Shown here piece after piece: positions 1 to 64,000 of a DNA stretch of 64,000 nucleotides. This stretch comes from Fulvivirga lutea (GTDB lineage: Bacteria > Bacteroidota > Bacteroidia > Cytophagales > Cyclobacteriaceae), in NCBI RefSeq assembly GCF_017068455.1, contig NZ_CP070608.1, positions 730,501 to 794,500 on the forward strand, in the 5' to 3' direction. The notes under the pieces were generated by a model. The model ran no database searches. It worked only from the letters and a program-made list of their open reading frames with translations, and was not told the DNA's origin. Position 1 is the first letter of the stretch; every line of letters begins with the position of its first letter. The translations under genes were made by a program, and so were the position numbers.

Positions 1-347
1 TCGAAATGAAGCTTTCAAGCTACGTACCTGACATTATTAACGGAGGCATTTCTAGACTGTTAGAAAATTATAATTCCAAGTTCGAATTTTATGCCATTCA
101 CCCAGGAGGAAAAAAAATATTAAAGGTAGTTGAACAGGCTTTAGGTATTAATAAAGACAAGAATGCACAAGCGCATCATGTTCTAAAAAATTATGGAAAT
201 ATGTCTTCACCTACCGTTCTGTTTGTACTCAAGGAAATTTGGGATGGACTAACTCGCTCAGATAATGAAAAAGAAATTTTATCAATGGCTTTTGGTCCAG
301 GGCTTACTCTGGAGAGCATGACATTTAAAATCAACCACAATGCCTGA
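1..347 (+). CDS. Type III polyketide synthase (chalcone/stilbene synthase-like), C-terminal part
   Basis: The reading frame is open from the left edge, so only the last ~115 residues are present. They carry two of the three catalytic residues of the thiolase-fold type III PKS family: the His of YAIHPGG (codon at 99-101) and the Asn of NYGNMSSPT, about 33 residues later. The C-terminal GPGLTLES block, which shapes the cyclisation pocket, is also intact. The catalytic Cys lies upstream of the window. Such enzymes condense acyl-CoA starters with malonyl-CoA. The stop overlaps the start of the methyltransferase gene by 8 nt, so the two are translationally coupled and probably make and methylate one alkyl-resorcinol, pyrone or quinone-like product. 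The product itself cannot be told from the sequence. Confidence 0.9.
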   Translation, partial: EMKLSSYVPDIINGGISRLLENYNSKFEFYAIHPGGKKILKVVEQALGINKDKNAQAHHVLKNYGNMSSPTVLFVLKEIWDGLTRSDNEKEILSMAFGPGLTLESMTFKINHNA

Positions 348-1041
348 TTTCAGCTTCCGATCAGATGAGCAGGAAATAATGGACGACTTAAATTGTTCAG
401 GAGAAGTTGTTGCTCAAACCCTAAAAGAGTTGGAAACCATAAATAAATGGCTGGGTGGTAATTATGTAACCATTGATGGATTAAGGCAGCTTATTGGAAA
501 AAGGAAAGAGGAAATTACCATAGCAGATCTCGGTTGTGGTGGCGGGGATATGCTAAAACTAATCGCCAAATGGGCGAGGCGAATGAATATTAAACTGAAG
601 CTTTTTGGTGTAGATGCCAATCCCAATATCATTGAATTTGCTCAAAATAATTGTTCATCCTATCCGGAAATAGAATTTCTGTGCCTTGATATTTTCTCAG
701 AAGAATTTCAATCAACACAATTCGATATCATTACTTCTACACTGTTTACTCATCATTTTGATGATGCAAAACTGAAATTGATGTATAGCGGATGGCTTAA
801 ACAAGCTCGTTTAGGTGTTGTCATCAATGATCTACACAGGCACTGGTTGGCCTATTATTCAATTAAATTGCTCACGCAACTATTCTCTAAATCAGAGATG
901 GTAAAAAATGATGGCCCGGTTTCCGTATTAAGATCATTTAAAAGAAAAGAGTTAAAGGCGCTATTTCACGCGGCAGAAGTTAATACCTATTCATTAAAAT
1001 GGATGTGGGCTTTTCGGTGGCAAATTGTCATTTCTAACTGA
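340..1041 (+). CDS. SAM-dependent class I methyltransferase partnered with type III PKS
   Basis: This 233-residue protein has a class I methyltransferase core. Motif I, the SAM-binding glycine loop, is IADLGCGGGDML (about residues 67-78). The acidic residue ending strand 2 follows in LFGVDANP, and a motif-IV-like stretch is FDIITSTLFTHHF. There is no signal peptide. The gene starts inside the last codons of the polyketide synthase gene (8-nt overlap), so it is very probably the tailoring methyltransferase for that enzyme's product. In other Bacteroidota such pairs are often followed by a flavin oxidoreductase; here the next genes are tiny membrane proteins instead. The substrate is unknown. 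Confidence 0.88.
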   Translation: MPDFSFRSDEQEIMDDLNCSGEVVAQTLKELETINKWLGGNYVTIDGLRQLIGKRKEEITIADLGCGGGDMLKLIAKWARRMNIKLKLFGVDANPNIIEFAQNNCSSYPEIEFLCLDIFSEEFQSTQFDIITSTLFTHHFDDAKLKLMYSGWLKQARLGVVINDLHRHWLAYYSIKLLTQLFSKSEMVKNDGPVSVLRSFKRKELKALFHAAEVNTYSLKWMWAFRWQIVISN

Positions 1042-1104
1042 TAATAACCGATTATGTAATAGCTCTTTTCAAATGGTATAGAAATTTCTTACTTTCCATT
1101 TCTT

Positions 1105-1281
1105 ATGAATTCTAACAAGCAGGCAAAGGAGTTAAACAGATCAGCAAAAGTTGCTGTCTTTCTTATGCTTCAAACAGTAATATCATTAGCGGTCTTATTC
1201 TTTGCTTTTAAACAACAGCAAAAAGCAGATGCAGTCAGCTTTCAATTAAAACAGTGTCATAATCAGAATAGTAAGAATTGA
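1105..1281 (+). CDS. Small single-helix membrane protein A (58 aa)
   Basis: I do not recognise a family. The ATG at 1105 opens a 58-residue frame with a basic N-terminus (Lys5, Lys9, Arg12, Lys15), one hydrophobic helix of about 18 residues (residues 17-35) and a polar tail ending in the pattern QLKQC. The positive-inside rule predicts a cytoplasmic N-terminus and an extracytoplasmic tail carrying the single Cys. Its TGA shares one base with the ATG of the next small gene (TGATG at 1279-1283), the mark of translational coupling. The next protein has the same architecture and ends in QLEQC, so the pair looks related. It may be co-transcribed with the upstream methyltransferase gene (63-nt gap). 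Confidence 0.55.
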   Translation: MNSNKQAKELNRSAKVAVFLMLQTVISLAVLFFAFKQQQKADAVSFQLKQCHNQNSKN

Positions 1282-1439
1282 TGATTAAGCCGACTCATAG
1301 AAATAAGACAAAAATCATTAAACTAATTACAGTTTTGAATTCAATGGTAGTGATTGGATTTTTGATTTTTGGTATCTATCAACATCATAAAACAAAAGAG
1401 TACACTCAGCAACTAGAACAATGTCTCAAGAACAAATGA
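1281..1439 (+). CDS. Small single-helix membrane protein B (52 aa), partner of protein A
   Basis: This 52-residue frame starts on the TGATG overlap with the preceding small gene. It has a strongly basic N-terminus (about six Lys/Arg in 14 residues), one hydrophobic helix (about residues 15-33) and a tail with QQLEQC followed by LKNK. Helix position and the QL-acidic/basic-QC motif match protein A, which suggests an ancient duplication or two subunits of one complex. The single Cys sits on the predicted outer face. The stop at 1437-1439 is 14 nt before the preferred start of the propeller-protein gene, so all three could be one transcript. No function can be assigned; persistence of the frame and the matching motif are the evidence that it is real. 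Confidence 0.5.
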   Translation: MIKPTHRNKTKIIKLITVLNSMVVIGFLIFGIYQHHKTKEYTQQLEQCLKNK

Positions 1440-1453
1440 TTAAACCTAATAAT

Positions 1454-4400
1454 ATGAAAAAACTACTTATAGCATCATTAGCAATTTTGATGTGTTTTTC
1501 GATTCAAGCACAACGCAAGAAATCATCTGCCCCGGAAAAAAAGAATGACATCAGCCTTTCAGGCCTTAAATTCAGGTCTATCGGACCGGCATTAACCTCC
1601 GGACGTATCTCGGATTTTGCGGTAAATCCCGATAACCCAAAAGAATATTATGTGGCTACTTCAGCTGGTGGAGTATGGAAAACTACTAATGCAGGAACTA
1701 CCTATACACCTCTTTTTGATTCTCAGGGAAGCTATTCAATTGGCTGTGTTACCATGGATCCGAATAACTCAGCAGTTATCTGGGTGGGTACCGGTGAGAA
1801 TAACAACCAACGAAGCGTATCTTATGGCGATGGCGTTTATAAATCAATTGATGGCGGTGCATCATGGGAGAATGTGGGTCTCAAAAACAGTGAGCACATT
1901 GGCAATATTGTTGTTCACCCAGATAATTCCGATGTAGTTTATGTTTCAGCTATCGGACCTGTTTGGAGCAGTGGAGGTGATAGAGGATTGTACAAAACTA
2001 CTGATGGTGGAAAAACGTGGAAAGCAGTTTTAACTATTGATGAGCATACGGGTGTAAATGAAGTAGTGATGGACCCTAGAAATCCAGAAATTTTGTATGC
2101 TTCTACATTTCAAAGAAGAAGGCATGTATTTACTTATATTGGTGGAGGACCCAAATCTTCCATCCATAAATCTACTGATGGTGGTGCAACCTGGACTGAA
2201 ATCAAAAAAGGCCTTCCTTCTGTAGACTTGGGAAGAATTGGCTTGGCCATTGCACCTTCAAACCCGGACATTATTTATGCTATCGTTGAGGCAGCACAAG
2301 GAAAAGGAGGTTTCTACAAATCTACCAATGGTGGTGCTTCTTGGAGCAAGCAAGGTAGTTACAGCTCTTCAGGAAATTACTATCAGGAAATAGTGGTAGA
2401 CCCATTGGATGCTAACGTGATCTATGGAATGGACACCTGGATGCAGGTTTCTCGAGATGGCGGAAAGAGTTTTTCTAATGTTGGCGAAGATACCAAGCAT
2501 GTTGATAACCACTGTATTTGGATCGACCCTAAGGATACAGATCACCTATTGGTTGGCTGTGACGGAGGTATTTATGAAACTTTCGATTTAGCAGCAACTT
2601 GGCAGTTTAAGGCCAACCTGCCAGTTACTCAATTTTATAAAGTGGCAGTAGATAATGCCGAGCCATTCTACTATATCTATGGAGGAACTCAGGACAACTT
2701 CTCAATGGGTGGACCGTCAAGAACGATAAGCGGAAATGGAATTGCTAACTCAGATTGGTATATAACTACTGGCGGTGATGGTTTTGAATCAGCCATCGAT
2801 CCAGAGAATCCGAACATTGTATACTCACAATCTCAATACGGCTATTTATCAAGATATGATAAGTTGAGTGGAGAGGTTTTAGGAATCAAGCCACAGCCAA
2901 GAAAAGGCGAGGATGATTACAGATGGAATTGGGACGCGCCTCTTCAAGTGAGTAACCACAAAGCGAGCAGGCTTTACTTCGCAGCCAATAAAGTATTTAG
3001 AAGTGACGACAGAGGAAATAGTTGGGAGGTAATTAGCGATGATTTAACAGCACAAATCAATAGAAATGAGCTGGAGGTGATGGGAAAAATCTGGAGTACT
3101 GATGCCGTAGCGAAAAATGGATCTACTTCACCGTATGGAACGATTGTTTCTTTCAGTGAGTCGCCAAAAAATGAGAACTTATTGTATGTAGGTACCGATG
3201 ATGGTTTGATTCAAATAACTGAAGATGGCGGAAAAGCCTGGCGAAAAGTACAAGGTATTTCAGGGGTGCCTTCAAGAACATACGTAAATGAAGTATACGC
3301 TTCTAAACATAATGAAAATGTAGTATATGCAGCCTTTAACCACCATAAGTATGGAGACTTCAGACCGTATATTTACAAGAGTTCTGATAAAGGAAGAAGC
3401 TGGACATCGATAACAGGCAACTTACCTGTAAGAGGTTCAGTGTATGCCATTGAGGAAGATCATGTTGATCCAAACTTACTTTTTGTTGGTACGGAATTCG
3501 GAGTTTTCTATTCTGATAATGGAGGTAGCAGCTGGACACAGCTTAAATCAGGCGTACCAACCGTTGCCATTAGAGATATTGCTATTCAGGAAAGGGAGAA
3601 CGATTTAGTGCTAGGAACTTTCGGAAGAGGGTTTTATGTATTGGATGATTACTCAGCATTAAGAAATGTGAAGTCGCTAGAGGGTAAGTCAGCAGACTTA
3701 ATGTCAATTAGAGATTCGTATGCCTTTGAGTACAGCTATCCTTTAGGGCTACCAGGAAGATCCTTCCAGGGAGACGATTATTACTTAGGTGAGAATTTAG
3801 GTTCAGAAGCCATTTTCACCTACTATTTAAAAGATGAAATCAAGTCAAAGAGGGATCAAAGACTTGAAAAAGAGAAAGAAACAACCAATGATACATACCC
3901 TACTTACGAGCAGCTAAAAGCTGAACGCGAGGAAATGGATCCTTACTTATTATTTACTATCAAAAACAGCAAAGGTGATATTGTAAGGAAAATAACTACT
4001 TCACCATCTACGGGAGTAAACAGAATTAACTGGAACTTGAGAACGGCTTCTACCGATCCTATTAATTTAAGAGCACCTTCTTTCTACAATCCATGGGCTG
4101 GTGGTGTTCCAGGTTCATTAGTTCCTCCGGGGGAATATTCGGTGACACTTTCAAAATTTGTTGATGGTACATTTACCCAGTTGGATGAACCTGTGAAGTT
4201 TAAAGTGAAGTCTCTTTCTAACTATACACTGCCTGCGGAAGATAAGGAAGCTTTGGCGGCATTCCAGAAAGAAGTTAACGAGCTTTCAAGAGTGGTAAGC
4301 GGTGCACAAAACAGCATTTCAGAATTAAGAAATGAGTTGAGACATATCAGAGAAGCCATCAACTTAAGCCTTGTGGATCAGAAAATGTTAATTGATGCAT

Positions 4401-4708
4401 ACAGCGCATTTGATGATAAACTCAACGATATTTCTCGAGACTTAAATGGCGATCCAATCGCAGCGCAGCTTGATATTGATTCGCCAATGTCTGTAGCAGC
4501 AAGAATTGGAAACATACAATATGAAATGTATTACTCTACTTCTAAGCCAACGGAGACTCATAAAAACAGCTTAAAAATAGCCAAGGAGAATTTTCAGCCG
4601 TTGTTAACTTCTTTAAGAAGTTTAATCAGAGAAGATTTAGTAAAACTTCAGGCACAATTAGAAGATGCCAATGCGCCTTACACTCCTAACCGAGTGATGG
4701 TGCCGTAA
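1454..4708 (+). CDS. Secreted BNR/Asp-box (VPS10/sortilin-like) beta-propeller protein
   Basis: This 1084-residue protein belongs to the large secreted Bacteroidota family annotated as glycosyl hydrolase or VPS10-domain protein. The start at 1454 gives a clean signal peptide (MKKLLIASLAILM..., cleaved near AQ); an in-frame ATG at 1421 would add 11 polar residues and overlap the small gene upstream. Repeated Asp-box motifs of the type S-x-D-x-G-x-x-W occur throughout (SIDGGASW, TTDGGKTW, STDGGATW, STNGGASW, SSDKGRSW, SDNGGSSW), spanning about residues 80-760 as one or two propellers. The C-terminal ~300 residues are a charged, partly helical region. No catalytic residue can be named, so hydrolase activity is not supported; a binding or scaffolding role is as likely. 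A strong terminator follows. Confidence 0.85.
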   Translation: MKKLLIASLAILMCFSIQAQRKKSSAPEKKNDISLSGLKFRSIGPALTSGRISDFAVNPDNPKEYYVATSAGGVWKTTNAGTTYTPLFDSQGSYSIGCVTMDPNNSAVIWVGTGENNNQRSVSYGDGVYKSIDGGASWENVGLKNSEHIGNIVVHPDNSDVVYVSAIGPVWSSGGDRGLYKTTDGGKTWKAVLTIDEHTGVNEVVMDPRNPEILYASTFQRRRHVFTYIGGGPKSSIHKSTDGGATWTEIKKGLPSVDLGRIGLAIAPSNPDIIYAIVEAAQGKGGFYKSTNGGASWSKQGSYSSSGNYYQEIVVDPLDANVIYGMDTWMQVSRDGGKSFSNVGEDTKHVDNHCIWIDPKDTDHLLVGCDGGIYETFDLAATWQFKANLPVTQFYKVAVDNAEPFYYIYGGTQDNFSMGGPSRTISGNGIANSDWYITTGGDGFESAIDPENPNIVYSQSQYGYLSRYDKLSGEVLGIKPQPRKGEDDYRWNWDAPLQVSNHKASRLYFAANKVFRSDDRGNSWEVISDDLTAQINRNELEVMGKIWSTDAVAKNGSTSPYGTIVSFSESPKNENLLYVGTDDGLIQITEDGGKAWRKVQGISGVPSRTYVNEVYASKHNENVVYAAFNHHKYGDFRPYIYKSSDKGRSWTSITGNLPVRGSVYAIEEDHVDPNLLFVGTEFGVFYSDNGGSSWTQLKSGVPTVAIRDIAIQERENDLVLGTFGRGFYVLDDYSALRNVKSLEGKSADLMSIRDSYAFEYSYPLGLPGRSFQGDDYYLGENLGSEAIFTYYLKDEIKSKRDQRLEKEKETTNDTYPTYEQLKAEREEMDPYLLFTIKNSKGDIVRKITTSPSTGVNRINWNLRTASTDPINLRAPSFYNPWAGGVPGSLVPPGEYSVTLSKFVDGTFTQLDEPVKFKVKSLSNYTLPAEDKEALAAFQKEVNELSRVVSGAQNSISELRNELRHIREAINLSLVDQKMLIDAYSAFDDKLNDISRDLNGDPIAAQLDIDSPMSVAARIGNIQYEMYYSTSKPTETHKNSLKIAKENFQPLLTSLRSLIREDLVKLQAQLEDANAPYTPNRVMVP

Positions 4709-4730
4709 AGCCAGTTAAAGTAAAATAAGA

Positions 4731-4756
4731 AGCCCCGAGAAATCGGGGCTTTTTTA
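4731..4756. terminator. Rho-independent terminator, probably bidirectional
   Basis: A perfect 8-bp stem (AGCCCCGA / TCGGGGCT) closes a GAAA tetraloop and is followed by TTTTTA. It ends the propeller-protein gene. The T tract contains the stop codon of the convergent nitroreductase gene (4754-4756), so both transcripts end in the same few bases. Confidence 0.9.
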
Positions 4757-5335
4757 TTCGACTATCGTGACTTTATCTTGAATACTCTTTCTCCTACCCT
4801 CTGGCCATTTATCAGATTTTGGCATTCCAATAAACAAGAAGCCCAGTAGCTTATCCTCATTATCTAACCCGAAGAATGGTTTGGCTTCTTCGTAAAAAGT
4901 AACTCCCCCAGTGCTCCAATAGCATCCAACGCCATATGAAGATGCAGTGATCCACATATTCTGTACCGCAGCAGCTACCGCACAAACTTCTTCCACCTCA
5001 GGCACAACCTGATGGCGCTTCATACCAATCGCGATAATATGAGAGCACTCTAAAGGTTTTGATTGCAGTTTTTCATACTGCGTAGGATTAAATGTGCCCT
5101 CTTTCTCTGATTTGGATTGATATAACTCTGACTGGAAATCAGCTAATTTCTGTAATCCAGCACCTTTAAAGACAACAAACCTCCATGGTTCAGTGAGCTT
5201 GTGAGTTGGAGCCCAATTGGCATTCTCTAACATTTGATTGATAATTTGATCATCTACTCTTTTGCCCGAAAACATGGACGTATAAATTGCCCTACGGTTT
5301 TTAATTGCCTCATTTACTGCTTCTACTCTATTCAT
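4754..5335 (-). CDS. Nitroreductase family flavoprotein
   Basis: This FMN-dependent NAD(P)H oxidoreductase family reduces nitroaromatics, quinones or flavins. Seen here: the N-terminal phosphate/FMN-binding Arg pair in KNRRAIY, the APTHKLTEPWRF block, and the C-terminal GFLFIGMPKSDKWPEGRR segment that contacts FMN. The length (193 residues) is normal. Start choice: the ATG at 5335 gives MNRVEAVNEAIKNRR, the usual family N-terminus; the ATG at 5356 would add seven residues. The gene is divergent from the M14 peptidase gene with only 36 nt between the starts, so their promoters must overlap or sit inside genes. Its stop lies in the T tract of the upstream neighbour's terminator. The physiological substrate is unknown. 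Confidence 0.87.
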   Translation of the reverse strand: MNRVEAVNEAIKNRRAIYTSMFSGKRVDDQIINQMLENANWAPTHKLTEPWRFVVFKGAGLQKLADFQSELYQSKSEKEGTFNPTQYEKLQSKPLECSHIIAIGMKRHQVVPEVEEVCAVAAAVQNMWITASSYGVGCYWSTGGVTFYEEAKPFFGLDNEDKLLGFLFIGMPKSDKWPEGRRKSIQDKVTIVE

Positions 5336-5371
5336 ATTATCGCTAACTTTAGTCACCTAAAGATAATACCA

Positions 5372-7105
5372 ATGAATAGAATCTTAGCTTTCCTGTTCGT
5401 TCTAATTTCGTACTATGGGATTGGTCAAAGTCCGGCCACAGTTTTTGAGTCATCGGGAGGAACATCCACTGCCACTTACGATGGCGTAATTAACTACTAT
5501 AAGGCACTAGCCAATCAGTATCCTGAGATAGAAATAAAGGAAATGGGCTTAACAGATAGTGGGTTGCCGCTTCATTTGGTTACGCTGGATACCAGAAAGG
5601 AATTTGATTATAAGAAGGCCTATGCCGATGGGCGCGCAATTGTATTAATAAACAATGGAATACATCCGGGTGAGCCTGACGGCATTGAAGCCTGTCAGAT
5701 GTTATTGAGAAACTATATTCAGGATTCTGAAAAAAAGAGTTTGTTGAATGATGTGATTATCGGGGTGATACCTGTTTATAATATTGGAGGAGCTTTAGAT
5801 AGGAATTCTTTTTCAAGGGTAAACCAGGACGGGCCGTTGGAGTACGGCTTTAGAGGCAATGCCAGAAATTATGACCTAAATAGAGATTTTATTAAAGCCG
5901 ATACACGAAATACGAAAGCATTTTATGAGATTTTTCATTACGTTAATCCGGATATATTTATTGACACTCATGTGAGTAATGGGGCAGATTATCAATATAC
6001 AATCACCCACCTGATTACACAGCATAATAAAATGGGCGGAACGCTAGGCCAGTATTTAGAAGAAAACCTGCGTGTTAAGCTGGAGCAGAAAATGAAAGAT
6101 AAAGGTGCTGAAATTACGCCTTATGTTAATGTTTTTAATACAACACCAGACAATGGATTTCCTCAATTTTTAGATAACCCCAGATATTCTACTGGCTATA
6201 CAACATTGTTTAATACAGTTGGGCTGATGATCGAGACTCACATGCTAAAACCTTTTAAAACAAGGGTTGAGAGTAGTTATACATTCTTGGAAACGGTGTT
6301 GGAAATGGCTTATGTCGATGGCAAGAGAATCAGGGAGCTGAAAGAAAAACGACAAAATGATATTAAGCCTGGGTCAAAACTTGCAATCGACTGGAGGCTA
6401 ACGAGAGGCGAATCTGCAAAACTTAATTTTAAGGGCTATGAGGGGGAGACAAGAAAGAGTGAGGTAACGGATTTAGATCGGTTGTATTATAACCATGAAA
6501 AGCCATTCACTAAATCCATCCCCTACTACAATACCTATGTGGCATCGGAAGAAGTGGTGATCCCTAAAGCCTATGTTATTCCTCAAGGATGGCATGATGT
6601 TATTGAGCTGTTAAAATTGAACAAAGCAAAATACCGCCAGTTGAAGCAGGATAGCAGCATAAATGTAGAGGTGTATACCATCGAAAAGTTTACTACCTCA
6701 AAGACAGTGTATGAGGGACACTACATGAATAATAATGTTCAAGTGTCAGTAAGTGAAGAAGAGGTGAAGTTTAGAAAAGGCGATTATATCTTTTTTACGG
6801 ACCATACTTCGGGTAGATATTTGGTAGAAACACTAGAGCCAAAAGCTATTGATTCATTCTTCAGTTGGAATTTCTTTGACACCATTCTTCAGCAAAAGGA
6901 AGGTTTTTCTCCTTATGTGTTTGAAGACTTGGCTTTACAACTTATTGAATCGGAGCCGCAGTTGAAAAAAGACTTTAAGCAAAAGAAAAGAGACGAGCCC
7001 GACTTTGCATTAAACTGGTTCGCCCAGCTCGATTACATCTATAAAAACTCGCCTTACTACGAGGAAGCGCATATGCGATATCCTGTTTATAGATTGGTGA
7101 AATAA
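5372..7105 (+). CDS. Secreted M14 family zinc carboxypeptidase
   Basis: This 577-residue protein begins with a signal peptide (MNRILAFLFVLISYYGIGQ). The ATG at 5372 is chosen because the in-frame extension back to 5234 runs antisense through the nitroreductase gene and lacks a secretion signal. M14 zinc ligands are visible: His98 and Glu101 in GIHPGE, and His200 in DTHVSNG. The catalytic Glu is probably Glu288 in MIETHML. A NRDF-type stretch (YDLNRDFIK) matches the substrate carboxylate-binding region. The C-terminal ~250 residues are family-specific and not catalytic. It should remove C-terminal residues from peptides in the periplasm or outside the cell. It is followed by the photolyase-like gene after 29 nt. 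Confidence 0.88.
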   Translation: MNRILAFLFVLISYYGIGQSPATVFESSGGTSTATYDGVINYYKALANQYPEIEIKEMGLTDSGLPLHLVTLDTRKEFDYKKAYADGRAIVLINNGIHPGEPDGIEACQMLLRNYIQDSEKKSLLNDVIIGVIPVYNIGGALDRNSFSRVNQDGPLEYGFRGNARNYDLNRDFIKADTRNTKAFYEIFHYVNPDIFIDTHVSNGADYQYTITHLITQHNKMGGTLGQYLEENLRVKLEQKMKDKGAEITPYVNVFNTTPDNGFPQFLDNPRYSTGYTTLFNTVGLMIETHMLKPFKTRVESSYTFLETVLEMAYVDGKRIRELKEKRQNDIKPGSKLAIDWRLTRGESAKLNFKGYEGETRKSEVTDLDRLYYNHEKPFTKSIPYYNTYVASEEVVIPKAYVIPQGWHDVIELLKLNKAKYRQLKQDSSINVEVYTIEKFTTSKTVYEGHYMNNNVQVSVSEEEVKFRKGDYIFFTDHTSGRYLVETLEPKAIDSFFSWNFFDTILQQKEGFSPYVFEDLALQLIESEPQLKKDFKQKKRDEPDFALNWFAQLDYIYKNSPYYEEAHMRYPVYRLVK

Positions 7106-7134
7106 CAAAGGCATTCATGGGCTGTTTAAAAAAC

Positions 7135-8637
7135 ATGAAAGCAGCCCTGATTTTCCCACATCAACTTTTTAAGGACACCTCACTCTGGCAAGGAGTAGAG
7201 AAGGTCTTTTTAATTGAAGATCACCTCTATTTCAATCAATACAAATTTCATAAAGCTAAGCTGGTTTTGCATCGGGCTTCAATGAAATACTATGAGGAGT
7301 TGTTGGCTAAAAGCAATTACAAGGTCAGTTATATTGAGTGTGAGAACTCTGACTTAAAGGCCTTATTTAATACTCTGAAAAAGGATGGCGTAAGTGAGTT
7401 GTTAGTAGTTGAACCAACAGACTTTCTACTCAGAAAAAGGCTGGTTCGATTTGCAGATAATAACGCTATAAAATTTAACTGGAAGTCGAATCCGAATTTT
7501 CTAACGAGCAATGATCAACTGAAAGAAAGGCTTAAAAAAGGCAAGTCAGGCTACTTTATGGCCAACTTTTACAAAGAACAGCGTAAACAGCTTGATATTT
7601 TGATGGAGGATAATGAGCCCGTTGGAGGCCAATGGTCGTTTGATGAAGAGAATCGAAAGAAACTACCAAAAGATATTGAACTACCGGAAACACATTACTT
7701 TCAAGAAAACCAATTTGTGGCTGAGGCTAAGAGCTATGTGAATAAACACTTTTCTGAAAATCCGGGGAGGGTAGATGATTTTAACTACCCAACAACACAT
7801 GAAGAAGCGAATGACTCATTACAGAACTTTCTAAAAAATAGGATGAAGTTATTTGGAGATTATGAAGATGCCATTGCCAAAAACGAGTCTGTGTTATTTC
7901 ATTCTGTACTCACGCCCGCTTTAAATATTGGCTTGATCAATCCTGATGAGGTGGTTCGACAAACACTGGAATTTCATCAACGAACTGAAATACCCATCAA
8001 TAGTCTGGAAGGTTTTGTGCGGCAGGTTATTGGCTGGCGAGAATTTATGCGAGGCATATATGAGTTTGAAGGCGTTTTTGAACGCACTAACAATCATTTC
8101 AATCATACCCGAAAAATACCGCCTTCATTTTATGATGGCACCACAGGAATTAGCCCGATTGATCAGACCATAAAAAAAATAATTAAAACAGGATATTGTC
8201 ATCACATTGAGCGGTTGATGATTCTTGGAAACTTCATGCTGCTTTGTGAGTTTGACCCCGATGAAGTTTATCAATGGTTTATGGAGTTATTCATTGATGC
8301 CTATGACTGGGTAATGGTGCCTAATGTGTATGGTATGACTCAGTATGCAGATGGTGGACTGATAACTACCAAGCCGTATGTTTCCAGTTCAAACTATATT
8401 CTTAAAATGAGTGATTATACAAAAGGCGCTTGGTGTAAAGTGTGGGACGGATTGTACTGGCATTTTATTCATAAACATCAAGAGCAATTTTCTGAAAATC
8501 AACGCATGAGCTTTATGGTGGCCATGCTCAATAAGATGGACAAAAATAAACTTGAAAACCATCTCAAAGAAGCCGATCATTTTTTCAAGGTATTGGATGG
8601 TAAAAAGAAACCGGAGGAATTAAAGTTGTTTTCGTAA
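7135..8637 (+). CDS. Cryptochrome/photolyase-related protein (FeS-BCP/DPRP family) lacking CxxC cluster ligands
   Basis: This 500-residue protein matches the deoxyribodipyrimidine photolyase-related family (prokaryotic 6-4 photolyase/PhrB type). It has an N-terminal Rossmann-like antenna domain (ALIFPHQLFKD) and a helical FAD domain with SLEGFVRQVIGWREFMRG, GYCHHIERLMILGNFMLL and VYGMTQYADGG. The ATG at 7135 gives the usual MKAALIFPHQ start; the ATG at 7117 would add six residues. In PhrB-type enzymes four Cys bind a 4Fe-4S cluster. Here Cys355 (GYCHH) is present, but the CxxC pair is Thr429 and Ala432 (SDYTKGAW) and the loop before the last Cys is shortened (Cys434). The cluster is therefore probably absent or rebuilt. 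Function as repair enzyme or photoreceptor is undecided. Confidence 0.85.
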   Translation: MKAALIFPHQLFKDTSLWQGVEKVFLIEDHLYFNQYKFHKAKLVLHRASMKYYEELLAKSNYKVSYIECENSDLKALFNTLKKDGVSELLVVEPTDFLLRKRLVRFADNNAIKFNWKSNPNFLTSNDQLKERLKKGKSGYFMANFYKEQRKQLDILMEDNEPVGGQWSFDEENRKKLPKDIELPETHYFQENQFVAEAKSYVNKHFSENPGRVDDFNYPTTHEEANDSLQNFLKNRMKLFGDYEDAIAKNESVLFHSVLTPALNIGLINPDEVVRQTLEFHQRTEIPINSLEGFVRQVIGWREFMRGIYEFEGVFERTNNHFNHTRKIPPSFYDGTTGISPIDQTIKKIIKTGYCHHIERLMILGNFMLLCEFDPDEVYQWFMELFIDAYDWVMVPNVYGMTQYADGGLITTKPYVSSSNYILKMSDYTKGAWCKVWDGLYWHFIHKHQEQFSENQRMSFMVAMLNKMDKNKLENHLKEADHFFKVLDGKKKPEELKLFS

Positions 8638-8685
8638 TGCTATAATTTGGTAACTTCACGATAGAAAGCGTACTACATCCAATCA

Positions 8686-9144
8686 ATGAAAAAACACTTT
8701 AAAGACATACTTAAGTTTAATGAATGGGCAAATTACAGAGTTCTAAAAACCCTGGAAGAACATGCCCCGGAAGATCAGGAACTACTCAAGTTGTATAGCC
8801 ATATTTTATCTGCCCAAATTATCTGGCTCAACAGAATAAAAGATCTTCCTACCTCTCCTTTTCCAGTTTGGGAGGTTTATAAGATCAACGAATTGTCAAG
8901 CATGACAGAAGAGTCTTCCGATAATTGGAACAACTACATATACGAACACAAGTTTGAAACCTTCGAAGAGATGATTTTTTACACAAACTCTGAAGGCAAG
9001 AAGTTCGAAAGTACTATTAGAGAAATTGTGAGCCACGTAGTGAATCACAGCTCGTACCACAGAGGGCAAATAGCGATGAAACTGAGAGAAAAAGGCATCG
9101 AACCTCCAGTTACTGATTTTATTCATTACGCGAGGTCAAAATAA
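8686..9144 (+). CDS. DinB/YfiT-like four-helix metalloprotein
   Basis: This 152-residue protein has the DinB-fold signature: FNEWANYRVLKTLEE at the N-terminus, a His in helix 2 (LYSHILSAQIIWLNRI), and the paired His of HVVNHSSYHRGQIAMKLR near residues 121-133. These three His usually bind a divalent metal. There is no signal peptide. Members act as thiol-dependent transferases or have unknown function; the original dinB is DNA-damage-inducible in Bacillus. It lies between two DNA-repair genes (photolyase-like and polA), but it has its own 48-nt upstream gap and no shared operon is proven. Confidence 0.85.
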   Translation: MKKHFKDILKFNEWANYRVLKTLEEHAPEDQELLKLYSHILSAQIIWLNRIKDLPTSPFPVWEVYKINELSSMTEESSDNWNNYIYEHKFETFEEMIFYTNSEGKKFESTIREIVSHVVNHSSYHRGQIAMKLREKGIEPPVTDFIHYARSK

Positions 9145-9178
9145 TATAAAATTAACTTATCCTTTTTGAGAGCTTGCC

Positions 9179-9186
9179 TACCTTTA
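9179..9186 (+). promoter_or_regulatory. Candidate -7 box for polA
   Basis: TACCTTTA fits seven of eight positions of the Bacteroidota -7 element TAnnTTTG and ends 5 nt before the polA start codon. No TTG lies at the expected -33 distance. If it is used, the mRNA would be nearly or fully leaderless. Confidence 0.35.
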
Positions 9187-9191
9187 TAGGT

Positions 9192-11981
9192 ATGAGCGAG
9201 TCCAAAAAGAAACTATTCCTATTAGATGCGTACGCGTTAATTTACCGTGCGCATTTTGCTTTTAGTCAAAACCCGAGAATCTCAACGAAAGGGATAAACA
9301 CAGGGGTAATGTTTGGTTTTACAAACACCCTTTTGGAAGTAATTCAAAAGCAAAAACCTTCACATATTGCCGTGGTATTTGATACATCGGCACCAACTTT
9401 TCGGCATGAGCGTTACCCAGAGTATAAAGCCAATAGGGAAGAAACCCCCGAAGACATCAAAATTGGCGTACCCATTACCAAGGATATCATCAGAGGGTTT
9501 AACATTCCTGTCATTGAACTAGATGGGTTTGAGGCAGATGACATCATTGGCACCTTGGCAAAAAAAGCTGCAAAGAAGGGCTTTGAGGTGTATATGATGA
9601 CTCCCGACAAAGATTTTGGACAATTGGTGGAGGAGCACATTTTTCTTTACAAACCAGCCTTTATGGGCAATGCTGTGGACATAATGGGCGTGCAGGAAGT
9701 ATGTGCCAAATGGGATATTGAAAATGTAGATCAGGTGGTTGATATGCTTGGTTTGCAGGGAGACTCGGTGGATAATATTCCTGGAATTCCAGGTGTTGGG
9801 CCTAAAACAGCCGCCAAATTTTTGAAGGAATATGGTTCTGTGGAGGGTTTAATTGCCAACACCGATAAGCTGAAAGGCAAGATGAAGGAGAAGGTGGAAG
9901 AGTTTGCCGATCAGGGAATACTTTCTAAGGAACTGGCAAGAATAAATATTGAAGTACCCATAGAATTTAATGAAAAAGAGCTCGAATACACTGAACCTGA
10001 TGAGGAGAAACTAAAGCCAATTTTTGAAGAGTTGGAGTTTAAAACTTTGCATAAGCGAGTATTTAATCAGGAATTAACCTCGGGAAGCTCTTCGGGCCAA
10101 CTTTCAATGTTCAGCGAAGCCAGCAAGGACGTACTTGAGGTGGCTGATGATGGAGGGCTGAAACCTTATGACACGATAGAATCCGTACCGCACAAGTACA
10201 AATTAGTGACGGATGAAAAGGATATAAAGGCTCTCATTGAGGAACTCAAGAAACAAAAGGAAATTTGCTTTGATACCGAGACTACAGGGGTAGATGCTTT
10301 TGAAGCAGAAGTGGTAGGCATGTCATTCAGCTATAAAGAGCGCGAAGCCTTTTATGTAGCTGTACCGCTGGATTTTGAAAAGGCCAAAAAGTTAATTGAG
10401 CTATTCAGAGAGATACTGGAAAGCGATAAAATTTTAAAAATAGGGCAGAATGTAAAATACGATGTGCTGGTATTGAAGAAGTATGACGTACACGTTAAGG
10501 CGCCCATTTTCGATACCATGCTTGCCCATTACCTGATTGATCCTGAAACCAAACATGGCATGGATGCGCTTGCTGAAAAGTACCTGAATTATTCTCCTGT
10601 TTCTATAACTAAACTCATCGGCCCTAAAGGCAAGAACCAGAAAAACATGGCCGACTTACAACCGGAAGAAATTTCAGACTATGCCTGTGAGGATGCCGAC
10701 ATAACATTGCAACTAAAACACAAACTCGATGAAGAAATTAAGCAACTAAAGCTGGATAAGCTCTTGTACGAAGTGGAGCAGCCGCTGGCATTGGTGCTGG
10801 CAGATATGGAATATGAGGGGGTAAAGATTGACGAAAAAGCACTTTCTGTCATGTCGAAAGAGCTGCAGGAAGCAAGCTTAGAAGCTCAAAACAAGATTTA
10901 CGAAATAGCTGGGCAAGAATTTAACATTGCTTCTCCAAAGCAGTTAGGTGAAATACTGTTTGATAAGCTGAAGCTAGATGACAAACCTAAGAAAACGAAA
11001 ACGGGTCAATATGCCACTGGTGAAGAAATACTAAGCAAGCTGGCAAACGAACACGAAATCGCTAATAAAATTCTAGAATTCCGTGAGTATCAAAAATTAA
11101 AATCTACCTATGTAGATGCACTGCCTAAAATGATTTCTAAAAGAGATGGCAGGGTGCATACAGATTATGCTCAGGCGATTGCGGCAACAGGAAGGTTAAG
11201 CTCAAACAACCCTAACCTGCAGAATATACCAATCAGAACAGAGAAAGGAAGAGAAATTAGAAAGGCTTTCGTGGCCAGAGATAATAATCATGTGGTGTTG
11301 TCTGCTGATTACTCACAAATCGAATTGCGCATTGCTGCATCATTTGCTGATGATAAGCACATGATTGAAGCCTTTAAAAATGGCCGGGATATTCACTCGA
11401 CCACTGCGGCCAAAGTATTTGGCGTTTCGTTGGAGGATGTGGATTCTACAATGAGGCGAAAGGCTAAAGAAGTTAATTTTGGAATTATCTATGGTATCTC
11501 GGCATTTGGGCTGGCACAAAACCTTAATATTTCAAGGTCCGAAGCACAAGAAATAATACAAGCCTATTTTAAAGAATTTTCCTCCATCAAAGAATATATG
11601 GATGCCTGCATAGAAAAGGCCAAAGAGCAGGAATATGTAGAAACAATCATGCACAGAAGAAGATATTTACGAGATATAAATTCCAAAAATGCTACCATGC
11701 GTGGTTATGCTGAACGCAACGCCATCAATGCCCCAATTCAGGGAAGTGCCGCTGATATTATCAAAAAAGCGATGGTGGATATTCAAAATTGGTTAAAAGC
11801 TGAAGGTCTATCTACCAAAATGGTAATGCAGGTACATGATGAATTGGTTTTTGATGTTCCTAAAAACGAGCTGGATAAGGTGAAACCTAAGATTATTGAA
11901 CTCATGATGAATGCCGTTCAAATAAAAGTTCCGTTAGAAGTGGAGGCAGGATCAGGCGAAAACTGGTTAAAAGCACATTAA
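9192..11981 (+). CDS. polA: DNA polymerase I
   Basis: This 929-residue protein has all three Pol I modules. Residues 1-290 form the 5' nuclease (LFLLDAYALIYRAHFAF; DGFEADDIIGTLA; GDSVDNIPGIPGVGPKTA). Residues about 340-520 form a proofreading 3'-5' exonuclease with intact acidic motifs (Asp361 and Glu363 in FDTET; GQNVKYD; YACEDAD), unlike many Pol I enzymes that have lost it. The C-terminal polymerase has motif A LSADYSQIELR, motif B RRKAKEVNFGIIYG and motif C MQVHDELVF. The ATG at 9192 is chosen because the in-frame codons upstream (from 9174) overlap the probable promoter. It fills gaps in repair and lagging-strand synthesis. Confidence 0.97.
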   Translation: MSESKKKLFLLDAYALIYRAHFAFSQNPRISTKGINTGVMFGFTNTLLEVIQKQKPSHIAVVFDTSAPTFRHERYPEYKANREETPEDIKIGVPITKDIIRGFNIPVIELDGFEADDIIGTLAKKAAKKGFEVYMMTPDKDFGQLVEEHIFLYKPAFMGNAVDIMGVQEVCAKWDIENVDQVVDMLGLQGDSVDNIPGIPGVGPKTAAKFLKEYGSVEGLIANTDKLKGKMKEKVEEFADQGILSKELARINIEVPIEFNEKELEYTEPDEEKLKPIFEELEFKTLHKRVFNQELTSGSSSGQLSMFSEASKDVLEVADDGGLKPYDTIESVPHKYKLVTDEKDIKALIEELKKQKEICFDTETTGVDAFEAEVVGMSFSYKEREAFYVAVPLDFEKAKKLIELFREILESDKILKIGQNVKYDVLVLKKYDVHVKAPIFDTMLAHYLIDPETKHGMDALAEKYLNYSPVSITKLIGPKGKNQKNMADLQPEEISDYACEDADITLQLKHKLDEEIKQLKLDKLLYEVEQPLALVLADMEYEGVKIDEKALSVMSKELQEASLEAQNKIYEIAGQEFNIASPKQLGEILFDKLKLDDKPKKTKTGQYATGEEILSKLANEHEIANKILEFREYQKLKSTYVDALPKMISKRDGRVHTDYAQAIAATGRLSSNNPNLQNIPIRTEKGREIRKAFVARDNNHVVLSADYSQIELRIAASFADDKHMIEAFKNGRDIHSTTAAKVFGVSLEDVDSTMRRKAKEVNFGIIYGISAFGLAQNLNISRSEAQEIIQAYFKEFSSIKEYMDACIEKAKEQEYVETIMHRRRYLRDINSKNATMRGYAERNAINAPIQGSAADIIKKAMVDIQNWLKAEGLSTKMVMQVHDELVFDVPKNELDKVKPKIIELMMNAVQIKVPLEVEAGSGENWLKAH

Positions 11982-12032
11982 TTTGTTAACTTATTGAACT
12001 GTTATTGGTTTAAGATTAAAGTTAACAGCTTG

Positions 12033-13775
12033 TTGAAACAGCCTTTCTATATACTGCTTGTATGCTTTAGTATCAACGTTCTTGCTCAGGACAATACAAT
12101 TGATAGTCTTGAAAGTATAATTGACAGCAAAGCGGAGGCAAGTGTTAAGTCATCTGTTTATACAGAATTGGCCATAGAACTCATCCCGGTAGATACTATT
12201 AAATCGTATAACTATGCGTTAAAGGCGGTTAACCAATGCGATACGAAGTCTTGCCAATTAACTGCTATCACTAGAATATGTGCTAAGTATCGCAATTCCG
12301 GTAGAGATTATTTAAGCCATAAGTTACTTTCCAAAACCAACATGAAGTATGTTGAAGAGCCTGATAGTCTGGTGGCACAGTGGTATTATGTTAAGGGGGT
12401 AAATTTGTACCGACTTGGGAAAAAAGACAGTGCCGCCCTCATACTAAACATGTGCCTGAACATTTCGGAACAGATTAACTTTGAGGATAAAATGGCTGAA
12501 GCTTATAACGTCCTGGGTCATTTGGAAGTAGATAAAGCCAACTACTCTAAAGCCTTAGATCACTATCAAATGGCTCTGGAAATAGATAAGCAGTTGAATG
12601 ACTTAATGGGGATGTCAGACCGATATAATAACATTGGTAGAATTTATCAGTTCAAGAATGAGCAAAGAAGGTCGAGGAAATACACAGGTTTAGCCATTGA
12701 GTTGAATAAGGAATTAGGAAGAAGAGCAGATGTTGCTACAGGCTATAATAACATAGGCTATTCGTATAAACTTGAAGAAAAATATGATTCTGCACTTATT
12801 TTTCTCAGAAAGGCTGAAAGAATACAGAAAGATGAACTACCATGCTCTTATATCTATCCGATTTATAATATTGGTAGTGTTTTCACGCAGATCGGTAAAT
12901 TGGATTCTGCTGAAATTTATTTAAATAGGGCGCTCAAAGGAGCTGTTAATTGTAATGATAAATATATTCAAGCGCTCTCCTATCAGGATATGGGTAATTT
13001 GGAATGGGCTTTGAACCATACCCAAACAGCTATTAACCATTATTTAATGGCATTGCAGTTGGCCGAGGAAGTTGGCCTTAACAACGAAATAAGAAAAATA
13101 TCAAAGTCACTGGCAGATGCTTATACACAACTGAAAGACTATGCAACCGCAAATAGCTATTTGTTAAAATATCAGGAACTGAGCGATTCAATATTTGATA
13201 CACGTAGATTACAGGAGCTGGCTCGTGTAGAGGCTGAATATGAGTACAGAGCATTACAAAAACAAGCGGAATTAGAAAGGAAAGTTGAAAGTCTTAACCA
13301 ACAGAATGAATTAGATAGGTCGAGACTGCTTCTCTTTTCAGCAATTATTGGTGTAATATCTCTGATTATTATTTTGGGAATACTGTTTTATAACTACCGC
13401 AAACAGCAAAAATCTCTGGAGCTCTTGAAAAAGCTGCATTCAGAAATACAAAGGCAAGCCCAAGAGTTAGATGAAAAAACTAGAAGACTGGAAGCGGCCA
13501 ATGAAGAGATCAGCCAAATAAATGAATCATTGGAAGAGAAGGTAGCACGCAGGACACAAAAAATAGAGAATCAAAAGCATAAGATTGTCGATTACATTAC
13601 TTACAACTCTCACCAAGTGCGCGGGCCTTTGGCTAGAATTCTTGGGCTGGTTGATCTTTTTAATAAGGACAACGAAAATGTGAGCTCGATTATCGAAAAT
13701 CTTAAAATTGAAGCAGCAGCATTAGATCAAATGGTGCGAGAAATGAATAGAAAGCTGGAGGAGGAGAAGAAATAG
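12033..13775 (+). CDS. TPR membrane protein with HisKA-like dimerisation helix but no kinase ATPase domain
   Basis: No ATG exists near the 5' end. The TTG at 12033 gives a normal signal peptide (MKQPFYILLVCFSINVLAQ), so it is preferred to the TTG at 11994; 580 residues result. Order: signal peptide, about six TPR units (residues 30-380, e.g. AYNVLGHLEVDKANYSKALDHY, split here only for illustration), a coiled coil, one transmembrane helix (about residues 430-450, LLLFSAIIGVISLIIILGILF), a second coiled coil, then a HisKA-like segment with His527 in SHQVRGPLARILGL. The protein stops about 50 residues later with no HATPase domain. It could be a phosphotransfer or scaffold partner of another kinase, or a degenerate kinase. 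Its stop abuts the stop of the convergent M28 gene. Confidence 0.8.
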   Translation: MKQPFYILLVCFSINVLAQDNTIDSLESIIDSKAEASVKSSVYTELAIELIPVDTIKSYNYALKAVNQCDTKSCQLTAITRICAKYRNSGRDYLSHKLLSKTNMKYVEEPDSLVAQWYYVKGVNLYRLGKKDSAALILNMCLNISEQINFEDKMAEAYNVLGHLEVDKANYSKALDHYQMALEIDKQLNDLMGMSDRYNNIGRIYQFKNEQRRSRKYTGLAIELNKELGRRADVATGYNNIGYSYKLEEKYDSALIFLRKAERIQKDELPCSYIYPIYNIGSVFTQIGKLDSAEIYLNRALKGAVNCNDKYIQALSYQDMGNLEWALNHTQTAINHYLMALQLAEEVGLNNEIRKISKSLADAYTQLKDYATANSYLLKYQELSDSIFDTRRLQELARVEAEYEYRALQKQAELERKVESLNQQNELDRSRLLLFSAIIGVISLIIILGILFYNYRKQQKSLELLKKLHSEIQRQAQELDEKTRRLEAANEEISQINESLEEKVARRTQKIENQKHKIVDYITYNSHQVRGPLARILGLVDLFNKDNENVSSIIENLKIEAAALDQMVREMNRKLEEEKK

Positions 13776-15116
13776 CTATTCCCTTTTGTACACCCCTTGA
13801 GGAAATACCACTACACTTTCATGACCATTCTTGCCAACGGCAGCTACCCCAAAAAGGTAATTGTCAATGACTATACTTTCCAAAAGATACTCTGAAACAT
13901 TACCAACAAACTTTGAGTACTGCCATTGTGGTGCGGTAGTCTCACGCCAATAAATTTTATAACCTGCTATGCCATCATCATTCAACTTTTTCCATCTCAA
14001 AGACGTACTTGGCTCAACAGCACCGGCTATTTCTACATTTTCTGGCTGTGGTGGTGCCCAGGCTAATGATGCCAGATTAATGGCGTTTACGGCAGTGAGC
14101 TTTTTTGCATAGTCAAAATTCACACCTTCAATAACATCGCCATACTTAATTCCATCCTCTGTTCTTAAATCCTGATGCTGGCGAGTGTAGTTTTCATTGG
14201 TTTCCATAATTCTTACTCCGGCAAATCCGGCATCATTAAAAGGTCTGTGATGTCCTCCCCTGCCAAAACGGTCTAATCTATAAATCATGGTTGGATTCAT
14301 TTCAGGCATATACATTTGCGTGGTTTTGTGAATGTACCTCGCGAGCTGTCTTGATATTCCATCTACTTCTCCCCCATAGAACCTACGTCTTTTTCGCTGC
14401 TCTTCAGTTTCTGTTACAGGAGTTGGCTCTGAAAATATTCTAAAACTTCTATTGTCTATCACACCATTCACACCCTCGATATTGCTGATCATATCATTAT
14501 TGAGCACCCCAATGATTTCCCAACCTTTTTCTTTTGCCACTTCTGCCATGTATTTCCCACCAAGCAGCCCTTGCTCTTCTCCTGATAAGCCTACATAGAT
14601 GATGCTTGATTCAAATTTGTACTTTGATAGCACTCTGGCAGCTTCAATCGTACCAGCCATACCACTGGCATTATCGTTAGCACCCGGAGAATCTGATGTG
14701 CCGTCCAACGGATCACTTACTCTGCTATCTATATCACCAGACATGATAATATACCTGTTCGGATATTTGGTGCCCCGCTGCACGGTCATTACACTAACAA
14801 TTTCTGTGTCTTTTGGAATTCTTGTATCAGGATCACCCTTTACAATATTTCTCAAATAGCTTACTTCAAGGCACTTATTACAATCCTTAGAAATTTTAGC
14901 AAACTCACTTTTTATCCACCTCCTGGCTGCACCTATTCCCCGAATATCAGAAACGGTATCTGATAAGGAGTGGCGAGTACCAAAAGACACTAATTTTCGT
15001 ATGTCGTGCTCGATTCGTTCAACAGAAACAGCTTCTATGATATCATAGATCCGGGAGTCGGTTTGCTGAGCAAAAAGTGAAGAACTTAGAAACAGGAGAA
15101 CAAGTATTTTTTTCAT
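13776..15116 (-). CDS. Secreted M28 family metallopeptidase with fibronectin-type tail
   Basis: This 446-residue protein has a signal peptide (MKKILVLLFLSSSLFAQ) and an M28 aminopeptidase core. Expected zinc and catalytic residues: Asp148 in GANDNASG (bridging), Glu180-Glu181 in GLSGEEQG (catalytic base and ligand), Asp208 in NNDMIS, and His289 or His290 in GGHHRPFND. The first ligand, normally His in a GHxDS motif, is Asp128 here (MSGDIDSR). Asp can bind zinc, so activity may be kept. The last ~90 residues resemble a fibronectin type III domain (PENVEIAGAVEPSTSLRWKK). The stop codon touches that of the convergent upstream gene with no base between them (TAGCTA). It likely removes N-terminal residues from peptides outside the cytoplasm. 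Confidence 0.87.
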   Translation of the reverse strand: MKKILVLLFLSSSLFAQQTDSRIYDIIEAVSVERIEHDIRKLVSFGTRHSLSDTVSDIRGIGAARRWIKSEFAKISKDCNKCLEVSYLRNIVKGDPDTRIPKDTEIVSVMTVQRGTKYPNRYIIMSGDIDSRVSDPLDGTSDSPGANDNASGMAGTIEAARVLSKYKFESSIIYVGLSGEEQGLLGGKYMAEVAKEKGWEIIGVLNNDMISNIEGVNGVIDNRSFRIFSEPTPVTETEEQRKRRRFYGGEVDGISRQLARYIHKTTQMYMPEMNPTMIYRLDRFGRGGHHRPFNDAGFAGVRIMETNENYTRQHQDLRTEDGIKYGDVIEGVNFDYAKKLTAVNAINLASLAWAPPQPENVEIAGAVEPSTSLRWKKLNDDGIAGYKIYWRETTAPQWQYSKFVGNVSEYLLESIVIDNYLFGVAAVGKNGHESVVVFPQGVYKRE

Positions 15117-15208
15117 CGGTTTTACTTTTGTGAAGTTTTAACACCAACAGCTATTAAAAGTTGCCATTCTAACCTTACTTTTAAATGTAATAAGATAAGA
15201 TTAGAAAC

Positions 15209-16168
15209 ATGGATTTTAATACATCAACCCTTAAGGACTTCGAGGAAGCTCACGATAGAATAAGAAATCACATTCATCGAACACCAATACTTACGAATGC
15301 CACCATAAATGAGATGGCGGGTTGCTCCATATCTTTTAAATGCGAAAACTTTCAAAAAGTAGGTGCTTTTAAAGCTCGGGGTGGAATGAACGCAATTCTT
15401 GGTTTGAGTGATGCTGACAAACAAAAAGGAGTAGCTACTCATAGTTCAGGGAACCATGCACAAGCAGTGGCTTTAGCGGCAAAAGTAGCAGGAATAAAAG
15501 CATGGATTGTAATGCCTTCCAACGCTCCAAAAGTTAAAAAGGATGCGGTAAAAGGGTATGGAGCAGAAGTGATAGAATGCGAACCCACCATTGACGCGAG
15601 AGAGGACACGCTGAACGCTGTGATTCAGGAAAATGGTGCCTTATTAATCCATCCGTATAACGATGAGAGAATTATTATTGGACAAGGTACTGCCACGAAG
15701 GAGCTCATAGAAGACGCAGAAAAAGATTTTGATTACATTCTCACACCTATTGGCGGAGGTGGTTTAATTAGTGGTGCGGCCTTGGTGAGTCATTACCTAA
15801 GTCCGAATACTAAGGTGATAGGTGGCGAACCTGAGGCAGCAGATGATGCATACCGATCTTTTAAATCGGGCCAATTGGTTAAAAATGATGGCCCGCCAAA
15901 AACCATTGCAGACGGCCTTCTAACCAACTTAGGAGATAAAAACTTCGAAGTGATTAAAAAGTATGTTCACGATATTTACCTGGTTAATGATGCAGAAATT
16001 ATGGTTGCATTAAGATTAGTTTGGGAAAGGATGAAAATAATCATTGAGCCTTCATGTGCCGTTCCGCTTGCAGTAGTATTAAAAAACAAATCTGTTTTCG
16101 AAAACAAGAATGTTGGAATTGTGCTGAGCGGAGGCAATGTAGACCTTGGAAAGATTAAGTTCGATTAA
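15209..16168 (+). CDS. PLP-dependent serine/threonine dehydratase or serine racemase (fold type II)
   Basis: This 319-residue single-domain enzyme has the fold-type-II landmarks: the Schiff-base Lys55 in KVGAFKARGG, the substrate loop SSGNHAQAVALAA, the phosphate-binding glycine loop GGGGLISGAAL, and SGGNVDLGKIKF at the C-terminus. It lacks the C-terminal ACT-like regulatory domain of biosynthetic IlvA, so it is of the catabolic threonine dehydratase/serine racemase type. It converts L-Thr or L-Ser to the 2-oxo acid plus ammonia, or racemises serine; the sequence does not decide which. A TACTTTTG box at 15123-15130 could be its -7 element, with no clear -33 partner. The stop codon overlaps by a few bases the duplicated peptidase-gene end at 16165. 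Confidence 0.88.
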   Translation: MDFNTSTLKDFEEAHDRIRNHIHRTPILTNATINEMAGCSISFKCENFQKVGAFKARGGMNAILGLSDADKQKGVATHSSGNHAQAVALAAKVAGIKAWIVMPSNAPKVKKDAVKGYGAEVIECEPTIDAREDTLNAVIQENGALLIHPYNDERIIIGQGTATKELIEDAEKDFDYILTPIGGGGLISGAALVSHYLSPNTKVIGGEPEAADDAYRSFKSGQLVKNDGPPKTIADGLLTNLGDKNFEVIKKYVHDIYLVNDAEIMVALRLVWERMKIIIEPSCAVPLAVVLKNKSVFENKNVGIVLSGGNVDLGKIKFD

Positions 16169-16210
16169 CGCGGATAAACATTATTCTCTCTAAAAGAATA
16201 GCCCGTTTGT
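16165..16210 (-). pseudogene. Remnant of a third M1 peptidase gene (3' end only)
   Basis: These 46 bases match the last 46 bases of the M1 peptidase gene at 17935-17980 at 41 positions, with the first 25 identical. Read on the minus strand they encode QTGYSFRENNVYPR-stop, against QTGDSFKENNVYPR-stop in the intact gene. Of five differences, two are silent and two cause Asp/Tyr and Lys/Arg changes; the fifth adjoins the Asp/Tyr codon. Upstream coding similarity ends abruptly at about 16211. This is the coding tail of a lost paralogue or a duplicated gene end, now separated from the intact gene by the hip island. Confidence 0.7.
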
Positions 16211-16290
16211 GCTAAGACAATTTGGGGAATAGACAAGTCACACGAGTTGGCAATCAGAATGATAATATCTAAGACGACAAGAAATAGTGC

Positions 16291-17268
16291 TTATGATCGC
16301 ATCATTCCTAACCTTGCCACTTTATCCTCATAACAAGTAGTGTAAGTGGTTTTTAACTGATCCTTCAAAAATGATCGGCCGATAAGAAAATATACTAACT
16401 CATGAGGTTCGGTGAACTCAGCAATGATTTTTTTAATGCGAGACTTTTGGATGCCTATCAGTTGACCGAACTCATAAAAGTCTTGGTAGGTGTAAAAGCC
16501 GTAGGATTCATAGGCTTTTGAAAAGCCATCCTTAAACAATGTAAGCGCCATGTCGGATTCACTTGGAGAATGGATTCGGGTACAAAGCAGATCGTAGGCA
16601 GGTGTGAGTACATAATCACCTTGCGCTGATTGTATAGCAGAAAAGTTCTTCAAATGCGCATCTCCATTAGAGAACACATAGTTGAATAGAATCAGCCGAA
16701 AGAATTTTTCATTTTCAATTCGCTGTGTGGGAATATATTTTTTTATCAGTTCCGCGATTTCTTCATAGGATAAGTCGTACTTATAGTTCTCTCCATGTGT
16801 TTCAGAGGTCATTTGAGCTATTTGAGCAAAATCTTCCTGTTGTATTTTTCCACTCTCAGTTTGATCGAACCTTCGTACCAGATAGGCCGGACTTCCGTCT
16901 TTGAAGAAGATTAATGCGTTTGGAGGTACTGAAAGTTTGAATACTTGTTTAGCGATTTGCATGGTCAAGTGCTCATTAGCAGGAGCCTGATCCAAATATT
17001 TAAATGTTCCAGTAGGTATGGGCTTGAGAATATACTGGCCTCCTCTCTCTGTAAGCTTCAAGTCATTATTTTCAAGTCTAAGCGAATACTTCACTTGTAC
17101 ACCGGATATCGATATTTTTTTGGTATGATCAAGAAATGCATCGGAATCTTCGTCATAAGGAGAATTAAAGGATAGTTCTGTGCTTACTTTCTTCCCTTCA
17201 AATAGCTCCTTCCGGCATTTTGGACAGTATCCTTTTTCACTTTCCTTTAAGCAGCCCTGACAAATCAT
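16291..17268 (-). CDS. hipT: HipT-like toxin kinase with N-terminal zinc ribbon
   Basis: This 325-residue protein matches the HipA C-terminal kinase core without the N-terminal subdomain, which is the separate upstream gene. A four-Cys ribbon opens it (Cys3, Cys6, Cys15, Cys18). The glycine-rich loop region KKISISGVQVKYSL carries the Ser-x-Ser pattern (Ser53, Ser55) where HipT-type kinases are autophosphorylated. Other kinase residues are Lys82 (YILKP), the catalytic Asp203 and Asn208 in NGDAHLKNF, and the metal-binding Asp226 in TPAYDLL. HipA and HipT kinases phosphorylate aminoacyl-tRNA synthetases (GltX for E. coli HipA, TrpS for HipT of E. coli O127), halting translation; the target here is unknown. 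It overlaps hipS by 4 nt (ATGA). Confidence 0.88.
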   Translation of the reverse strand: MICQGCLKESEKGYCPKCRKELFEGKKVSTELSFNSPYDEDSDAFLDHTKKISISGVQVKYSLRLENNDLKLTERGGQYILKPIPTGTFKYLDQAPANEHLTMQIAKQVFKLSVPPNALIFFKDGSPAYLVRRFDQTESGKIQQEDFAQIAQMTSETHGENYKYDLSYEEIAELIKKYIPTQRIENEKFFRLILFNYVFSNGDAHLKNFSAIQSAQGDYVLTPAYDLLCTRIHSPSESDMALTLFKDGFSKAYESYGFYTYQDFYEFGQLIGIQKSRIKKIIAEFTEPHELVYFLIGRSFLKDQLKTTYTTCYEDKVARLGMMRS

Positions 17269-17594
17269 TTTGTTATTTCATTTATTGTGATAGACCCAAT
17301 AGTATCAGTTTTGGCCGTTTTTAATAACAGGCTGAAGTGGTCTTTTTCGTCAATTTTTAGCAACCTGCATTGTGTTTGCCTATTCACTCCTTCTGAAAGC
17401 AGTCCATAGAAGAAAGGAAATAGTACGGATGACTGATAAGTCTGTTCTGTTTTAGGCATTGTCAGACTTATGGCTGATGTTTCAGGATTGTTTAGATAAT
17501 GCTGATCATATGTGAAGGTATACTCTCCTTGTTCGGTCTTTTCAAGCAAGCCTGCCAGTAAGTTGTTGTTATATACCTCCGCTCTTTTGTTCAT
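17265..17594 (-). CDS. hipS: HipS-like protein (HipA N-terminal subdomain as a separate gene)
   Basis: This 109-residue protein corresponds to the HipA N-terminal subdomain 1 (couple_hipA). It begins MNKRAEVYNNNLLAGLLEK, and the middle holds the family pattern of Tyr/Phe, AISLTMP, FPFFYGLLSEGVNRQ. In single-chain HipA this region is fused to the kinase. Here it is separated by a stop and overlaps hipB and hipT by 4 nt at each end, the gene order B-S-T of the tripartite HipBST system. In the E. coli O127 system HipS, not HipB, is the main antitoxin that neutralises HipT; by analogy that role is inferred here. A frameshifted hipA is unlikely because both junctions are clean ATGA couplings. Confidence 0.85.
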   Translation of the reverse strand: MNKRAEVYNNNLLAGLLEKTEQGEYTFTYDQHYLNNPETSAISLTMPKTEQTYQSSVLFPFFYGLLSEGVNRQTQCRLLKIDEKDHFSLLLKTAKTDTIGSITINEITK

Positions 17595-17794
17595 TTGATT
17601 ACGTCAATCGAAAGCTCCAATCCTAGTACTTCACACAGCTTCATTAGGCTAGCTAACTCGGGGTTAGCTGATCCCTTTTCAATATCTCGTAAGGTCCGCT
17701 CTGAAATCCCGGAGATTTCCGCTAGATCTTCTTGTGTGATCTTTAGAAATTTTCTTCGTTCTTTAACTGTTTCTCCTATTTTCTTAATATCCAT
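17591..17794 (-). CDS. hipB: HipB-like helix-turn-helix regulator
   Basis: This 67-residue protein is a Xre/Cro-type helix-turn-helix (QEDLAEISGISERTLRDIEKGSANPELASLMKLCEVLG), named in pieces: recognition helix around ERTLRDIEKG, residues 32-41. The start at 17794 is chosen over an in-frame start at 17866 for two reasons. A promoter (17821-17851) and two palindromic operators lie between them, and the operator nearest the gene ends 4 nt upstream of this ATG, covering the ribosome-binding region. The stop overlaps hipS by 4 nt. It should bind the three operators and repress its own operon, with HipS and HipT as possible co-repressors. Confidence 0.85.
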   Translation of the reverse strand: MDIKKIGETVKERRKFLKITQEDLAEISGISERTLRDIEKGSANPELASLMKLCEVLGLELSIDVIK

Positions 17795-17797
17795 ACC

Positions 17798-17813
17798 CAG
17801 CAATATTTTGCCG
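17798..17813. promoter_or_regulatory. hip operator O1
   Basis: CAGCAA-N4-TTGCCG is an inverted repeat with one mismatch, centred at 17805.5. It covers the ribosome-binding region just upstream of the hipB ATG, so a bound repressor would block both transcription elongation and initiation of translation. It shares the GGCAA-TATT-TTGCC core with O2 and O3. Confidence 0.75.
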
Positions 17814-17820
17814 ATTTTAA

Positions 17821-17851
17821 CAAAGTAAGCGATAATAATTAAGGAATCAAA
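17821..17851 (-). promoter_or_regulatory. Candidate hipBST promoter
   Basis: On the minus strand TTTG (17848-17851) is followed after 20 nt by TACTTTG (17821-17827), a near match to the Bacteroidota -33/-7 pair TTTG and TAnnTTTG (one base short). The promoter sits exactly between operators O1 and O2, and predicts a leader of about 20 nt that contains O1. Confidence 0.6.
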
Positions 17852-17854
17852 CAT

Positions 17855-17876
17855 ATTCGGCAACACTTTGCCGAAT
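17855..17876. promoter_or_regulatory. hip operator O2
   Basis: A perfect 9-bp inverted repeat, ATTCGGCAA-N4-TTGCCGAAT, centred at 17865.5, lies directly upstream of the -33 box of the hip promoter. It is the best-conserved of three operators and probably the highest-affinity HipB site. Confidence 0.8.
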
Positions 17877-17917
17877 TAACTATCTATTAGGCATGGGCTA
17901 ATTGATTTACTAAAAAA

Positions 17918-17933
17918 CGGCAATATTATGCTG
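17918..17933. promoter_or_regulatory. hip operator O3
   Basis: CGGCAA-N4-ATGCTG is an imperfect inverted repeat (two mismatched pairs) with the same TATT spacer as O1, centred at 17925.5. It is exactly 60 bp from O2 and one base from the stop codon of the M1 peptidase gene, so it marks the outer edge of the hip island. Confidence 0.65.
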
Positions 17934-17934
17934 G

Positions 17935-17980
17935 TTAACGCGGATAAACATTATTCTCTTTAAAAGAATCACCTGTCTGT
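17935..17980 (-). repeat. Direct repeat partner of 16165-16210 (3' end of M1 peptidase gene)
   Basis: The terminal 46 bases of the intact M1 gene recur 1770 bp away at 16165-16210, same orientation, 41 of 46 identical. The two copies bracket the hip operon together with its operators. This may be a recombination footprint or a relic of a third tandem peptidase gene. Confidence 0.8.
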
Positions 17981-20085
17981 TGCTTGGGGTCCAGTTGCAG
18001 TTTTTTAATCTCCTTATCCAGAATAAAAGCTTTTCGCACTGCATACTCATTGAATCGCCAAATTTCTGCAGGGATGGTAATTAGCTCTTTTTCATTATCA
18101 GTATAGGTGATTTCTAAAACTATCGGAGAAACCAAACCACCAACATTAATAAAAGTAATTTCATACAGATGTTTTTGAGCCAAAGTATTTCTGATCGCTT
18201 TGTCGTCTACCCTATTTTCAAATTCTTTATAGGCAGATTTAGGGGTGTCTTTTATCACCCATTGCTGCGGTAATTGTGGGAGCTGATGCTTATTCAAATT
18301 ACTGGACTTTGCGAACTCTGAACTCTCTAAACGATACCACTCCACATCTTCTATACTGATGTCCACTGCATCACTGCTGTAAAACCAGCCTCTCCAAAAC
18401 CAATCCAGGTCCACTGCCGAAGCATCTTCCATGGTCCTAAAAAAATCAGCGGGCTTTGGTCGCTTAAACTTCCATCGGTTGGCGTATTCTTTAATTGCAA
18501 AATCGAAAAGGTCAGGGTCCATGACCACATTTCGTAATACCTCCAATGCCGCACTTGGTTGACCATAACTCGACACACTTGATAGGGTTAAGTTTTCTGG
18601 GTTAGTCATGGGCGGCCTTTCTCTAAATTCATTCACGGCCATGTAAAAAGACATAGATTTGGCATCACCCCAATGCGGGTCTTTAGGATAATATTTTTGC
18701 TTGGTTAACAATTCGAAGAATGTAGTAATACCTTCATCCATCCACTCATAAAGTTTTTCATCCGAATTCACAATCATAGGAAAGTAATTATGTCCTATTT
18801 CATGGATCACCACATCTACCAGTGTATTTTTCTCTTCATTAGAATATCTACCTTTTTTAGAAGGCCTACCTCCGTTAAAGGAGATCATTGGGTATTCCAT
18901 TCCATGATCGGCCGAGCTTACACTTATCGCTACGGGGTATGGATAAGTGAATAGTTTTTCCGAAAACAATTGGAGTGTGTTTTTAATGGCTTTTGTTGAA
19001 TGATCTTCCCACAACGGGTTAGCTTCTTTGGGATAGTATGACATGGCCATAACCTGATTATCTCCCAAGTCTACCATTTGAGCATCCCAAATAAATTTTC
19101 TACTGCTTGCAAAGGCAAAATCACGCACATCTTCTGCTTGAAAATGCCAGGTTTTTGTGGTGGTGGCTTTCGACTTTTCATTTTCGTTAGCCTCCTTTTC
19201 TGTCACAATTAGTTGAGCTTTATCATACGATGACAACGCCTTTTGCAGTCGCTCTTGTTGTGTTGTACTTAATACGGCATTACTATTTTGTAGAAGGCCA
19301 GTGGCAGCCACAATATGATCTGATGGCACCGTTATTTGTACATCAAAATCACCAAACTCAAGGGCAAACTCACCATTTTCTATAAACTGTTTATTTTGCC
19401 ACCCCACCGCATCATCATAGGCACACATTCTGGGATACCACTGGGCGATGGTATAGATGTAATTATCATCATCAGGAAAATACTCGTAACCACCACGCCC
19501 TCGTATCATCAATCGATCATAAATATTATATTCCCAACTGATGTTAAAGCTGATGGAATCGCCACTTTTTAGTGGGTGATCCAATGGCAGCTTCATCATT
19601 GTTCTATTGATAAGATACTTCATTGGGTTGCCACTTGCATCGGTCACAGATTTAATGTTATACCCGCCTTCGTATTCAAAGCCGCCAAGTTCTGTTACCG
19701 CTTCAAAGGTTGTCATTCCCCTTTCTAAGGTAGCCTGACGAGTTAGTTGGTTGATGTTATTCTCGGCTCTAACATTTTGATCAAGTTGTAACCAGAGATA
19801 GTTGAGGGATGTGGGTGAATTGTTAAAATACGTGATGGTTTCCTCACCAATAATTTTTTGATTTTTATCGTCAAGAGTTACTCTAATAGTATAATCAGCT
19901 TTTTGTTGCCAGTATTCCGGACCTGGCGACCCATCGGCTGAACGATAGGAATTGGGAGTGGGTAGCAGGTCATCCATTTGCTCAAATTTGCCTTGCCATT
20001 GGGCATGTGCATACATGCATGGAAGCATGAGTAGTATCGTAGTCCAGCTGAGGGTTGTTTTTATGGCAGATATATTATTGCTCAC
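17935..20085 (-). CDS. Secreted M1 family aminopeptidase-like metallopeptidase (downstream paralogue)
   Basis: This 716-residue protein has the M1 zinc motif HEIGHNYFP (about residues 428-436), with the third ligand Glu in the DEGITTFFE segment downstream, and a GMEYP motif equivalent to the exopeptidase GxMEN loop. An N-terminal M1 beta domain begins after a signal peptide ending AHAQ. Both possible starts are GTG. The one at 20085 is preferred because GGAG lies 7 nt upstream and it overlaps the previous gene by only 11 nt; the GTG at 20115 would overlap by 41 nt. It is a tandem paralogue of the next gene, sharing long blocks such as ADFFRTMEDASAVDLDWFW. It probably trims peptides outside the cytoplasm. 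Confidence 0.88.
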   Translation of the reverse strand: MSNNISAIKTTLSWTTILLMLPCMYAHAQWQGKFEQMDDLLPTPNSYRSADGSPGPEYWQQKADYTIRVTLDDKNQKIIGEETITYFNNSPTSLNYLWLQLDQNVRAENNINQLTRQATLERGMTTFEAVTELGGFEYEGGYNIKSVTDASGNPMKYLINRTMMKLPLDHPLKSGDSISFNISWEYNIYDRLMIRGRGGYEYFPDDDNYIYTIAQWYPRMCAYDDAVGWQNKQFIENGEFALEFGDFDVQITVPSDHIVAATGLLQNSNAVLSTTQQERLQKALSSYDKAQLIVTEKEANENEKSKATTTKTWHFQAEDVRDFAFASSRKFIWDAQMVDLGDNQVMAMSYYPKEANPLWEDHSTKAIKNTLQLFSEKLFTYPYPVAISVSSADHGMEYPMISFNGGRPSKKGRYSNEEKNTLVDVVIHEIGHNYFPMIVNSDEKLYEWMDEGITTFFELLTKQKYYPKDPHWGDAKSMSFYMAVNEFRERPPMTNPENLTLSSVSSYGQPSAALEVLRNVVMDPDLFDFAIKEYANRWKFKRPKPADFFRTMEDASAVDLDWFWRGWFYSSDAVDISIEDVEWYRLESSEFAKSSNLNKHQLPQLPQQWVIKDTPKSAYKEFENRVDDKAIRNTLAQKHLYEITFINVGGLVSPIVLEITYTDNEKELITIPAEIWRFNEYAVRKAFILDKEIKKLQLDPKQQTGDSFKENNVYPR

Positions 20086-22312
20086 TTTGCTTCTCCAAAA
20101 ACTTATCAAACTCACTTTCTGCTTTTTTTCTAGGGTACAGATTGTTGGTCATATCTGTATCTGCTGTTTCGAAATAGGGATCCAGAACTACATTCACCAC
20201 TTTTTTATCAAAGACGAATACCTTCTTCACAGTGTTTTCATCTAATCGCCATATTTCAGCAGGAATAGTTTGTTGCTCTTTTGTATCGTCATCAAAAATA
20301 AATTCAATAACGATGGGCGATATCAGTCCACCTTGGTTGGTGAATGTAATTTCATAGAAGTTTTTGCTTTCTAAATTCTCAATTATGGCGGCATCGTCTA
20401 TTCTGCTTTGAAACTCATTGTAATGAAAACGAGGTGTAGGCTTGATATTAAATGGCAGAGGCTCGTCATTTATTGCTAATAATTTATTGTTTTCTGAGCG
20501 TTGTAAATCGCCTTTTTTTGACTTCTTCGTTTTGTTCTCAACATCAACTGTTGATGAAGGTGTTCGGTACCACTTCACATCATCTATCGAAATATCTACA
20601 TGTTCGGTACTGAAAAACCAGCCCCTCCAAAACCAATCTAAATCTACCGCTGAGGCATCTTCCATCGTTCTGAAAAAATCTGCTGGTTTTGGATGTTTAA
20701 ACGCCCACCTTTTAGCGTATTCTTTAAAGGCTTCATCAAAAAGCTCTGGCCCCATAACGGTTTCTCTTAGCACGTTTAGTGCTGCTGAAGGTAGATAGTA
20801 GGCATTATATCCACGACTCACCATTTGCTCGGGGTTGGTCATAATTGGGCGCAACAAATTGGGATCTCTCTTCATGTAATCCACAATCTCGATTGCGGTA
20901 CCACCCATATTAGGGAAATAGTCATAGTTTTCTAATCGGGTTCGGTTTTGAAGAAAGGTGTTAATCCCTTCGTCCATCCATGCCCATTGTCTTTCATCCG
21001 AATTCACGATCATGGGAAAATAGTTGTGCCCAATTTCATGGATGATAACATTAATGGTTTTGAATTTTACCCAGTCGGAATAACTGCCATCAGGCTGAGT
21101 ACGCCCATAGTTGAAGCAAATCATTGGATACTCCATGCCAATATCAGCACTATTTACTGAGTTAGCAACTGGATAAGGATAGTCGAAGGTATATTTTGAA
21201 TAGGTTTCTAAAGTGGTTCTTATCGTTGCTGTGGATACCTTGCTCCAAAGGGTATACGATTCTTTTGGATAAAAAGACATCGCTAATGGGGTATTGGAGT
21301 CCAACTTTACTGCTTGTGCATCCCAAATGAACTTTCTTGATGAGGCAAAGGCAAAATCGCGAACATTTTTAGCGGAGAAGGTCCAGGTAACTTGCCTGTT
21401 GGACTTACTTTTTTCGTTTTTAACTGCCTCATCTTTAGTGACTATAAAAACGGGCTTATCAAAGCTTTTCTTGGAGGCCACATAACGCTCTAATTGCTCG
21501 GCACTCAATACTTTTTCCGGGTTTTGGAGTTCACCGGTGGCAGCAATAATGTGATCGGACGGTACCGTTATATTCACATTAAAATCCCCAAAAGTTAGTG
21601 CAAACTCACCGGCACCCAAGTATTGCTTGTTTTGCCACCCATTTACATCATCATATACTGCCATTCTAGGGTAGAACTGTGCAACGGCATAAATGTAGTT
21701 ATCATCTTCAGGAAAATACTCATAACCATTTCTACCGGCCAGCTTCATTCTATCAGCCATGTGATAGTTCCACTTTATTTTAACTTTAACAGACTCACCA
21801 GATGTCAATGGCGTTGGGAGGTCAATTCGCATCATCGTTTGATTGATAACGTATTTTAATGCAGAGTTGTCTTCGTCTAAAACGTGTTCGATATTTAAAC
21901 CCCCTTTGAAATTATGCAGATTAAAGTTTTTGGCTGCAGACTTGGTATCTTGACTATTATGCAGCCCATCTAAAGCAACTTTAGGGGTAGCAGAATCTTC
22001 ATCTAAAATATTCTGGTCTAGCTGCAACCATAAGTAGCTAAGTGCATTTGGTGAATTATTGAAATAAGTAATTGTTTCTTCACCGGTAATGGTTTGATTT
22101 ATATCGTCCAGAGTTACATGAATATCATAGTTGGCTTTTTGCTGCCAATATTTTGGGCCAGGCGCTCCAGAGCCGAGGCGGTATTCATTTGGTGTAGGTA
22201 ATTCTTTGCCTAATTGCTCAAACTTACCCTGCCAATTGGAACTTTGACCAACGGTGCAAAAGTATGTAGTAACAAGAAAGCAGGTTAATATAGTTTTGTT
22301 AAAATGAATCAC
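20075..22312 (-). CDS. Secreted M1 family aminopeptidase-like metallopeptidase (upstream paralogue)
   Basis: This 745-residue paralogue of the neighbouring M1 protein has HEIGHNYFP at about residue 425, the DEGINTFLQ third-ligand region and the GMEYP loop. The N-terminus is a signal peptide (hydrophobic segment to CTVGQ). The GTG at 22312 is chosen because it overlaps the HupE-like gene's stop in a GTGA 4-nt coupling; a TTG one codon earlier is possible. Compared with its twin it carries an extra charged insert near residues 590-625 (KTKKSKKGDLQR region) and a longer charged C-terminus (KKAESEFDKFLEK). The two are transcribed together with the HupE-like gene. The duplication suggests diverging substrate ranges. 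Confidence 0.87.
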   Translation of the reverse strand: MIHFNKTILTCFLVTTYFCTVGQSSNWQGKFEQLGKELPTPNEYRLGSGAPGPKYWQQKANYDIHVTLDDINQTITGEETITYFNNSPNALSYLWLQLDQNILDEDSATPKVALDGLHNSQDTKSAAKNFNLHNFKGGLNIEHVLDEDNSALKYVINQTMMRIDLPTPLTSGESVKVKIKWNYHMADRMKLAGRNGYEYFPEDDNYIYAVAQFYPRMAVYDDVNGWQNKQYLGAGEFALTFGDFNVNITVPSDHIIAATGELQNPEKVLSAEQLERYVASKKSFDKPVFIVTKDEAVKNEKSKSNRQVTWTFSAKNVRDFAFASSRKFIWDAQAVKLDSNTPLAMSFYPKESYTLWSKVSTATIRTTLETYSKYTFDYPYPVANSVNSADIGMEYPMICFNYGRTQPDGSYSDWVKFKTINVIIHEIGHNYFPMIVNSDERQWAWMDEGINTFLQNRTRLENYDYFPNMGGTAIEIVDYMKRDPNLLRPIMTNPEQMVSRGYNAYYLPSAALNVLRETVMGPELFDEAFKEYAKRWAFKHPKPADFFRTMEDASAVDLDWFWRGWFFSTEHVDISIDDVKWYRTPSSTVDVENKTKKSKKGDLQRSENNKLLAINDEPLPFNIKPTPRFHYNEFQSRIDDAAIIENLESKNFYEITFTNQGGLISPIVIEFIFDDDTKEQQTIPAEIWRLDENTVKKVFVFDKKVVNVVLDPYFETADTDMTNNLYPRKKAESEFDKFLEKQSEQ

Positions 22313-22890
22313 CAATAAATAGCTTCAACAGTTAGTAAAAGGGAAATTCCAGCTATGGCAGAAGAGAGCACCAGCCTCCAATCACGTCTATTTACAGAGA
22401 AAATTTCAGTAAAAATAAAGCTTCCTCCTAATACACATAAAACAATTAAAAGCTGACCAAGCTCCAAGCCAAGATTGAAACCAAATAGCTGAACCACAAT
22501 GTTATTGCCTGATCCTAATAACTGTTTTAAATAGTTTGAAAAACCCATTCCATGTATTAATCCGAAAAATAAGGTAAGAGCATAACTGCTCCATTTCACC
22601 TGCTGATTTAACACATCTTTTTTGAACAAGTTCAATAGTGCCGTTATTAGAATAGTTAAGGGAATCAGAAACTCTATTATTTCAGTAGGGAATGATATAA
22701 TTTCAAATGAAGCTAACGCAAGGCTTACTGAGTGGCCAAGGGTAAAGGCGGTCACCAGAAAAACTACTTTCTTCCATTCTATAAAACTAAATAACCCTGA
22801 AATGGCAATAATAAACAGGACATGATCGATCCCGTTCCAATCTAATATGTGTTCTCGCCCAAGGGTCATATACAATAAAAACTCCTCCAT
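22309..22890 (-). CDS. HupE/UreJ-like integral membrane protein
   Basis: This 193-residue protein has about six hydrophobic helices. It starts with the family pattern GREHILDWNGIDHVLFIIAI (His and Asp in the first helix) and has AFTLGHSVSLALAS and HGMGFSNYL further on; conserved His residues suggest metal binding or transport. HupE/UreJ proteins are linked to nickel or cobalt uptake, but this Bacteroidota branch sits beside M1 peptidases and DUF6702 proteins rather than hydrogenase or urease genes, so its substrate is uncertain. It is first in the minus-strand operon HupE-like, M1, M1. It is divergent from the DUF6702 gene with a 64-nt gap. Confidence 0.82.
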   Translation of the reverse strand: MEEFLLYMTLGREHILDWNGIDHVLFIIAISGLFSFIEWKKVVFLVTAFTLGHSVSLALASFEIISFPTEIIEFLIPLTILITALLNLFKKDVLNQQVKWSSYALTLFFGLIHGMGFSNYLKQLLGSGNNIVVQLFGFNLGLELGQLLIVLCVLGGSFIFTEIFSVNRRDWRLVLSSAIAGISLLLTVEAIYW

Positions 22891-22954
22891 ATTAAATTTT
22901 ATTAACTTGCGATTATAGGAGTTATTTACAAACAGAAGAAGTCTATTTATATAA

Positions 22955-23446
22955 ATGTCCGCTTTTTTACTTTCTGTGGTTATTTATTCGATGAGCTACG
23001 CTCATCCGATTCATTTAAGTATTACCAATGCTGAATGGGACAGAGAGAGAAACGCTATAGAATGTGTTACCAAAATATTTCTCGATGACTTGAATAGTCA
23101 TTTCGTTAATACATTGAATGACCCTTATTTCGATATTACTTTGACAAATCAGAAATATAATGTTGATAGCCTGTTGGCTAATTATTTAAGTCAGTTCGTA
23201 TCTATTTATATTAACGGTGAGCATATAAAGATGGAATACATAGGCTTTGAACACAATCTGGAAACGATGAATCTGTATTATCAGCTGTTGAATGTTAAGC
23301 AAATCATAACAATGGAAATGAAAAATACCATTTTATTGGATTCGTTTACTGATCAAAGTAATATGCTACACTTCACAATAGGTAACGATACTAAAGCCAT
23401 TCGTATGAATGCTGATAAACCTCAAGGCAAAATTGAACTTCAATAA
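22955..23446 (+). CDS. DUF6702 family exported protein
   Basis: This 163-residue protein has a short signal peptide (MSAFLLSVVIYSMSYA) and then HPIHLSITNAEW, the characteristic opening of DUF6702, followed by ECVTKIFLDDLNSHF and a beta-rich body with ESYINGE-like strands (FVSIYINGEHIKMEYIG). The function is unknown. In Bacteroidota this family is commonly found beside M1 peptidase and HupE-like genes, as here, so the three may serve one exported process. The last 7 nt overlap the convergent 2H phosphoesterase gene. Confidence 0.78.
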   Translation: MSAFLLSVVIYSMSYAHPIHLSITNAEWDRERNAIECVTKIFLDDLNSHFVNTLNDPYFDITLTNQKYNVDSLLANYLSQFVSIYINGEHIKMEYIGFEHNLETMNLYYQLLNVKQIITMEMKNTILLDSFTDQSNMLHFTIGNDTKAIRMNADKPQGKIELQ

Positions 23447-23994
23447 CTATTAAATTTAGCGGTATAAAACTCATCCCAGCTTTTGCCATTATGTTTTAAT
23501 AAACACAAAGAACTCACCATAAACTGCTCGTTGAATGGTTTATGCTCGAACTCCGGCCAGGCTTTTTGAAATGCGTGTTTTTTTAAATCTCTAAATGCAA
23601 TGGTCATGTGGGGGTTAAATCCTCTGTTCTTATAATCGGAGTTAAATACATTAAATTGTTTTTTCATTACATCGGCTATAGAGTAAAATAATGAAGTCAA
23701 CTCATCTTGGCCATCAACATTAATGTAAATAACTCTTTCACTAAAATGACCAAAACCATTTAGGCTTAAAGTAAATGGAGCTGCATTTTTAGCGAGGTCT
23801 GAAATACATCGTTTTAAATCAAGCTCTTTCTCTACCTTATTTTTAAATGGCATGTGCAGAGTAATGTGTGGTGGCGACCTTAAACCAGCTTTGCTCCCAT
23901 ATTCCCTTGCCAGTAGGTTTTTTAATTCACTCACTTCCGAGTATATCGGTTCAGGAGGTACTAGGGCAATAAAGTAAAGTTGTTTTTCAGTCAA
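23440..23994 (-). CDS. 2H phosphoesterase / 2'-5' RNA ligase-like protein
   Basis: This 184-residue protein has two HxT/S signature motifs, HITLHMPF (about residue 43) and HMTIAF (about residue 129), which define the 2H superfamily; each His-Thr pair lines the active site. Members cleave or form 2',5'- or 2',3'-cyclic phosphodiester bonds in RNA or nucleotides. No ATG is available at the N-terminus; the start codon appears to be TTG at 23994, giving MTEKQLYFIALVPPEP, the usual family start. The gene is convergent with DUF6702, overlapping 7 nt. The cellular substrate is unknown. Confidence 0.82.
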   Translation of the reverse strand: MTEKQLYFIALVPPEPIYSEVSELKNLLAREYGSKAGLRSPPHITLHMPFKNKVEKELDLKRCISDLAKNAAPFTLSLNGFGHFSERVIYINVDGQDELTSLFYSIADVMKKQFNVFNSDYKNRGFNPHMTIAFRDLKKHAFQKAWPEFEHKPFNEQFMVSSLCLLKHNGKSWDEFYTAKFNSY

Positions 23995-24095
23995 AATAGG
24001 TAGTTCTACGCACTCAAAATAAGTAAAAAATACAGTGCATTAAGAAATAAATGTGATTAACTTATATATTCTAATTCACTCTAAACTATAGTACT

Positions 24096-24536
24096 ATGAA
24101 AACACTTTATTATTTCTTGAATGCAACACTTCTCGTTTCATTACTAGCTTTTACTGGCTGTAGTGATGATGACGATGATGGAGGATCTACCCCATTAGAA
24201 GGCACGCTATGGACCGAAACAGGTTCAGTTGAAACATGCGAAGACCCCGCTGATAATGACACTGATGTACTTACATGTACAGCCACAGAATGTTACACAA
24301 TTAGATTGGCAAACGGTACAATAACATTTACAGACATTGAAGGCGGTGTAACTGAAACATCAACAGGAACATATACAATTAATGGCAATATTATTACAGT
24401 CACTATTGTAGAAGATGGTGTAACAACGACACTTGCAGTTCCATATGCCATAAGCGGAAATATATTAACAATCACCGTTGATGAGCGCGCATTTGGTGGA
24501 AGTTGCACGTCAGTTACAACATACAGAGCCGGTTAA
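24096..24536 (+). CDS. Small lipoprotein with lipocalin-like beta domain
   Basis: This 146-residue protein has a lipoprotein signal peptide: MKTLYYFLNATLLVSLLAFTGC with the lipobox Cys22, followed by an Asp-rich linker (SDDDDDGG) that is typical of exported Bacteroidota lipoproteins. The rest is beta-rich with alternating Thr and hydrophobic residues (TGTYTINGNIITVTIVEDG), like the lipocalin-like family of small outer-membrane lipoproteins. Four Cys residues in the mature part could form disulfides. Function unknown. A strong terminator follows at 24570. Confidence 0.78.
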   Translation: MKTLYYFLNATLLVSLLAFTGCSDDDDDGGSTPLEGTLWTETGSVETCEDPADNDTDVLTCTATECYTIRLANGTITFTDIEGGVTETSTGTYTINGNIITVTIVEDGVTTTLAVPYAISGNILTITVDERAFGGSCTSVTTYRAG

Positions 24537-24569
24537 TTCATCAAACAACAGGATAAGTTAAAACAAGAG

Positions 24570-24612
24570 GGCATGGTAATTTTTAGTTAACCAAGATTAC
24601 TATGCCTTTTTT
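24570..24612 (+). terminator. Rho-independent terminator
   Basis: An 11-bp stem (GGCATGGTAAT with ATTACTATGCC, one G-T pair) closes a 15-nt loop and is followed by six T. It ends the lipoprotein gene at 24536. Confidence 0.85.
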
Positions 24613-24630
24613 GTTTATCTCAATATTTAA

Positions 24631-25755
24631 TCAACTCTTAAGGGCCTTTTTAAGATCAGCAATAAGATCGGTACTATCTTCAATACCCACAGAGAGGCGT
24701 AGAAGTGAATCCTTTATTCCCGCCTTTTTTCTTTCTTCATCAGTAAGTTTAGAATGTGAGGTTTTTACTGGAGATGAAATAGTAGTTTCTACCCCTCCCA
24801 AACTAATGGCGGGCTTAATTAGCTGCAGTTTTTTAACGAACTCGTCAGCATCTCCTTTAACTTCAAAAGACAGCATGCCTCCGAAACCATTCATTTGTTC
24901 ATTTGCTACTTCATGACCCGGATGATCCTTTAATCCAGGGTAGTATACCCCATTCACTTTACCCGAGTCTTTTAAAAATTCAGCAATTTCTTGAGCGGTG
25001 CTATTTTGTTGTCTTACTCTCAAAGCCAGTGTTTTTAAACTTCTATCCAACAAATAACAAGTTTGAGGATCTAGACTGCCCCCTAAATTAACAGCCGTTT
25101 TGTAGATCTTATCTCCTAATTCATTACTTGTCACAACTGCTCCACACGTTATATCACTGTGTCCACCAAGGTATTTAGTGCCACTATGCGTAACAACATC
25201 TATCCCCCAAAATATTGGTGTTTGATTAATGGGAGATGCAAACGTGTTATCTATAATGGAGATGAGATCACGGCTTTTACACATAGCCACAATTTCTTTG
25301 AGATTAACGATCTTCAACAACGGGTTGGAAGGCGTTTCGATATATACGGCCTTAGTATTTTCCTTTAAAAGCTTTCTAAATGAGTCGTCTGTAATATCAT
25401 CAGTAAAGCTAACTTCAATGCCAAACTTTTTTAATTCTTGGGAAACCGCATAATGAGTTCCACCATAAATATCTCCCTGAAAAATTGCGTGGTCTCCATG
25501 TTTTAAAAGTGCCATTAGAGTGGTAGTGATGGCGGCCATTCCGGAGGAGAATACGAGGCCAAACTCACCTTTTTCAAGAATCTTTATCTTGTCGGCTACT
25601 TCTTTCTGGTTAATTGTATTGAAATATCGCGGATAATTTAACGGACCAGAATCAAGATAGTCATAGGCGGTTGAGGTATAAATAGGAGTTAAAACCCCAC
25701 CGTTTTTTTCAATATTAACCTCTTCTCCATGTACGCACTTTGTAAGTATATTCAT
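24631..25755 (-). CDS. Cys/Met metabolism PLP-dependent enzyme (cystathionine gamma-synthase/lyase type)
   Basis: This 374-residue fold-type-I enzyme has the Schiff-base Lys194 in HSGTKYLGGHSD, the PLP-ring Asp169 in IIDNTFASP, and the FSSGMAAIT cofactor-phosphate loop near residue 70. The family covers cystathionine gamma-synthase (MetB), beta-lyase, gamma-lyase and O-acetylhomoserine sulfhydrylase, and the sequence alone does not separate these. The start is 1 nt after the stop of oxyR, so the two are one operon. That pairing suggests sulfur amino acid or cysteine supply is co-regulated with the peroxide response. Confidence 0.88.
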   Translation of the reverse strand: MNILTKCVHGEEVNIEKNGGVLTPIYTSTAYDYLDSGPLNYPRYFNTINQKEVADKIKILEKGEFGLVFSSGMAAITTTLMALLKHGDHAIFQGDIYGGTHYAVSQELKKFGIEVSFTDDITDDSFRKLLKENTKAVYIETPSNPLLKIVNLKEIVAMCKSRDLISIIDNTFASPINQTPIFWGIDVVTHSGTKYLGGHSDITCGAVVTSNELGDKIYKTAVNLGGSLDPQTCYLLDRSLKTLALRVRQQNSTAQEIAEFLKDSGKVNGVYYPGLKDHPGHEVANEQMNGFGGMLSFEVKGDADEFVKKLQLIKPAISLGGVETTISSPVKTSHSKLTDEERKKAGIKDSLLRLSVGIEDSTDLIADLKKALKS

Positions 25756-25756
25756 T

Positions 25757-26689
25757 TTATTTCCACTTAATTACGTTGCCATTCTTTTTCACGTTAACAT
25801 AATCTGGTATAGAGTCCAGAATTTCTTTATGCAATGTTTCTACAAGCTTTCTTTTCAGATAACTACGATGCATTACAATGCTTACTTCCCTTACTGGTTT
25901 AGGGTCAATAAAAGGTCGTAGAGAATTTTTTTCATTAGATGTTAAATCCAATGTAGCCAATTGAGGTAGCAAAGTCATACCGCCATGTTTATCTACAATC
26001 TTTTTTAACGCCTCCAGAGAACCACTTTCGTATTTAAATTGGCTATCACGATCTTTATAAGTATGGCAAAGATTCAATACTTGCTCCCTAAAACAATGAC
26101 CTTCATTTAAAAGCCAAATATCGTCATCTGAAATATCATCAACGTGTAGCTCCTTTTTATCATATAGGGCACTTCTGTGAGAAACATAGCCATAAAATTC
26201 TTCATAAAAAAGTGGCTTTTCCACTAATCCCGGATCGTTATAAGGGGTTACGATAATACCCAAATCAAGAGTTTCGTTCTTCAGTCGCTTAATTACTTCT
26301 TCAGTCACTAACTCATACACCTTCAATTTTACATTTGAGTATTTTTTAATAAAGTTATTGATGAACAAAGGCAAGAGGTACGGTCCCAAAGTGGGTATGA
26401 TACCGATAGTTAATTCACCGGCAACATCTCCTTTTTCATCAGAAACTATTTCAGAAACCCTTTTAGCGTCACTAATGACAGTTCTGGCCTGTGCAATAAT
26501 TCGTTTGCCAATATCTGTGGGCATCACGGGTTGTTTGCTTCTATCAAAAATTAACACCCCCAGCTGATCTTCTAACTTTTGTATTTGCATACTAAGTGTT
26601 GGCTGCGTCACAAAACATGCTTCGGCTGCTTTGCCGAAATGCCTATGATTATCCACCGCAATAATGTATTCAAATTGTATGAGCGTCAT
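25757..26689 (-). CDS. oxyR: LysR-type peroxide sensor OxyR
   Basis: This 310-residue LysR-type regulator has an N-terminal winged helix-turn-helix (HFGKAAEACFVTQPTLSMQIQKLEDQLG) and a periplasmic-binding-fold effector domain. The redox pair Cys199 and Cys208 (GHCFREQVLNLC) falls at the same residue numbers as in E. coli OxyR, where peroxide converts it to a disulfide and switches the factor to an activator. The LTIGIIPTLGPYLLP and ETLDLGII segments also match OxyR. It is co-transcribed with the downstream PLP enzyme. The 172-nt gap upstream holds no gene; no catalase or peroxidase gene is adjacent. Confidence 0.93.
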   Translation of the reverse strand: MTLIQFEYIIAVDNHRHFGKAAEACFVTQPTLSMQIQKLEDQLGVLIFDRSKQPVMPTDIGKRIIAQARTVISDAKRVSEIVSDEKGDVAGELTIGIIPTLGPYLLPLFINNFIKKYSNVKLKVYELVTEEVIKRLKNETLDLGIIVTPYNDPGLVEKPLFYEEFYGYVSHRSALYDKKELHVDDISDDDIWLLNEGHCFREQVLNLCHTYKDRDSQFKYESGSLEALKKIVDKHGGMTLLPQLATLDLTSNEKNSLRPFIDPKPVREVSIVMHRSYLKRKLVETLHKEILDSIPDYVNVKKNGNVIKWK

Positions 26690-26861
26690 ACCTCTAATTT
26701 ATGAAACACCTATAAATAGTTTCTATTAATTAATAATATCCATAATCAAAACACAATGAGGCAATTAGGAGGGCACGGGACTTAGTTGACAACAACTTAG
26801 GTTGTTTTAGCCGTTTTTATTGTGTTCAAGAGGCTTAGCGGTGTATATTCGTTAATAATTT
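26690..26861. other. Divergent intergenic region between oxyR and response regulator
   Basis: These 172 bases separate two divergent genes and must hold both promoters. A TATATTCG at about 26844 resembles a weak -7 box for the response regulator; no convincing -33/-7 pair or OxyR palindrome was found by eye. No coding frame of note. Confidence 0.4.
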
Positions 26862-27518
26862 ATGTCTAAGTGGACCATATATATTGCCGATGATCAAACC
26901 TTATTCAGGAAGGGTATGGCAAGGCTTGTTAAATCATTCCGATCGGTTAAAGAAGTTAAGGAGGCATCCAACGGTAAAGAGATGTTGGAACTAGTAAAAC
27001 AACAACCGCCTGATGCCATACTAATGGACTTGGATATGCCTGTGATGGATGGTGTGGAGGCAACGGAGAAAATCATTGCTAAATATCCAACTGTTAAAAT
27101 TGTCATCCTTTCTATGCATAATGATTATCAGCATATTCTTTATTTGATGGAGTCAGGTGCCCATGCGTTTCTTCAAAAGAATGCTGAGCCTGAAGAAGTA
27201 AAATTAGCTCTGGAATCTGTTATTGCAAAAGACTTCTATCAAAACGAGTTGGTAGTGGAAGCCCTTAGAAAAGGTGTAATGGAGCATGGTAAAAAAATGA
27301 GCAGACCGGCATTTGAAGGAAACTCATCACTAACTGACAGAGAAAAAGAAGTGCTACATATGATTTGTAAGGAACTCACTATGAAAGAGATCGGTGATAA
27401 ACTATCATTAAGTGAGAAAACCATTCAAAACCACCGGGCCCGAATAATGGAAAAAATAGGTGCCCGAAATACCGTAGGCATGGTCAAATATGCTTTTCAA
27501 ATAGGTCTAATTAAATAA
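26862..27518 (+). CDS. NarL/LuxR-family response regulator
   Basis: This 218-residue protein has an N-terminal receiver domain (acidic pair Asp10-Asp11, phospho-acceptor Asp56 in LMDLDMPVMDG) and a C-terminal LuxR-type helix-turn-helix (LTDREKEVLHMICKELTMKEIGDKLSLSEKTIQNHRARIMEKIG). These proteins dimerise on phosphorylation and bind DNA. There is no adjacent histidine kinase, so it is an orphan response regulator in this window; its partner must lie elsewhere. The receiver's acidic residues are complete, so it should be phosphorylatable. It is followed by a weak terminator-like hairpin and a separate degenerate receiver. Confidence 0.92.
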   Translation: MSKWTIYIADDQTLFRKGMARLVKSFRSVKEVKEASNGKEMLELVKQQPPDAILMDLDMPVMDGVEATEKIIAKYPTVKIVILSMHNDYQHILYLMESGAHAFLQKNAEPEEVKLALESVIAKDFYQNELVVEALRKGVMEHGKKMSRPAFEGNSSLTDREKEVLHMICKELTMKEIGDKLSLSEKTIQNHRARIMEKIGARNTVGMVKYAFQIGLIK

Positions 27519-27547
27519 TTTATCATTAGGGGTTTTTCTTCAAAATG

Positions 27548-27574
27548 TTAGGTAAAAACACCTAATCATTTTTT
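27548..27574 (+). terminator. Weak terminator-like hairpin
   Basis: TTAGGT-N6-ACCTAA forms a 6-bp stem, and TCATTTTTTG follows. It lies 30 nt after the response regulator stop. The stem is short and AT-rich, so efficiency is doubtful. Confidence 0.4.
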
Positions 27575-27700
27575 GGCTGATTTCATTTAACCAATTGACA
27601 ATCAGGCACTAACGCTTTTATTTGAATTACATCCCTTTTCCAATTTACCTCAAGACAATTGCTTAGTTAAATATCTTGCTTTTCCTAACTGAAATTAATT

Positions 27701-28147
27701 ATGGAAAAGCAGCGAGTATTAGTCATTCATCAGAACGAGAAAACAAGACAAGGAATTCATAAAATCCTATCGAACTACAATTTTGAATTACTTTATGCTG
27801 CTGATGGTTTGGAAGGTTTGGCTGCATCAAAGTACGATTGCCCAGATTTAATCATAACAGACATTAATTTACCAATTCTCGATGGCGTTTCGTTAAGTCA
27901 AATGCTCAGAAATGACTGCTGCACAAAAAATATTCCAATCATTATTCTTAACGACAACTTGAATTATCAATTTGCTTGCCAGGCTCGTAGTTTGAATGCC
28001 AAAGCATTTTTGATGCGCCCTTATTTAGATAATTCGTTGGTCTATGCTGTTAATAGGGCGTTGGGCAATAATATTCCTAAAGCCGATAATCGGCTGCCTT
28101 ACCATCTTGCGATAAAAACTAATAAACCCGTTTTGGCAAGAGGTTAA
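27701..28147 (+). CDS. Stand-alone receiver-domain protein with degenerate active site
   Basis: This 148-residue protein is a CheY-like receiver with the phospho-acceptor Asp54 retained in LIITDINLPILDG, but other active-site residues are altered. The acidic pair before it is replaced by HQNE (residues 10-13), the Ser/Thr position is Asn (IIILNDN), and the conserved Lys near the C-terminus is Arg (FLMRPY). Mg2+ and phosphate chemistry is therefore likely impaired; it may act as a constitutive or non-phosphorylated partner. The C-terminal ~28 residues are basic and unordered-looking. It is not fused to an output domain. Neighbours are another response regulator and two small proteins. Confidence 0.82.
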   Translation: MEKQRVLVIHQNEKTRQGIHKILSNYNFELLYAADGLEGLAASKYDCPDLIITDINLPILDGVSLSQMLRNDCCTKNIPIIILNDNLNYQFACQARSLNAKAFLMRPYLDNSLVYAVNRALGNNIPKADNRLPYHLAIKTNKPVLARG

Positions 28148-28318
28148 TTGATCCATACAAAATCTTAGTAAAAGTTGTAGTGTTATCCTGTGTTTAAATT
28201 AAACCAGGAGCCGATACCTAAGGTAACTTCAAAATCAACAAATCGTTACCCTTACTTAACATTCGAACTTTAATGCGTCAATTTCGTTTTATTAGTGTAA
28301 CCACTACAACCTAATAAT
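28148..28318. other. Intergenic region ahead of small-protein pair
   Basis: These 171 bases contain no coding frame of note. An 18-nt string at 28272-28289 recurs exactly at 37584-37601, and TAACCACTAC at 28298-28307 is shared with the leader of the second small gene (28605-28614). Confidence 0.4.
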
Positions 28319-28513
28319 ATGGAAACCACTACAAAAAAACAGGCTATTGTTCAGTCGATTAATTCGATGAACGAGGCTGAAATGGAAAAAGTCATTGGTT
28401 TTATTCGGGATTTGATTTACTCACCTGATCAAGACCGGGATTATTTGGAATTCAAAAGAAAAGGTCTCAAGGAAATTCAAGACGCGCTCGGTTCTGCCCC
28501 AAGGGCAGTTTAG
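28319..28513 (+). CDS. Small charged protein, paralogue 1 (64 aa)
   Basis: I do not recognise a family. The 64-residue protein has a predicted helical N-terminal half (TKKQAIVQSINSMNEAEMEKVIGFIRDL) in which QAI, M, KVI and FI are shared with the next small protein at the same spacing. The N-terminal helix resembles the start of DUF2281/VapB-type antitoxin helices (leucine or isoleucine repeat followed by VxxFIxxL), which is only a loose likeness. No Cys, signal peptide or membrane helix. Its leader contains TAACCACTAC, also found upstream of the paralogue. The pair probably arose by tandem duplication. Confidence 0.65.
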   Translation: METTTKKQAIVQSINSMNEAEMEKVIGFIRDLIYSPDQDRDYLEFKRKGLKEIQDALGSAPRAV

Positions 28514-28618
28514 CAGTTTGTTTATCACGTATTTTTACGTAGTTAAACTACTGATTTTCAGGGGTTGATATGTGAAGTTGATGTTTCTAACTTACATTAG
28601 GAATTAACCACTACCTCA

Positions 28619-28828
28619 ATGAAAGACCAGACAAAAAAACAAGCAATCATTCATTCGCTCCAAGAAATGGATGATAAAAATGCCGATAAGGTTATTCGAT
28701 TCATTAATAACCTGTTCTTTGATAGCTTCAAAAATGCAACACGGCAGAAGCTCAAAGAAAAGGCGATGCGTCAAATACAAAAAGCATTACAAAAGCATGC
28801 TGCTGAGGCATCCTTACGAAGAGCTTAG
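28619..28828 (+). CDS. Small charged protein, paralogue 2 (69 aa)
   Basis: This 69-residue protein aligns with the preceding small protein: TKKQAI at residues 5-10, then M at the same position, KVIRFINNL, a polar stretch, and KxxxxQIQKAL near the C-terminus. About a third of positions are identical. It lacks membrane helices and Cys. The leader shares the TAACCACTAC string and ATTAG a few bases before it with paralogue 1, so the upstream region was duplicated too. The last 4 nt overlap the convergent rluD gene. Function unknown. Confidence 0.65.
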   Translation: MKDQTKKQAIIHSLQEMDDKNADKVIRFINNLFFDSFKNATRQKLKEKAMRQIQKALQKHAAEASLRRA

Positions 28829-29850
28829 TTGTATTGCACATAATGCTCCCACTTTTCGATTACTTCGGTAAAATCCTGAGGTAATTCACTATCGAATTGC
28901 ATGGTTTTTTTAGTAACAGGGTGAATAAAACCTAATGATTTAGCGTGCAGTGCTTGTCTGGGAATAATTTTAAAACAGTTATCCACAAAGCTTTTATATT
29001 TTGAAAACTGTGTTCCCTTCAACAATTTATCACCACCGTAAGTGGCATCATTAAATAAAGGATGCCCTAAATGCTTCATGTGAGCTCTTATCTGGTGAGT
29101 TCTACCCGTTTCTAAATTGCATTTTATGAGAGATACATATCTCAAATCTTTGAGTATTTCATAATGTGTAATGGCATGCCTACCAATTTCCGGATCTTCA
29201 TAAGCAACTGTTACTCGCCTGTCTTTTAAACTTCTGCCCAGATTTATATCAATGGTGCCTTTTTCTTCTTTAGGAACCCCCCACACTAAAGCATAATAAG
29301 TTCTTTCAATACTGTGATCAAAAAACTGTTTGGCAAGACCGTTCATAGCTGTTTCGGTTTTAGCTATTACCAAAAGCCCAGAAGTATCTTTGTCTATTCG
29401 ATGTACCAAGCCGGGGCGACCTTCATTGCCTTGCATTTCAGGAAGGTTTTGAAAATGATACGTTAAAGCATTTACCAATGTGCCCGACCAGTTTTGATAA
29501 GCTGGATGTACAACCATTCCCGCTTCCTTATTCACTACTAGTAAGTGCTCATCTTCGTAAACAATATTAAGTGGTATATTTTCCGGCACAACATCCGTAT
29601 CGCGTGGCGGCTCAGGCATTGAAACCGTAATTACATCGGCAGGCTTTACCTTGTAATTAGATTTTACTTTTTCTCCATTCACCTCTACAAAACCATCTGC
29701 AATACCTGATTGTATTTTGCTGCGCGTTGAATTGGCGATGCGATCCATTAAGAATTTATCTATTCTCAATGGTGCTTGTCCGGGATCTGCTACAATACGA
29801 TGATGTTCAAAGAGGTCGTCATTTTCCTCTTCAAATGCCTGATTTTCCAT
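28825..29850 (-). CDS. rluD: RluA-family 23S rRNA pseudouridine synthase
   Basis: This 341-residue protein has an N-terminal S4-like RNA-binding region (RIDKFLMDRIANSTRSKIQSGI) and the RluA-family catalytic motif HRIDKDTSGLLVIAK (Asp of HRxDxxT is the nucleophile). The GRTHQIRAHMKHLGHPL signature is also present. It isomerises uridines in the helix 69 stem-loop of 23S rRNA in the RluD subfamily; RluC-like specificity is a weaker alternative. The start codon at 29850 is 4 nt from a TACTTTTG box on the same strand, suggesting a leaderless transcript. Convergent with the small-protein pair. Confidence 0.9.
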   Translation of the reverse strand: MENQAFEEENDDLFEHHRIVADPGQAPLRIDKFLMDRIANSTRSKIQSGIADGFVEVNGEKVKSNYKVKPADVITVSMPEPPRDTDVVPENIPLNIVYEDEHLLVVNKEAGMVVHPAYQNWSGTLVNALTYHFQNLPEMQGNEGRPGLVHRIDKDTSGLLVIAKTETAMNGLAKQFFDHSIERTYYALVWGVPKEEKGTIDINLGRSLKDRRVTVAYEDPEIGRHAITHYEILKDLRYVSLIKCNLETGRTHQIRAHMKHLGHPLFNDATYGGDKLLKGTQFSKYKSFVDNCFKIIPRQALHAKSLGFIHPVTKKTMQFDSELPQDFTEVIEKWEHYVQYN

Positions 29851-29854
29851 GAAG

Positions 29855-29862
29855 CAAAAGTA
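29855..29862 (-). promoter_or_regulatory. Candidate -7 box of rluD
   Basis: On the minus strand TACTTTTG fits TAnnTTTG perfectly and ends 4 nt upstream of the rluD ATG. No TTG lies at the expected distance for -33. If used, the transcript would start at or within the start codon. Confidence 0.45.
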
Positions 29863-29941
29863 CGATTAAAAATTAACGTATTATTGTCGACAAATTTTGA
29901 AAACCGTAACTGTGTTAATTGAGCTCATTTAATAATTGATC

Positions 29942-30511
29942 ATGAAACAAATTTTATTAATAACATTAGCATTGTCTTTAACAAATTGCTCTAGTGACGA
30001 TGAAGAAGTAATAATTCAAGAAGAATCAGGATTGACTGTTTCAGTTGACGATAAGGAAATTATATATGTAGACAATGTAATTGCAGGACTTAGAAACAGT
30101 ACAATTACTGATGGCAATGTATTATTTATAAATGCAAACAACGAAAATGGTGAAGCATTCGAGCTTCAAATTCATAATTGGCTGCATAACGGAGCTACTG
30201 AAAATGCAATCTTAAACGGACGATACTATTTTACTTTAGAAAATTCTGAGCTAAATGGGAATTGTATAGATGACCCTAGCTACTTTGAACCGAAGTGTCG
30301 CTTTGGTCTTGGAGGAATTGTTCAAACACCATACTTTATAAGTGCCTCATTGGGTAAAATGGGTTATCTTGATATTCTAATGGATACCATAAACAGAACT
30401 GTTACATATGATCTAAATGCTGAGGCAGGGTTTCAAGAAAGACCTGGGTCAGATACAACAATAGTTAAACTTCGTTCGATTTATGAGCTTTCATACATAA
30501 TTGATAAATAG
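29942..30511 (+). CDS. Hypothetical lipoprotein
   Basis: I do not recognise a family. This 189-residue protein starts at the ATG at 29942 (a TTG two codons earlier is less likely). The lipoprotein signal peptide MKQILLITLALSLTNC places the lipobox Cys at residue 16, followed by SSDDEE. The body is beta-rich (VFTLENSELNGN-like stretch at 90-105) with two Cys in NCIDDPSYFEPKCRFG that could form a disulfide. It stands alone, converging with the ABC permease gene after 7 nt. Confidence 0.7.
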   Translation: MKQILLITLALSLTNCSSDDEEVIIQEESGLTVSVDDKEIIYVDNVIAGLRNSTITDGNVLFINANNENGEAFELQIHNWLHNGATENAILNGRYYFTLENSELNGNCIDDPSYFEPKCRFGLGGIVQTPYFISASLGKMGYLDILMDTINRTVTYDLNAEAGFQERPGSDTTIVKLRSIYELSYIIDK

Positions 30512-30518
30512 CAAAAGG

Positions 30519-32873
30519 CTACTCACTCCTTAAACATTTGGCTGGATTAACATTAGCCGCTTTAACAGCTTGAGAACCCACAGCAATCCATGCGATAATG
30601 ATAGAAACGAACGCGGCAAGTATAAATAGCCAGTAGCTTAGTTCTATTCTAAAAGCAAAACGCTCTAGCCACATTCCTATTAGGTAATAACTGATTGGTA
30701 ATGCTATAGCAATCGCTAGTAAAACGAGCTTTGTAAAATCGCCTGAGAGTAACAGAATAATGTTTGTAGCACTGGAACCCAATGCCTTTCGAATTCCAAT
30801 TTCTTTGATTCTGCGTTCGGCAGTAAAGGCAGCTAAACCAAACAACCCCAAGCAAGAGATCAAAATGGCCAACACAGCAAAATACTGTGATAAGGTTGCC
30901 ACTCTTTGTTCTGCGGCATATTGCCTTTGAAATCGTTCATCCAAAAACTGGTAATCAAATGTAAAACCAGGATTATATGCCGCATAAAAGTCATTAATAG
31001 CTTCAAGTGTTTCACTTTCTTTTCCAGACTCAATTCTGGCCATAATGTTCCATGTGTTTTCAGGATTTAACATAAAAAAGGCAGGTTCTACTTCGCTATG
31101 TAACGATTGGTAATGAAAATCTTTAACCACTCCAATAATCTCCATGGTGTTATCTCCCCATAATTTTATTGTTTGACCTATCGGATTCTCAAAACCCATA
31201 ATTTCAATTGCCTTCTCGTTAAAAATGATTTTCGTACTATCTGCTCCAAAATCTTTAGAAAAAGACCTTCCTTCTAACATTTCCATCTGCATAGTTTCAA
31301 TAAAATCATAGCCAACTCTCATATTCTCAAATAGAATCAAGTCGTCAGGATTTTTTCCTTCCCAATCAAGGCCACTTGTATTATTCTGTCTGCCGATCAT
31401 ACTATGGCCTATGGGCGATGCATTCACCACACCGGGTACTTTTTTCAATTCACTAATAAAGGTTTCTTTATTGTCGGCCACTTTTCCTTCAATTCCAAAG
31501 TAAATGATGTTGTCGTTATTGTAACCAAGGCTTTTATTCTGAACAAATTGAATTTGCTTGTAGATAACTATTACAGAAACAATTAAGATCACAGATAATG
31601 TAAATTGAAAGACAACCAGTCCTTTACGTGCCCACAACTCACCCAAGGAACCTTTCAGTTCACCTTTTAGAATACGAACTGTATTAAATCCACTCAGATA
31701 AAGTGCAGGATAGCTGCCTGCCAAAACCCCAGTAAAAAATAAAACTGCAAATAGTGATGCTAACAGTTTCGCATCAAATTCTAATACAATCTGCTTGCCT
31801 GTAATTTCATTGAATTGAGGAAGTAATAGCCATATTAGAAAGATAGATAAGGCCAGAGAGAAAAAGGTAATTAAAATAGACTCTGATAAATATTGCATTA
31901 CAAGTCCACCTTTTTTTGCCCCAACTGCTTTTTTTATACCTACTTCCTTCATTCTGCGCGAAGCCCGGGCTGTTGATAAATTCATAAAATTGATGCAGGC
32001 GATAACCAAAATGAAAACGGCAACAAGTGAGAATAGCCTTACATATTCTATTCTCCCGCCATCGGGCTGTGCATTTTTATAACGCCCATTTAAATAGAGG
32101 TCTGAGTATTGGTGCAAGAAGAGAGTAACATTTGAGCTTTCATTTCTTTCCTTTACAAAACCGGCAATTTTTTGTGAAACATCCTCAGCATTAGCACCCT
32201 CCACTAGTGTAACAAAAGTACTTGGCCCATTATTGCCCCATTGCGTTACCCAATTATTATCATCTTTAAACTTTTCAAAGGATAGTACAAAATCGAACTG
32301 ATAGGAGCTATGCCTTGGAGTTCCCTCATAAACACCTGAAACTACAAACTCTTCTTCATGTTCGAATTCTACTACTCTACCAACAACATTCTCAGCAGTC
32401 TCAAATAATTGTTCAGCCAACGACTCAGAAATTACGATGTTCTTTTTGTCCATAAGTACCTGATCGGCATCACCATGTTTTAGGCCATAGGAAAAAAGGT
32501 TAAAAAACTCTGGGCCAACATAAAAGCCATCAGCCTTCACACTATGTTCGCCAATAGAAAGAGTATTGCTGGTTATCCAGGTTGTAGTTGCAGCATGCTC
32601 AATTTCAGGTATTTCCTCCTTTAGCGTTTCTGCCAGTAACCCCGGGGTGGACCAGGTTGTCATCACATGATCAGCATATTGCTGATGCTCCATAACGCGA
32701 AATAAACGTTCATTCTTGGCATGAAACTGATCCATTTGCAGCTCATCGATCACCCAAAGGTAGATGAGGAGTGTACAAACTAACCCTGCGGTTAGGCCTA
32801 TCAGGTTAATTAAAAATGAGCTTTTGAAGCGTTTAAACGAACGTAATGTGAGAAGTAAGTTGTGTTTGAACAT
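30519..32873 (-). CDS. FtsX/MacB-like ABC transporter permease
   Basis: This 784-residue protein has the MacB-type duplicated layout: a first transmembrane helix (about residues 20-42), a large periplasmic MacB_PCD-like domain, three helices around residues 285-405, then a second helix, second periplasmic domain and three C-terminal helices. The cytoplasmic loop motif ARASRRMKEVGIKKAVGA and its twin TAERRIKEIGIRKALGSS mark FtsX-domain permeases that couple to an ATPase. No ATPase gene is adjacent, as is common for this Bacteroidota family. The substrate is unknown; such proteins export peptides, lipoproteins or antibiotics. It is followed by the metalloprotease gene upstream on the same strand. 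Confidence 0.87.
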   Translation of the reverse strand: MFKHNLLLTLRSFKRFKSSFLINLIGLTAGLVCTLLIYLWVIDELQMDQFHAKNERLFRVMEHQQYADHVMTTWSTPGLLAETLKEEIPEIEHAATTTWITSNTLSIGEHSVKADGFYVGPEFFNLFSYGLKHGDADQVLMDKKNIVISESLAEQLFETAENVVGRVVEFEHEEEFVVSGVYEGTPRHSSYQFDFVLSFEKFKDDNNWVTQWGNNGPSTFVTLVEGANAEDVSQKIAGFVKERNESSNVTLFLHQYSDLYLNGRYKNAQPDGGRIEYVRLFSLVAVFILVIACINFMNLSTARASRRMKEVGIKKAVGAKKGGLVMQYLSESILITFFSLALSIFLIWLLLPQFNEITGKQIVLEFDAKLLASLFAVLFFTGVLAGSYPALYLSGFNTVRILKGELKGSLGELWARKGLVVFQFTLSVILIVSVIVIYKQIQFVQNKSLGYNNDNIIYFGIEGKVADNKETFISELKKVPGVVNASPIGHSMIGRQNNTSGLDWEGKNPDDLILFENMRVGYDFIETMQMEMLEGRSFSKDFGADSTKIIFNEKAIEIMGFENPIGQTIKLWGDNTMEIIGVVKDFHYQSLHSEVEPAFFMLNPENTWNIMARIESGKESETLEAINDFYAAYNPGFTFDYQFLDERFQRQYAAEQRVATLSQYFAVLAILISCLGLFGLAAFTAERRIKEIGIRKALGSSATNIILLLSGDFTKLVLLAIAIALPISYYLIGMWLERFAFRIELSYWLFILAAFVSIIIAWIAVGSQAVKAANVNPAKCLRSE

Positions 32874-32944
32874 GACCTTTTTAACTGGTTAGGTTCTAAA
32901 GACCGTCAAACACAACTAAAGGTTGTATGTGTTACGAATTAATT

Positions 32945-35392
32945 TTATCTGCACATCATATCCATACCTATTGGAGAACCATCCGGAGGAGTTAATTCAC
33001 CTTCAGTTTCATACTTTTTAGGGTCTTCCCAGAATTGCTTAATTCGTGTAGACCCTCTGTAAAAATGTGCCTTTTGCTCAAATGATTGAGTATCTGCATT
33101 AGCCGTCAAATACTTATTAAGTTCGAACAATGCTTGTCCAACGATTGCCTTAACCTGTTCACTTGCGCTTTTATGCGCATGCAATTCAAATAACTTAGTT
33201 AATAATACCTGCTCAACCGCACGGCTTACCTCGCCATCAAGCGCATTGGTATTTTTTGTTTTCCAGGTTTTAGAAATTACTTCATTAAGCACGAATTCTA
33301 ATGATGGTTGTGATTTATCTCGTGAATGATATTCCACTAACCTTTGCGCCCTTGCTGTATTAAAAATCAAGTTAAATGTCATAGAAGCTGAAGTTTCTGC
33401 GGCAGCTATAGGGTCGAAAGTCAATTCAGTTCTTAAGTCCACCAACTCTCTGCTTCTGTAATAACCATTTGGTCGTGGAGGTATCATTTTAATTATTGAT
33501 TCAGGCAGTGTGAGTACTTCCGAGCTTGTTGATTTCAACAATGCATCCAATGCTGCTTTTTGCTTTTCAGCGGGAACGAATTCAGTAGTGAATTGACCAT
33601 CGCCTCTCATGGCATATCGATAGTTTAAGCCGCCAATAAGTTTAACCGCAGCCTCAACCTGGTATCTATGTAAGTAATAAATCGGAACCAACACTTCTTC
33701 CAGGCTAGCAAAGGGCTCACCCATTTTAATGTTGTTTTCTCCAAAGTTTGAAATAGCGATTTTTCTAACATTTAATAGGTGTAAAAGCTCTTCTTCTAGT
33801 GATTTCCCATTGTCCCAAAGGTGAGCAAAAGGGTGAGCACTTCCGTGTGGTCGCGCATCCTGATCAGTGAGAAATGTCAATCCATCTTTAAATGACTGCT
33901 GAATAATTTTTTCTAATTCGGCATCTACATCAGCACCTTTCGGAAAATCCTGATAACCATAGGCGATAGAAACTTTATCCCATGCCCCTATTCCATCATC
34001 ATAAGCCTCGGATAAGTCGATCTTTCCATCCTTTATTTTGATTAATGGATGTGGATAATCCATCACGGATGCTCGGCCTTCCGTACTTGAAGTATAGCTA
34101 TGTGAAATGCCTAATGTATGACCTACTTCATGAGCCGCAAGCTGTCTTAATCGTGCCAAAGCCATTTTCTCCATTTCATCAGAAACAGGCTGGCCTTCCA
34201 AATAAGGTGCAAGTAAGCCTTCAGCAATTAAATAATCTTGCCTAACGCGTAATGAACCAAGTAAAACATGGCCCTTAATAATTTCTCCAGTCCTTGGATC
34301 TGTAACTCCGCCACCATACGACCAACCTCTTGTTGAACGATGCACCCAGTTGATCATGTTGTAACGCACATCCATTGGGTCTGCATCTTTCGGTAGCAAC
34401 TTTACCTGAAAGGCGTCTTTGTAACCGGCTGCTTCAAAAGCCTGATTCCACCATGCTGCTCCTTCCATTAATGCAGATCTAACAGGTTCTGGTGTACCTC
34501 TATCCATATAATATATAATAGGTTCAACTGCCTCGCTTACTTCAGCCTCAGGGTTTTTCTTTTTCAAACGGTGACGAGTAATCAATCTCTGGTGAATATC
34601 TTCACTTATTGGAGTAGCATAATCAAAATAGGAGAGCTCCCAGAAACCAGATCTAGGGTCAAATTTCCTTGTTTCAAAACCATCATCTGGTAGTTCAACA
34701 AAAGAATGATGCTGCCTTACAGTAATATTAGAATTAGTGGGGGCAACGGTAGGCAAATGTTTACCTGTTGCTTTACCTGTAAAAGTTAGCGTAACCTCAA
34801 ATTCAGAGTTTTTTGGGAAATTTTTAGTGCGCTCTAAATACATGGCGGACATAGAGCTGTTTACTGAATAACTGCCCTCGCCATTAGATTTCAATCTCCC
34901 AGAAACATTGTGCGCGTCATCCAGTAGAAAATCGGATAGGTCAATTAACACTTTGTTTTTATCTTCAGCTTCTACCTTAAAGCCCCACAACACAGATTGG
35001 GCAAATGCATCTTCCACAGACTTACGTTCGTCTTCATTTTCACTTTTGGCTAAGTAGCTATAGTTGGGTTGTAGCATTAAAATTTTAGGCCCCCTACGAA
35101 TGAATTTTACCACTCGCTCTCTACCCATCTGGTTACGATCTAACCCAATATCATTCGAACCAATGCCGGCTGCCAAAGATTGCACATATAAAAACTCCTG
35201 ATCCAGCTTATCAATTTCAAGAAATACTTTATCCGTTCTTGAATCATAATAGTAGTTAAAAAAGCCTTCATACTTCTTCATTCCCTCCGTTTTGGAAGAG
35301 ATACCATCCGAGTTTTTATTGGCCTTGTTTATGGAATTTGAGTAAGCTGCGCATCCTAGGAATAGGAATAGTAAGAGATAAATTTTCTTCAT
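32945..35392 (-). CDS. Secreted zinc metalloprotease (DUF5117/DUF4953 type)
   Basis: This 815-residue protein has a signal peptide with a possible lipobox (LLLFLFLGC), then a DUF5118/DUF5117-type N-terminal region (GFFNYYYDSRTDKVFLEI) and a metzincin zinc site HEVGHTLGISH at residues 421-431 (HExxHxxGxxH). A downstream DUF4953-type segment ends near FAHLWDNGKS and the helical C-terminus. It should be an endopeptidase outside the cytoplasm. It is co-directional with the FtsX-like permease gene (71-nt gap), with no other evident partner. The family is widespread in Bacteroidota; substrate unknown. Confidence 0.86.
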   Translation of the reverse strand: MKKIYLLLFLFLGCAAYSNSINKANKNSDGISSKTEGMKKYEGFFNYYYDSRTDKVFLEIDKLDQEFLYVQSLAAGIGSNDIGLDRNQMGRERVVKFIRRGPKILMLQPNYSYLAKSENEDERKSVEDAFAQSVLWGFKVEAEDKNKVLIDLSDFLLDDAHNVSGRLKSNGEGSYSVNSSMSAMYLERTKNFPKNSEFEVTLTFTGKATGKHLPTVAPTNSNITVRQHHSFVELPDDGFETRKFDPRSGFWELSYFDYATPISEDIHQRLITRHRLKKKNPEAEVSEAVEPIIYYMDRGTPEPVRSALMEGAAWWNQAFEAAGYKDAFQVKLLPKDADPMDVRYNMINWVHRSTRGWSYGGGVTDPRTGEIIKGHVLLGSLRVRQDYLIAEGLLAPYLEGQPVSDEMEKMALARLRQLAAHEVGHTLGISHSYTSSTEGRASVMDYPHPLIKIKDGKIDLSEAYDDGIGAWDKVSIAYGYQDFPKGADVDAELEKIIQQSFKDGLTFLTDQDARPHGSAHPFAHLWDNGKSLEEELLHLLNVRKIAISNFGENNIKMGEPFASLEEVLVPIYYLHRYQVEAAVKLIGGLNYRYAMRGDGQFTTEFVPAEKQKAALDALLKSTSSEVLTLPESIIKMIPPRPNGYYRSRELVDLRTELTFDPIAAAETSASMTFNLIFNTARAQRLVEYHSRDKSQPSLEFVLNEVISKTWKTKNTNALDGEVSRAVEQVLLTKLFELHAHKSASEQVKAIVGQALFELNKYLTANADTQSFEQKAHFYRGSTRIKQFWEDPKKYETEGELTPPDGSPIGMDMMCR

Positions 35393-35521
35393 TTTTTGAT
35401 TATTGAATTGATGGATTTAAAAATACTACAAATCATTTAGCTGCCAATAACATATTTGATGATCGGAAATGGGAATATAAAAATGTAAATTAATTGTGAC
35501 CTTTTGAATGTGGAGGATTAT

Positions 35522-36124
35522 ATGGATAAGACCATCACCTTAGGAACTGTGAGCGATGCCAATTACATGTCTGAGCAGGAATTAGCGAATGAGCAAGATT
35601 TGATTGCCCGAGCTAAAAGAGATGCTGAGGCCTTTGGCGAGGTTTATAATCGATACTTTGAACGGATATTTAACTTCATTCTACGAAGAACCGATGATGA
35701 GGCAATTTCTGATGATTTAACATCTCAGACATTTTTGAAAGCCATGCAAAGTTTGAAAAGGTATGAGTATAGAGGCGTGCCATTTTCTGCCTGGCTATAC
35801 CGTATAGCTCATAATGAAGTGAATAAATATTATAATAAACAAAAGCGCAAAAAAGTATTTAGTCTGGAGCAAGAACAACTATTTGAGTTTATTCAGCCAG
35901 AGGAGGAAGCAGCTTTTGATGAAGAAAAATTGGCTGAATTGATGGAAGTGTTAAAGGAGTTGCCAACTGAGGCTGTGGAGGTATTGGAATTACGGTTTTT
36001 TGAAGAAAAGAACTTTAAAGAAATAAGTTATATCTTGAATATTGGTGAAAGTGGAGCTAAGATGAGGCTATACCGAGCCATTGATAAGCTAAAAGAGCGT
36101 TTTAAAATTAAGTATAACGACTGA
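35522..36124 (+). CDS. RNA polymerase sigma factor, ECF/sigma-70 family
   Basis: This 200-residue protein has region 2 (FGEVYNRYFERIFNFILRRTDDEAISDDLTSQTFLKAMQ, with the usual SAWLYRIAHNEVNKYY) and region 4 (ELPTEAVEVLELRFFEEKNFKEISYILNIGESGAKMRLYRAIDKLK). The ATG at 35522 is chosen over a TTG at 35504 because it has a purine-rich GGAGGA upstream, a real Shine-Dalgarno that is uncommon in this window. The stop overlaps the next gene's start by one base (TGATG), so it heads a three-gene operon with a small membrane protein and a TonB. No anti-sigma gene is adjacent in the usual position; the membrane protein could play that part. Confidence 0.9.
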   Translation: MDKTITLGTVSDANYMSEQELANEQDLIARAKRDAEAFGEVYNRYFERIFNFILRRTDDEAISDDLTSQTFLKAMQSLKRYEYRGVPFSAWLYRIAHNEVNKYYNKQKRKKVFSLEQEQLFEFIQPEEEAAFDEEKLAELMEVLKELPTEAVEVLELRFFEEKNFKEISYILNIGESGAKMRLYRAIDKLKERFKIKYND

Positions 36125-36414
36125 TGGGCAGACATGATATCAGATTGAGACGACAACGCATGACTTCAAGAAGAATTGAAGGGTATAAAGACTATGCGAG
36201 TCTGATGGAGCGTCATAAATCCAGCAGATTAAAGAGATTGATAAAATTTATTTTCTTGTTACTGTTCTTCACCGCATTGAGTGTTTTTGCTTATTACGCG
36301 TTAAGCAAAATCGAAGAACAAAATAAAGAGCCTGAGAAACAAGCTCAGGCATTGTCCCGGCCGGGTGTTTTTAATGATGAATTATTAAACACCTATAACT
36401 ATGGAAAAACGTAA
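36124..36414 (+). CDS. Small single-pass membrane protein in sigma-TonB operon
   Basis: I do not recognise a family. The 96-residue protein has a highly basic N-terminus (about residues 1-40, many Arg/Lys), one transmembrane helix (about residues 40-60, LIKFIFLLLFFTALSVFAYYAL), and a charged C-terminus. By the positive-inside rule the N-terminus is cytoplasmic. It starts on the stop of the sigma gene (TGATG) and its last 14 nt overlap the TonB gene. Its position suggests an anti-sigma-like or envelope-sensing link between the sigma factor and the TonB protein, but there is no zinc motif or recognisable anti-sigma domain. Confidence 0.7.
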   Translation: MGRHDIRLRRQRMTSRRIEGYKDYASLMERHKSSRLKRLIKFIFLLLFFTALSVFAYYALSKIEEQNKEPEKQAQALSRPGVFNDELLNTYNYGKT

Positions 36415-37084
36415 AAACCCTGAAAAGGAACTGCGTAACAAGCAAGGCCTTTTCTTCAACATGGGCTTGTTAATAGCCCTGACGCTCTGTGTTGCCGCCT
36501 TTGAATATGAGGTGGAAGAGAAAATTGTGCACGTACCTGAATTGGAGGTAGATAAAGTTGACATTTATTTACCTCCTATTACAGAACATAAAATACCAGA
36601 ACCTCCAAAACCTAAATTGAAGATGCCAGATCCCACTAGGGTTAAGGCTGCACCTCCAGATCCTAAAGATTTTGAGCCTTTATTAGAGCCAAAAAAGGAT
36701 GAAAGTCCTACTGATTTGTTAGGTGAACCTCGGTATTTAGAAGATATACCTGAAGATGATTTGCCTGAGGTTCCTTTTGATTGGGTGGAAGAAATGCCTA
36801 AACCCAAAGGAGGGTATGAAGCATTTTATCAGTTTATAAGCAAACATTTAAAATACCCTGCTTTGGCAAGAAGAATGGGAATTTCCGGTAAAATAAGCGC
36901 TCAGTTTGTAGTAGATGAAAAGGGTAATTTGATAGATATACAAATTCTAAAAGGGATTGGAGCTGGCTGTGATGAAGAGGTATTGAGGTTGTTGGAAAAA
37001 GCTCCAAAGTGGAACCCGGGAAAACAACGGGGAGTACCAGTTAAGGTAAAAACTATTTTGCCAATAGAGTTTAGGCTAGATTGA
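36401..37084 (+). CDS. TonB-family energy transducer
   Basis: This 227-residue protein has an N-terminal membrane anchor (GLLIALTLCVAAF, about residues 21-33), a Pro/Glu/Lys-rich spacer (residues 60-135) and a C-terminal TonB domain (YPALARRMGISGKISAQFVVDEKGNLIDIQILKGIGAGCDEEVLRLL; ending VKVKTILPIEFRL). TonB couples the proton motive force to outer-membrane TonB-dependent receptors. It is the last gene of the sigma, membrane protein, TonB operon; the terminator at 37087 follows. No ExbB/ExbD gene is near. Confidence 0.9.
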   Translation: MEKRKNPEKELRNKQGLFFNMGLLIALTLCVAAFEYEVEEKIVHVPELEVDKVDIYLPPITEHKIPEPPKPKLKMPDPTRVKAAPPDPKDFEPLLEPKKDESPTDLLGEPRYLEDIPEDDLPEVPFDWVEEMPKPKGGYEAFYQFISKHLKYPALARRMGISGKISAQFVVDEKGNLIDIQILKGIGAGCDEEVLRLLEKAPKWNPGKQRGVPVKVKTILPIEFRLD

Positions 37085-37086
37085 CT

Positions 37087-37120
37087 AAAAAATAGGGCTT
37101 GATTTCAAGCCCTATTTTTT
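37087..37120. terminator. Rho-independent terminator, bidirectional
   Basis: AAATAGGGCTTG pairs with CAAGCCCTATTT across a 4-nt ATTT loop, flanked by A- and T-runs on both sides, so it can end both the TonB gene and the convergent DUF6265 gene. The stop codon of the latter (37112-37114) lies inside the right arm. Confidence 0.9.
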
Positions 37121-37534
37121 TCTTTTAAACTCAAAAGGAATCTTTTTCTCACCATCAGAGATGATCACGGACAATGATTCATTCTTTAGTATGTATTCAA
37201 TTTGCTTTGGAAAATCATGCTCTGGGTTTTGGCAAATAAAATGGCCGGGTTCAATGAGGGTCATTTTAAAATGGGTTGGTTCGGAGTTGTGAGATACATC
37301 TGCCACATAAAACCAATCATCCTTTATTTTTTTGATGGCCAACTTTTCCAATACAGTGGTATCACCGTTTTGAACACTATAAACCTTCCCTCTTAATTCA
37401 GCTGGTTCTAGCACCCACTCTTCGATTGAACCGTTTTTTTGATTCACCCACTGGCCTTCGAGCCAGCTAAATTCTTTTTGAGCCTGACAGCCAAACGCCA
37501 TAAATATCAGCGCAATAACAAGTATTAGTTTCAT
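37112..37534 (-). CDS. DUF6265 family lipoprotein
   Basis: This 140-residue protein starts at the ATG at 37534, giving a lipoprotein signal MKLILVIALIFMAFGCQAQ with lipobox Cys16; an upstream in-frame start at 37570 would put 12 polar residues before the signal. The body opens with FSWLEGQWVNQKNGSIEEW, the family pattern, with LEPGHFICQNPEHDFPKQIEY-type strands later. DUF6265 is of unknown function and is typical of Bacteroidota. Its stop codon lies within the stem of the shared terminator. The AraC-family gene lies 55 nt upstream on the same strand. Confidence 0.8.
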   Translation of the reverse strand: MKLILVIALIFMAFGCQAQKEFSWLEGQWVNQKNGSIEEWVLEPAELRGKVYSVQNGDTTVLEKLAIKKIKDDWFYVADVSHNSEPTHFKMTLIEPGHFICQNPEHDFPKQIEYILKNESLSVIISDGEKKIPFEFKRKK

Positions 37535-37589
37535 AATCTTTTTATTACAAATATGAATTGCAGCTATCACCTAAGATTGTATAAATGCG

Positions 37590-38393
37590 TCAATTTCGTT
37601 TCAAAAAGAAATTCGCTAAGGTATTATCATCAAATCCATAAGAGGAAGGCTTCTCTCCTGTAAATTTTCTAAATTCTTTAATAAAATGGGCTTGATCATA
37701 ATACCCTGAATTAACGGCTACCTGACACCAAGAAGAGTCACCTTCTTGCATCAGCTTAAAAATATTATTAAAACGAATAATTCGAGCAAAGTACTTAGGA
37801 GGAAGACCAATCACATCGATGAATTTTCGCTCTAAGCTTCTTCTACTCATAGCCGATTGTTCAATGAGCTCTTCAATTTTAATCTGACCTCTTGAATCTA
37901 TAATTTTCTGAACGGAGTTAATAAATAGCCCATCTTCTTTGAAATTAGTAGTTAGCTGCATGAAGAATTGTTCCAGCTTTTTATGATCAAAATGGCTTGT
38001 TGAAAGAGCCTGTATTACATCTTTTAAAGCATTTAATTGGATGGAGTTAACTTCAGAAGCAGGTACAACACGGTCGGTAAAATCACTCATATTTAATCCG
38101 AAGAGTAGCTTGGGTGTCCATGGCTGAAGCTTAATGCCCAGCATATTAATTACACCCTGATTTCGTAAATAGAAATGATTACTTATCTGCCCTGAAAAAA
38201 GCCATTTATCTTGCAATTCCCACTTTTCAAACAGTTTTATTTCATAGTTATCACCAAAATGAAAGATCAACTCAGGGTAGCCATCAGGCACAACTTTCTG
38301 CTCGAATGAATCTTGGCCATCACCAATAACTACCCAAAAATTTGCTACATATTTTTTTAGGGAAGAATGGGGTGTGTACTCCTTAAATATCAT
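37590..38393 (-). CDS. AraC-family transcriptional regulator
   Basis: This 267-residue protein has an N-terminal cupin-like region (PHSSLKKYVANFWVVIGDG, DUF6597-like) and a C-terminal AraC double helix-turn-helix (SAMSRRSLERKFIDVIGLPPKYFARIIRFN; WCQVAVNSGYYDQAHFIKEFRKFTGEKPSSY). The ligand is unknown. It lies 4 nt downstream of the DUF389 gene on the same strand, so it may be co-transcribed with it. Its last codons contain the 18-nt string that also occurs at 28272-28289. Confidence 0.88.
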   Translation of the reverse strand: MIFKEYTPHSSLKKYVANFWVVIGDGQDSFEQKVVPDGYPELIFHFGDNYEIKLFEKWELQDKWLFSGQISNHFYLRNQGVINMLGIKLQPWTPKLLFGLNMSDFTDRVVPASEVNSIQLNALKDVIQALSTSHFDHKKLEQFFMQLTTNFKEDGLFINSVQKIIDSRGQIKIEELIEQSAMSRRSLERKFIDVIGLPPKYFARIIRFNNIFKLMQEGDSSWCQVAVNSGYYDQAHFIKEFRKFTGEKPSSYGFDDNTLANFFLKRN

Positions 38394-38397
38394 TGAG

Positions 38398-39774
38398 CTA
38401 TTGAATCACTACAATAAGGCTATCGGCCTTTGTTCTAACATTTAGCCAGTCCCTTATTTTTTTCTGGTCACTTCGATACGGTATTTTTTTAAAATCCAGA
38501 ACGGCATAACAAAGAGTATCCTGGTCGTTGTTAATCATGTCACCCATAGAAATATTCTCTAATGTGGGGTATTGAATTTCTAGTTCTGCTTTAATATCAG
38601 CCACTGGGTAGACTTTCGATTGAAACTTACGAATTTGATTTTCAAGAATAATAATTTTGTCATCCTTTGATTTAATGATCTCTTCATTCTTTTCATAGAT
38701 ATCCTTCAATAAATCAACTTTAAGGGCTTCGCTCATTTTTTCAAATTCTGCTTTTTCCACAGCATCGGTTTCTTCTTTGTAGCCCTGCCTTATTTTGAGC
38801 TCTGCACCAGCCAGGTTAAAATGAGCTAAATCTTTTTCTATATCGGCAATCTCTTCTTCAGAAAGTGGCCTTCCATAAAGCGTAACATCTATAGTTGCCT
38901 TATTATTATCAAAAGAGAAGTTTTCGCTAATTACCTGAGTATCATCAAAATGAAATTCAGTATTCACAAAATTTCTGGCATTCTGCTCAAAGATGGTTTT
39001 TCTCACCAAGTTGTAAGCCAAATAAATACTCGGTACCGCAGTAATAAAAACGAATATCCAGATGAGCGTTTTAACACGTCTTTCAGTTACCTCGCTTTCA
39101 TAGTGTTTTCTAGGGTACTTTAAGAAACGCACTATCACAAATGTTGAAACGCTTATGAATACACTATTAATAAAGAAAAGATAAAATGCTCCGGCAAAGT
39201 AGTACCAGTTGCCATTGGCTAGTCCGTAACCTGCGGTACACAATGGCGGCATAAGTGCCGTTGCTATAGCCACACCCGGTATGGCATTCGATTTTTCTCT
39301 CCTTGAGCCGGCCACAATACCTGAAAGTCCACCGAACAGAGCAATTAACACATCCCACAAAGTCGGTTGAGTTCTAGCCAGTAATTCTGACTGTGCCTCA
39401 TGCAATGGCGTAATGAAAAAGTAAAGTGCTGATGTAAGCACACTTATTAGTACCGCAACCCCAAGGTTTTTAAAAGCCTTTTTAATCAACTCAAAATCGT
39501 TAATTGCTGCGCCCATGCCAACACCCATGATTGGGCCCATTAAGGGGGAAATAAGCATGGCGCCTATAACAACGGCTGCTGAGTTCACGTTGAGGCCAAT
39601 CGATGCAATGAATATAGCGAAGATTAAAATCCAGAGGTTGGTGCCTTTAAATTCAACTCCCTTCTTTATCTCCTGAATGGTAATTTCATCACGTTCCTTC
39701 CCTTCACTGAGATTAAATAACTCTTTTAAATAATTTTTAAGAGATACTAATAAACGTACGCCTGAATTTGACAT
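38398..39774 (-). CDS. DUF389 family membrane protein
   Basis: This 458-residue protein has a DUF389 transmembrane core (residues about 45-255, five or six helices; VNSAAVVIGAMLISPLMGPIMGVGMG and IAIATALMPPLCTAGYGLANG-type motifs) followed by a soluble C-terminal region (residues 260-458) with a coiled-coil segment around EKNEEIIKSKDDKIIILENQIRKF and a final beta-rich portion. The function of the family is unknown; it is widespread in bacteria and archaea. Here it is followed by an AraC regulator after 4 nt, in one operon. Confidence 0.85.
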   Translation of the reverse strand: MSNSGVRLLVSLKNYLKELFNLSEGKERDEITIQEIKKGVEFKGTNLWILIFAIFIASIGLNVNSAAVVIGAMLISPLMGPIMGVGMGAAINDFELIKKAFKNLGVAVLISVLTSALYFFITPLHEAQSELLARTQPTLWDVLIALFGGLSGIVAGSRREKSNAIPGVAIATALMPPLCTAGYGLANGNWYYFAGAFYLFFINSVFISVSTFVIVRFLKYPRKHYESEVTERRVKTLIWIFVFITAVPSIYLAYNLVRKTIFEQNARNFVNTEFHFDDTQVISENFSFDNNKATIDVTLYGRPLSEEEIADIEKDLAHFNLAGAELKIRQGYKEETDAVEKAEFEKMSEALKVDLLKDIYEKNEEIIKSKDDKIIILENQIRKFQSKVYPVADIKAELEIQYPTLENISMGDMINNDQDTLCYAVLDFKKIPYRSDQKKIRDWLNVRTKADSLIVVIQ

Positions 39775-39866
39775 GCTCTATAGTTTGACGATTAAAAATA
39801 TATAATTCAGACGTTAGAATGTAGAAAAGTCACGAATTCCTAAAAAATGGAATAATACAAAATCAT

Positions 39867-39874
39867 TAGTTTTG
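39867..39874 (+). promoter_or_regulatory. Candidate -7 box
   Basis: TAGTTTTG matches TAnnTTTG exactly and lies 40 nt before the ATG at 39915. No TTG occurs at the expected -33 position, so the assignment rests on the -7 box alone. Confidence 0.35.
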
Positions 39875-39914
39875 CAGGCGAACAAAATTTTAGACAAAAT
39901 TAATTGCTAGAGTT

Positions 39915-40493
39915 ATGAAGAGATTAAGTTTAGTTGTATTTGCTTTTTATTTTATTGCTTGTAATCAACCCCAAGAAATGAGCGATGTCTCTGCCATGGG
40001 TCTTGCTGAATTACCTGCAAATGCTACCAAAGAACCGTATGAAAGCAACCCAGACTTGGTAAAAGTTACTTATACTGATCCTGATGGAATTGTAAATACA
40101 GGTGATTATCTTCTTGGTGAACGTACTGGTACATGGACGGAATTTCACCCGAACGGGCTGGTCAAATCTGTTACAGGTTATGTTGCTGGCATAAAACAAG
40201 GTAGCTACACAGAAATTGATGATCGCGGTCAGTTAACTATTGCAGCAAACTATCATAGTGGCCAGCTTCATGGTGAATGGATAAAATATAATAGAGCGCG
40301 AGTGAAAGAGGAAAAAAACTATGTAAATGGAAAATTGGAAGGAATTTCTAAAATGTTTTATGATACAGGCGCGATAATGGAGGAAGGCAATTATGCCAAC
40401 GGTGTTCGAGATGGCGTTTCTAAATGGTATGACCAAGAAGGTAATGTTACTATTGAGTATGAATATAGTAATGGAGAATTGGTGAATAAATAA
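39915..40493 (+). CDS. MORN-repeat (YwqK-like) lipoprotein
   Basis: This 192-residue protein has a lipoprotein signal (MKRLSLVVFAFYFIAC, lipobox Cys16) and repeated MORN-type units of the form GxxxGxWxxYxxxGxxxxxxxYxxG, for example GTWTEFHPNGLVKSVTGYVAG and GEWIKYNRARVKEEKNYVNG. The YwqK label (toxin-antitoxin antitoxin) in databases comes from Bacillus and is not supported here: there is no toxin gene next to it. Likely an envelope lipoprotein of unknown function. It is followed by a strong terminator and then hsp20. Confidence 0.82.
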   Translation: MKRLSLVVFAFYFIACNQPQEMSDVSAMGLAELPANATKEPYESNPDLVKVTYTDPDGIVNTGDYLLGERTGTWTEFHPNGLVKSVTGYVAGIKQGSYTEIDDRGQLTIAANYHSGQLHGEWIKYNRARVKEEKNYVNGKLEGISKMFYDTGAIMEEGNYANGVRDGVSKWYDQEGNVTIEYEYSNGELVNK

Positions 40494-40522
40494 GACAATC
40501 TGTCCGAATTTTACGTATTTAC

Positions 40523-40552
40523 AGGCCAACTTATGACAAGTTGGCCTTTTTT
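40523..40552 (+). terminator. Rho-independent terminator
   Basis: AGGCCAACTT and AAGTTGGCCT form a perfect 10-bp stem with a 5-nt loop, followed by T6. It ends the MORN lipoprotein transcript. Confidence 0.92.
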
Positions 40553-40627
40553 GAGCCCAAAATTTGAGTGGCATTTCATTTGAAGCCGATAAAGTGAATT
40601 AATTAAAACCATTAAAAAGGAGGAATT

Positions 40628-41056
40628 ATGACACTTATTAGAAGATCAAATGATTTATTTCCGACATTCTTTGATGATTTCTTCGGAAGAGACTGGTTTA
40701 TGAGTAACGATCAAAATACAACTAACACAATGCCTGCAGTTAACATTGCAGAAAATGCGGATAACTACTTAGTTGAAATGGTAGCTCCAGGCATGAATAA
40801 GAAAGATTTTAAAATAGAGCTTGATAATCAGTTACTGACCATCTCTTATGAGAAAGAAGATTCTAACGAGAATAAGGATGTAAATTATTCGAAAAGAGAA
40901 TTTTACTATCAATCATTCAAAAGATCATTTACACTGCCTCAAACGGTAGAAAGTGATAAAATAAAAGCCAAATATGACAACGGCCTTTTAATGATTCAAA
41001 TTCCTAAAAAGGAAGAGGCTAAACAAAAGGCTTCCAGATTGATAAGTATTTCTTAA
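40628..41056 (+). CDS. Small heat-shock protein Hsp20/alpha-crystallin
   Basis: This 142-residue protein has an alpha-crystallin domain (residues about 38-135: PAVNIAENADNYLVEMVAPGMNKKDFKIELDNQLLTIS to the C-terminal IQIPK motif), with the family I-x-I-like tail (KEEAKQKASRLISIS). The start has a strong GGAGGAATT purine-rich Shine-Dalgarno, uncommon in Bacteroidota. It acts as an ATP-independent holdase chaperone in the cytoplasm. A terminator at 41074 separates it from the HtrA-type protease, so the two are adjacent stress genes but not obviously one operon. Confidence 0.93.
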   Translation: MTLIRRSNDLFPTFFDDFFGRDWFMSNDQNTTNTMPAVNIAENADNYLVEMVAPGMNKKDFKIELDNQLLTISYEKEDSNENKDVNYSKREFYYQSFKRSFTLPQTVESDKIKAKYDNGLLMIQIPKKEEAKQKASRLISIS

Positions 41057-41073
41057 GGTTAAATTAACAATGT

Positions 41074-41105
41074 ATGCCGATGGCATTCTGCTATCGGCAT
41101 TTTTA
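41074..41105 (+). terminator. Rho-independent terminator
   Basis: ATGCCGAT and ATCGGCAT form an 8-bp stem around an 11-nt loop, followed by TTTTA. It ends the hsp20 transcript. Confidence 0.85.
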
Positions 41106-41127
41106 TTAAAAAATGTTAAAAAAGTTA

Positions 41128-41148
41128 ACGCCCGCTATTATTGGGCGT
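41128..41148. promoter_or_regulatory. Inverted repeat upstream of HtrA-type protease gene
   Basis: ACGCCC-N9-GGGCGT has perfect 6-bp arms and lies 66 nt before the start at 41214, in a region that must hold the promoter. It could be an operator. The 9-nt spacer recalls CIRCE, but the arm sequence differs from the CIRCE consensus. Confidence 0.4.
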
Positions 41149-41213
41149 ATTTCAGATTTAAATGGCGTGCTTTTTGAAAGACGTTCATTATGTACAACAA
41201 AAAAGGTCAAATT

Positions 41214-42701
41214 ATGAATAGTAAGAATTTTGGGTCGCTGGTTTTAGCGGCAATTATGGGTAGTGCTATTACGGTGGGTTCATATCAAATTATGAATCCG
41301 AATGATGCTGTTCAAATAGAGCATGTAAACAGCACGCCAGCTATACAAGCAAAATACAATACTGATACAAAGGTAGTTGAAGTACCAGCAAATTTTACTG
41401 ATGCTGCAGAAAAGGTAATGGATGCCGTAGTTCACATCAGATCAACTCAAAACGCGAGACAAAGTGCTAGAGGAAACGAGTATAATCAAATACCAGAACA
41501 ATTCAGAGATTTTTTCGGACCATTCTTTAGAGATGATCGTGGTTACAGACAAGGTCCTAGAGTAGGTTCAGGTTCAGGAGTGATTATTAGCAAAGAGGGT
41601 TATATTGTTACCAATAATCATGTAATTGATAATGCGGATGATTTAGAAGTGACACTGCATAATAATAAGAGTTTCAAGGCAACTGTAATTGGAACAGATC
41701 CTACCACAGATTTAGCGCTCATTAAAATTGATGATGAAAGCTTGCCATTTCTGGCGCTTACAAACTCAGATGAAGCTAAAGTAGGTGAATGGGTTCTTGC
41801 TGTAGGTAATCCATTTAATTTAAATAGTACAGTTACTGCAGGGATTATAAGTGCAAAAGGTAGAAACATAGGTATTATCGGTGACAGCACTTCGATAGAA
41901 TCATTCATACAGACTGATGCAGCTGTTAATCCTGGAAATAGCGGAGGGGCGTTAGTGAATTTAAATGGCGACTTAGTGGGTATTAACACAGCTATTGCCA
42001 GTCCAACGAGGGCATATTCTGGTTACTCTTTTGCGGTGCCATCGAATATCGTAAGCAAAGTAGTGGAAGATTTAATTACCTATGGAGCAGTACAAAGAGG
42101 TTGGTTAGGTATAACTATCCAAAATGTAAATAGTGCTCTTGCTAAACAAAACGATTTGGATGTAAACGTAGGTGCTTTTGTAGCCGGTTTTGCAGAAGAA
42201 AGTGGAGCTAAAAAAGCAGGTATCAAAGAAGGTGACGTAATAGTTGCCGTGGATGGAAGAGAAATTGTAACTACTTCAAACCTAATTGGTTATGTAGGAA
42301 GTAAGCGACCAGGCGATAAAGTGAATTTGAAGGTTAATCGTGCAGGTAAAGAGATGAACTTTGATGTGGTTCTAAAAAATAGAGAAGGGAATACCAAGAT
42401 TGTGCGTGAGGAGAAAAGTGAATTACTTCTTTCACTAGGCATTGATCTTGAAGATTTATCGAATAAAGAGTTAAAGGAGCTCGATATAGACGCAGGAGTG
42501 AAAGTAAAGTCTATTAGAGCTGGAAAAGTGAGCCGTTTTACGGATATGCGAGAAGGCTTTATAATCACAAAAATTGATGGTAATTCGGTTTCTTCTAAAG
42601 ACGAGGTAGTATCTATATTAAGTAGCAAAGAAGGTGGAATTTTGATCGAAGGAATTTACGATAAGAACTCTGAAACTTTCTATTACGGATTAGGTATGTA
42701 A
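41214..42701 (+). CDS. degP: HtrA/DegP-family periplasmic serine protease
   Basis: This 495-residue protein starts at the ATG at 41214, giving a single membrane anchor or signal (FGSLVLAAIMGSAITVGSY); the upstream in-frame ATG at 41190 would add eight polar residues. The catalytic triad is His136 (TNNHVID), Asp166 (TDLALIKID) and Ser243 (PGNSGGALVN). A first PDZ domain follows (GAVQRGWLGITIQNV to about residue 385), then a second, less typical PDZ (DAGVKVKSIRAGKVSRFTDM). It degrades misfolded envelope proteins. The neighbouring Hsp20 gene suggests a stress context. The PDZ2 end shows no truncation. Confidence 0.93.
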   Translation: MNSKNFGSLVLAAIMGSAITVGSYQIMNPNDAVQIEHVNSTPAIQAKYNTDTKVVEVPANFTDAAEKVMDAVVHIRSTQNARQSARGNEYNQIPEQFRDFFGPFFRDDRGYRQGPRVGSGSGVIISKEGYIVTNNHVIDNADDLEVTLHNNKSFKATVIGTDPTTDLALIKIDDESLPFLALTNSDEAKVGEWVLAVGNPFNLNSTVTAGIISAKGRNIGIIGDSTSIESFIQTDAAVNPGNSGGALVNLNGDLVGINTAIASPTRAYSGYSFAVPSNIVSKVVEDLITYGAVQRGWLGITIQNVNSALAKQNDLDVNVGAFVAGFAEESGAKKAGIKEGDVIVAVDGREIVTTSNLIGYVGSKRPGDKVNLKVNRAGKEMNFDVVLKNREGNTKIVREEKSELLLSLGIDLEDLSNKELKELDIDAGVKVKSIRAGKVSRFTDMREGFIITKIDGNSVSSKDEVVSILSSKEGGILIEGIYDKNSETFYYGLGM

Positions 42702-42806
42702 AGTAATGAGAGTGTAAAATTTTAAAGAATTTTCATACTCATAATAAAAAAATTCGTATACTTAAAGACGACAAGATCTTTGAATTAATTTTGATAAGTA
42801 AAGCCT

Positions 42807-42989
42807 ATGAAAAGACTCTTTAAGAAAGGTGAGCGGGTGAGAAATGTGCGAGACGGAAAAGTGATGGAAGTGTTAAAGTACATTAAAGACAAGAGCTCCT
42901 ATGTAGTGGAATGTGCCTGGTTCGATTTAGAGAAAAAGGAAGTCAGGACACTAAAATTAAAACAAGATAAACTTTTAAAAGCGAGTTAA
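42807..42989 (+). CDS. Small DUF2158/YodC-like protein
   Basis: This 60-residue basic protein has FKKGERVRNVRDGKVMEVLKYIKDKSSYVVECAWFDLEKKEVRTLKLKQDKL, which resembles the DUF2158/YodC domain (KxGDxVxLxSGGxxMxVxxI ... VxCxWFD ... F). The fit is partial; the Cys-Xaa-Trp-Phe-Asp part is the best match. It is a single-domain cytosolic protein without a signal peptide, of unknown function. It has a clear terminator just downstream. Confidence 0.6.
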   Translation: MKRLFKKGERVRNVRDGKVMEVLKYIKDKSSYVVECAWFDLEKKEVRTLKLKQDKLLKAS

Positions 42990-42993
42990 AAAG

Positions 42994-43023
42994 AGCCTCT
43001 CGAATCAATCGAGGGGCTTTTTT
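42994..43023 (+). terminator. Rho-independent terminator
   Basis: AGCCTCTCGA pairs with TCGAGGGGCT (one G-T wobble) around a 5-nt loop and is followed by TTTTT. It ends the small YodC-like gene, starting 5 nt after the stop codon. Confidence 0.88.
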
Positions 43024-43117
43024 AATGTCCATAAATATATCAGGAGTAGTTATTGATTAAGGCAACTATATTTATTTAATCACATTTATTAAATTGAGTT
43101 GAAAATCCTAATCCAAA

Positions 43118-43645
43118 ATGAAATATCTAACCCTCCTACTCTTTTTAATAAGCTCTGAACTACTAGCCCAAGAAAGACAAAACCCAATAATTTCTCCTTA
43201 TGGAGGAATATATGATATACCAGAGGCAGCGGTTAAAGCGGATCCCAATATTGATTATAAGATTGTAATTGATATTGTGACCGAAAATGAAAACCCAGAA
43301 GAATTTAATTGGTCATTGAATAATGTAGCCAGGCTTCTCAATTTACATGTTGTTTCTGGCGCTGACCCAAAGAAGATAAATGTGGTTTTGGCAATACATG
43401 GTGGAGCGACCTATGCAATTGCGAAAGATTCTATTTACAAAAAGAAATACGGAGTAAATAATCCAAACAATCAACTAATTAAGGCGTTGAAAGATGCTGG
43501 GGTATTACTTACTGTGTGTGGGCAATCATTGATTTCGAGAAAAATTAGTGTTGATGAAGTAAATGAAAATGTTGAAATAGCAACTTCAATGCTCACAACT
43601 GTTACAACCTGTCAGCTTAAGGGATATGCCTATTTAAAATTTTAA
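43118..43645 (+). CDS. DsrE-like exported protein
   Basis: This 175-residue protein has a signal peptide (MKYLTLLLFLISSELLAQ) and a DsrE/DsrF-like fold: VIDIVTENENPEEFNWSLNNVARLLNLHV, VVLAIHGGATYAIA, and a conserved Cys in LLTVCGQSLISRK (around residue 137) that could carry sulfur. Exported DsrE-like proteins are common in Bacteroidota with unknown function. The last 12 nt overlap the convergent glycosyltransferase gene. Confidence 0.82.
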   Translation: MKYLTLLLFLISSELLAQERQNPIISPYGGIYDIPEAAVKADPNIDYKIVIDIVTENENPEEFNWSLNNVARLLNLHVVSGADPKKINVVLAIHGGATYAIAKDSIYKKKYGVNNPNNQLIKALKDAGVLLTVCGQSLISRKISVDEVNENVEIATSMLTTVTTCQLKGYAYLKF

Positions 43646-44788
43646 AATAGTATCTAGTCTAGAAAGTTGATTTTTTGGAGTAAACTTTTCTGCTAGTGCT
43701 AGAGAATTTTCTTTCACTTTTATCAGTCTCGACTGCTCAAAATAGGGCGTCAGTTTTTCTACCAACTCTTCTGGTTTTTCAGGATGATAGTAAACACCCA
43801 CATCGTGCTTTTCTACCAAAGATTTTAGCCAACCCTGAAAGTTGATGACAATCATTTTACCGCTGGCCAAGCCGTCAAAAAATTTGTTTGGGCTACCGGT
43901 GCCAAGTACGGGCACATTTTTAAAGGAAATGTAAATAGCATCAGTTATTGATAGAATAGAAGCCACTCCTTTCTTATCAGTTTGGTCTAAGAAGGTGATG
44001 TTTTTCAGTCCTTTATTTATAGCTATTATCTTAATTTTATTGAATTGTGCACCGCCACCAGCTACCACAATGTGAACATTCTCACTCGTAAGTTTTTCAG
44101 CAAAGCTGATCAGGTATTCGAGTTGGTTCGCCAACCCAACTGTACCCAGGTAAGAAATAACAAATTTGTTTTCAAGGTGAGATAATGACTCATTTACTTC
44201 GGCATTTTTAAATAAATCAATGTCTGCAAAATTTGTAATCACTTCGATAGTACAATTGGGGCATTTAGATTGAATGTAATCTTTAATGTCTGGTGACAAC
44301 GCTACAATAGATTTCGCCTTCGAATAAAAAGACATTTCCCAGTTTCGCGTGATCCATTTAAGTAATGGATTATTAATTACACCTAATTGTATCGGTGCTT
44401 CTGGCCATAAATCCCCCACCTCAAAAATATATGGAGTGCCAAACCTTTTAAGTGCTCTGGTGGCAATAAAGCCAGTGGTAAGTGGAGTAGTAATTACATA
44501 GTTTAAATCGAATGGCTGGAGCTTTTTAATTAACCGATTCGCTTTCCACACAAAAATGAAAAATGCATGTATTCTACTTAAAAAGCTCAAATGGTTTTCA
44601 TAATATACCGGCAGGTAATGAACATCATAACCTAAAGATTTATCAACAGAGTAAGCCCGATTATTTCTTGCAGTAATTACCGTAACGGTATGTCCTTTAC
44701 TCTTTAAATAATTGGCAATGTAATAAGAGCGTATAGCACCACCTGTTTCAGGCGTCTTAAAGTATTGATGAATTAGGCAAATTTTCAT
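43634..44788 (-). CDS. GT4-family glycosyltransferase (GT-B fold)
   Basis: This 384-residue protein begins with the GT4 N-terminal pattern MKICLIHQYFKTPETGGAIRSYYIANYLKSKGHTVTVIT. The second Rossmann-like half has FVISYLGTVGLANQLEYLISFAEKL, then VVAGGGAQFNKIKIIA, and a C-terminal nucleotide-sugar motif region GSPNKFFDGLASGKMIVINFQGWLKSLVEKHDVG. A single-gene neighbour: it starts in a 4-nt overlap (ATGA) with the nth gene on the same strand. No other polysaccharide genes are adjacent, so acceptor and donor are unknown. Confidence 0.87.
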   Translation of the reverse strand: MKICLIHQYFKTPETGGAIRSYYIANYLKSKGHTVTVITARNNRAYSVDKSLGYDVHYLPVYYENHLSFLSRIHAFFIFVWKANRLIKKLQPFDLNYVITTPLTTGFIATRALKRFGTPYIFEVGDLWPEAPIQLGVINNPLLKWITRNWEMSFYSKAKSIVALSPDIKDYIQSKCPNCTIEVITNFADIDLFKNAEVNESLSHLENKFVISYLGTVGLANQLEYLISFAEKLTSENVHIVVAGGGAQFNKIKIIAINKGLKNITFLDQTDKKGVASILSITDAIYISFKNVPVLGTGSPNKFFDGLASGKMIVINFQGWLKSLVEKHDVGVYYHPEKPEELVEKLTPYFEQSRLIKVKENSLALAEKFTPKNQLSRLDTILKF

Positions 44789-45438
44789 GCCTTAGTCCCA
44801 AAATTCTTCTCGAAATACTTACAATACTGGCTGATTTTGCAATCCATACACTTTGGTTTTCTGGCCAGGCAAGTATACCTTCCGTGTAGAATTAACCAAT
44901 GATGTGCTTTAGGTATAAATTCTTTTGGAATATGTTTAACTAATTGTTTTTCTACCTCCAAAGGAGTTTTTGCATTCTGATTTACAAGGCCAAGCCTTTT
45001 AGAAACTCTAAATACATGTGTATCTACTGCCATGGCAGGCTGATCGTAAATAACGGAAGCAATTACATTGGCAGTTTTTCTACCAACACCGGGCAGCTTC
45101 TGCAAGTCTTTAATATCTGAAGGCACCGTAGAATCAAATTCTTCTGTAAGCATTTTGGCCATGCCAATTAAATGCTTCGATTTGTTGTTAGGATAGGATA
45201 CTGATTTAATGAGTGGAAAAACCTCATCGAAATGACTGGCAGCTAAATGCTCAGCGGTTGGAAATTTTTCGAAAAGTGCAGGCGTAATGGCATTTATTCT
45301 TTTATCTGTGCATTGGGCACTAAGAATCACTGCCACTAAAAGCTCGTACGGATTGTTGTAGTGCAACTCCGTTTCAGCCTCAGGTTGGTGCTCGTTAAAA
45401 TATTCTATTAAATGTTCGTAGCGCTCTTTTCTTTGCAT
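44785..45438 (-). CDS. nth: Endonuclease III
   Basis: This 217-residue protein has the HhH-GPD fold: LQKLPGVGRKTANVIASVIYDQPAMAVDTHVFR, with catalytic Lys121 and Asp139. The 4Fe-4S cluster ligands Cys190, Cys197, Cys200 and Cys206 have the standard C-x6-C-x2-C-x5-C spacing. It excises oxidised pyrimidines and cleaves the resulting abasic site in base excision repair. The 4-nt overlap with the glycosyltransferase gene suggests co-transcription; the gene for a small acidic protein lies 3 nt upstream. Confidence 0.96.
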   Translation of the reverse strand: MQRKERYEHLIEYFNEHQPEAETELHYNNPYELLVAVILSAQCTDKRINAITPALFEKFPTAEHLAASHFDEVFPLIKSVSYPNNKSKHLIGMAKMLTEEFDSTVPSDIKDLQKLPGVGRKTANVIASVIYDQPAMAVDTHVFRVSKRLGLVNQNAKTPLEVEKQLVKHIPKEFIPKAHHWLILHGRYTCLARKPKCMDCKISQYCKYFEKNFGTKA

Positions 45439-45441
45439 TTC

Positions 45442-45678
45442 CTATTTGTTGGAAAGCAAATTTAGAGATTTTGAATAATTGAGAATATTATTGGTTGCTT
45501 TGCTTGAAGGAGACTCAAGAACTGTATCTAAACGTTGCTTAACAACGCTAATTTCTTTGAATCTAGCTTCAAGCTCAGAATCACAAAGCAATGCTTTTTC
45601 TATCTCACTATTCTCTTCTTCTGTTGTTTCGTGATATGCGTACCTGATTAAATCATCTTGGGTAAAAGTTCTGATCAT
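45442..45678 (-). CDS. Small protein, possible soluble anti-sigma-like partner of the ECF sigma factor
   Basis: This 78-residue protein has no recognised domain. Its N-terminal pattern DDLIRYAYHETTEEENSEIEKALLCDSELEARFKEI is like the helical start of zinc-type anti-sigma N-termini (LIRYL-x-GEL-x-EE-x-x-x-x-E-x-HL-x-x-C-x-x-C), but the zinc Cys pair is missing and there is no membrane helix. The ATG at 45678 overlaps the sigma gene by 26 nt and is the best start (the TTG two codons before is possible). Its tight overlap with the sigma gene and its position between the sigma and nth genes favour a regulatory partnership. Confidence 0.65.
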   Translation of the reverse strand: MIRTFTQDDLIRYAYHETTEEENSEIEKALLCDSELEARFKEISVVKQRLDTVLESPSSKATNNILNYSKSLNLLSNK

Positions 45679-46252
45679 AGGCAATATTATATTGTTTCAT
45701 TTTTTTCCTGAGATTAATCAGCGCGTATCTCATTCTGCCTAATGCCGTGTTTATACTTACCCCTGTTGACTCTGCAATATCCTGAAAACTCATATCCATG
45801 TAATGACGCATCACTAACACTTCTTTTTGAGCTTCAGGTAGTTCATTAATCAACTCCCTTAACTTAACATGGGTTTCCTTTCTAATTTGGGCAGATTCGA
45901 ACGACCCCTCAGCAAACTCCATTGTATTAAACACCGGGCTACCATCTTCCATCACAATTGTGGGATAGCGCTTATCTTTTCTAAAGTTATCAATTGCCAG
46001 ATTATGAGCAATTCTCAATATCCACGGCAAAAATTTACCTTCTTCATTATACCGACCCCCTTTGATCGTGCGAATAGCTTTGATAAATACCTCCTGTAAC
46101 AGATCTTCTGCTACATATTTATCCTTTACAATTAAAAAAATGGTAGTAAAAACTCGGGACTTGTGCCTTTTGAGCAACTCTTCGAAAGCCTCTTCGCTAC
46201 CGTTCTTGTAAAGTGATACCAACTGACTATCACTGATCTTATATTTCTCCAT
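45653..46252 (-). CDS. RNA polymerase sigma factor, ECF family
   Basis: This 199-residue protein has region 2 (AFEELLKRHKSRVFTTIFLIVKDKYVAEDLLQEVFIKAIRTI, then WILRIAHNLAIDNFRKDKRYP) and region 4 (INELPEAQKEVLVMRHYMDMSFQDIAESTGVSINTALGRMRYALINLRKKMKQ). It lacks a C-terminal extension. It sits at the head of an operon with a small putative regulator, nth and a glycosyltransferase. Region 4 overlaps the next gene. The regulon is unknown. Confidence 0.92.
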   Translation of the reverse strand: MEKYKISDSQLVSLYKNGSEEAFEELLKRHKSRVFTTIFLIVKDKYVAEDLLQEVFIKAIRTIKGGRYNEEGKFLPWILRIAHNLAIDNFRKDKRYPTIVMEDGSPVFNTMEFAEGSFESAQIRKETHVKLRELINELPEAQKEVLVMRHYMDMSFQDIAESTGVSINTALGRMRYALINLRKKMKQYNIAYDQNFYPR

Positions 46253-46532
46253 TAAGGTTTACAATTTAGTTAACGTAGAGGTCTATATCATATTGTTGCT
46301 CCCAGGGGTTTAATTGAAAAAAATATTAACACAAGGTCTCAAATGTAAAAAAATATAAATCGAACATGCAAAACATTTTGAAATTATTTTTGATTTAAAA
46401 AATTATTCACTTCATTAAAACTTATTCGAATATATTGCGTGTAATAGTCGCTTTATTTTATACATTGGCGCTGAAAATTTAATTAAACAAAACCCTTAAA
46501 TACATTTAAACTACTTTCTATTATTTGATTTC
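46253..46532. other. AT-rich divergent intergenic region
   Basis: These 280 bases are very AT-rich, with A- and T-tracts (for example GTAAAAAAATATAAATC at about 46345). Two divergent genes (ECF sigma and the small acidic protein) require promoters here. No convincing -33/-7 pair, coding frame, RNA gene or operator could be identified. Confidence 0.4.
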
Positions 46533-46829
46533 ATGGAAAAGAAACGAGTTATAAAAAGCCTTGAAAATTTAGATTCTGATCTAAAGGCATTGCTCAAAAA
46601 ACATTATCCGGATGGCTTTGAAGGCCACCTAATGAGGTTACAGAATGCAAAAAACGAACCATTTTTTGTAGTTCCTCTAGAAACCTCCGATACCATGTAT
46701 CTTGTGAAGATTGCTGTAACTAAAAACAGTGATGGAGAATATGATATTGACGAGGAGGAGAACGATATGGGAGACGATGATGACAACATGAGCAACCAGT
46801 CTTATGACGAGGATTTTGACGATGATTAA
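46533..46829 (+). CDS. Small acidic-tail protein upstream of uvrA
   Basis: I do not recognise a family. The 98-residue protein has a basic/hydrophobic N-terminal half (MEKKRVIKSLENLDSDLKALLKKHYPDGFEGHLMRLQNAKNEPFFVVPLETSDTMYLVKIAV is the overall order, given in shortened parts) and an unusually acidic C-terminal 35 residues with about 17 Asp/Glu (DEEENDMGDDDD, DEDFDDD). The acidic tail recalls nucleic-acid mimics or chaperone tails. It is 47 nt from the uvrA start, which has its own -7 box, so the two are probably not one unit. Function unknown. Confidence 0.7.
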   Translation: MEKKRVIKSLENLDSDLKALLKKHYPDGFEGHLMRLQNAKNEPFFVVPLETSDTMYLVKIAVTKNSDGEYDIDEEENDMGDDDDNMSNQSYDEDFDDD

Positions 46830-46859
46830 ACCATCGTAGCAAAACGGATAATTGTCTTG

Positions 46860-46867
46860 TATCTTTG
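46860..46867 (+). promoter_or_regulatory. Candidate -7 box of uvrA
   Basis: TATCTTTG fits TAnnTTTG exactly and ends 9 nt before the ATG at 46877. No TTG is at the expected -33 distance. The leader would be only a few nucleotides, as for rluD and polA. Confidence 0.5.
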
Positions 46868-46876
46868 CCAAATTCT

Positions 46877-49693
46877 ATGGCAAATACAGCAACCCTACCT
46901 AAAAATTTAGAAGCCCTCGACCCAAAAGAATTCATCATTGTTAAGGGTGCGAGGGTAAATAATTTAAAAAATATTAGCCTTGCTATCCCCAGAAATAAGC
47001 TGGTAGTAATTACAGGCTTATCAGGTTCTGGTAAATCTTCATTAGCATTCGACACACTTTTTGCAGAAGGGCAAAGGATGTATGTAGAAAGTCTAAGCTC
47101 TTATGCCAGGCAATTTCTCGGAAGGATGGAAAAACCGGAGGTGGATTACATCAAAGGCGTATCTCCTGCAATTGCTATTGAACAAAAAGTGAATACCAGA
47201 AACCCAAGGTCTACTGTAGGTACCACTACTGAAATATTCGATTATCTGAAGCTTTTATTTGCGAGAATTGGAAAGACTTATTCTCCAGTAAGTGGGAAAG
47301 AGGTTTCGAAAGACTCAGTTTCTGATGTGGTTAACTACATTAATTCCCACGCTGAGGGTACGAAAGTAATGGTTGCCTGTCCCTTAAAGCCGCATAATGA
47401 TCGTTCTGCTGAAAAGGAATTACAAATACTATTAAGTAAAGGGTACACTAGAATTCTTATTAATGAAGAAGCGGTTTTCATTGAGGACTTTATCGAATCC
47501 AAAGAAAAGATAAAAAAGACTGATCAGGTTGAAATACTTATTGACAGGGCTGTTGTGAATCCTGATGATGAAGACACGACATTTCGACTATCAGACTCAG
47601 TTCAAACTGCGTTTTTTGAAGGAATTGGTGATTGTATCGTACATATTGTTGGTAAGGAAGTTCGTAGCTTTTCCGATAGGTTTGAAGAAGATGGAATTAA
47701 ATTTGAGGAGCCATCAGTAAACTTTTTCAGTTTTAATAATCCGTATGGTGCTTGTAGAACGTGTGAAGGATTTGGCAATGTTTTAGGGATCGATCGAGAT
47801 TTGGTTATTCCTGACAAAAGCCTTTCGGTTTATGAAGGAGCCATAGCACCATGGCGCAGTGAAACCATGAAAAAATGGTTAACTCCATTGCTGAAAGACG
47901 GTATTCGATTTGACTTCCCAATTCACCGTTCTTACCATGAGCTTACTGAGGCAGAAAAAGAATTATTATGGCAAGGTAATGAGTATTTTAAAGGACTCAA
48001 TGCCTTTTTTAAACATCTTGAAAGTAAAACCCATAAGATTCAATATAGAGTTCTTCTTTCCAGATACAGGGGTAGAACAGTTTGCCCCGATTGCCGTGGC
48101 ACCCGGTTGCGCAAAGACGCCAGCTATGTAAAAATTGATGGCAAGTCAATAACAGACTTGGTGTTAATGCCAATCGACAAATCGGCCATATTTTTTGAAA
48201 ACTTAGAGTTGGATGAACACAGTTTCAAAGTATCTAAACGACTTCTTAAGGAAATCAGGCACAGACTGGAGTTTATACAGAAAGTAGGGCTTGGCTATCT
48301 CACTTTAAATCGAATGACATCTACCCTTTCTGGAGGGGAATTTCAGCGAATTAAGTTGGCAACCTCTTTGGGTAGTGCGTTAGTAGGTTCAATGTATATT
48401 CTGGACGAACCAAGTATTGGTTTACATCCAAGAGATACAGAAAGACTTGTTAGCGTGCTTAAGACATTAAGAGATTTAGGTAACACAGTTATTGTTGTTG
48501 AGCATGAGGAGGATGTTATGCGATCAGCAGATCAGATAATTGATATAGGACCAGATGCGGGAGTACATGGCGGAGAGTTGATTTTTCAGGGTAATTTGCA
48601 AGAACTTGATACAGGCACTGGCTATACTTCAGATTTTTTGACCGGTAAGGATAGAATTGAAGTGCCAACATCCAGAAGAAAATGGAAAGAAGATGCCATT
48701 AAAATAAGCGGAGCAACTGAAAACAATCTAAAGAATATAAATGTGAGCTTTCCATTGGGAATATTCACTGCTGTTACTGGTGTAAGTGGCTCTGGTAAAT
48801 CAACACTTATAAAGAAAATACTATATCCTTCTGTAGGTAAAATATTAGGAACAGTTTCTGAGTCAACAGGCAAGTTTGATAAACTGGCAGGTGACTATGA
48901 AAAGATTACCCAAATAGAGTTTGTAGATCAAAACCCAATAGGTAAGTCATCAAGATCTAACCCGGTTACTTATGTGAAAGCCTATGATGCTATTCGTCAG
49001 CTATTCGCAGATTTACCATTGTCCAAGCAGAGAGGCTATAAGCCTGCGCACTTCTCATTTAATGTAGATGGCGGACGATGTGAAACATGCCAGGGTGAAG
49101 GAGTAGTGAAAATAGAAATGCAGTTTATGGCTGATATTTATTTGACATGCGAAAGCTGCAAGGGGAAACGGTTTAAGCAGGAGGTTTTGGACGTTGAATA
49201 TCAAGGGAAAAATATTGCTGATGTTCTAGAATTAACCGTTGAAGAAAGCTTAGAGTTTTTTGAGGATAAAACAACCATCACGAATAAGCTTCAGCCACTG
49301 TTCGATGTGGGATTAGGCTACATCGGCTTGGGGCAGTCATCAAATAGCCTAAGTGGCGGTGAAGCGCAACGGGTGAAACTGGCCTTTTTTCTGGGAAAAC
49401 ATACAAGAGATAAGAAAGAACACATCCTTTTCATTTTTGATGAGCCAACAACAGGACTGCATTTTCATGACATTTCAAAGCTTTTAACATCTATGAATGC
49501 CTTGGTAGATCAGGGAAATTCTGTGGTAGTGATAGAGCATAATATGGAAGTTATTAAATCGGCAGATTGGGTTATAGATTTAGGGCCTGAAGGCGGTGAA
49601 AATGGAGGAAGTGTTACGTTTGAAGGAACACCTGAAGAAATGGTTAAGTTAACTGATAATTACACGGCCAAATTTCTTAAAGAGAAGCTTTGA
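46877..49693 (+). CDS. uvrA: UvrABC system subunit A
   Basis: This 938-residue protein has two ABC ATPase modules: Walker A motifs GLSGSGKSSL (about residues 47-56) and GVSGSGKSTL in the second half, LSGGEFQRIKLATSLG and LSGGEAQRVKLAFFLG signatures, and DEPSIGLHPRDTERL and DEPTTGLHFHDISKL Walker B/D-loop regions. Two zinc fingers are present, one of the C-x2-C-x18..20-C-x2-C kind. The ATG at 46877 is chosen because a TTG at 46865 is the only upstream alternative and the -7 box lies across it. It recognises bulky DNA lesions in nucleotide excision repair. Confidence 0.97.
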   Translation: MANTATLPKNLEALDPKEFIIVKGARVNNLKNISLAIPRNKLVVITGLSGSGKSSLAFDTLFAEGQRMYVESLSSYARQFLGRMEKPEVDYIKGVSPAIAIEQKVNTRNPRSTVGTTTEIFDYLKLLFARIGKTYSPVSGKEVSKDSVSDVVNYINSHAEGTKVMVACPLKPHNDRSAEKELQILLSKGYTRILINEEAVFIEDFIESKEKIKKTDQVEILIDRAVVNPDDEDTTFRLSDSVQTAFFEGIGDCIVHIVGKEVRSFSDRFEEDGIKFEEPSVNFFSFNNPYGACRTCEGFGNVLGIDRDLVIPDKSLSVYEGAIAPWRSETMKKWLTPLLKDGIRFDFPIHRSYHELTEAEKELLWQGNEYFKGLNAFFKHLESKTHKIQYRVLLSRYRGRTVCPDCRGTRLRKDASYVKIDGKSITDLVLMPIDKSAIFFENLELDEHSFKVSKRLLKEIRHRLEFIQKVGLGYLTLNRMTSTLSGGEFQRIKLATSLGSALVGSMYILDEPSIGLHPRDTERLVSVLKTLRDLGNTVIVVEHEEDVMRSADQIIDIGPDAGVHGGELIFQGNLQELDTGTGYTSDFLTGKDRIEVPTSRRKWKEDAIKISGATENNLKNINVSFPLGIFTAVTGVSGSGKSTLIKKILYPSVGKILGTVSESTGKFDKLAGDYEKITQIEFVDQNPIGKSSRSNPVTYVKAYDAIRQLFADLPLSKQRGYKPAHFSFNVDGGRCETCQGEGVVKIEMQFMADIYLTCESCKGKRFKQEVLDVEYQGKNIADVLELTVEESLEFFEDKTTITNKLQPLFDVGLGYIGLGQSSNSLSGGEAQRVKLAFFLGKHTRDKKEHILFIFDEPTTGLHFHDISKLLTSMNALVDQGNSVVVIEHNMEVIKSADWVIDLGPEGGENGGSVTFEGTPEEMVKLTDNYTAKFLKEKL

Positions 49694-49711
49694 GATTTGC
49701 CGTTTAAATCG

Positions 49712-49741
49712 TTTGCAATCCTATATTTCTAACTATATTTA
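49712..49741 (+). promoter_or_regulatory. Candidate gdhA promoter
   Basis: TTTG at 49712-49715 is followed after 18 nt by TATATTTA at 49734-49741, close to the Bacteroidota -33/-7 pair. It lies 17 nt before the gdhA ATG. Confidence 0.45.
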
Positions 49742-49758
49742 GCAAAAAATTTAGTCGT

Positions 49759-51108
49759 ATGTCCAATTTATTAAAATCTATTTTCGATAGAAATCCAAAT
49801 GAACCGGAATTTCACCAGGCGGTAGATGAGGTTTATGAAACAGTAGAAGCAGTTCTTAAAAAGAACCCTAAATACCAAAAGGCGAAACTTTTTGAACGTA
49901 TGACTGAGCCTGAAAGACTCATAAGTTTCAGGGTAACTTGGGTAGATGATAAAGGAGAGGTTCAGATAAATAAAGGTTATCGCGTTCAAATGAATAGTGC
50001 TATTGGACCTTACAAAGGAGGCTTGAGATTTCATCCTACTGTAACACCAAGTGTATTAAAATTTTTAGCATTTGAGCAGATATTTAAAAATGCACTTACA
50101 GGCTTGCCTATGGGCGGAGGTAAAGGAGGTTCTGATTTTGATCCTAAAGGAAAATCAGATGCGGAGATTATGCGTTTTTGTCAGGCCTTTATGACTGAAT
50201 TATCAAGACACATTGGCCATAGATTGGATGTTCCTGCTGGCGATATTGGTGTTGGCGGAAGAGAAATAGGGTACATGTTTGGGCAATACAAAAAGATTCA
50301 AAACGAATTTACCGGAGTTCTTACTGGCAAAGGCCAGGGTTGGGGAGGAAGTTTGATCAGGCCTGAGGCTACTGGCTACGGATTGGTTTATTTTGCTCAA
50401 AATATGCTAGCTGAACAAAACGACAGCCTCAAAGGTAAAGTTTGTTTGATATCAGGGTCTGGAAACGTAGCACAATATGCCATGAAGAAGTTGTGTATAC
50501 TAGGAGCAAAACCTGTAACATGTTCAGATTCTTCAGGCTACATATACGATGAAGATGGTATCACTCAAGAAAAAATTGAGTTTATCATGAAACTCAAAAA
50601 TGAAAAGCGAGGCAGGATTTCTGAATATGCTAAGAAATTTAAATCAGCTAAGTATTTTGATACAGACAGAAAAGCAGATCATAATCCACTATGGGCTCAT
50701 AAAGCAGATTGCGCTTTCCCTTGTGCTACTCAAAATGAGATCAATAAAAAAGATGCAGCTAACCTTATAAAGGCAGGAGTTAAGCTTTTGGCTGAAGGAG
50801 CAAATATGCCTACAATGTCTGATGCCATTGTTGAACTAATGAAAGGTGGAGTGAATTACGCACCTGGAAAGGCTTCCAATGCCGGTGGAGTTGGAACATC
50901 TGGTTTAGAGATGGTTCAAAATTACAGCGGTATTTATTGGACTCGAGAGGAGGTTGATTCCAAGCTAAAAGAGATTATGAAAGAAATTCATGATTCTTGT
51001 CTGAAAGCAGCCAAAGAATATGGAATGGAAGGCAATTATCAAGCTGGCGCTAACATTGCGGGTTTTGTAAAAGTAGCTGATGCCATGCTTGCGCAAGGTA
51101 TCGTTTAA
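49759..51108 (+). CDS. gdhA: NADP-specific glutamate dehydrogenase
   Basis: This 449-residue protein matches the hexameric class I glutamate dehydrogenases: PYKGGLRFHPTVTPSVLKFLAFEQIFKNALTGLPMGGGKGGSDFDPKGKSDAEIMRFCQ in the catalytic domain (Lys in GGGKGG and nearby), and the Rossmann NADP domain with ISGSGNVAQYAMKKL. It links 2-oxoglutarate plus ammonium to glutamate, the main nitrogen assimilation or catabolism branch. It has its own promoter and terminator, so it is monocistronic. Confidence 0.96.
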   Translation: MSNLLKSIFDRNPNEPEFHQAVDEVYETVEAVLKKNPKYQKAKLFERMTEPERLISFRVTWVDDKGEVQINKGYRVQMNSAIGPYKGGLRFHPTVTPSVLKFLAFEQIFKNALTGLPMGGGKGGSDFDPKGKSDAEIMRFCQAFMTELSRHIGHRLDVPAGDIGVGGREIGYMFGQYKKIQNEFTGVLTGKGQGWGGSLIRPEATGYGLVYFAQNMLAEQNDSLKGKVCLISGSGNVAQYAMKKLCILGAKPVTCSDSSGYIYDEDGITQEKIEFIMKLKNEKRGRISEYAKKFKSAKYFDTDRKADHNPLWAHKADCAFPCATQNEINKKDAANLIKAGVKLLAEGANMPTMSDAIVELMKGGVNYAPGKASNAGGVGTSGLEMVQNYSGIYWTREEVDSKLKEIMKEIHDSCLKAAKEYGMEGNYQAGANIAGFVKVADAMLAQGIV

Positions 51109-51131
51109 ATAAGTTAAGAATATTTCAGTGT

Positions 51132-51163
51132 AAAAGCCCCGCATATTAATGCGGGGCTTTTTT
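51132..51163 (+). terminator. Rho-independent terminator
   Basis: AAAAGCCCCGCAT pairs perfectly with ATGCGGGGCTTTT across an ATTA loop, followed by more T. It ends gdhA. Confidence 0.93.
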
Positions 51164-51190
51164 GTTAATTATTGCTAGATTAGTCGGGCA

Positions 51191-53848
51191 ATGCGAAAAC
51201 TCACATTTTTTTGCCTGACTCTAAGTCTATTTTTTTTAGGGCAATCTAATCTTTTAGCTCAGGAGGGAAATTATTTTATGACCCACTATAGCCATAATAG
51301 TGAGGCCATTGACAATACCAATTTTGACATTCTTCAAGATAATAAAGGTGTTATTTGTATCGCTAACAGGGCAGGTGTTATTCGTTTTGACGGGCACTCG
51401 TGGGAGTTTGTAAGAACGCCTGCAGCCGTTTTTTCTCTAGCCTTAGATAGTAAGAATACCATTTACATGGGTGGTTATTCAGGAATTGGTAAGCTTTCTT
51501 ATAATGATAATCGTGAGTTAATGTATGAAAGTATTGGAGATTCCACCATACTCAATAAACAGATCTATGATATTATTTTAAATGACAATGAGTTAATAGC
51601 CTTAAGTTCTAATTCCGTTTTCATAACAAATTTAGAGACTGAACAGACCAAAGAAATAGCATCGAAGTACTCAGGAGAATTGTACGAGTTACATATTGTT
51701 GATAATCAAGTATATGTAAGTACCGAGAAAAGCGGTTTACAATTGCTATCGAATTCAGATTTAGCAGAACCCTCGCTAAAAGAGTTTGATAAGTTGGATG
51801 TTCAGTTTCTTTCAACGCACCCAAATGGGAAAGGCACCTTAATTGGCACATTTGATAATGAACTTTTCCTTCTGAAAAATGAAAAACTCAGTCGAGTTGC
51901 AATTATTGATAATGACGGTTACATCAGGAAAAGTGGTTTTGTAGATGGCACCTGGGTTAATGATTCCTTATTTGCAATAGCTACACTTAAAGGAGGGGTA
52001 ATTTTTGTTAATCACTTAAAAAATGAAATAGCTCAAATAATAAATTATCAGACTGGTTTGCCTGATAACGAAGTGTATGCATTTTCAAAAGACACTCATG
52101 GTGGGGTTTGGGTGGCACATAGCGGAGGTTTTACCCGAATATCCCCGAACTTACCATTTAGAAGTTTTCACAAATACCCAGGCCTGAAAGGCGCGTTACT
52201 TGCTGTTATAAACCATAATAATAGTCTTTATGTAGGCACAAGTGAGGGGTTGTACTATTTAAAAAAAGTTGAGAATTACGAGGAAACAGAGATTGTAGAG
52301 AAGAAAACTGTTTTTAAAAATGTGCCCGTTGAACAGCAAAGTGACGAGAATGAAAAGAAAGGGTTTCTAGGCCTTTTTGGTAAAAAGAAAGAGCAGGAAA
52401 AAGAACCGCAAATAAGAAGACAAAAAAGCACCATCGTTCGATCGCGAACAGTAAAAGAATTAAAGTCAGTAGACTTTGAATATATCAAGGTGGCAAACAT
52501 CCAATCCAAAGTATTACAATTTTATAACCACGGAGAGGATCTTTATTGTGGAGGGCTAGATGGAATTTTTAAAATAGTCGGATCAGAAGCAAAGGACATT
52601 ACAAAAATTCCCATCCATTATTTTACTGTAGCAAAGAAAAATAATCTTATTCTCGCCTCAACTTACGACAATCAAATTATTTCATTTGCGTTAACTGAGC
52701 CACATCAAAGCATAGATTTGTTTTATGATTTTAAAGACAACGTTGATAATATTTTTGAAGACAACGAAGGTCGTATTTGGTTGTCATCTTCAGACGAAGT
52801 TTACTATGTTAAAATAAGTGATGGCGAAATAGGCCTTTCTGAGAATTTTCCAATCACTAATCCTTACATGTACAAAACGCTTGGCAATACTGTAGGTGGT
52901 GCACCAAAATTTGTGAATGAGTCCGGTGAGTTCTTTGTCGATTTGAAAAAGAAATCGATCAATTATACAGATAGCGCAAAAAACTTGAAATACTTATCTG
53001 GTGTAAATGGTGAGGTGTGGGTATATAACAACGATTTATGGAATAAACTTTCGGACAGCTCAAATAATGAGCGACTGAATCTATTGAGTTTGTTTAAAAA
53101 CATACAATATATTTCATCAGAAGGGGAGGACTATTATTGGGTGGTTACCGAAAACAATGAGCTTTTTAAAATCCTTGGCTCAAATATTAGTTTCACCACA
53201 CCTTATGATTTGTATCTGAAGCATATCAAAAACTCAGATAAAACCTTATTGCCAAAAGACCAGCTAAAGTTTGAACAAACCAGTAGTTCTTTACTTTTTG
53301 AATTCGCTCAACCCGAATTTTCGGGCATATTGGATGTTAAATATCAATACATGCTCGAAGGGCTTGATGAAAATTGGTCGGACTGGTCCGGTAATCACAA
53401 CATCATTAGTTTTCCTTACTTGCCAGAAGGAAATTATACGTTACGGGTGCGCTCAAAAAATATTCTTGGAGATATTAAAGAAGTAGGGCCAATTAAGTTT
53501 GAGATAGTGCCACCTTATTGGAAAAGGCCTTGGTTCTATGCCTTTGAAGTCAGCGGACTGGCTATCTTACTTATAGTATCCGTGCGTTTAAAAAAGCTGG
53601 GGTTTAAGTATAGGCTAGCAAGTAGATTGTTAGCTTTAATTACATTAATTATTATCATTGAATTCATTCAGACTGTAGCAGAGAATGAATTCGCGAATGA
53701 AAGCTCGCCTGTGTTTGATTTCTTGATTCAGGTTACAATAGCCATTATAGTGCTGCCTGTAGAAAGTTTAATACGTAAATATATATTCCGTGAAAAAGAT
53801 GTTCAATTACTTGATTTCGTTAGCCTTAAAGGCAAAAAATCTGAATAG
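51191..53848 (+). CDS. reg_prop/Y_Y_Y propeller membrane protein without kinase domain
   Basis: This 885-residue protein has a signal peptide (MRKLTFFCLTLSLFFLGQ), two-component-regulator propeller repeats (for example FDILQDNKGVICIANRAGVIRFDG, VYAFSKDTHGGVWVAHSGGFTRIS), a Y_Y_Y domain near residues 700-770 (KYQYMLEGLDENWSDWSG, FPYLPEGNYTLRVRSKN), then three C-terminal hydrophobic helices. It lacks the histidine kinase or helix-turn-helix output found in typical reg_prop sensors. An unusual charged insert lies at residues 357-430, with a Lys/Glu-rich core (GLFGKKKEQEKEPQIRRQK). It heads a five-gene cluster; the next gene overlaps by 50 nt. Confidence 0.85.
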   Translation: MRKLTFFCLTLSLFFLGQSNLLAQEGNYFMTHYSHNSEAIDNTNFDILQDNKGVICIANRAGVIRFDGHSWEFVRTPAAVFSLALDSKNTIYMGGYSGIGKLSYNDNRELMYESIGDSTILNKQIYDIILNDNELIALSSNSVFITNLETEQTKEIASKYSGELYELHIVDNQVYVSTEKSGLQLLSNSDLAEPSLKEFDKLDVQFLSTHPNGKGTLIGTFDNELFLLKNEKLSRVAIIDNDGYIRKSGFVDGTWVNDSLFAIATLKGGVIFVNHLKNEIAQIINYQTGLPDNEVYAFSKDTHGGVWVAHSGGFTRISPNLPFRSFHKYPGLKGALLAVINHNNSLYVGTSEGLYYLKKVENYEETEIVEKKTVFKNVPVEQQSDENEKKGFLGLFGKKKEQEKEPQIRRQKSTIVRSRTVKELKSVDFEYIKVANIQSKVLQFYNHGEDLYCGGLDGIFKIVGSEAKDITKIPIHYFTVAKKNNLILASTYDNQIISFALTEPHQSIDLFYDFKDNVDNIFEDNEGRIWLSSSDEVYYVKISDGEIGLSENFPITNPYMYKTLGNTVGGAPKFVNESGEFFVDLKKKSINYTDSAKNLKYLSGVNGEVWVYNNDLWNKLSDSSNNERLNLLSLFKNIQYISSEGEDYYWVVTENNELFKILGSNISFTTPYDLYLKHIKNSDKTLLPKDQLKFEQTSSSLLFEFAQPEFSGILDVKYQYMLEGLDENWSDWSGNHNIISFPYLPEGNYTLRVRSKNILGDIKEVGPIKFEIVPPYWKRPWFYAFEVSGLAILLIVSVRLKKLGFKYRLASRLLALITLIIIIEFIQTVAENEFANESSPVFDFLIQVTIAIIVLPVESLIRKYIFREKDVQLLDFVSLKGKKSE

Positions 53849-54629
53849 TATAATTTTAGTCATTTCTTTGATAGCTGTTGGCTGTGAAAACGGTCAAGAC
53901 AAAAAGGAGTCATTATCTGAAATTTCTGATATCAACCCCCCTGCTTCAGGATTCGACTCAATTAATTCAGACCCTAAAGCCATAGCCTGGGCAGATGCAA
54001 CAATGAAAGCAATGGGCGGCAGAAAGAAGTGGGATAATACGCGCTATTTAGCCTGGAATTTCTTTGATAGAAGAGATCTGATTTGGGACAAATATACTGG
54101 AAATGTTAGAATTGAAGTGCCGCAGGATTCGATCATCTACCTAACGAATATAAATGATAACACAGGCAAAGTAAGAATAAAGGGAAGGCAAGTTCAAGAA
54201 TCAGATAGTATCAAGAATTTGATGAAACGAGCAAAGAGTATCTGGATTAATGATTCCTACTGGCTCGTAATGCCTTTTAAACTAAAAGATTCTGGTGTAA
54301 CGCTTAACTATTTAAGAGAGGACACTACTTTAATTGGTGCACAGTCCCATGTATTGGGCCTAACCTTTAACGAGGTGGGCGATACTCCCAATAATGGTTA
54401 TGAAATATATATCACCAAATCTGATTCTCTTGTAAAGCAATGGGCTTTCTTTGGTAATGCAGCTCAAGATAGTGCCTCTGCCATTTGGCCGTGGGACAAT
54501 TACCAAAATTATAATGGGTTACTTCTTTCAGCCGATCGCTCAGATGGCTTGGGGCCACATGATGTTCAGGTGTATGAATCTTTGAGTGAAGAGGCTTTTA
54601 CCGATTTTGATTGGAAAATGACGGAATAG
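53799..54629 (+). CDS. DUF6503-like lipoprotein
   Basis: This 276-residue protein is best started at the ATG at 53799 (a GTG three codons earlier is possible). A lipoprotein signal with a late lipobox (IAVGC, Cys near residue 29) is followed by a protein of the type KAIAWADATMKAMGGRKKWDNTRYLAWNFF. The likely family is DUF6503; no catalytic motif is visible. It overlaps the propeller gene by 50 nt and is 3 nt from the aminotransferase-like gene, so it belongs to that operon. Function unknown. Confidence 0.75.
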   Translation: MFNYLISLALKAKNLNSIILVISLIAVGCENGQDKKESLSEISDINPPASGFDSINSDPKAIAWADATMKAMGGRKKWDNTRYLAWNFFDRRDLIWDKYTGNVRIEVPQDSIIYLTNINDNTGKVRIKGRQVQESDSIKNLMKRAKSIWINDSYWLVMPFKLKDSGVTLNYLREDTTLIGAQSHVLGLTFNEVGDTPNNGYEIYITKSDSLVKQWAFFGNAAQDSASAIWPWDNYQNYNGLLLSADRSDGLGPHDVQVYESLSEEAFTDFDWKMTE

Positions 54630-54632
54630 TTT

Positions 54633-55811
54633 ATGGACATTGATCTTCTTAGAAATGAAACTCCCGGATGTAGTCAAGTCATACATTTCAATAATGCAGG
54701 GGCAGCATTAGTATCAAAAAGAACACTTCAGGCTCAGATTAATTGCTTAAAGGAAGAAGCCAATTATGGTAGTTATGAAACGGCTGCCAACTATTCAGAA
54801 CAGCTATCTGAATTTTATAATGAGGTTGCAACACTTATCAATGCGAGCCCTAATGAGATTGCGTTTACTGAAAGTGCAACAGTAGCATGGCTTCGTTCAT
54901 TTTACGCCATAGGTTTTAAAGAAGGGGATGAAATAATTTGTGACCAAAGCTCATATGCCAGCAATTACATAGCATTTTTAAACGCTCAGAATAAGTTTGG
55001 GGTAAAAATCAAAATAGCCTCAGAAGGGAAGGAAGGTGAGGTATCTTTAGATGATATCGAAAAGCTGATTTCTGACAAAACAAAACTAATTTCCATAACA
55101 CATATTCCTACCAACAATGGCCTAGTTAATCCGGCTGAAAATATTGGTGACCTGGCAAGTGAGAAAGGAATTTTATACCAGTTAGATGCTTGTCAGTCGG
55201 CAGGGCAATATCCATTAGATGTAAAAAAGTTGAAGTGTGATTTTCTTTCTGCTACTGGCAGAAAATATATGCGAGGGCCTAGAGGTACAGGTTTTCTTTA
55301 TGTGAAGCAAGAGGTCATTGAGAGATTCAATCCGTTAAACCTGGACTTGCATTCAGCGGAATGGATAGATAAAACCACATTCAAAGCACGATCAGACGCC
55401 AAAAAATTTGAGACCTGGGAACATAGTATTGCCGGTAAATTAGGGCTAACAGAAGCAACACGACAGATAAATGAATTGGGAATTTCAAACATTTGGGACA
55501 GAGTGGTTGACGTTGCTACTTACCTAAGGGTAGAGTTAAGTCAATTAGAGGGCATTGAAGTAACCGACACAGGAAGTTTAAAAAGTGGGATTGTTACTTT
55601 TCAAGTTCCTGATAAATCACATGAGGAGATTAAGGCGCACTTATCTCGCCACAAATTCAATACAGTAATTGCTGTCAAGAGTGGAACTTTAATAGATATG
55701 TCGAGCAGAAATTTAGATTCTGTAATTCGGGCATCGATACATTATTACAATACAAATTCAGAAATTGATAGCTTTGTCAGCTGTTTAAGGAATTACTTAC
55801 ATTCTGAATGA
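54633..55811 (+). CDS. Class V aminotransferase-fold PLP enzyme (cysteine desulfurase-like)
   Basis: This 392-residue fold-type-I PLP enzyme has the Schiff-base Lys211 in SATGRKYMRGPRGTGFLYV, Asp185 in YQLDACQSAGQYPLDV binding the pyridine ring, and ITHIPTNNGLVNP. It aligns with the class V family (cysteine desulfurases, isopenicillin-N epimerase-like, EgtE-like). The GRKY motif differs from the GHK of true cysteine desulfurases, and no SufU/IscU gene is near, so sulfur transfer is not supported. The substrate is unknown. It overlaps the next gene by 4 nt and is 3 nt after the lipoprotein gene. Confidence 0.84.
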   Translation: MDIDLLRNETPGCSQVIHFNNAGAALVSKRTLQAQINCLKEEANYGSYETAANYSEQLSEFYNEVATLINASPNEIAFTESATVAWLRSFYAIGFKEGDEIICDQSSYASNYIAFLNAQNKFGVKIKIASEGKEGEVSLDDIEKLISDKTKLISITHIPTNNGLVNPAENIGDLASEKGILYQLDACQSAGQYPLDVKKLKCDFLSATGRKYMRGPRGTGFLYVKQEVIERFNPLNLDLHSAEWIDKTTFKARSDAKKFETWEHSIAGKLGLTEATRQINELGISNIWDRVVDVATYLRVELSQLEGIEVTDTGSLKSGIVTFQVPDKSHEEIKAHLSRHKFNTVIAVKSGTLIDMSSRNLDSVIRASIHYYNTNSEIDSFVSCLRNYLHSE

Positions 55812-56905
55812 AGCGGTTACTAACTCTTATTTTTTTACTTCTTGCTTCTTATTTCTATACACACGGCCAGTCTCAATGGTCTTATGGTGTAAATCCTTAC
55901 TATGGAGCGGTTCTTAAATACAAAAAGAACATGAAGCAGCTCGAGTACACCAATTTACACGGTGTAGAGTTGTATGCAGCTATGCTTACTGAAGGCAGTA
56001 AATATTGGCACAAACTTTACAACTACCCTCAATGGGGAATTGCAGCTTCTTATTTTAATTACAACGTGCCTGGTGAATTGGGAGAAGTAGGCTCACTGAC
56101 CACTTACCTAGACATGACAGCCGGCAAGAAAAAGCATAAGTGGCGATTAAATATCGGAACCGGTATTGTCTATTCAACAGGTAGATTTGATTCACTCACC
56201 AATGAAGAAAATAAGGCTATAAGCAGCAAAATTAGCTATGTATTGCGAGGCACCATTCACAAAGAATTTCAATTAAGTGAGAACTATTTTTTTAATGTTA
56301 ATATCGCCTTCAGGCACTATTCTAATGGCAAATTGAACATGCCGAACAATGGTATGAACTACCCTATTGTAGGTGTTGGTTTGAGGTATGTACCCAAACC
56401 TTTTAAGCAAAAAGATATTGAATGGGAGGCTAAGGAACTTGATAGAAAAGTACATTATTCAGTGCGTGGATCAATGTCATGGAGGGAAGTGTGGCAGGAA
56501 GACATTAAACATAAAGCCTATAGTTTAAGCGTTTACGGAAGCAAACAAGTATCAAAATACAATACCATACTCGTGGGAGTAGATGCATTTAATTATGATC
56601 AACTCTCTGTAGACAGAGCAAATGTAGTTTACAGAGAAAAAGAAGCGATTCCTTCAGAACAGGAATTGAATAACGGCACTGGTCAGGTGGCTGTTACAGT
56701 AGGTACTGAACTTTGGATTAGTAAAGTTTCAGTCGTAGTTCAGGGAGGTATTTATGTTTACAAGCCACAAGAATTTTATTCGGGCTGGTATCAGAGGTAT
56801 GGCATCAAATATAACTTCAACAAGCATCTCTTTAGCCAAATAAGTTTAAAGTCTCACGGCCGCACTGCCGATATGGTTGAGTTCGGTTTAGGGGTTACAT
56901 TATAA
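55808..56905 (+). CDS. PagL-like acyloxyacyl hydrolase (lipid A 3-O-deacylase family)
   Basis: This 365-residue outer-membrane beta-barrel-like protein has a signal peptide (MKRLLTLIFLLLASYFYTHGQ) and the PagL catalytic signature: His170 and Ser172 in AFRHYSNGKLNMPNNGMNYPIVGVGL. The family hydrolyses the 3-O-acyl chain of lipid A in the outer membrane. It is longer than PagL of gamma-proteobacteria (about 170 residues), with extra strands. The start overlaps the aminotransferase-like gene by 4 nt (ATGA), so both are in one operon. Enzyme activity toward this organism's lipid A is inferred. Confidence 0.82.
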   Translation: MKRLLTLIFLLLASYFYTHGQSQWSYGVNPYYGAVLKYKKNMKQLEYTNLHGVELYAAMLTEGSKYWHKLYNYPQWGIAASYFNYNVPGELGEVGSLTTYLDMTAGKKKHKWRLNIGTGIVYSTGRFDSLTNEENKAISSKISYVLRGTIHKEFQLSENYFFNVNIAFRHYSNGKLNMPNNGMNYPIVGVGLRYVPKPFKQKDIEWEAKELDRKVHYSVRGSMSWREVWQEDIKHKAYSLSVYGSKQVSKYNTILVGVDAFNYDQLSVDRANVVYREKEAIPSEQELNNGTGQVAVTVGTELWISKVSVVVQGGIYVYKPQEFYSGWYQRYGIKYNFNKHLFSQISLKSHGRTADMVEFGLGVTL

Positions 56906-56940
56906 ACTTTTAAAGGTATTATTTTGTAATTTGTATTATT

Positions 56941-58845
56941 ATGAATCCTGAAAAGGGCAATAATACCAGTACAGACAAGAAATTCAGAGCCCTGATGGCT
57001 AAGGCACATGAGGGAATTGTGCTTTATGACGTTCAGGGCAGAATAACATATGCCACAGCGTCATCCCAAAATATACTTGGATTTGAGGTAGAGGAAGTTT
57101 TAGGTAAATCAGGGGTTGATTTCGTTCATCCCGATGAAGTAGAGATTTCGTCAAGAAATTTAGCCAGCGTTCTTAGCGTACCTAAAAGCAGTATCACGTT
57201 TAGACAAAGACTTCTCCATAAAAACAAGCACTATATCTGGGCTGAAACAACACTATCCAATTTTTTACATGATCCTGATGTAGGCGGAGTAATTTCAAAC
57301 TTTCGTGACATTACTTCTCAAAAACTTGCCGAAGATGAGTTAATGGAGAGCAAAACATTGCTTGAAAGCATCAATCAAAATATTAAAGAAGCCATCTATC
57401 GGAATTTACCCGACCGTTCTTTTGAGTACGTGAACCAGGCTTTTTTAGAGATGTTTAGGTTTGAGTCGCTGGATGAACTCAATAAAGTCACATCATCTTC
57501 TCTTTATGTTGATCCAGATATTCGGCAGTTTGTCAAAAAGGAGCTTTTAGAAAAGAAGGCGATTAATAACATTGAAGCGGAGTTCAAACGTAAGGATGGA
57601 ACTACCTTTTGGGGTCTTATCAGTAGTACACTCATTACTGCACCAGACGGTACAGAATATTTTGATGGTGCCATACGAGATATCACGAGCCAAAAACAGG
57701 CAGAAGAAAAACTTAAACGTAGTGAAGAATTTCTAACCTCGATCAACAGGAATATTAAAGAAGGGCTTTACAGAAGTACTTTAAATAAGGGCATGGTGTA
57801 TGTAAATGATGCTTTTGCCGAGATTTTTGGATATTCATCTGCCAAGGCAATTTTGGAAACGGATGTAGAAGATCTTTACTACCACCTTGAATCGAGAAAA
57901 GAAATTGTGAAAGAGCTAAGAGAAAAGGGTTCAATAAGAAATAAAGAGATACAGTTCAGAAGGAAGTCGGGTGAAGTTTTTTGGGGATTGATGAGTAGTT
58001 ATCTGAACAAAAGTAATGCAGGGGAATATTATTTTGATGGTGCCATTAGAGACATAACAGAGCTAAAGAAAACTGAGCATAAGCTAATAGTGCTCAATGA
58101 AACGCTTAAAAGCCAGAATAAAAAACTTGAAAAGCGCGAAAACGAGTTAAATAAAGCATTGCAAGAGCTTTCTGACAGAAATTTTGAATTGGATCAGTTG
58201 GTGTATAAAACGTCTCACGATTTACGCTCACCATTGAGTTCCATATTAGGATTGGTTCACGTGGCAAAACTCGATGATTCCTCGGAAAGCAAAACTGAAT
58301 ACATCGATAAAATTGGAGCAAGTATTCATCGATTAGATGATTTTGTCAAATCGATGTTGAACTATGCCAAAGCCAGTAGAGTAGAAGTTAAAAATGAGGA
58401 GTTAAATATCAGAGAGCTCATTGATTCCAGCATCAACGACCTGGAGTATCTTGAGAATTTCGATAAGGTATCAGTTGAAGTTGATATTAAGGGCGAAGAA
58501 AAAGTAAACTCAGACAAACTGAAATTAAAGATTATACTGAGTAATATTATTTCCAATGCTTACAAATACATGGATCTTGACAAAGAGGCGAACTTCCTTA
58601 AAGTATCGGTGAGTCATCTGAAAAAGACATTGAAAATCTCAATTCAAGATAACGGTATCGGTATAGATGAGGAGCATCTTCCAAAGATCTTCGATATGTT
58701 TTACCGAGGCACTGAAAAATCACAGGGCTCGGGTCTCGGCATGTACATAGTGAAACAATCCATTGATAAGTTGGAAGGGAAAATTTCTATTGAAAGTACA
58801 CCAGGGCATGGTACTACTTTTACTATTACCATACCCATCCGATAG
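56941..58845 (+). CDS. PAS-domain sensor histidine kinase
   Basis: This 634-residue protein has three PAS/PAC modules (residues about 10-140, 145-265, 270-390), the last two separated by coiled coils, and then a HisKA domain with His426 (YKTSHDLRSPLSSILGLVHVA), an HATPase domain with N-box NIISNAYKYM, and G1/G2 boxes (DNGIGIDEEHLPKIFDMFYRG; GSGLGMYIVKQ). There is no signal peptide or membrane helix, so it is cytoplasmic. It is the last gene of the cluster that includes the kinase-less propeller sensor; the response regulator partner is not adjacent. Confidence 0.93.
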   Translation: MNPEKGNNTSTDKKFRALMAKAHEGIVLYDVQGRITYATASSQNILGFEVEEVLGKSGVDFVHPDEVEISSRNLASVLSVPKSSITFRQRLLHKNKHYIWAETTLSNFLHDPDVGGVISNFRDITSQKLAEDELMESKTLLESINQNIKEAIYRNLPDRSFEYVNQAFLEMFRFESLDELNKVTSSSLYVDPDIRQFVKKELLEKKAINNIEAEFKRKDGTTFWGLISSTLITAPDGTEYFDGAIRDITSQKQAEEKLKRSEEFLTSINRNIKEGLYRSTLNKGMVYVNDAFAEIFGYSSAKAILETDVEDLYYHLESRKEIVKELREKGSIRNKEIQFRRKSGEVFWGLMSSYLNKSNAGEYYFDGAIRDITELKKTEHKLIVLNETLKSQNKKLEKRENELNKALQELSDRNFELDQLVYKTSHDLRSPLSSILGLVHVAKLDDSSESKTEYIDKIGASIHRLDDFVKSMLNYAKASRVEVKNEELNIRELIDSSINDLEYLENFDKVSVEVDIKGEEKVNSDKLKLKIILSNIISNAYKYMDLDKEANFLKVSVSHLKKTLKISIQDNGIGIDEEHLPKIFDMFYRGTEKSQGSGLGMYIVKQSIDKLEGKISIESTPGHGTTFTITIPIR

Positions 58846-58856
58846 AATAAGGCAAG

Positions 58857-58887
58857 TTGGCCTTTTCATAAGATCAGAGTACCTTTG
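58857..58887 (+). promoter_or_regulatory. Promoter of M20 dipeptidase gene
   Basis: TTG at 58857-58859 is followed after 20 nt by TACCTTTG at 58880-58887, a full match to the Bacteroidota -33/-7 promoter pattern. It lies 29 nt before the ATG at 58916 and 12 nt after the histidine kinase stop. Confidence 0.75.
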
Positions 58888-58915
58888 TGGCCTCGCAAAT
58901 AAATAAACATAAACT

Positions 58916-60286
58916 ATGAGTGCAGTAGATTACATTAAGGATAACAAACAAAAATTTTTAGACGAACTTTTCGATTTATTAAGAATCCCATCAGTAAGTG
59001 CAGATCCTGCTTACAAAAATGATGTGTTAAAAACAGCAGAATTTGTAAAAGAGAGCCTTGAGAAAGCAGGTGTAGATAAAGCAGAAATCTGTAAAACGGC
59101 AGGTTATCCTATAGTTTATGGTGAAAAAATGGTTGACCCTAACTTGCCAACAGTGTTGGTGTATGGTCATTACGATGTTCAGCCAGCAGACCCATTGGAA
59201 CTGTGGGACTCCCCTGCTTTTGAACCAGTAATTAAGAATGATAAAATCTATGCACGTGGCGCTTGTGACGACAAAGGCCAGATGTATATGCATGTGAAAG
59301 CCTTTGAAGCCATGATGAATACTGGTGGTGTAGCTTGCAACGTTAAATTTATGATTGAAGGTGAAGAGGAAGTTGGATCTGAAAATCTTGAAATATTCGT
59401 AAAAGAAAATAGAGAAAAGCTTGCCGCTGATGTAATTCTTATTTCAGATACATCAATGATCTCTTTGGACACACCATCTATTACAGTTGGTTTAAGAGGG
59501 CTAAGTTATTTACAAGTAGAAGTGACTGGTCCTAACAGAGACCTTCATTCAGGAGTATATGGCGGAGCTGTAGCAAATCCAATTAATGAGTTGTGCAAAA
59601 TGATTGCCTCTCTTAAAGATGATAAGAATAGAATCACCATACCTGGTTTCTATGATAAAGTAGCAGAATTAACTGCTGATGAGAGAAAGGCATTGAACGA
59701 AGCTCCGTTCGATCTGGATGAATACAAAAAAGACTTGAATATTGAAGATATCAGTGGTGAAGATGGTTATACTACTTTAGAAAGATCTGGTATCAGACCG
59801 ACATTAGATGTCAACGGAATTTGGGGTGGTTACATTGGTGAAGGTGCGAAAACTGTTCTTCCATCAAAGGCTTATGCAAAAATTTCTATGCGATTAGTCC
59901 CTAATCAGGTTTCAGATGAAATAACAGAACTTTTCGAGAAGCATTTCAAAAGCATTGCACCAAAATCGGTAAAAGTGAAAGTAACACCGCATCACGGTGG
60001 TGAACCAGCTGTTACTCCTACTGATTCAGTGGCATACGCAGCAGCAAGCGATGCATTTGTTGAGGCTTGGGGTAAAGAACCAATTCCTACGAGAGATGGA
60101 GGTAGTATTCCAATTGTTTCCCTTTTTAAAGAGGAGTTAGGTTTAGATACGGTGCTTATGGGCTTTGGTCTGGATTCAGATGCCATCCACTCACCAAATG
60201 AGCATTATGGAGTGACCAATTTTATGAAGGGGATTGAGACTATTACGCTCTTCTACAAGCATTTCGCTGCTAAGAGTAAGAATTAA
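58916..60286 (+). CDS. M20 family dipeptidase (CNDP/PepV-like)
   Basis: This 456-residue protein has M20 metal ligands and catalytic residues in order: His85 and Asp87 in YGHYDVQPAD, Asp118/119 in ARGACDDKGQ, Glu150-152 in IEGEEEVGSENL (catalytic base and ligand), and a C-terminal ligand His in SDAIHSPNEHYG. There is no signal peptide, so it is cytosolic and cleaves dipeptides. A typical promoter lies upstream, and the gene is probably monocistronic. A nested inverted-repeat element follows it. Confidence 0.93.
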   Translation: MSAVDYIKDNKQKFLDELFDLLRIPSVSADPAYKNDVLKTAEFVKESLEKAGVDKAEICKTAGYPIVYGEKMVDPNLPTVLVYGHYDVQPADPLELWDSPAFEPVIKNDKIYARGACDDKGQMYMHVKAFEAMMNTGGVACNVKFMIEGEEEVGSENLEIFVKENREKLAADVILISDTSMISLDTPSITVGLRGLSYLQVEVTGPNRDLHSGVYGGAVANPINELCKMIASLKDDKNRITIPGFYDKVAELTADERKALNEAPFDLDEYKKDLNIEDISGEDGYTTLERSGIRPTLDVNGIWGGYIGEGAKTVLPSKAYAKISMRLVPNQVSDEITELFEKHFKSIAPKSVKVKVTPHHGGEPAVTPTDSVAYAAASDAFVEAWGKEPIPTRDGGSIPIVSLFKEELGLDTVLMGFGLDSDAIHSPNEHYGVTNFMKGIETITLFYKHFAAKSKN

Positions 60287-60292
60287 TTAAAA

Positions 60293-60419
60293 GGAGCTGT
60301 TTCAAAAGACTGTCGTCATTGCGAACGGAGTGAAGCAATCTTGATAATAGCATCTGAATTGACGTTGAGATCGCTTCGTAACCTCGCGATGACGTGATTA
60401 TATGTTTTGAAACAGCTCC
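60293..60419. repeat. Nested inverted-repeat element (127 bp), MITE- or REP-like
   Basis: Outer arms are perfect 15-bp inverted repeats, GGAGCTGTTTCAAAA (60293-60307) and its complement (60405-60419). Inside lie shorter inverted repeats: CGTCATTGCGA (60314-60324) with TCGCGATGACG (60384-60394), one mismatch, and GAAGCAATCT with AGATCGCTTC. The internal string resembles the widespread bacterial repeat GTCATTGCGAA..GAAGCAATC. The whole can fold into a long hairpin and lies between two convergent genes, so it may also act as a bidirectional terminator. Confidence 0.85.
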
Positions 60420-60434
60420 ATCTTCTAAACCATT

Positions 60435-61856
60435 CTAATTCCACCCACCACCAAGAGCGCGGTAGATATTTACTCTCGCCTGCATTTGTTGCATTTTCGT
60501 TTCAATCAGATCAAAACGTGATTCCAATGCCTCTCTTTGAGTCAGCAATACCTCCATATAATCTGCCCGGGCGGAACGGAACAGGTTATTGGAGATAATT
60601 ACCGACTCTTCTAATGCCTGTACCTGACTTACGATTAGATCGTAGCTGTTTTGTAGGTTCTCAACATTCGATAGTTGATTAACCACTTCGATATAGGCAT
60701 TCAAGATGGTTTGCTCGTATCTAATAATCGCTTGTATCTGACGGGCATTCGCATTCTGATATTCAGCCTTTATCGCATTTCTGTTAATCAAGGGTGAAGC
60801 CAGATCACCTACTAAAGCATACATCAATGACTCCGGAGTCTTTACAAAATAAGATGGATTGAAAGCTTGAAACCCTATGCCGGCTTGTAGACCTACAGAA
60901 GGATAAAACTTTGCTTTAGCAGATTTGATATCAAGTTTAGAAGCTTGTAGCTCTAGCTCAGCCTGTCTAATATCAGGGCGGTTATCCAGAAGCTGAGCTG
61001 GTAATCCATAGCGAATTCCGTCAGGCGATAACTCATCGAAATTATCAACATTAATGGTAATACGCTGCGGGTACCTGCCCACAAGGAAATTAATCTCATT
61101 CTCCACTTCAATAATGTTTTGCTGAATTTCAAATTGCAGACTTTTAGTCTTGGCAACCTGAGCTTCAAACCGTTTTACTGCTAATTCAGTAACTCTGGCT
61201 GACTCTTTTTGCAGTTTCACCACAGTCAATGCATCAGATTGAATTTGAATGTTCTGTTTAACGATATCTAGCTGCTTGTTTAAAGCAAGCAGTTCATAAT
61301 AGTTAGAGGCTATTTCAGCAATGAGGTTAGTAACCAAAAAATTACGACCTTCCATCGAAGCCAGATAGCGTTTATATGTGGCAGCTTTTGCATTCCGCAG
61401 CTTCTTCCATACGTCAATTTCCCATGAAGCATAAGCTCCGAGATACATATCGCCCAAAGGCTCTGGAAACTCCTTCCCCGGCTTGATTTCAGTGGTAGCT
61501 TCTAAAGCTCCATTTCTGGTATATCTACCTACTTTATCAACTCCACCTCCAGCGCCAATATCAACAAAAGGCAAATATTCCCCTTTTCTTGCTTTCACTT
61601 CATTGCGGGTCATTTCAACTTCCTGAAGGACAATATTCAACTCCTGATTATTAACTAGTGCTTCATCAATCAAACCAGCCAGCAAAGGATCATCGAAATA
61701 TGTCCTCCAACTTGTTCTGGCAGAGTTCAGCGTATCGCTACTTGCTTTGATATAACTTTCTGGAGTAGTTGTATTTACTTCCCGTTTTGTTAATTCAGGT
61801 ACACAGCCACTAACAAAAACAGCAAGCACCACGATACCAAATATTTTATTTCCCAT
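60435..61856 (-). CDS. RND efflux outer-membrane lipoprotein (OprM/NodT family)
   Basis: This 473-residue protein has a lipoprotein signal MGNKIFGIVVLAVFVSGC (lipobox Cys18), and two OEP domains typical of TolC-like channels, with repeated NNQELNIVLQEVEMTRNEVKARKGEYLPFVDIGAGGG and LLDNRPDIRQAELELQASKLDIKSAKAKFYPSVGL blocks. It forms the outer-membrane duct of the efflux pump. The start overlaps the upstream pump gene's stop by 11 nt on the minus strand, so they are one operon. The membrane-fusion gene would lie beyond the window. Confidence 0.93.
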   Translation of the reverse strand: MGNKIFGIVVLAVFVSGCVPELTKREVNTTTPESYIKASSDTLNSARTSWRTYFDDPLLAGLIDEALVNNQELNIVLQEVEMTRNEVKARKGEYLPFVDIGAGGGVDKVGRYTRNGALEATTEIKPGKEFPEPLGDMYLGAYASWEIDVWKKLRNAKAATYKRYLASMEGRNFLVTNLIAEIASNYYELLALNKQLDIVKQNIQIQSDALTVVKLQKESARVTELAVKRFEAQVAKTKSLQFEIQQNIIEVENEINFLVGRYPQRITINVDNFDELSPDGIRYGLPAQLLDNRPDIRQAELELQASKLDIKSAKAKFYPSVGLQAGIGFQAFNPSYFVKTPESLMYALVGDLASPLINRNAIKAEYQNANARQIQAIIRYEQTILNAYIEVVNQLSNVENLQNSYDLIVSQVQALEESVIISNNLFRSARADYMEVLLTQREALESRFDLIETKMQQMQARVNIYRALGGGWN

Positions 61857-64000
61857 TGTCTTCTACATTTTTTGTTAATACTTCCTGCCCTTTCCAATAA
61901 GAGGCTTTGCTTAGCTTTTCCTGTTCCTGAATGGTTCGGATATATTCTTCAGAAAGTGGTTCGTGATCCTGATCCTTGATGAAGTCTCTACCTTCAGCCA
62001 TTTTACCAAAGATGTAGTACAGACCGGGGATGATGATCACCCCGAAAATGGTACCGATAAGCATACCACCCATGGCCGATGATCCGATCGTACGATTACC
62101 GACCGCACCTGCACCGGTAGATAAAACAAGTGGAATTAATCCGGCAATAAAGGCAAAAGAGGTCATTAAAATAGGTCTGAATCGAACCTTGGCTCCTTCT
62201 ACTGCTGCTTCAAAGATGGTTGCTCCCTGACGGTTTTTTTGAACTGCAAACTCTACAATCAATACTGCGTTTTTACCCAACAAACCCACCAGCATGATGA
62301 GACCTACCTGAGCGTAGACATCATTAGCCAGCCCCATAGCTTTCAAAAGCATGAATGAACCAAATATCCCGACAGGTAATGAAAAGATTACAGCCAGCGG
62401 CAGAATAAAACTTTCGTATTGCGCTGCTAGCACGAGGTATACGAAAATGAGTACTACAATAAAAATAAATAAAGCTTCATTGCCTCGCTGGGCTTCATCA
62501 AATGACAAATCTTCCCACGCGATATCGTAACCACGAGGTAATGTTGAAGCTGCTACTTCTTTGATCGCATTGATGGCGTCTCCTGTGGTATAACCTTCTG
62601 CCGGCAAGCCCCGGATAGAGGCTGAATTATACAGGTTGTATCTTGTGATCTCATTAGGCCCTTGTCTCTTCACCAACTTCATGAATGAACTGTAGGGTAC
62701 CATCTCTCCATGTTCGTTTTTCACAAACAGCTCGTTGAGATCGGAAGGATACCTTCTGTATTCCGGTCCGGACTGCACATATACTTTGAAGAACCGACCA
62801 AAACGTATGAAGCCCTGTTCGTAAGTACTGCCGATCATGATATTCAGGTTTTCCATGGCTTTACCAATAGAAACACCCTTTTGCATGGCAACTTGATTGT
62901 CAATCTCCAGCTCATATTGGGGATAATTGGCAGCAAAAAATGTGAAGAGTCCGGTTATTTCTTTCCGTTCCTTCAAAGCGGCCATAAAGTTGTTATTGAT
63001 CTTTTCAAACTCCTGATAGTCAGTCGAGTTAGTTTTATCAATCATGCGCATGGAAAACCCACCAGACGATCCAAAACCCGGCACTGCCGGAGGCTCAAAG
63101 AACTCAACAATGGCTCCCAGGTCCCGCGTTTTCTCCTCCAATTCCTCCATGATCTCATGCACGGACTCATCACGATCCGACCAATTCTTCAGGTTGATCA
63201 GACAAGTGCCTGCGTTGGACCCACGACCTTCAGTCATAATTTCATAGCCCGCAAGAGCTGAAACAGATTCTACTCCTTCAATTTCTTCACAGATGCGCTG
63301 AAGCTCCAAGGCTACTTTGTTGGTTCTTTCCAATGTTGCACCGGGAGGTGTCTGAATAATCGCATAAATGGTTCCCTGATCCTCGTTAGGAATGAAGCCG
63401 GAAGGTAGCACCTGATTTTCAAAGAATATTCCTAAACAAAAAACACCCAATACAGCAAACGTCACGACCTTGCGATTGACGATTACCTTCAGTAAGCCAA
63501 CATACTTGCCTGTCAACTTATCAAAACCTGAATTAAAGCCGGACAAGGCCCTTGTCATCAACGATTTTTTCTTTGGTTTGCCATGATTGTTTTTCAACAA
63601 CATAGCGCACAATACTGGTGTAAGGGTTAGCGCAACTATGGCTGAAAGTATGATGGAGCTACCCATTGTTATTGAAAACTGACGATAGAAAGTGCCCACC
63701 GGTCCCGGCATAAATGTGATAGGCAGAAACACAGAAACCATCACCAATGTGATAGCAATGATTGCACCGCTGATTTCGCCCATAACCTGTTTCACTGCTT
63801 TGTATGGTGAGATGTTTTTCTCTTCCATTTTGGCATGCACTGCCTCAACCACCACGATGGCATCGTCAACCACAATACCGATAGCCAACACCATGGCGAA
63901 TAAGGTGATCAGGTTTATGGATAGGCCAAAAACCTGCAGGATAAAGAAAGTACCAATGAGTGAAACAGGAACCGCAATGATTGGAATGAGTGTTGATCGC
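61846..64000 (-). CDS. RND multidrug efflux pump, inner-membrane HAE1 (AcrB-type), C-terminal two thirds
   Basis: The frame is open through the right edge of the window: upstream codons read IPIIAVPVSLIGTFFILQ then VFGLSINLITLFAMVLAIG, which match the AcrB helix region, so the true start is beyond 64000. About 718 residues are present of an expected ~1040. Proton-relay residues are Asp-Asp in IVVDDAIVVVEAVHAK and Lys in GLLGKNAVLIVEFAVQ. It exports drugs, detergents or lipids in exchange for protons, with the outer-membrane lipoprotein encoded next to it. The stop overlaps that gene by 11 nt. Confidence 0.93.
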   Translation of the reverse strand, partial: RSTLIPIIAVPVSLIGTFFILQVFGLSINLITLFAMVLAIGIVVDDAIVVVEAVHAKMEEKNISPYKAVKQVMGEISGAIIAITLVMVSVFLPITFMPGPVGTFYRQFSITMGSSIILSAIVALTLTPVLCAMLLKNNHGKPKKKSLMTRALSGFNSGFDKLTGKYVGLLKVIVNRKVVTFAVLGVFCLGIFFENQVLPSGFIPNEDQGTIYAIIQTPPGATLERTNKVALELQRICEEIEGVESVSALAGYEIMTEGRGSNAGTCLINLKNWSDRDESVHEIMEELEEKTRDLGAIVEFFEPPAVPGFGSSGGFSMRMIDKTNSTDYQEFEKINNNFMAALKERKEITGLFTFFAANYPQYELEIDNQVAMQKGVSIGKAMENLNIMIGSTYEQGFIRFGRFFKVYVQSGPEYRRYPSDLNELFVKNEHGEMVPYSSFMKLVKRQGPNEITRYNLYNSASIRGLPAEGYTTGDAINAIKEVAASTLPRGYDIAWEDLSFDEAQRGNEALFIFIVVLIFVYLVLAAQYESFILPLAVIFSLPVGIFGSFMLLKAMGLANDVYAQVGLIMLVGLLGKNAVLIVEFAVQKNRQGATIFEAAVEGAKVRFRPILMTSFAFIAGLIPLVLSTGAGAVGNRTIGSSAMGGMLIGTIFGVIIIPGLYYIFGKMAEGRDFIKDQDHEPLSEEYIRTIQEQEKLSKASYWKGQEVLTKNVEDNGK

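What the first reader, a model, noticed from the sequence alone, without database searches (positions are those of the whole stretch)
17798..17933. Three hip operators with centres exactly 60 bp apart, enclosing the promoter
Inverted repeats with core GGCAA-N4-TTGCC are centred at 17805.5, 17865.5 and 17925.5. O2 is a perfect 9-bp palindrome. A TTTG-N20-TACTTTG promoter sits between O1 and O2, O1 overlaps the translation start region, and O3 borders the preceding gene's stop. The exact periodicity suggests cooperative looping or a higher-order repressor assembly.
Basis: partly seen in the sequence, partly recalled or inferred. Interest (0 to 1): 0.66.

Follow-up and report, generated by a model that had tools for sequence, protein, structure and literature searches.

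The report
Conserved 60-bp HipB operator ruler
Three copies of a repressor-binding site spaced 60 bases apart in front of a bacterial toxin-antitoxin operon are real, and related operons in several phyla keep nearly the same spacing although the site sequence itself changes, which suggests the repressor complexes must line up with one another on the DNA.

Summary
Inverted repeats centred at 17805.5, 17865.5 and 17925.5 lie upstream of a hipB-hipS-hipT (HipBST) toxin-antitoxin operon on the minus strand. Only O2 has the exact GGCAA-N4-TTGCC core; the shared core is GGCA-N6-TGCC. In 145 related hipBST promoters the best repeated-palindrome pair is 60-62 bp apart in 129 (5 and 15 of 145 in two controls); arrays of three are commonest. 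Operator sequence differs between lineages and co-varies with HipB's recognition helix, so these are very probably HipB operators. Spacer sequence and operator-to-start distance are not conserved; spacing is. A second hipBST clade, with a copy in this same genome, uses another operator (TATACCC-N4-GGGTATA) at 39-41 bp. A few promoters use 70-73 bp. The rulers differ by whole helical turns and mostly follow HipT clades. O3-O2 holds no detectable promoter, so promoter bracketing alone does not explain the spacing. Best explanation: autorepression by helically phased HipBST complexes that touch along the DNA. Contact and cooperativity are inferred, not shown. Three evenly spaced HipB operators were already reported in Legionella; the breadth, clade-specific rulers and specificity pairing appear new.

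The parts
17797..17814 (.). Operator O1, degenerate inverted repeat, centre 17805.5 (-11.5 from the hipB ATG)
   Evidence: Sequence; repeat family; motif 7/8 and equivalent site in all 13 close orthologues
17855..17876 (.). Operator O2, perfect 9-bp arms ATTCGGCAA/TTGCCGAAT around CACT, centre 17865.5
   Evidence: Sequence; motif 8/8; only exact TCGGCAANNNNTTGCCGA in the genome
17917..17934 (.). Operator O3, degenerate inverted repeat, centre 17925.5, next to the stop codon of the upstream gene
   Evidence: Sequence; repeat family; motif 7/8
17821..17851 (-). Predicted Bacteroidota-type promoter, TTTG-N19-TTACTTTG, between O2 and O1
   Evidence: Sequence; same element, ending mostly 15-17 bp from the O1 centre, in the O2-O1 interval of relatives
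17591..17794 (-). hipB, 67-aa HTH repressor (ATG start; the longer GTG-started ORF begins inside O2 and is not supported by homologues)
   Evidence: Pfam HTH_3 E 5.5e-14; HipB(Lp) 8ezt among the hits
17265..17594 (-). hipS, 109 aa, HipA N-subdomain-1-like; start overlaps the end of hipB by 4 bp
   Evidence: Pfam Couple_hipA E 2.5e-20; HipS(Lp) 7vkb_B E 6.6e-16
16291..17268 (-). hipT, 325-aa HipA-like kinase; start overlaps the end of hipS by 4 bp
   Evidence: Pfam HipA_C E 3.1e-43; HipT(Lp) 7vkb_A E 1.6e-32, 8ezr

Best explanation
The three repeats are the autoregulatory operators of a HipBST toxin-antitoxin operon, each bound by a HipB dimer. Two bracket the promoter and the third lies one ruler-length upstream. 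The fixed distance (60-62 bp in this clade, about six helical turns) is kept because HipB-HipS-HipT complexes on neighbouring operators must sit on about the same side of the helix, at the right distance, to touch, most likely through HipS/HipT since HipB is small. Repression would then strengthen when antitoxin-toxin complexes are plentiful and relax when they are not. Shown: the sites, the conserved spacing, operator/HipB covariation, clade-specific rulers. Inferred: HipB binding (strongly), contact between complexes, cooperativity, response to the toxin-antitoxin ratio.
For: Motif-free scan: best pair at 60-62 bp in 129/145 promoters, controls 15/145 and 5/145, shuffles 25/435 at 59-63 against 105/145 observed over a wider range; 26/33 remain after clustering HipT at 60% identity. 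Third sites at 59-63 bp in 62/105, 6 expected; unrestricted adjacent gaps 172/194 at 60-62. Operator class tracks HipB residues 36, 33, 37, 32, the four most informative of 67 columns, all in the recognition helix. Spacer sequence is not kept (37% against 78% in O1) and O1-to-ATG distance varies from -63.5 to +7.5, so length itself is held. O3-O2 has no promoter signal but the same length. The second hipBST clade, one copy in this genome, has a different motif at 39-41 bp in 44/46 loci, counting its double. Spacing class clusters on the HipT tree (10 changes against 31 in shuffles), the 40-bp class as one clade, 70-73 bp in about five separate places.
Against: No binding, footprint or cooperativity data. 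Published Legionella gel shifts suggest HipB alone occupies its three sites stepwise rather than cooperatively (PMC10653801). Odd gaps other than 60-62 show no significant helical periodicity. 61/10.5 = 5.8 turns, a whole number only if the repeat is near 10.2 bp or the bound DNA is altered. Many loci show only two detectable sites (43 of 114).
Confidence: 0.66

Rival explanations
1. Promoter bracketing: O1 and O2 simply flank RNA polymerase's footprint and the size of the promoter sets the 60-62 bp; each site acts alone by blocking polymerase.
For: The promoter element sits in O2-O1 at a near-constant 15-17 bp from the O1 centre in most relatives; window anatomy.
Against: O3-O2 has the same length without promoter signal (mean match 6.5/10 against 7.8/10). 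The second hipBST clade in the same genome, so with the same sigma factors, uses 40-41 bp.
Confidence: 0.15
2. Independent sites for graded repression: each HipB dimer binds alone, three sites give stepwise occupancy, and spacing only keeps complexes from clashing.
For: HipB of Legionella gives intermediate gel-shift species and binds each isolated operator (PMC10653801).
Against: Clash avoidance sets a minimum, not a value held within 1 bp over great divergence.
Confidence: 0.13
3. Inheritance only: the spacing is old and has not had time to change, or the array is a recently duplicated 60-bp unit.
For: All loci are homologous operons.
Against: Operators and spacers have diverged strongly while the length stays within about 1 bp; O1-to-ATG length varies freely in the same promoters; repeat spacers are no more alike than shuffled (31.5% against 29.6%).
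Confidence: 0.06

Closest known systems
Legionella pneumophila HipBST operators O1-O3 (PMC10653801)
   Same: Tripartite hipBST; three evenly spaced 18-nt inverted-repeat HipB operators upstream of hipB, degenerate upstream sites, conserved across 28 species; HipB binds each in gel shifts. Nearest solved relatives of this HipT and HipS.
   Different: Another operator sequence; 53-bp gaps, which with 18-nt sites means about 71 bp centre to centre (my inference) against 60-62 here; O1 24 nt upstream of the start codon and overlapping the promoter.
E. coli K-12 hipBA operators
   Same: HipB-type HTH repressor, several inverted repeats upstream of hipB.
   Different: Two-gene system; TATCC-N8-GGATA at centres -125.5, -97.5, -58.5, -30.5, spacing 28/39/28 bp.
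E. coli O127:H6 HipBST (PMC6581861, PMC10627512)
   Same: Same gene order and domain split of HipA into HipS and HipT; HipB2(HipST)2 hexamer gives a plausible building block.
   Different: No operator spacing found in the passages I read; locus not fetched here.
Second hipBST clade of Bacteroidota, e.g. L175 in the same genome
   Same: hipB-hipS-hipT with an array of evenly spaced operators.
   Different: TATACCC-N4-GGGTATA motif at 39-41 bp.

Membership tests
HipBST tripartite toxin-antitoxin system | Gene order hipB (HTH), hipS (HipA N-subdomain-1-like), hipT (HipA_C kinase) | tested here: met
   ORFs and Pfam; same order in the relatives
HipBST tripartite toxin-antitoxin system | HipT lacks the N-terminal subdomain that HipS supplies | tested here: met
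   325 aa; residues 51-229 align to HipA 148-335; separate Couple_hipA protein
HipBST tripartite toxin-antitoxin system | Sequence match to solved HipBST proteins | tested here: met
   HipT 7vkb E 1.6e-32 and 7ab3 E 1.7e-21; HipS 7vkb E 6.6e-16; HipB 8ezt E 8.5e-06
HipBST tripartite toxin-antitoxin system | HipT is a toxic kinase (TrpS in E. coli) neutralised by HipS | not testable with these tools
   Needs expression and assay; conserved NGDAHLKN and SISGVQ motifs only
HipBST tripartite toxin-antitoxin system | HipB binds operators upstream of hipB | tested here: inconclusive
   Inferred from operator/recognition-helix covariation; no binding data
Legionella-type tri-operator array | Three evenly spaced inverted repeats upstream of hipB | tested here: met
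   60/60 in the window; arrays of three in relatives
Legionella-type tri-operator array | About 71 bp centre to centre | tested here: not met
   60 bp here; 70-71 bp in only a few relatives
E. coli hipBA operator array | TATCC-N8-GGATA sites at 28/39/28 bp | tested here: not met
   GGCA-N6-TGCC at 60/60

The most novel reading that the evidence does not exclude
HipBST promoters carry a helically quantised protein ruler: operators at about 4, 6 or 7 turns, set by the HipBST clade and not by the promoter, so that toxin-antitoxin complexes assemble in phase along the promoter and the spacing read from sequence reports how the complexes contact each other.
Probability: 0.5. Interest if true: 0.72.

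Novelty: new variant of a known kind. Interest (0 to 1): 0.58.

Why it matters
How HipB, HipS and HipT share the promoter is unresolved in the papers read: in Legionella, HipB alone, HipB-HipT and probably all three bind the DNA, but why there are three even sites is not explained. A ruler kept while operator sequence and HipB specificity change points to contact between neighbouring complexes and can be tested simply with spacing mutants. The pairing of operator class with recognition-helix residues also helps predict HipB targets, and the pattern helps annotate hipBST promoters.

Tried and rejected
Duplicated 60-bp unit: spacers not homologous. Other HipB targets in the genome: no second 60-bp pair at 1 mismatch or fewer; scattered single near-matches not pursued. 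One array caller restricted the allowed gaps; its gap counts are not used for the phasing argument, which rests on unrestricted callers. Residual odd gaps tested for 10-11 bp periodicity: not significant. Aliivibrio plasmid hipBST promoter (L172) too AT-rich to call.

Full report
WHAT IS THERE. The minus strand carries hipB (17794-17591), hipS (17594-17265) and hipT (17268-16291) with two 4-bp overlaps. Pfam gives HTH_3, Couple_hipA and HipA_C; the nearest solved HipT and HipS are those of Legionella HipBST, and HipB(Lp) is among the HipB hits. Upstream lie O1, O2 and O3, centres 17805.5, 17865.5, 17925.5, exactly 60 bp apart. O2 is perfect over 9-bp arms; O1 and O3 are degenerate. A Bacteroidota-type promoter-like element (TTTG-N19-TTACTTTG, 17851-17821) lies between O2 and O1. 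O1 sits about 2 bp before the hipB ATG; O3 abuts the stop codon of the upstream M1-peptidase gene. Genome-wide, a 60-bp pair at 1 mismatch or fewer occurs only here.

IS THE SPACING CONSERVED? HipT searches of family, order, phylum and a named genome collection gave 157 loci with hipB in place and 145 distinct upstream regions. In the 13 closest orthologues (HipT 62-100%) the O2-O1 spacing is 60-62 in all, and most have a third site at 60-62. For all 145 I scored every pair of positions by dyad symmetry plus mutual similarity, with no motif supplied. Over 18-130 bp the best pair fell at 59-63 bp in 105/145, against 25/435 dinucleotide shuffles. Over 40-90 bp, 129/145 fell at 60-62 and 5 at 70-71. 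Control stretches inside hipT gave 15/145 and 5/145; clustering HipT at 60% and 55% identity leaves 26/33 and 21/26. A third site at 59-63 bp was found in 62 of 105 (6 expected). With no restriction on gap size, 172 of 194 adjacent gaps are 60-62 bp. Most loci are from Bacteroidota; others are from records labelled Ignavibacteriota, Fibrobacterota, Acidobacteria (Blastocatellia), Cloacimonadota and Campylobacterota, plus a MAG labelled Alcanivoracaceae with 61/61. MAG labels may be wrong, but Arcobacter cloacae plasmid pACLO is a complete record with 61 bp.

ARE THEY HipB OPERATORS? The half-site differs between lineages: GGCA, TGCA, CACA, GGTA, AGAA. Of the 67 HipB columns, the four most informative about operator class are residues 36, 33, 37 and 32, all in the recognition helix: GGCA goes mostly with xRTLRDIE, TGCA with xRTLKxIE, CACA with xNTLYKIE, GGTA with xKT(I/L)YxIE. 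Relatedness inflates such scores for every column, so the argument is that the recognition helix stands out above the rest. HipB and its operator appear to have changed together while the spacing stayed.

WHAT KEEPS THE SPACING? Spacer sequence is not kept: 37% identity between close orthologues against 78% in O1; within an array spacers are hardly more alike than shuffled (31.5% against 29.6%). O1-to-start distance ranges from -63.5 to +7.5, mode -2.5, where the ATG lies inside O1. Promoter matches are strong in O2-O1 (mean 7.8/10) and weaker in O3-O2 (6.5/10), yet both intervals have the same length. A second hipBST clade (HipT about 33% identical), with a member in this very genome (L175), has TATACCC-N4-GGGTATA or related operators at 39-41 bp: 44 of 46 loci have a best pair at 40-41 or about its double, and 94 of 108 adjacent gaps are 39-41. 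A third small clade (TTACTG...CAGTAA) uses 61 bp, one member 72-73. On the HipT tree the 40-bp class forms one 43-row clade (support 100/98, three rows unassigned), and 70-73 bp appears in about five separate places among 61-bp relatives. 40, 61 and 71 differ by about two turns and one turn. Some arrays mix 61 and 70 (L039). The residual odd gaps show no significant periodicity, so the phasing argument rests on the three main classes.

MECHANISM. Sites and rulers are shown; binding by HipB is strongly inferred; contact between neighbouring complexes is the best explanation of a protein-clade-specific, helically quantised ruler that also holds where no promoter is seen. Published Legionella gel shifts suggest HipB alone fills sites stepwise and HipT/HipS add to the complex (PMC10653801), so I place the contact in HipS-HipT, by analogy with conditional cooperativity in other toxin-antitoxin systems (own knowledge). 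E. coli hipBA has 28/39/28 bp.

NOVELTY. Three evenly spaced HipB operators are published for Legionella (53-bp gaps between 18-nt sites). I found no report (searches, open-licence papers only) of the 60-62 bp class, of the 40-bp class, of their coexistence in one genome, or of the operator/recognition-helix pairing.

LIMITS. Start codons were projected by homology; extra sites were accepted at a threshold giving about 10% false calls per locus; taxonomy of MAGs is as labelled; loci were drawn by HipT similarity and are unevenly spread over the tree; there are no binding data. I did not fetch Legionella loci; their spacing is taken from the paper.

Noticed in passing
L175 (G000:C1:3790400-3793500), site centres about -138.5, -97.5, -57.5, -16.5 from hipB: A second hipBST operon in the same genome has a different operator motif (TATACCC-N4-GGGTATA) at 40-41 bp spacing.
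   Followed up: yes
G000:C1:1493052-1493693 (L166): A third HipA_C kinase in the genome, in a 423-aa open frame, so probably full-length HipA type.
   Followed up: no
17215-17268 (HipT N-terminus, minus strand): HipT begins with a CxxC...CxxC motif (MICQGCLKESEKGYCPKCRKELF) like a small zinc ribbon; a similar motif is found in 43 of 145 relatives.
   Followed up: partly
17935-22315: Two adjacent, similar M1-peptidase-like genes lie in tandem just upstream of the operon.
   Followed up: no
L015, L016, L019 upstream of hipB: Four-site arrays in which the middle operator is doubled at 19 bp, with about 60-62 bp to the outer sites on each side.
   Followed up: partly
L077 upstream of hipB: Outlier: strong sites at 56 and 86 bp spacing, off the 61-bp ruler and not a whole number of turns away.
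   Followed up: no
71 relatives, e.g. L024 and L035: O1 is centred at -2.5, so the hipB start codon lies inside the operator.
   Followed up: partly
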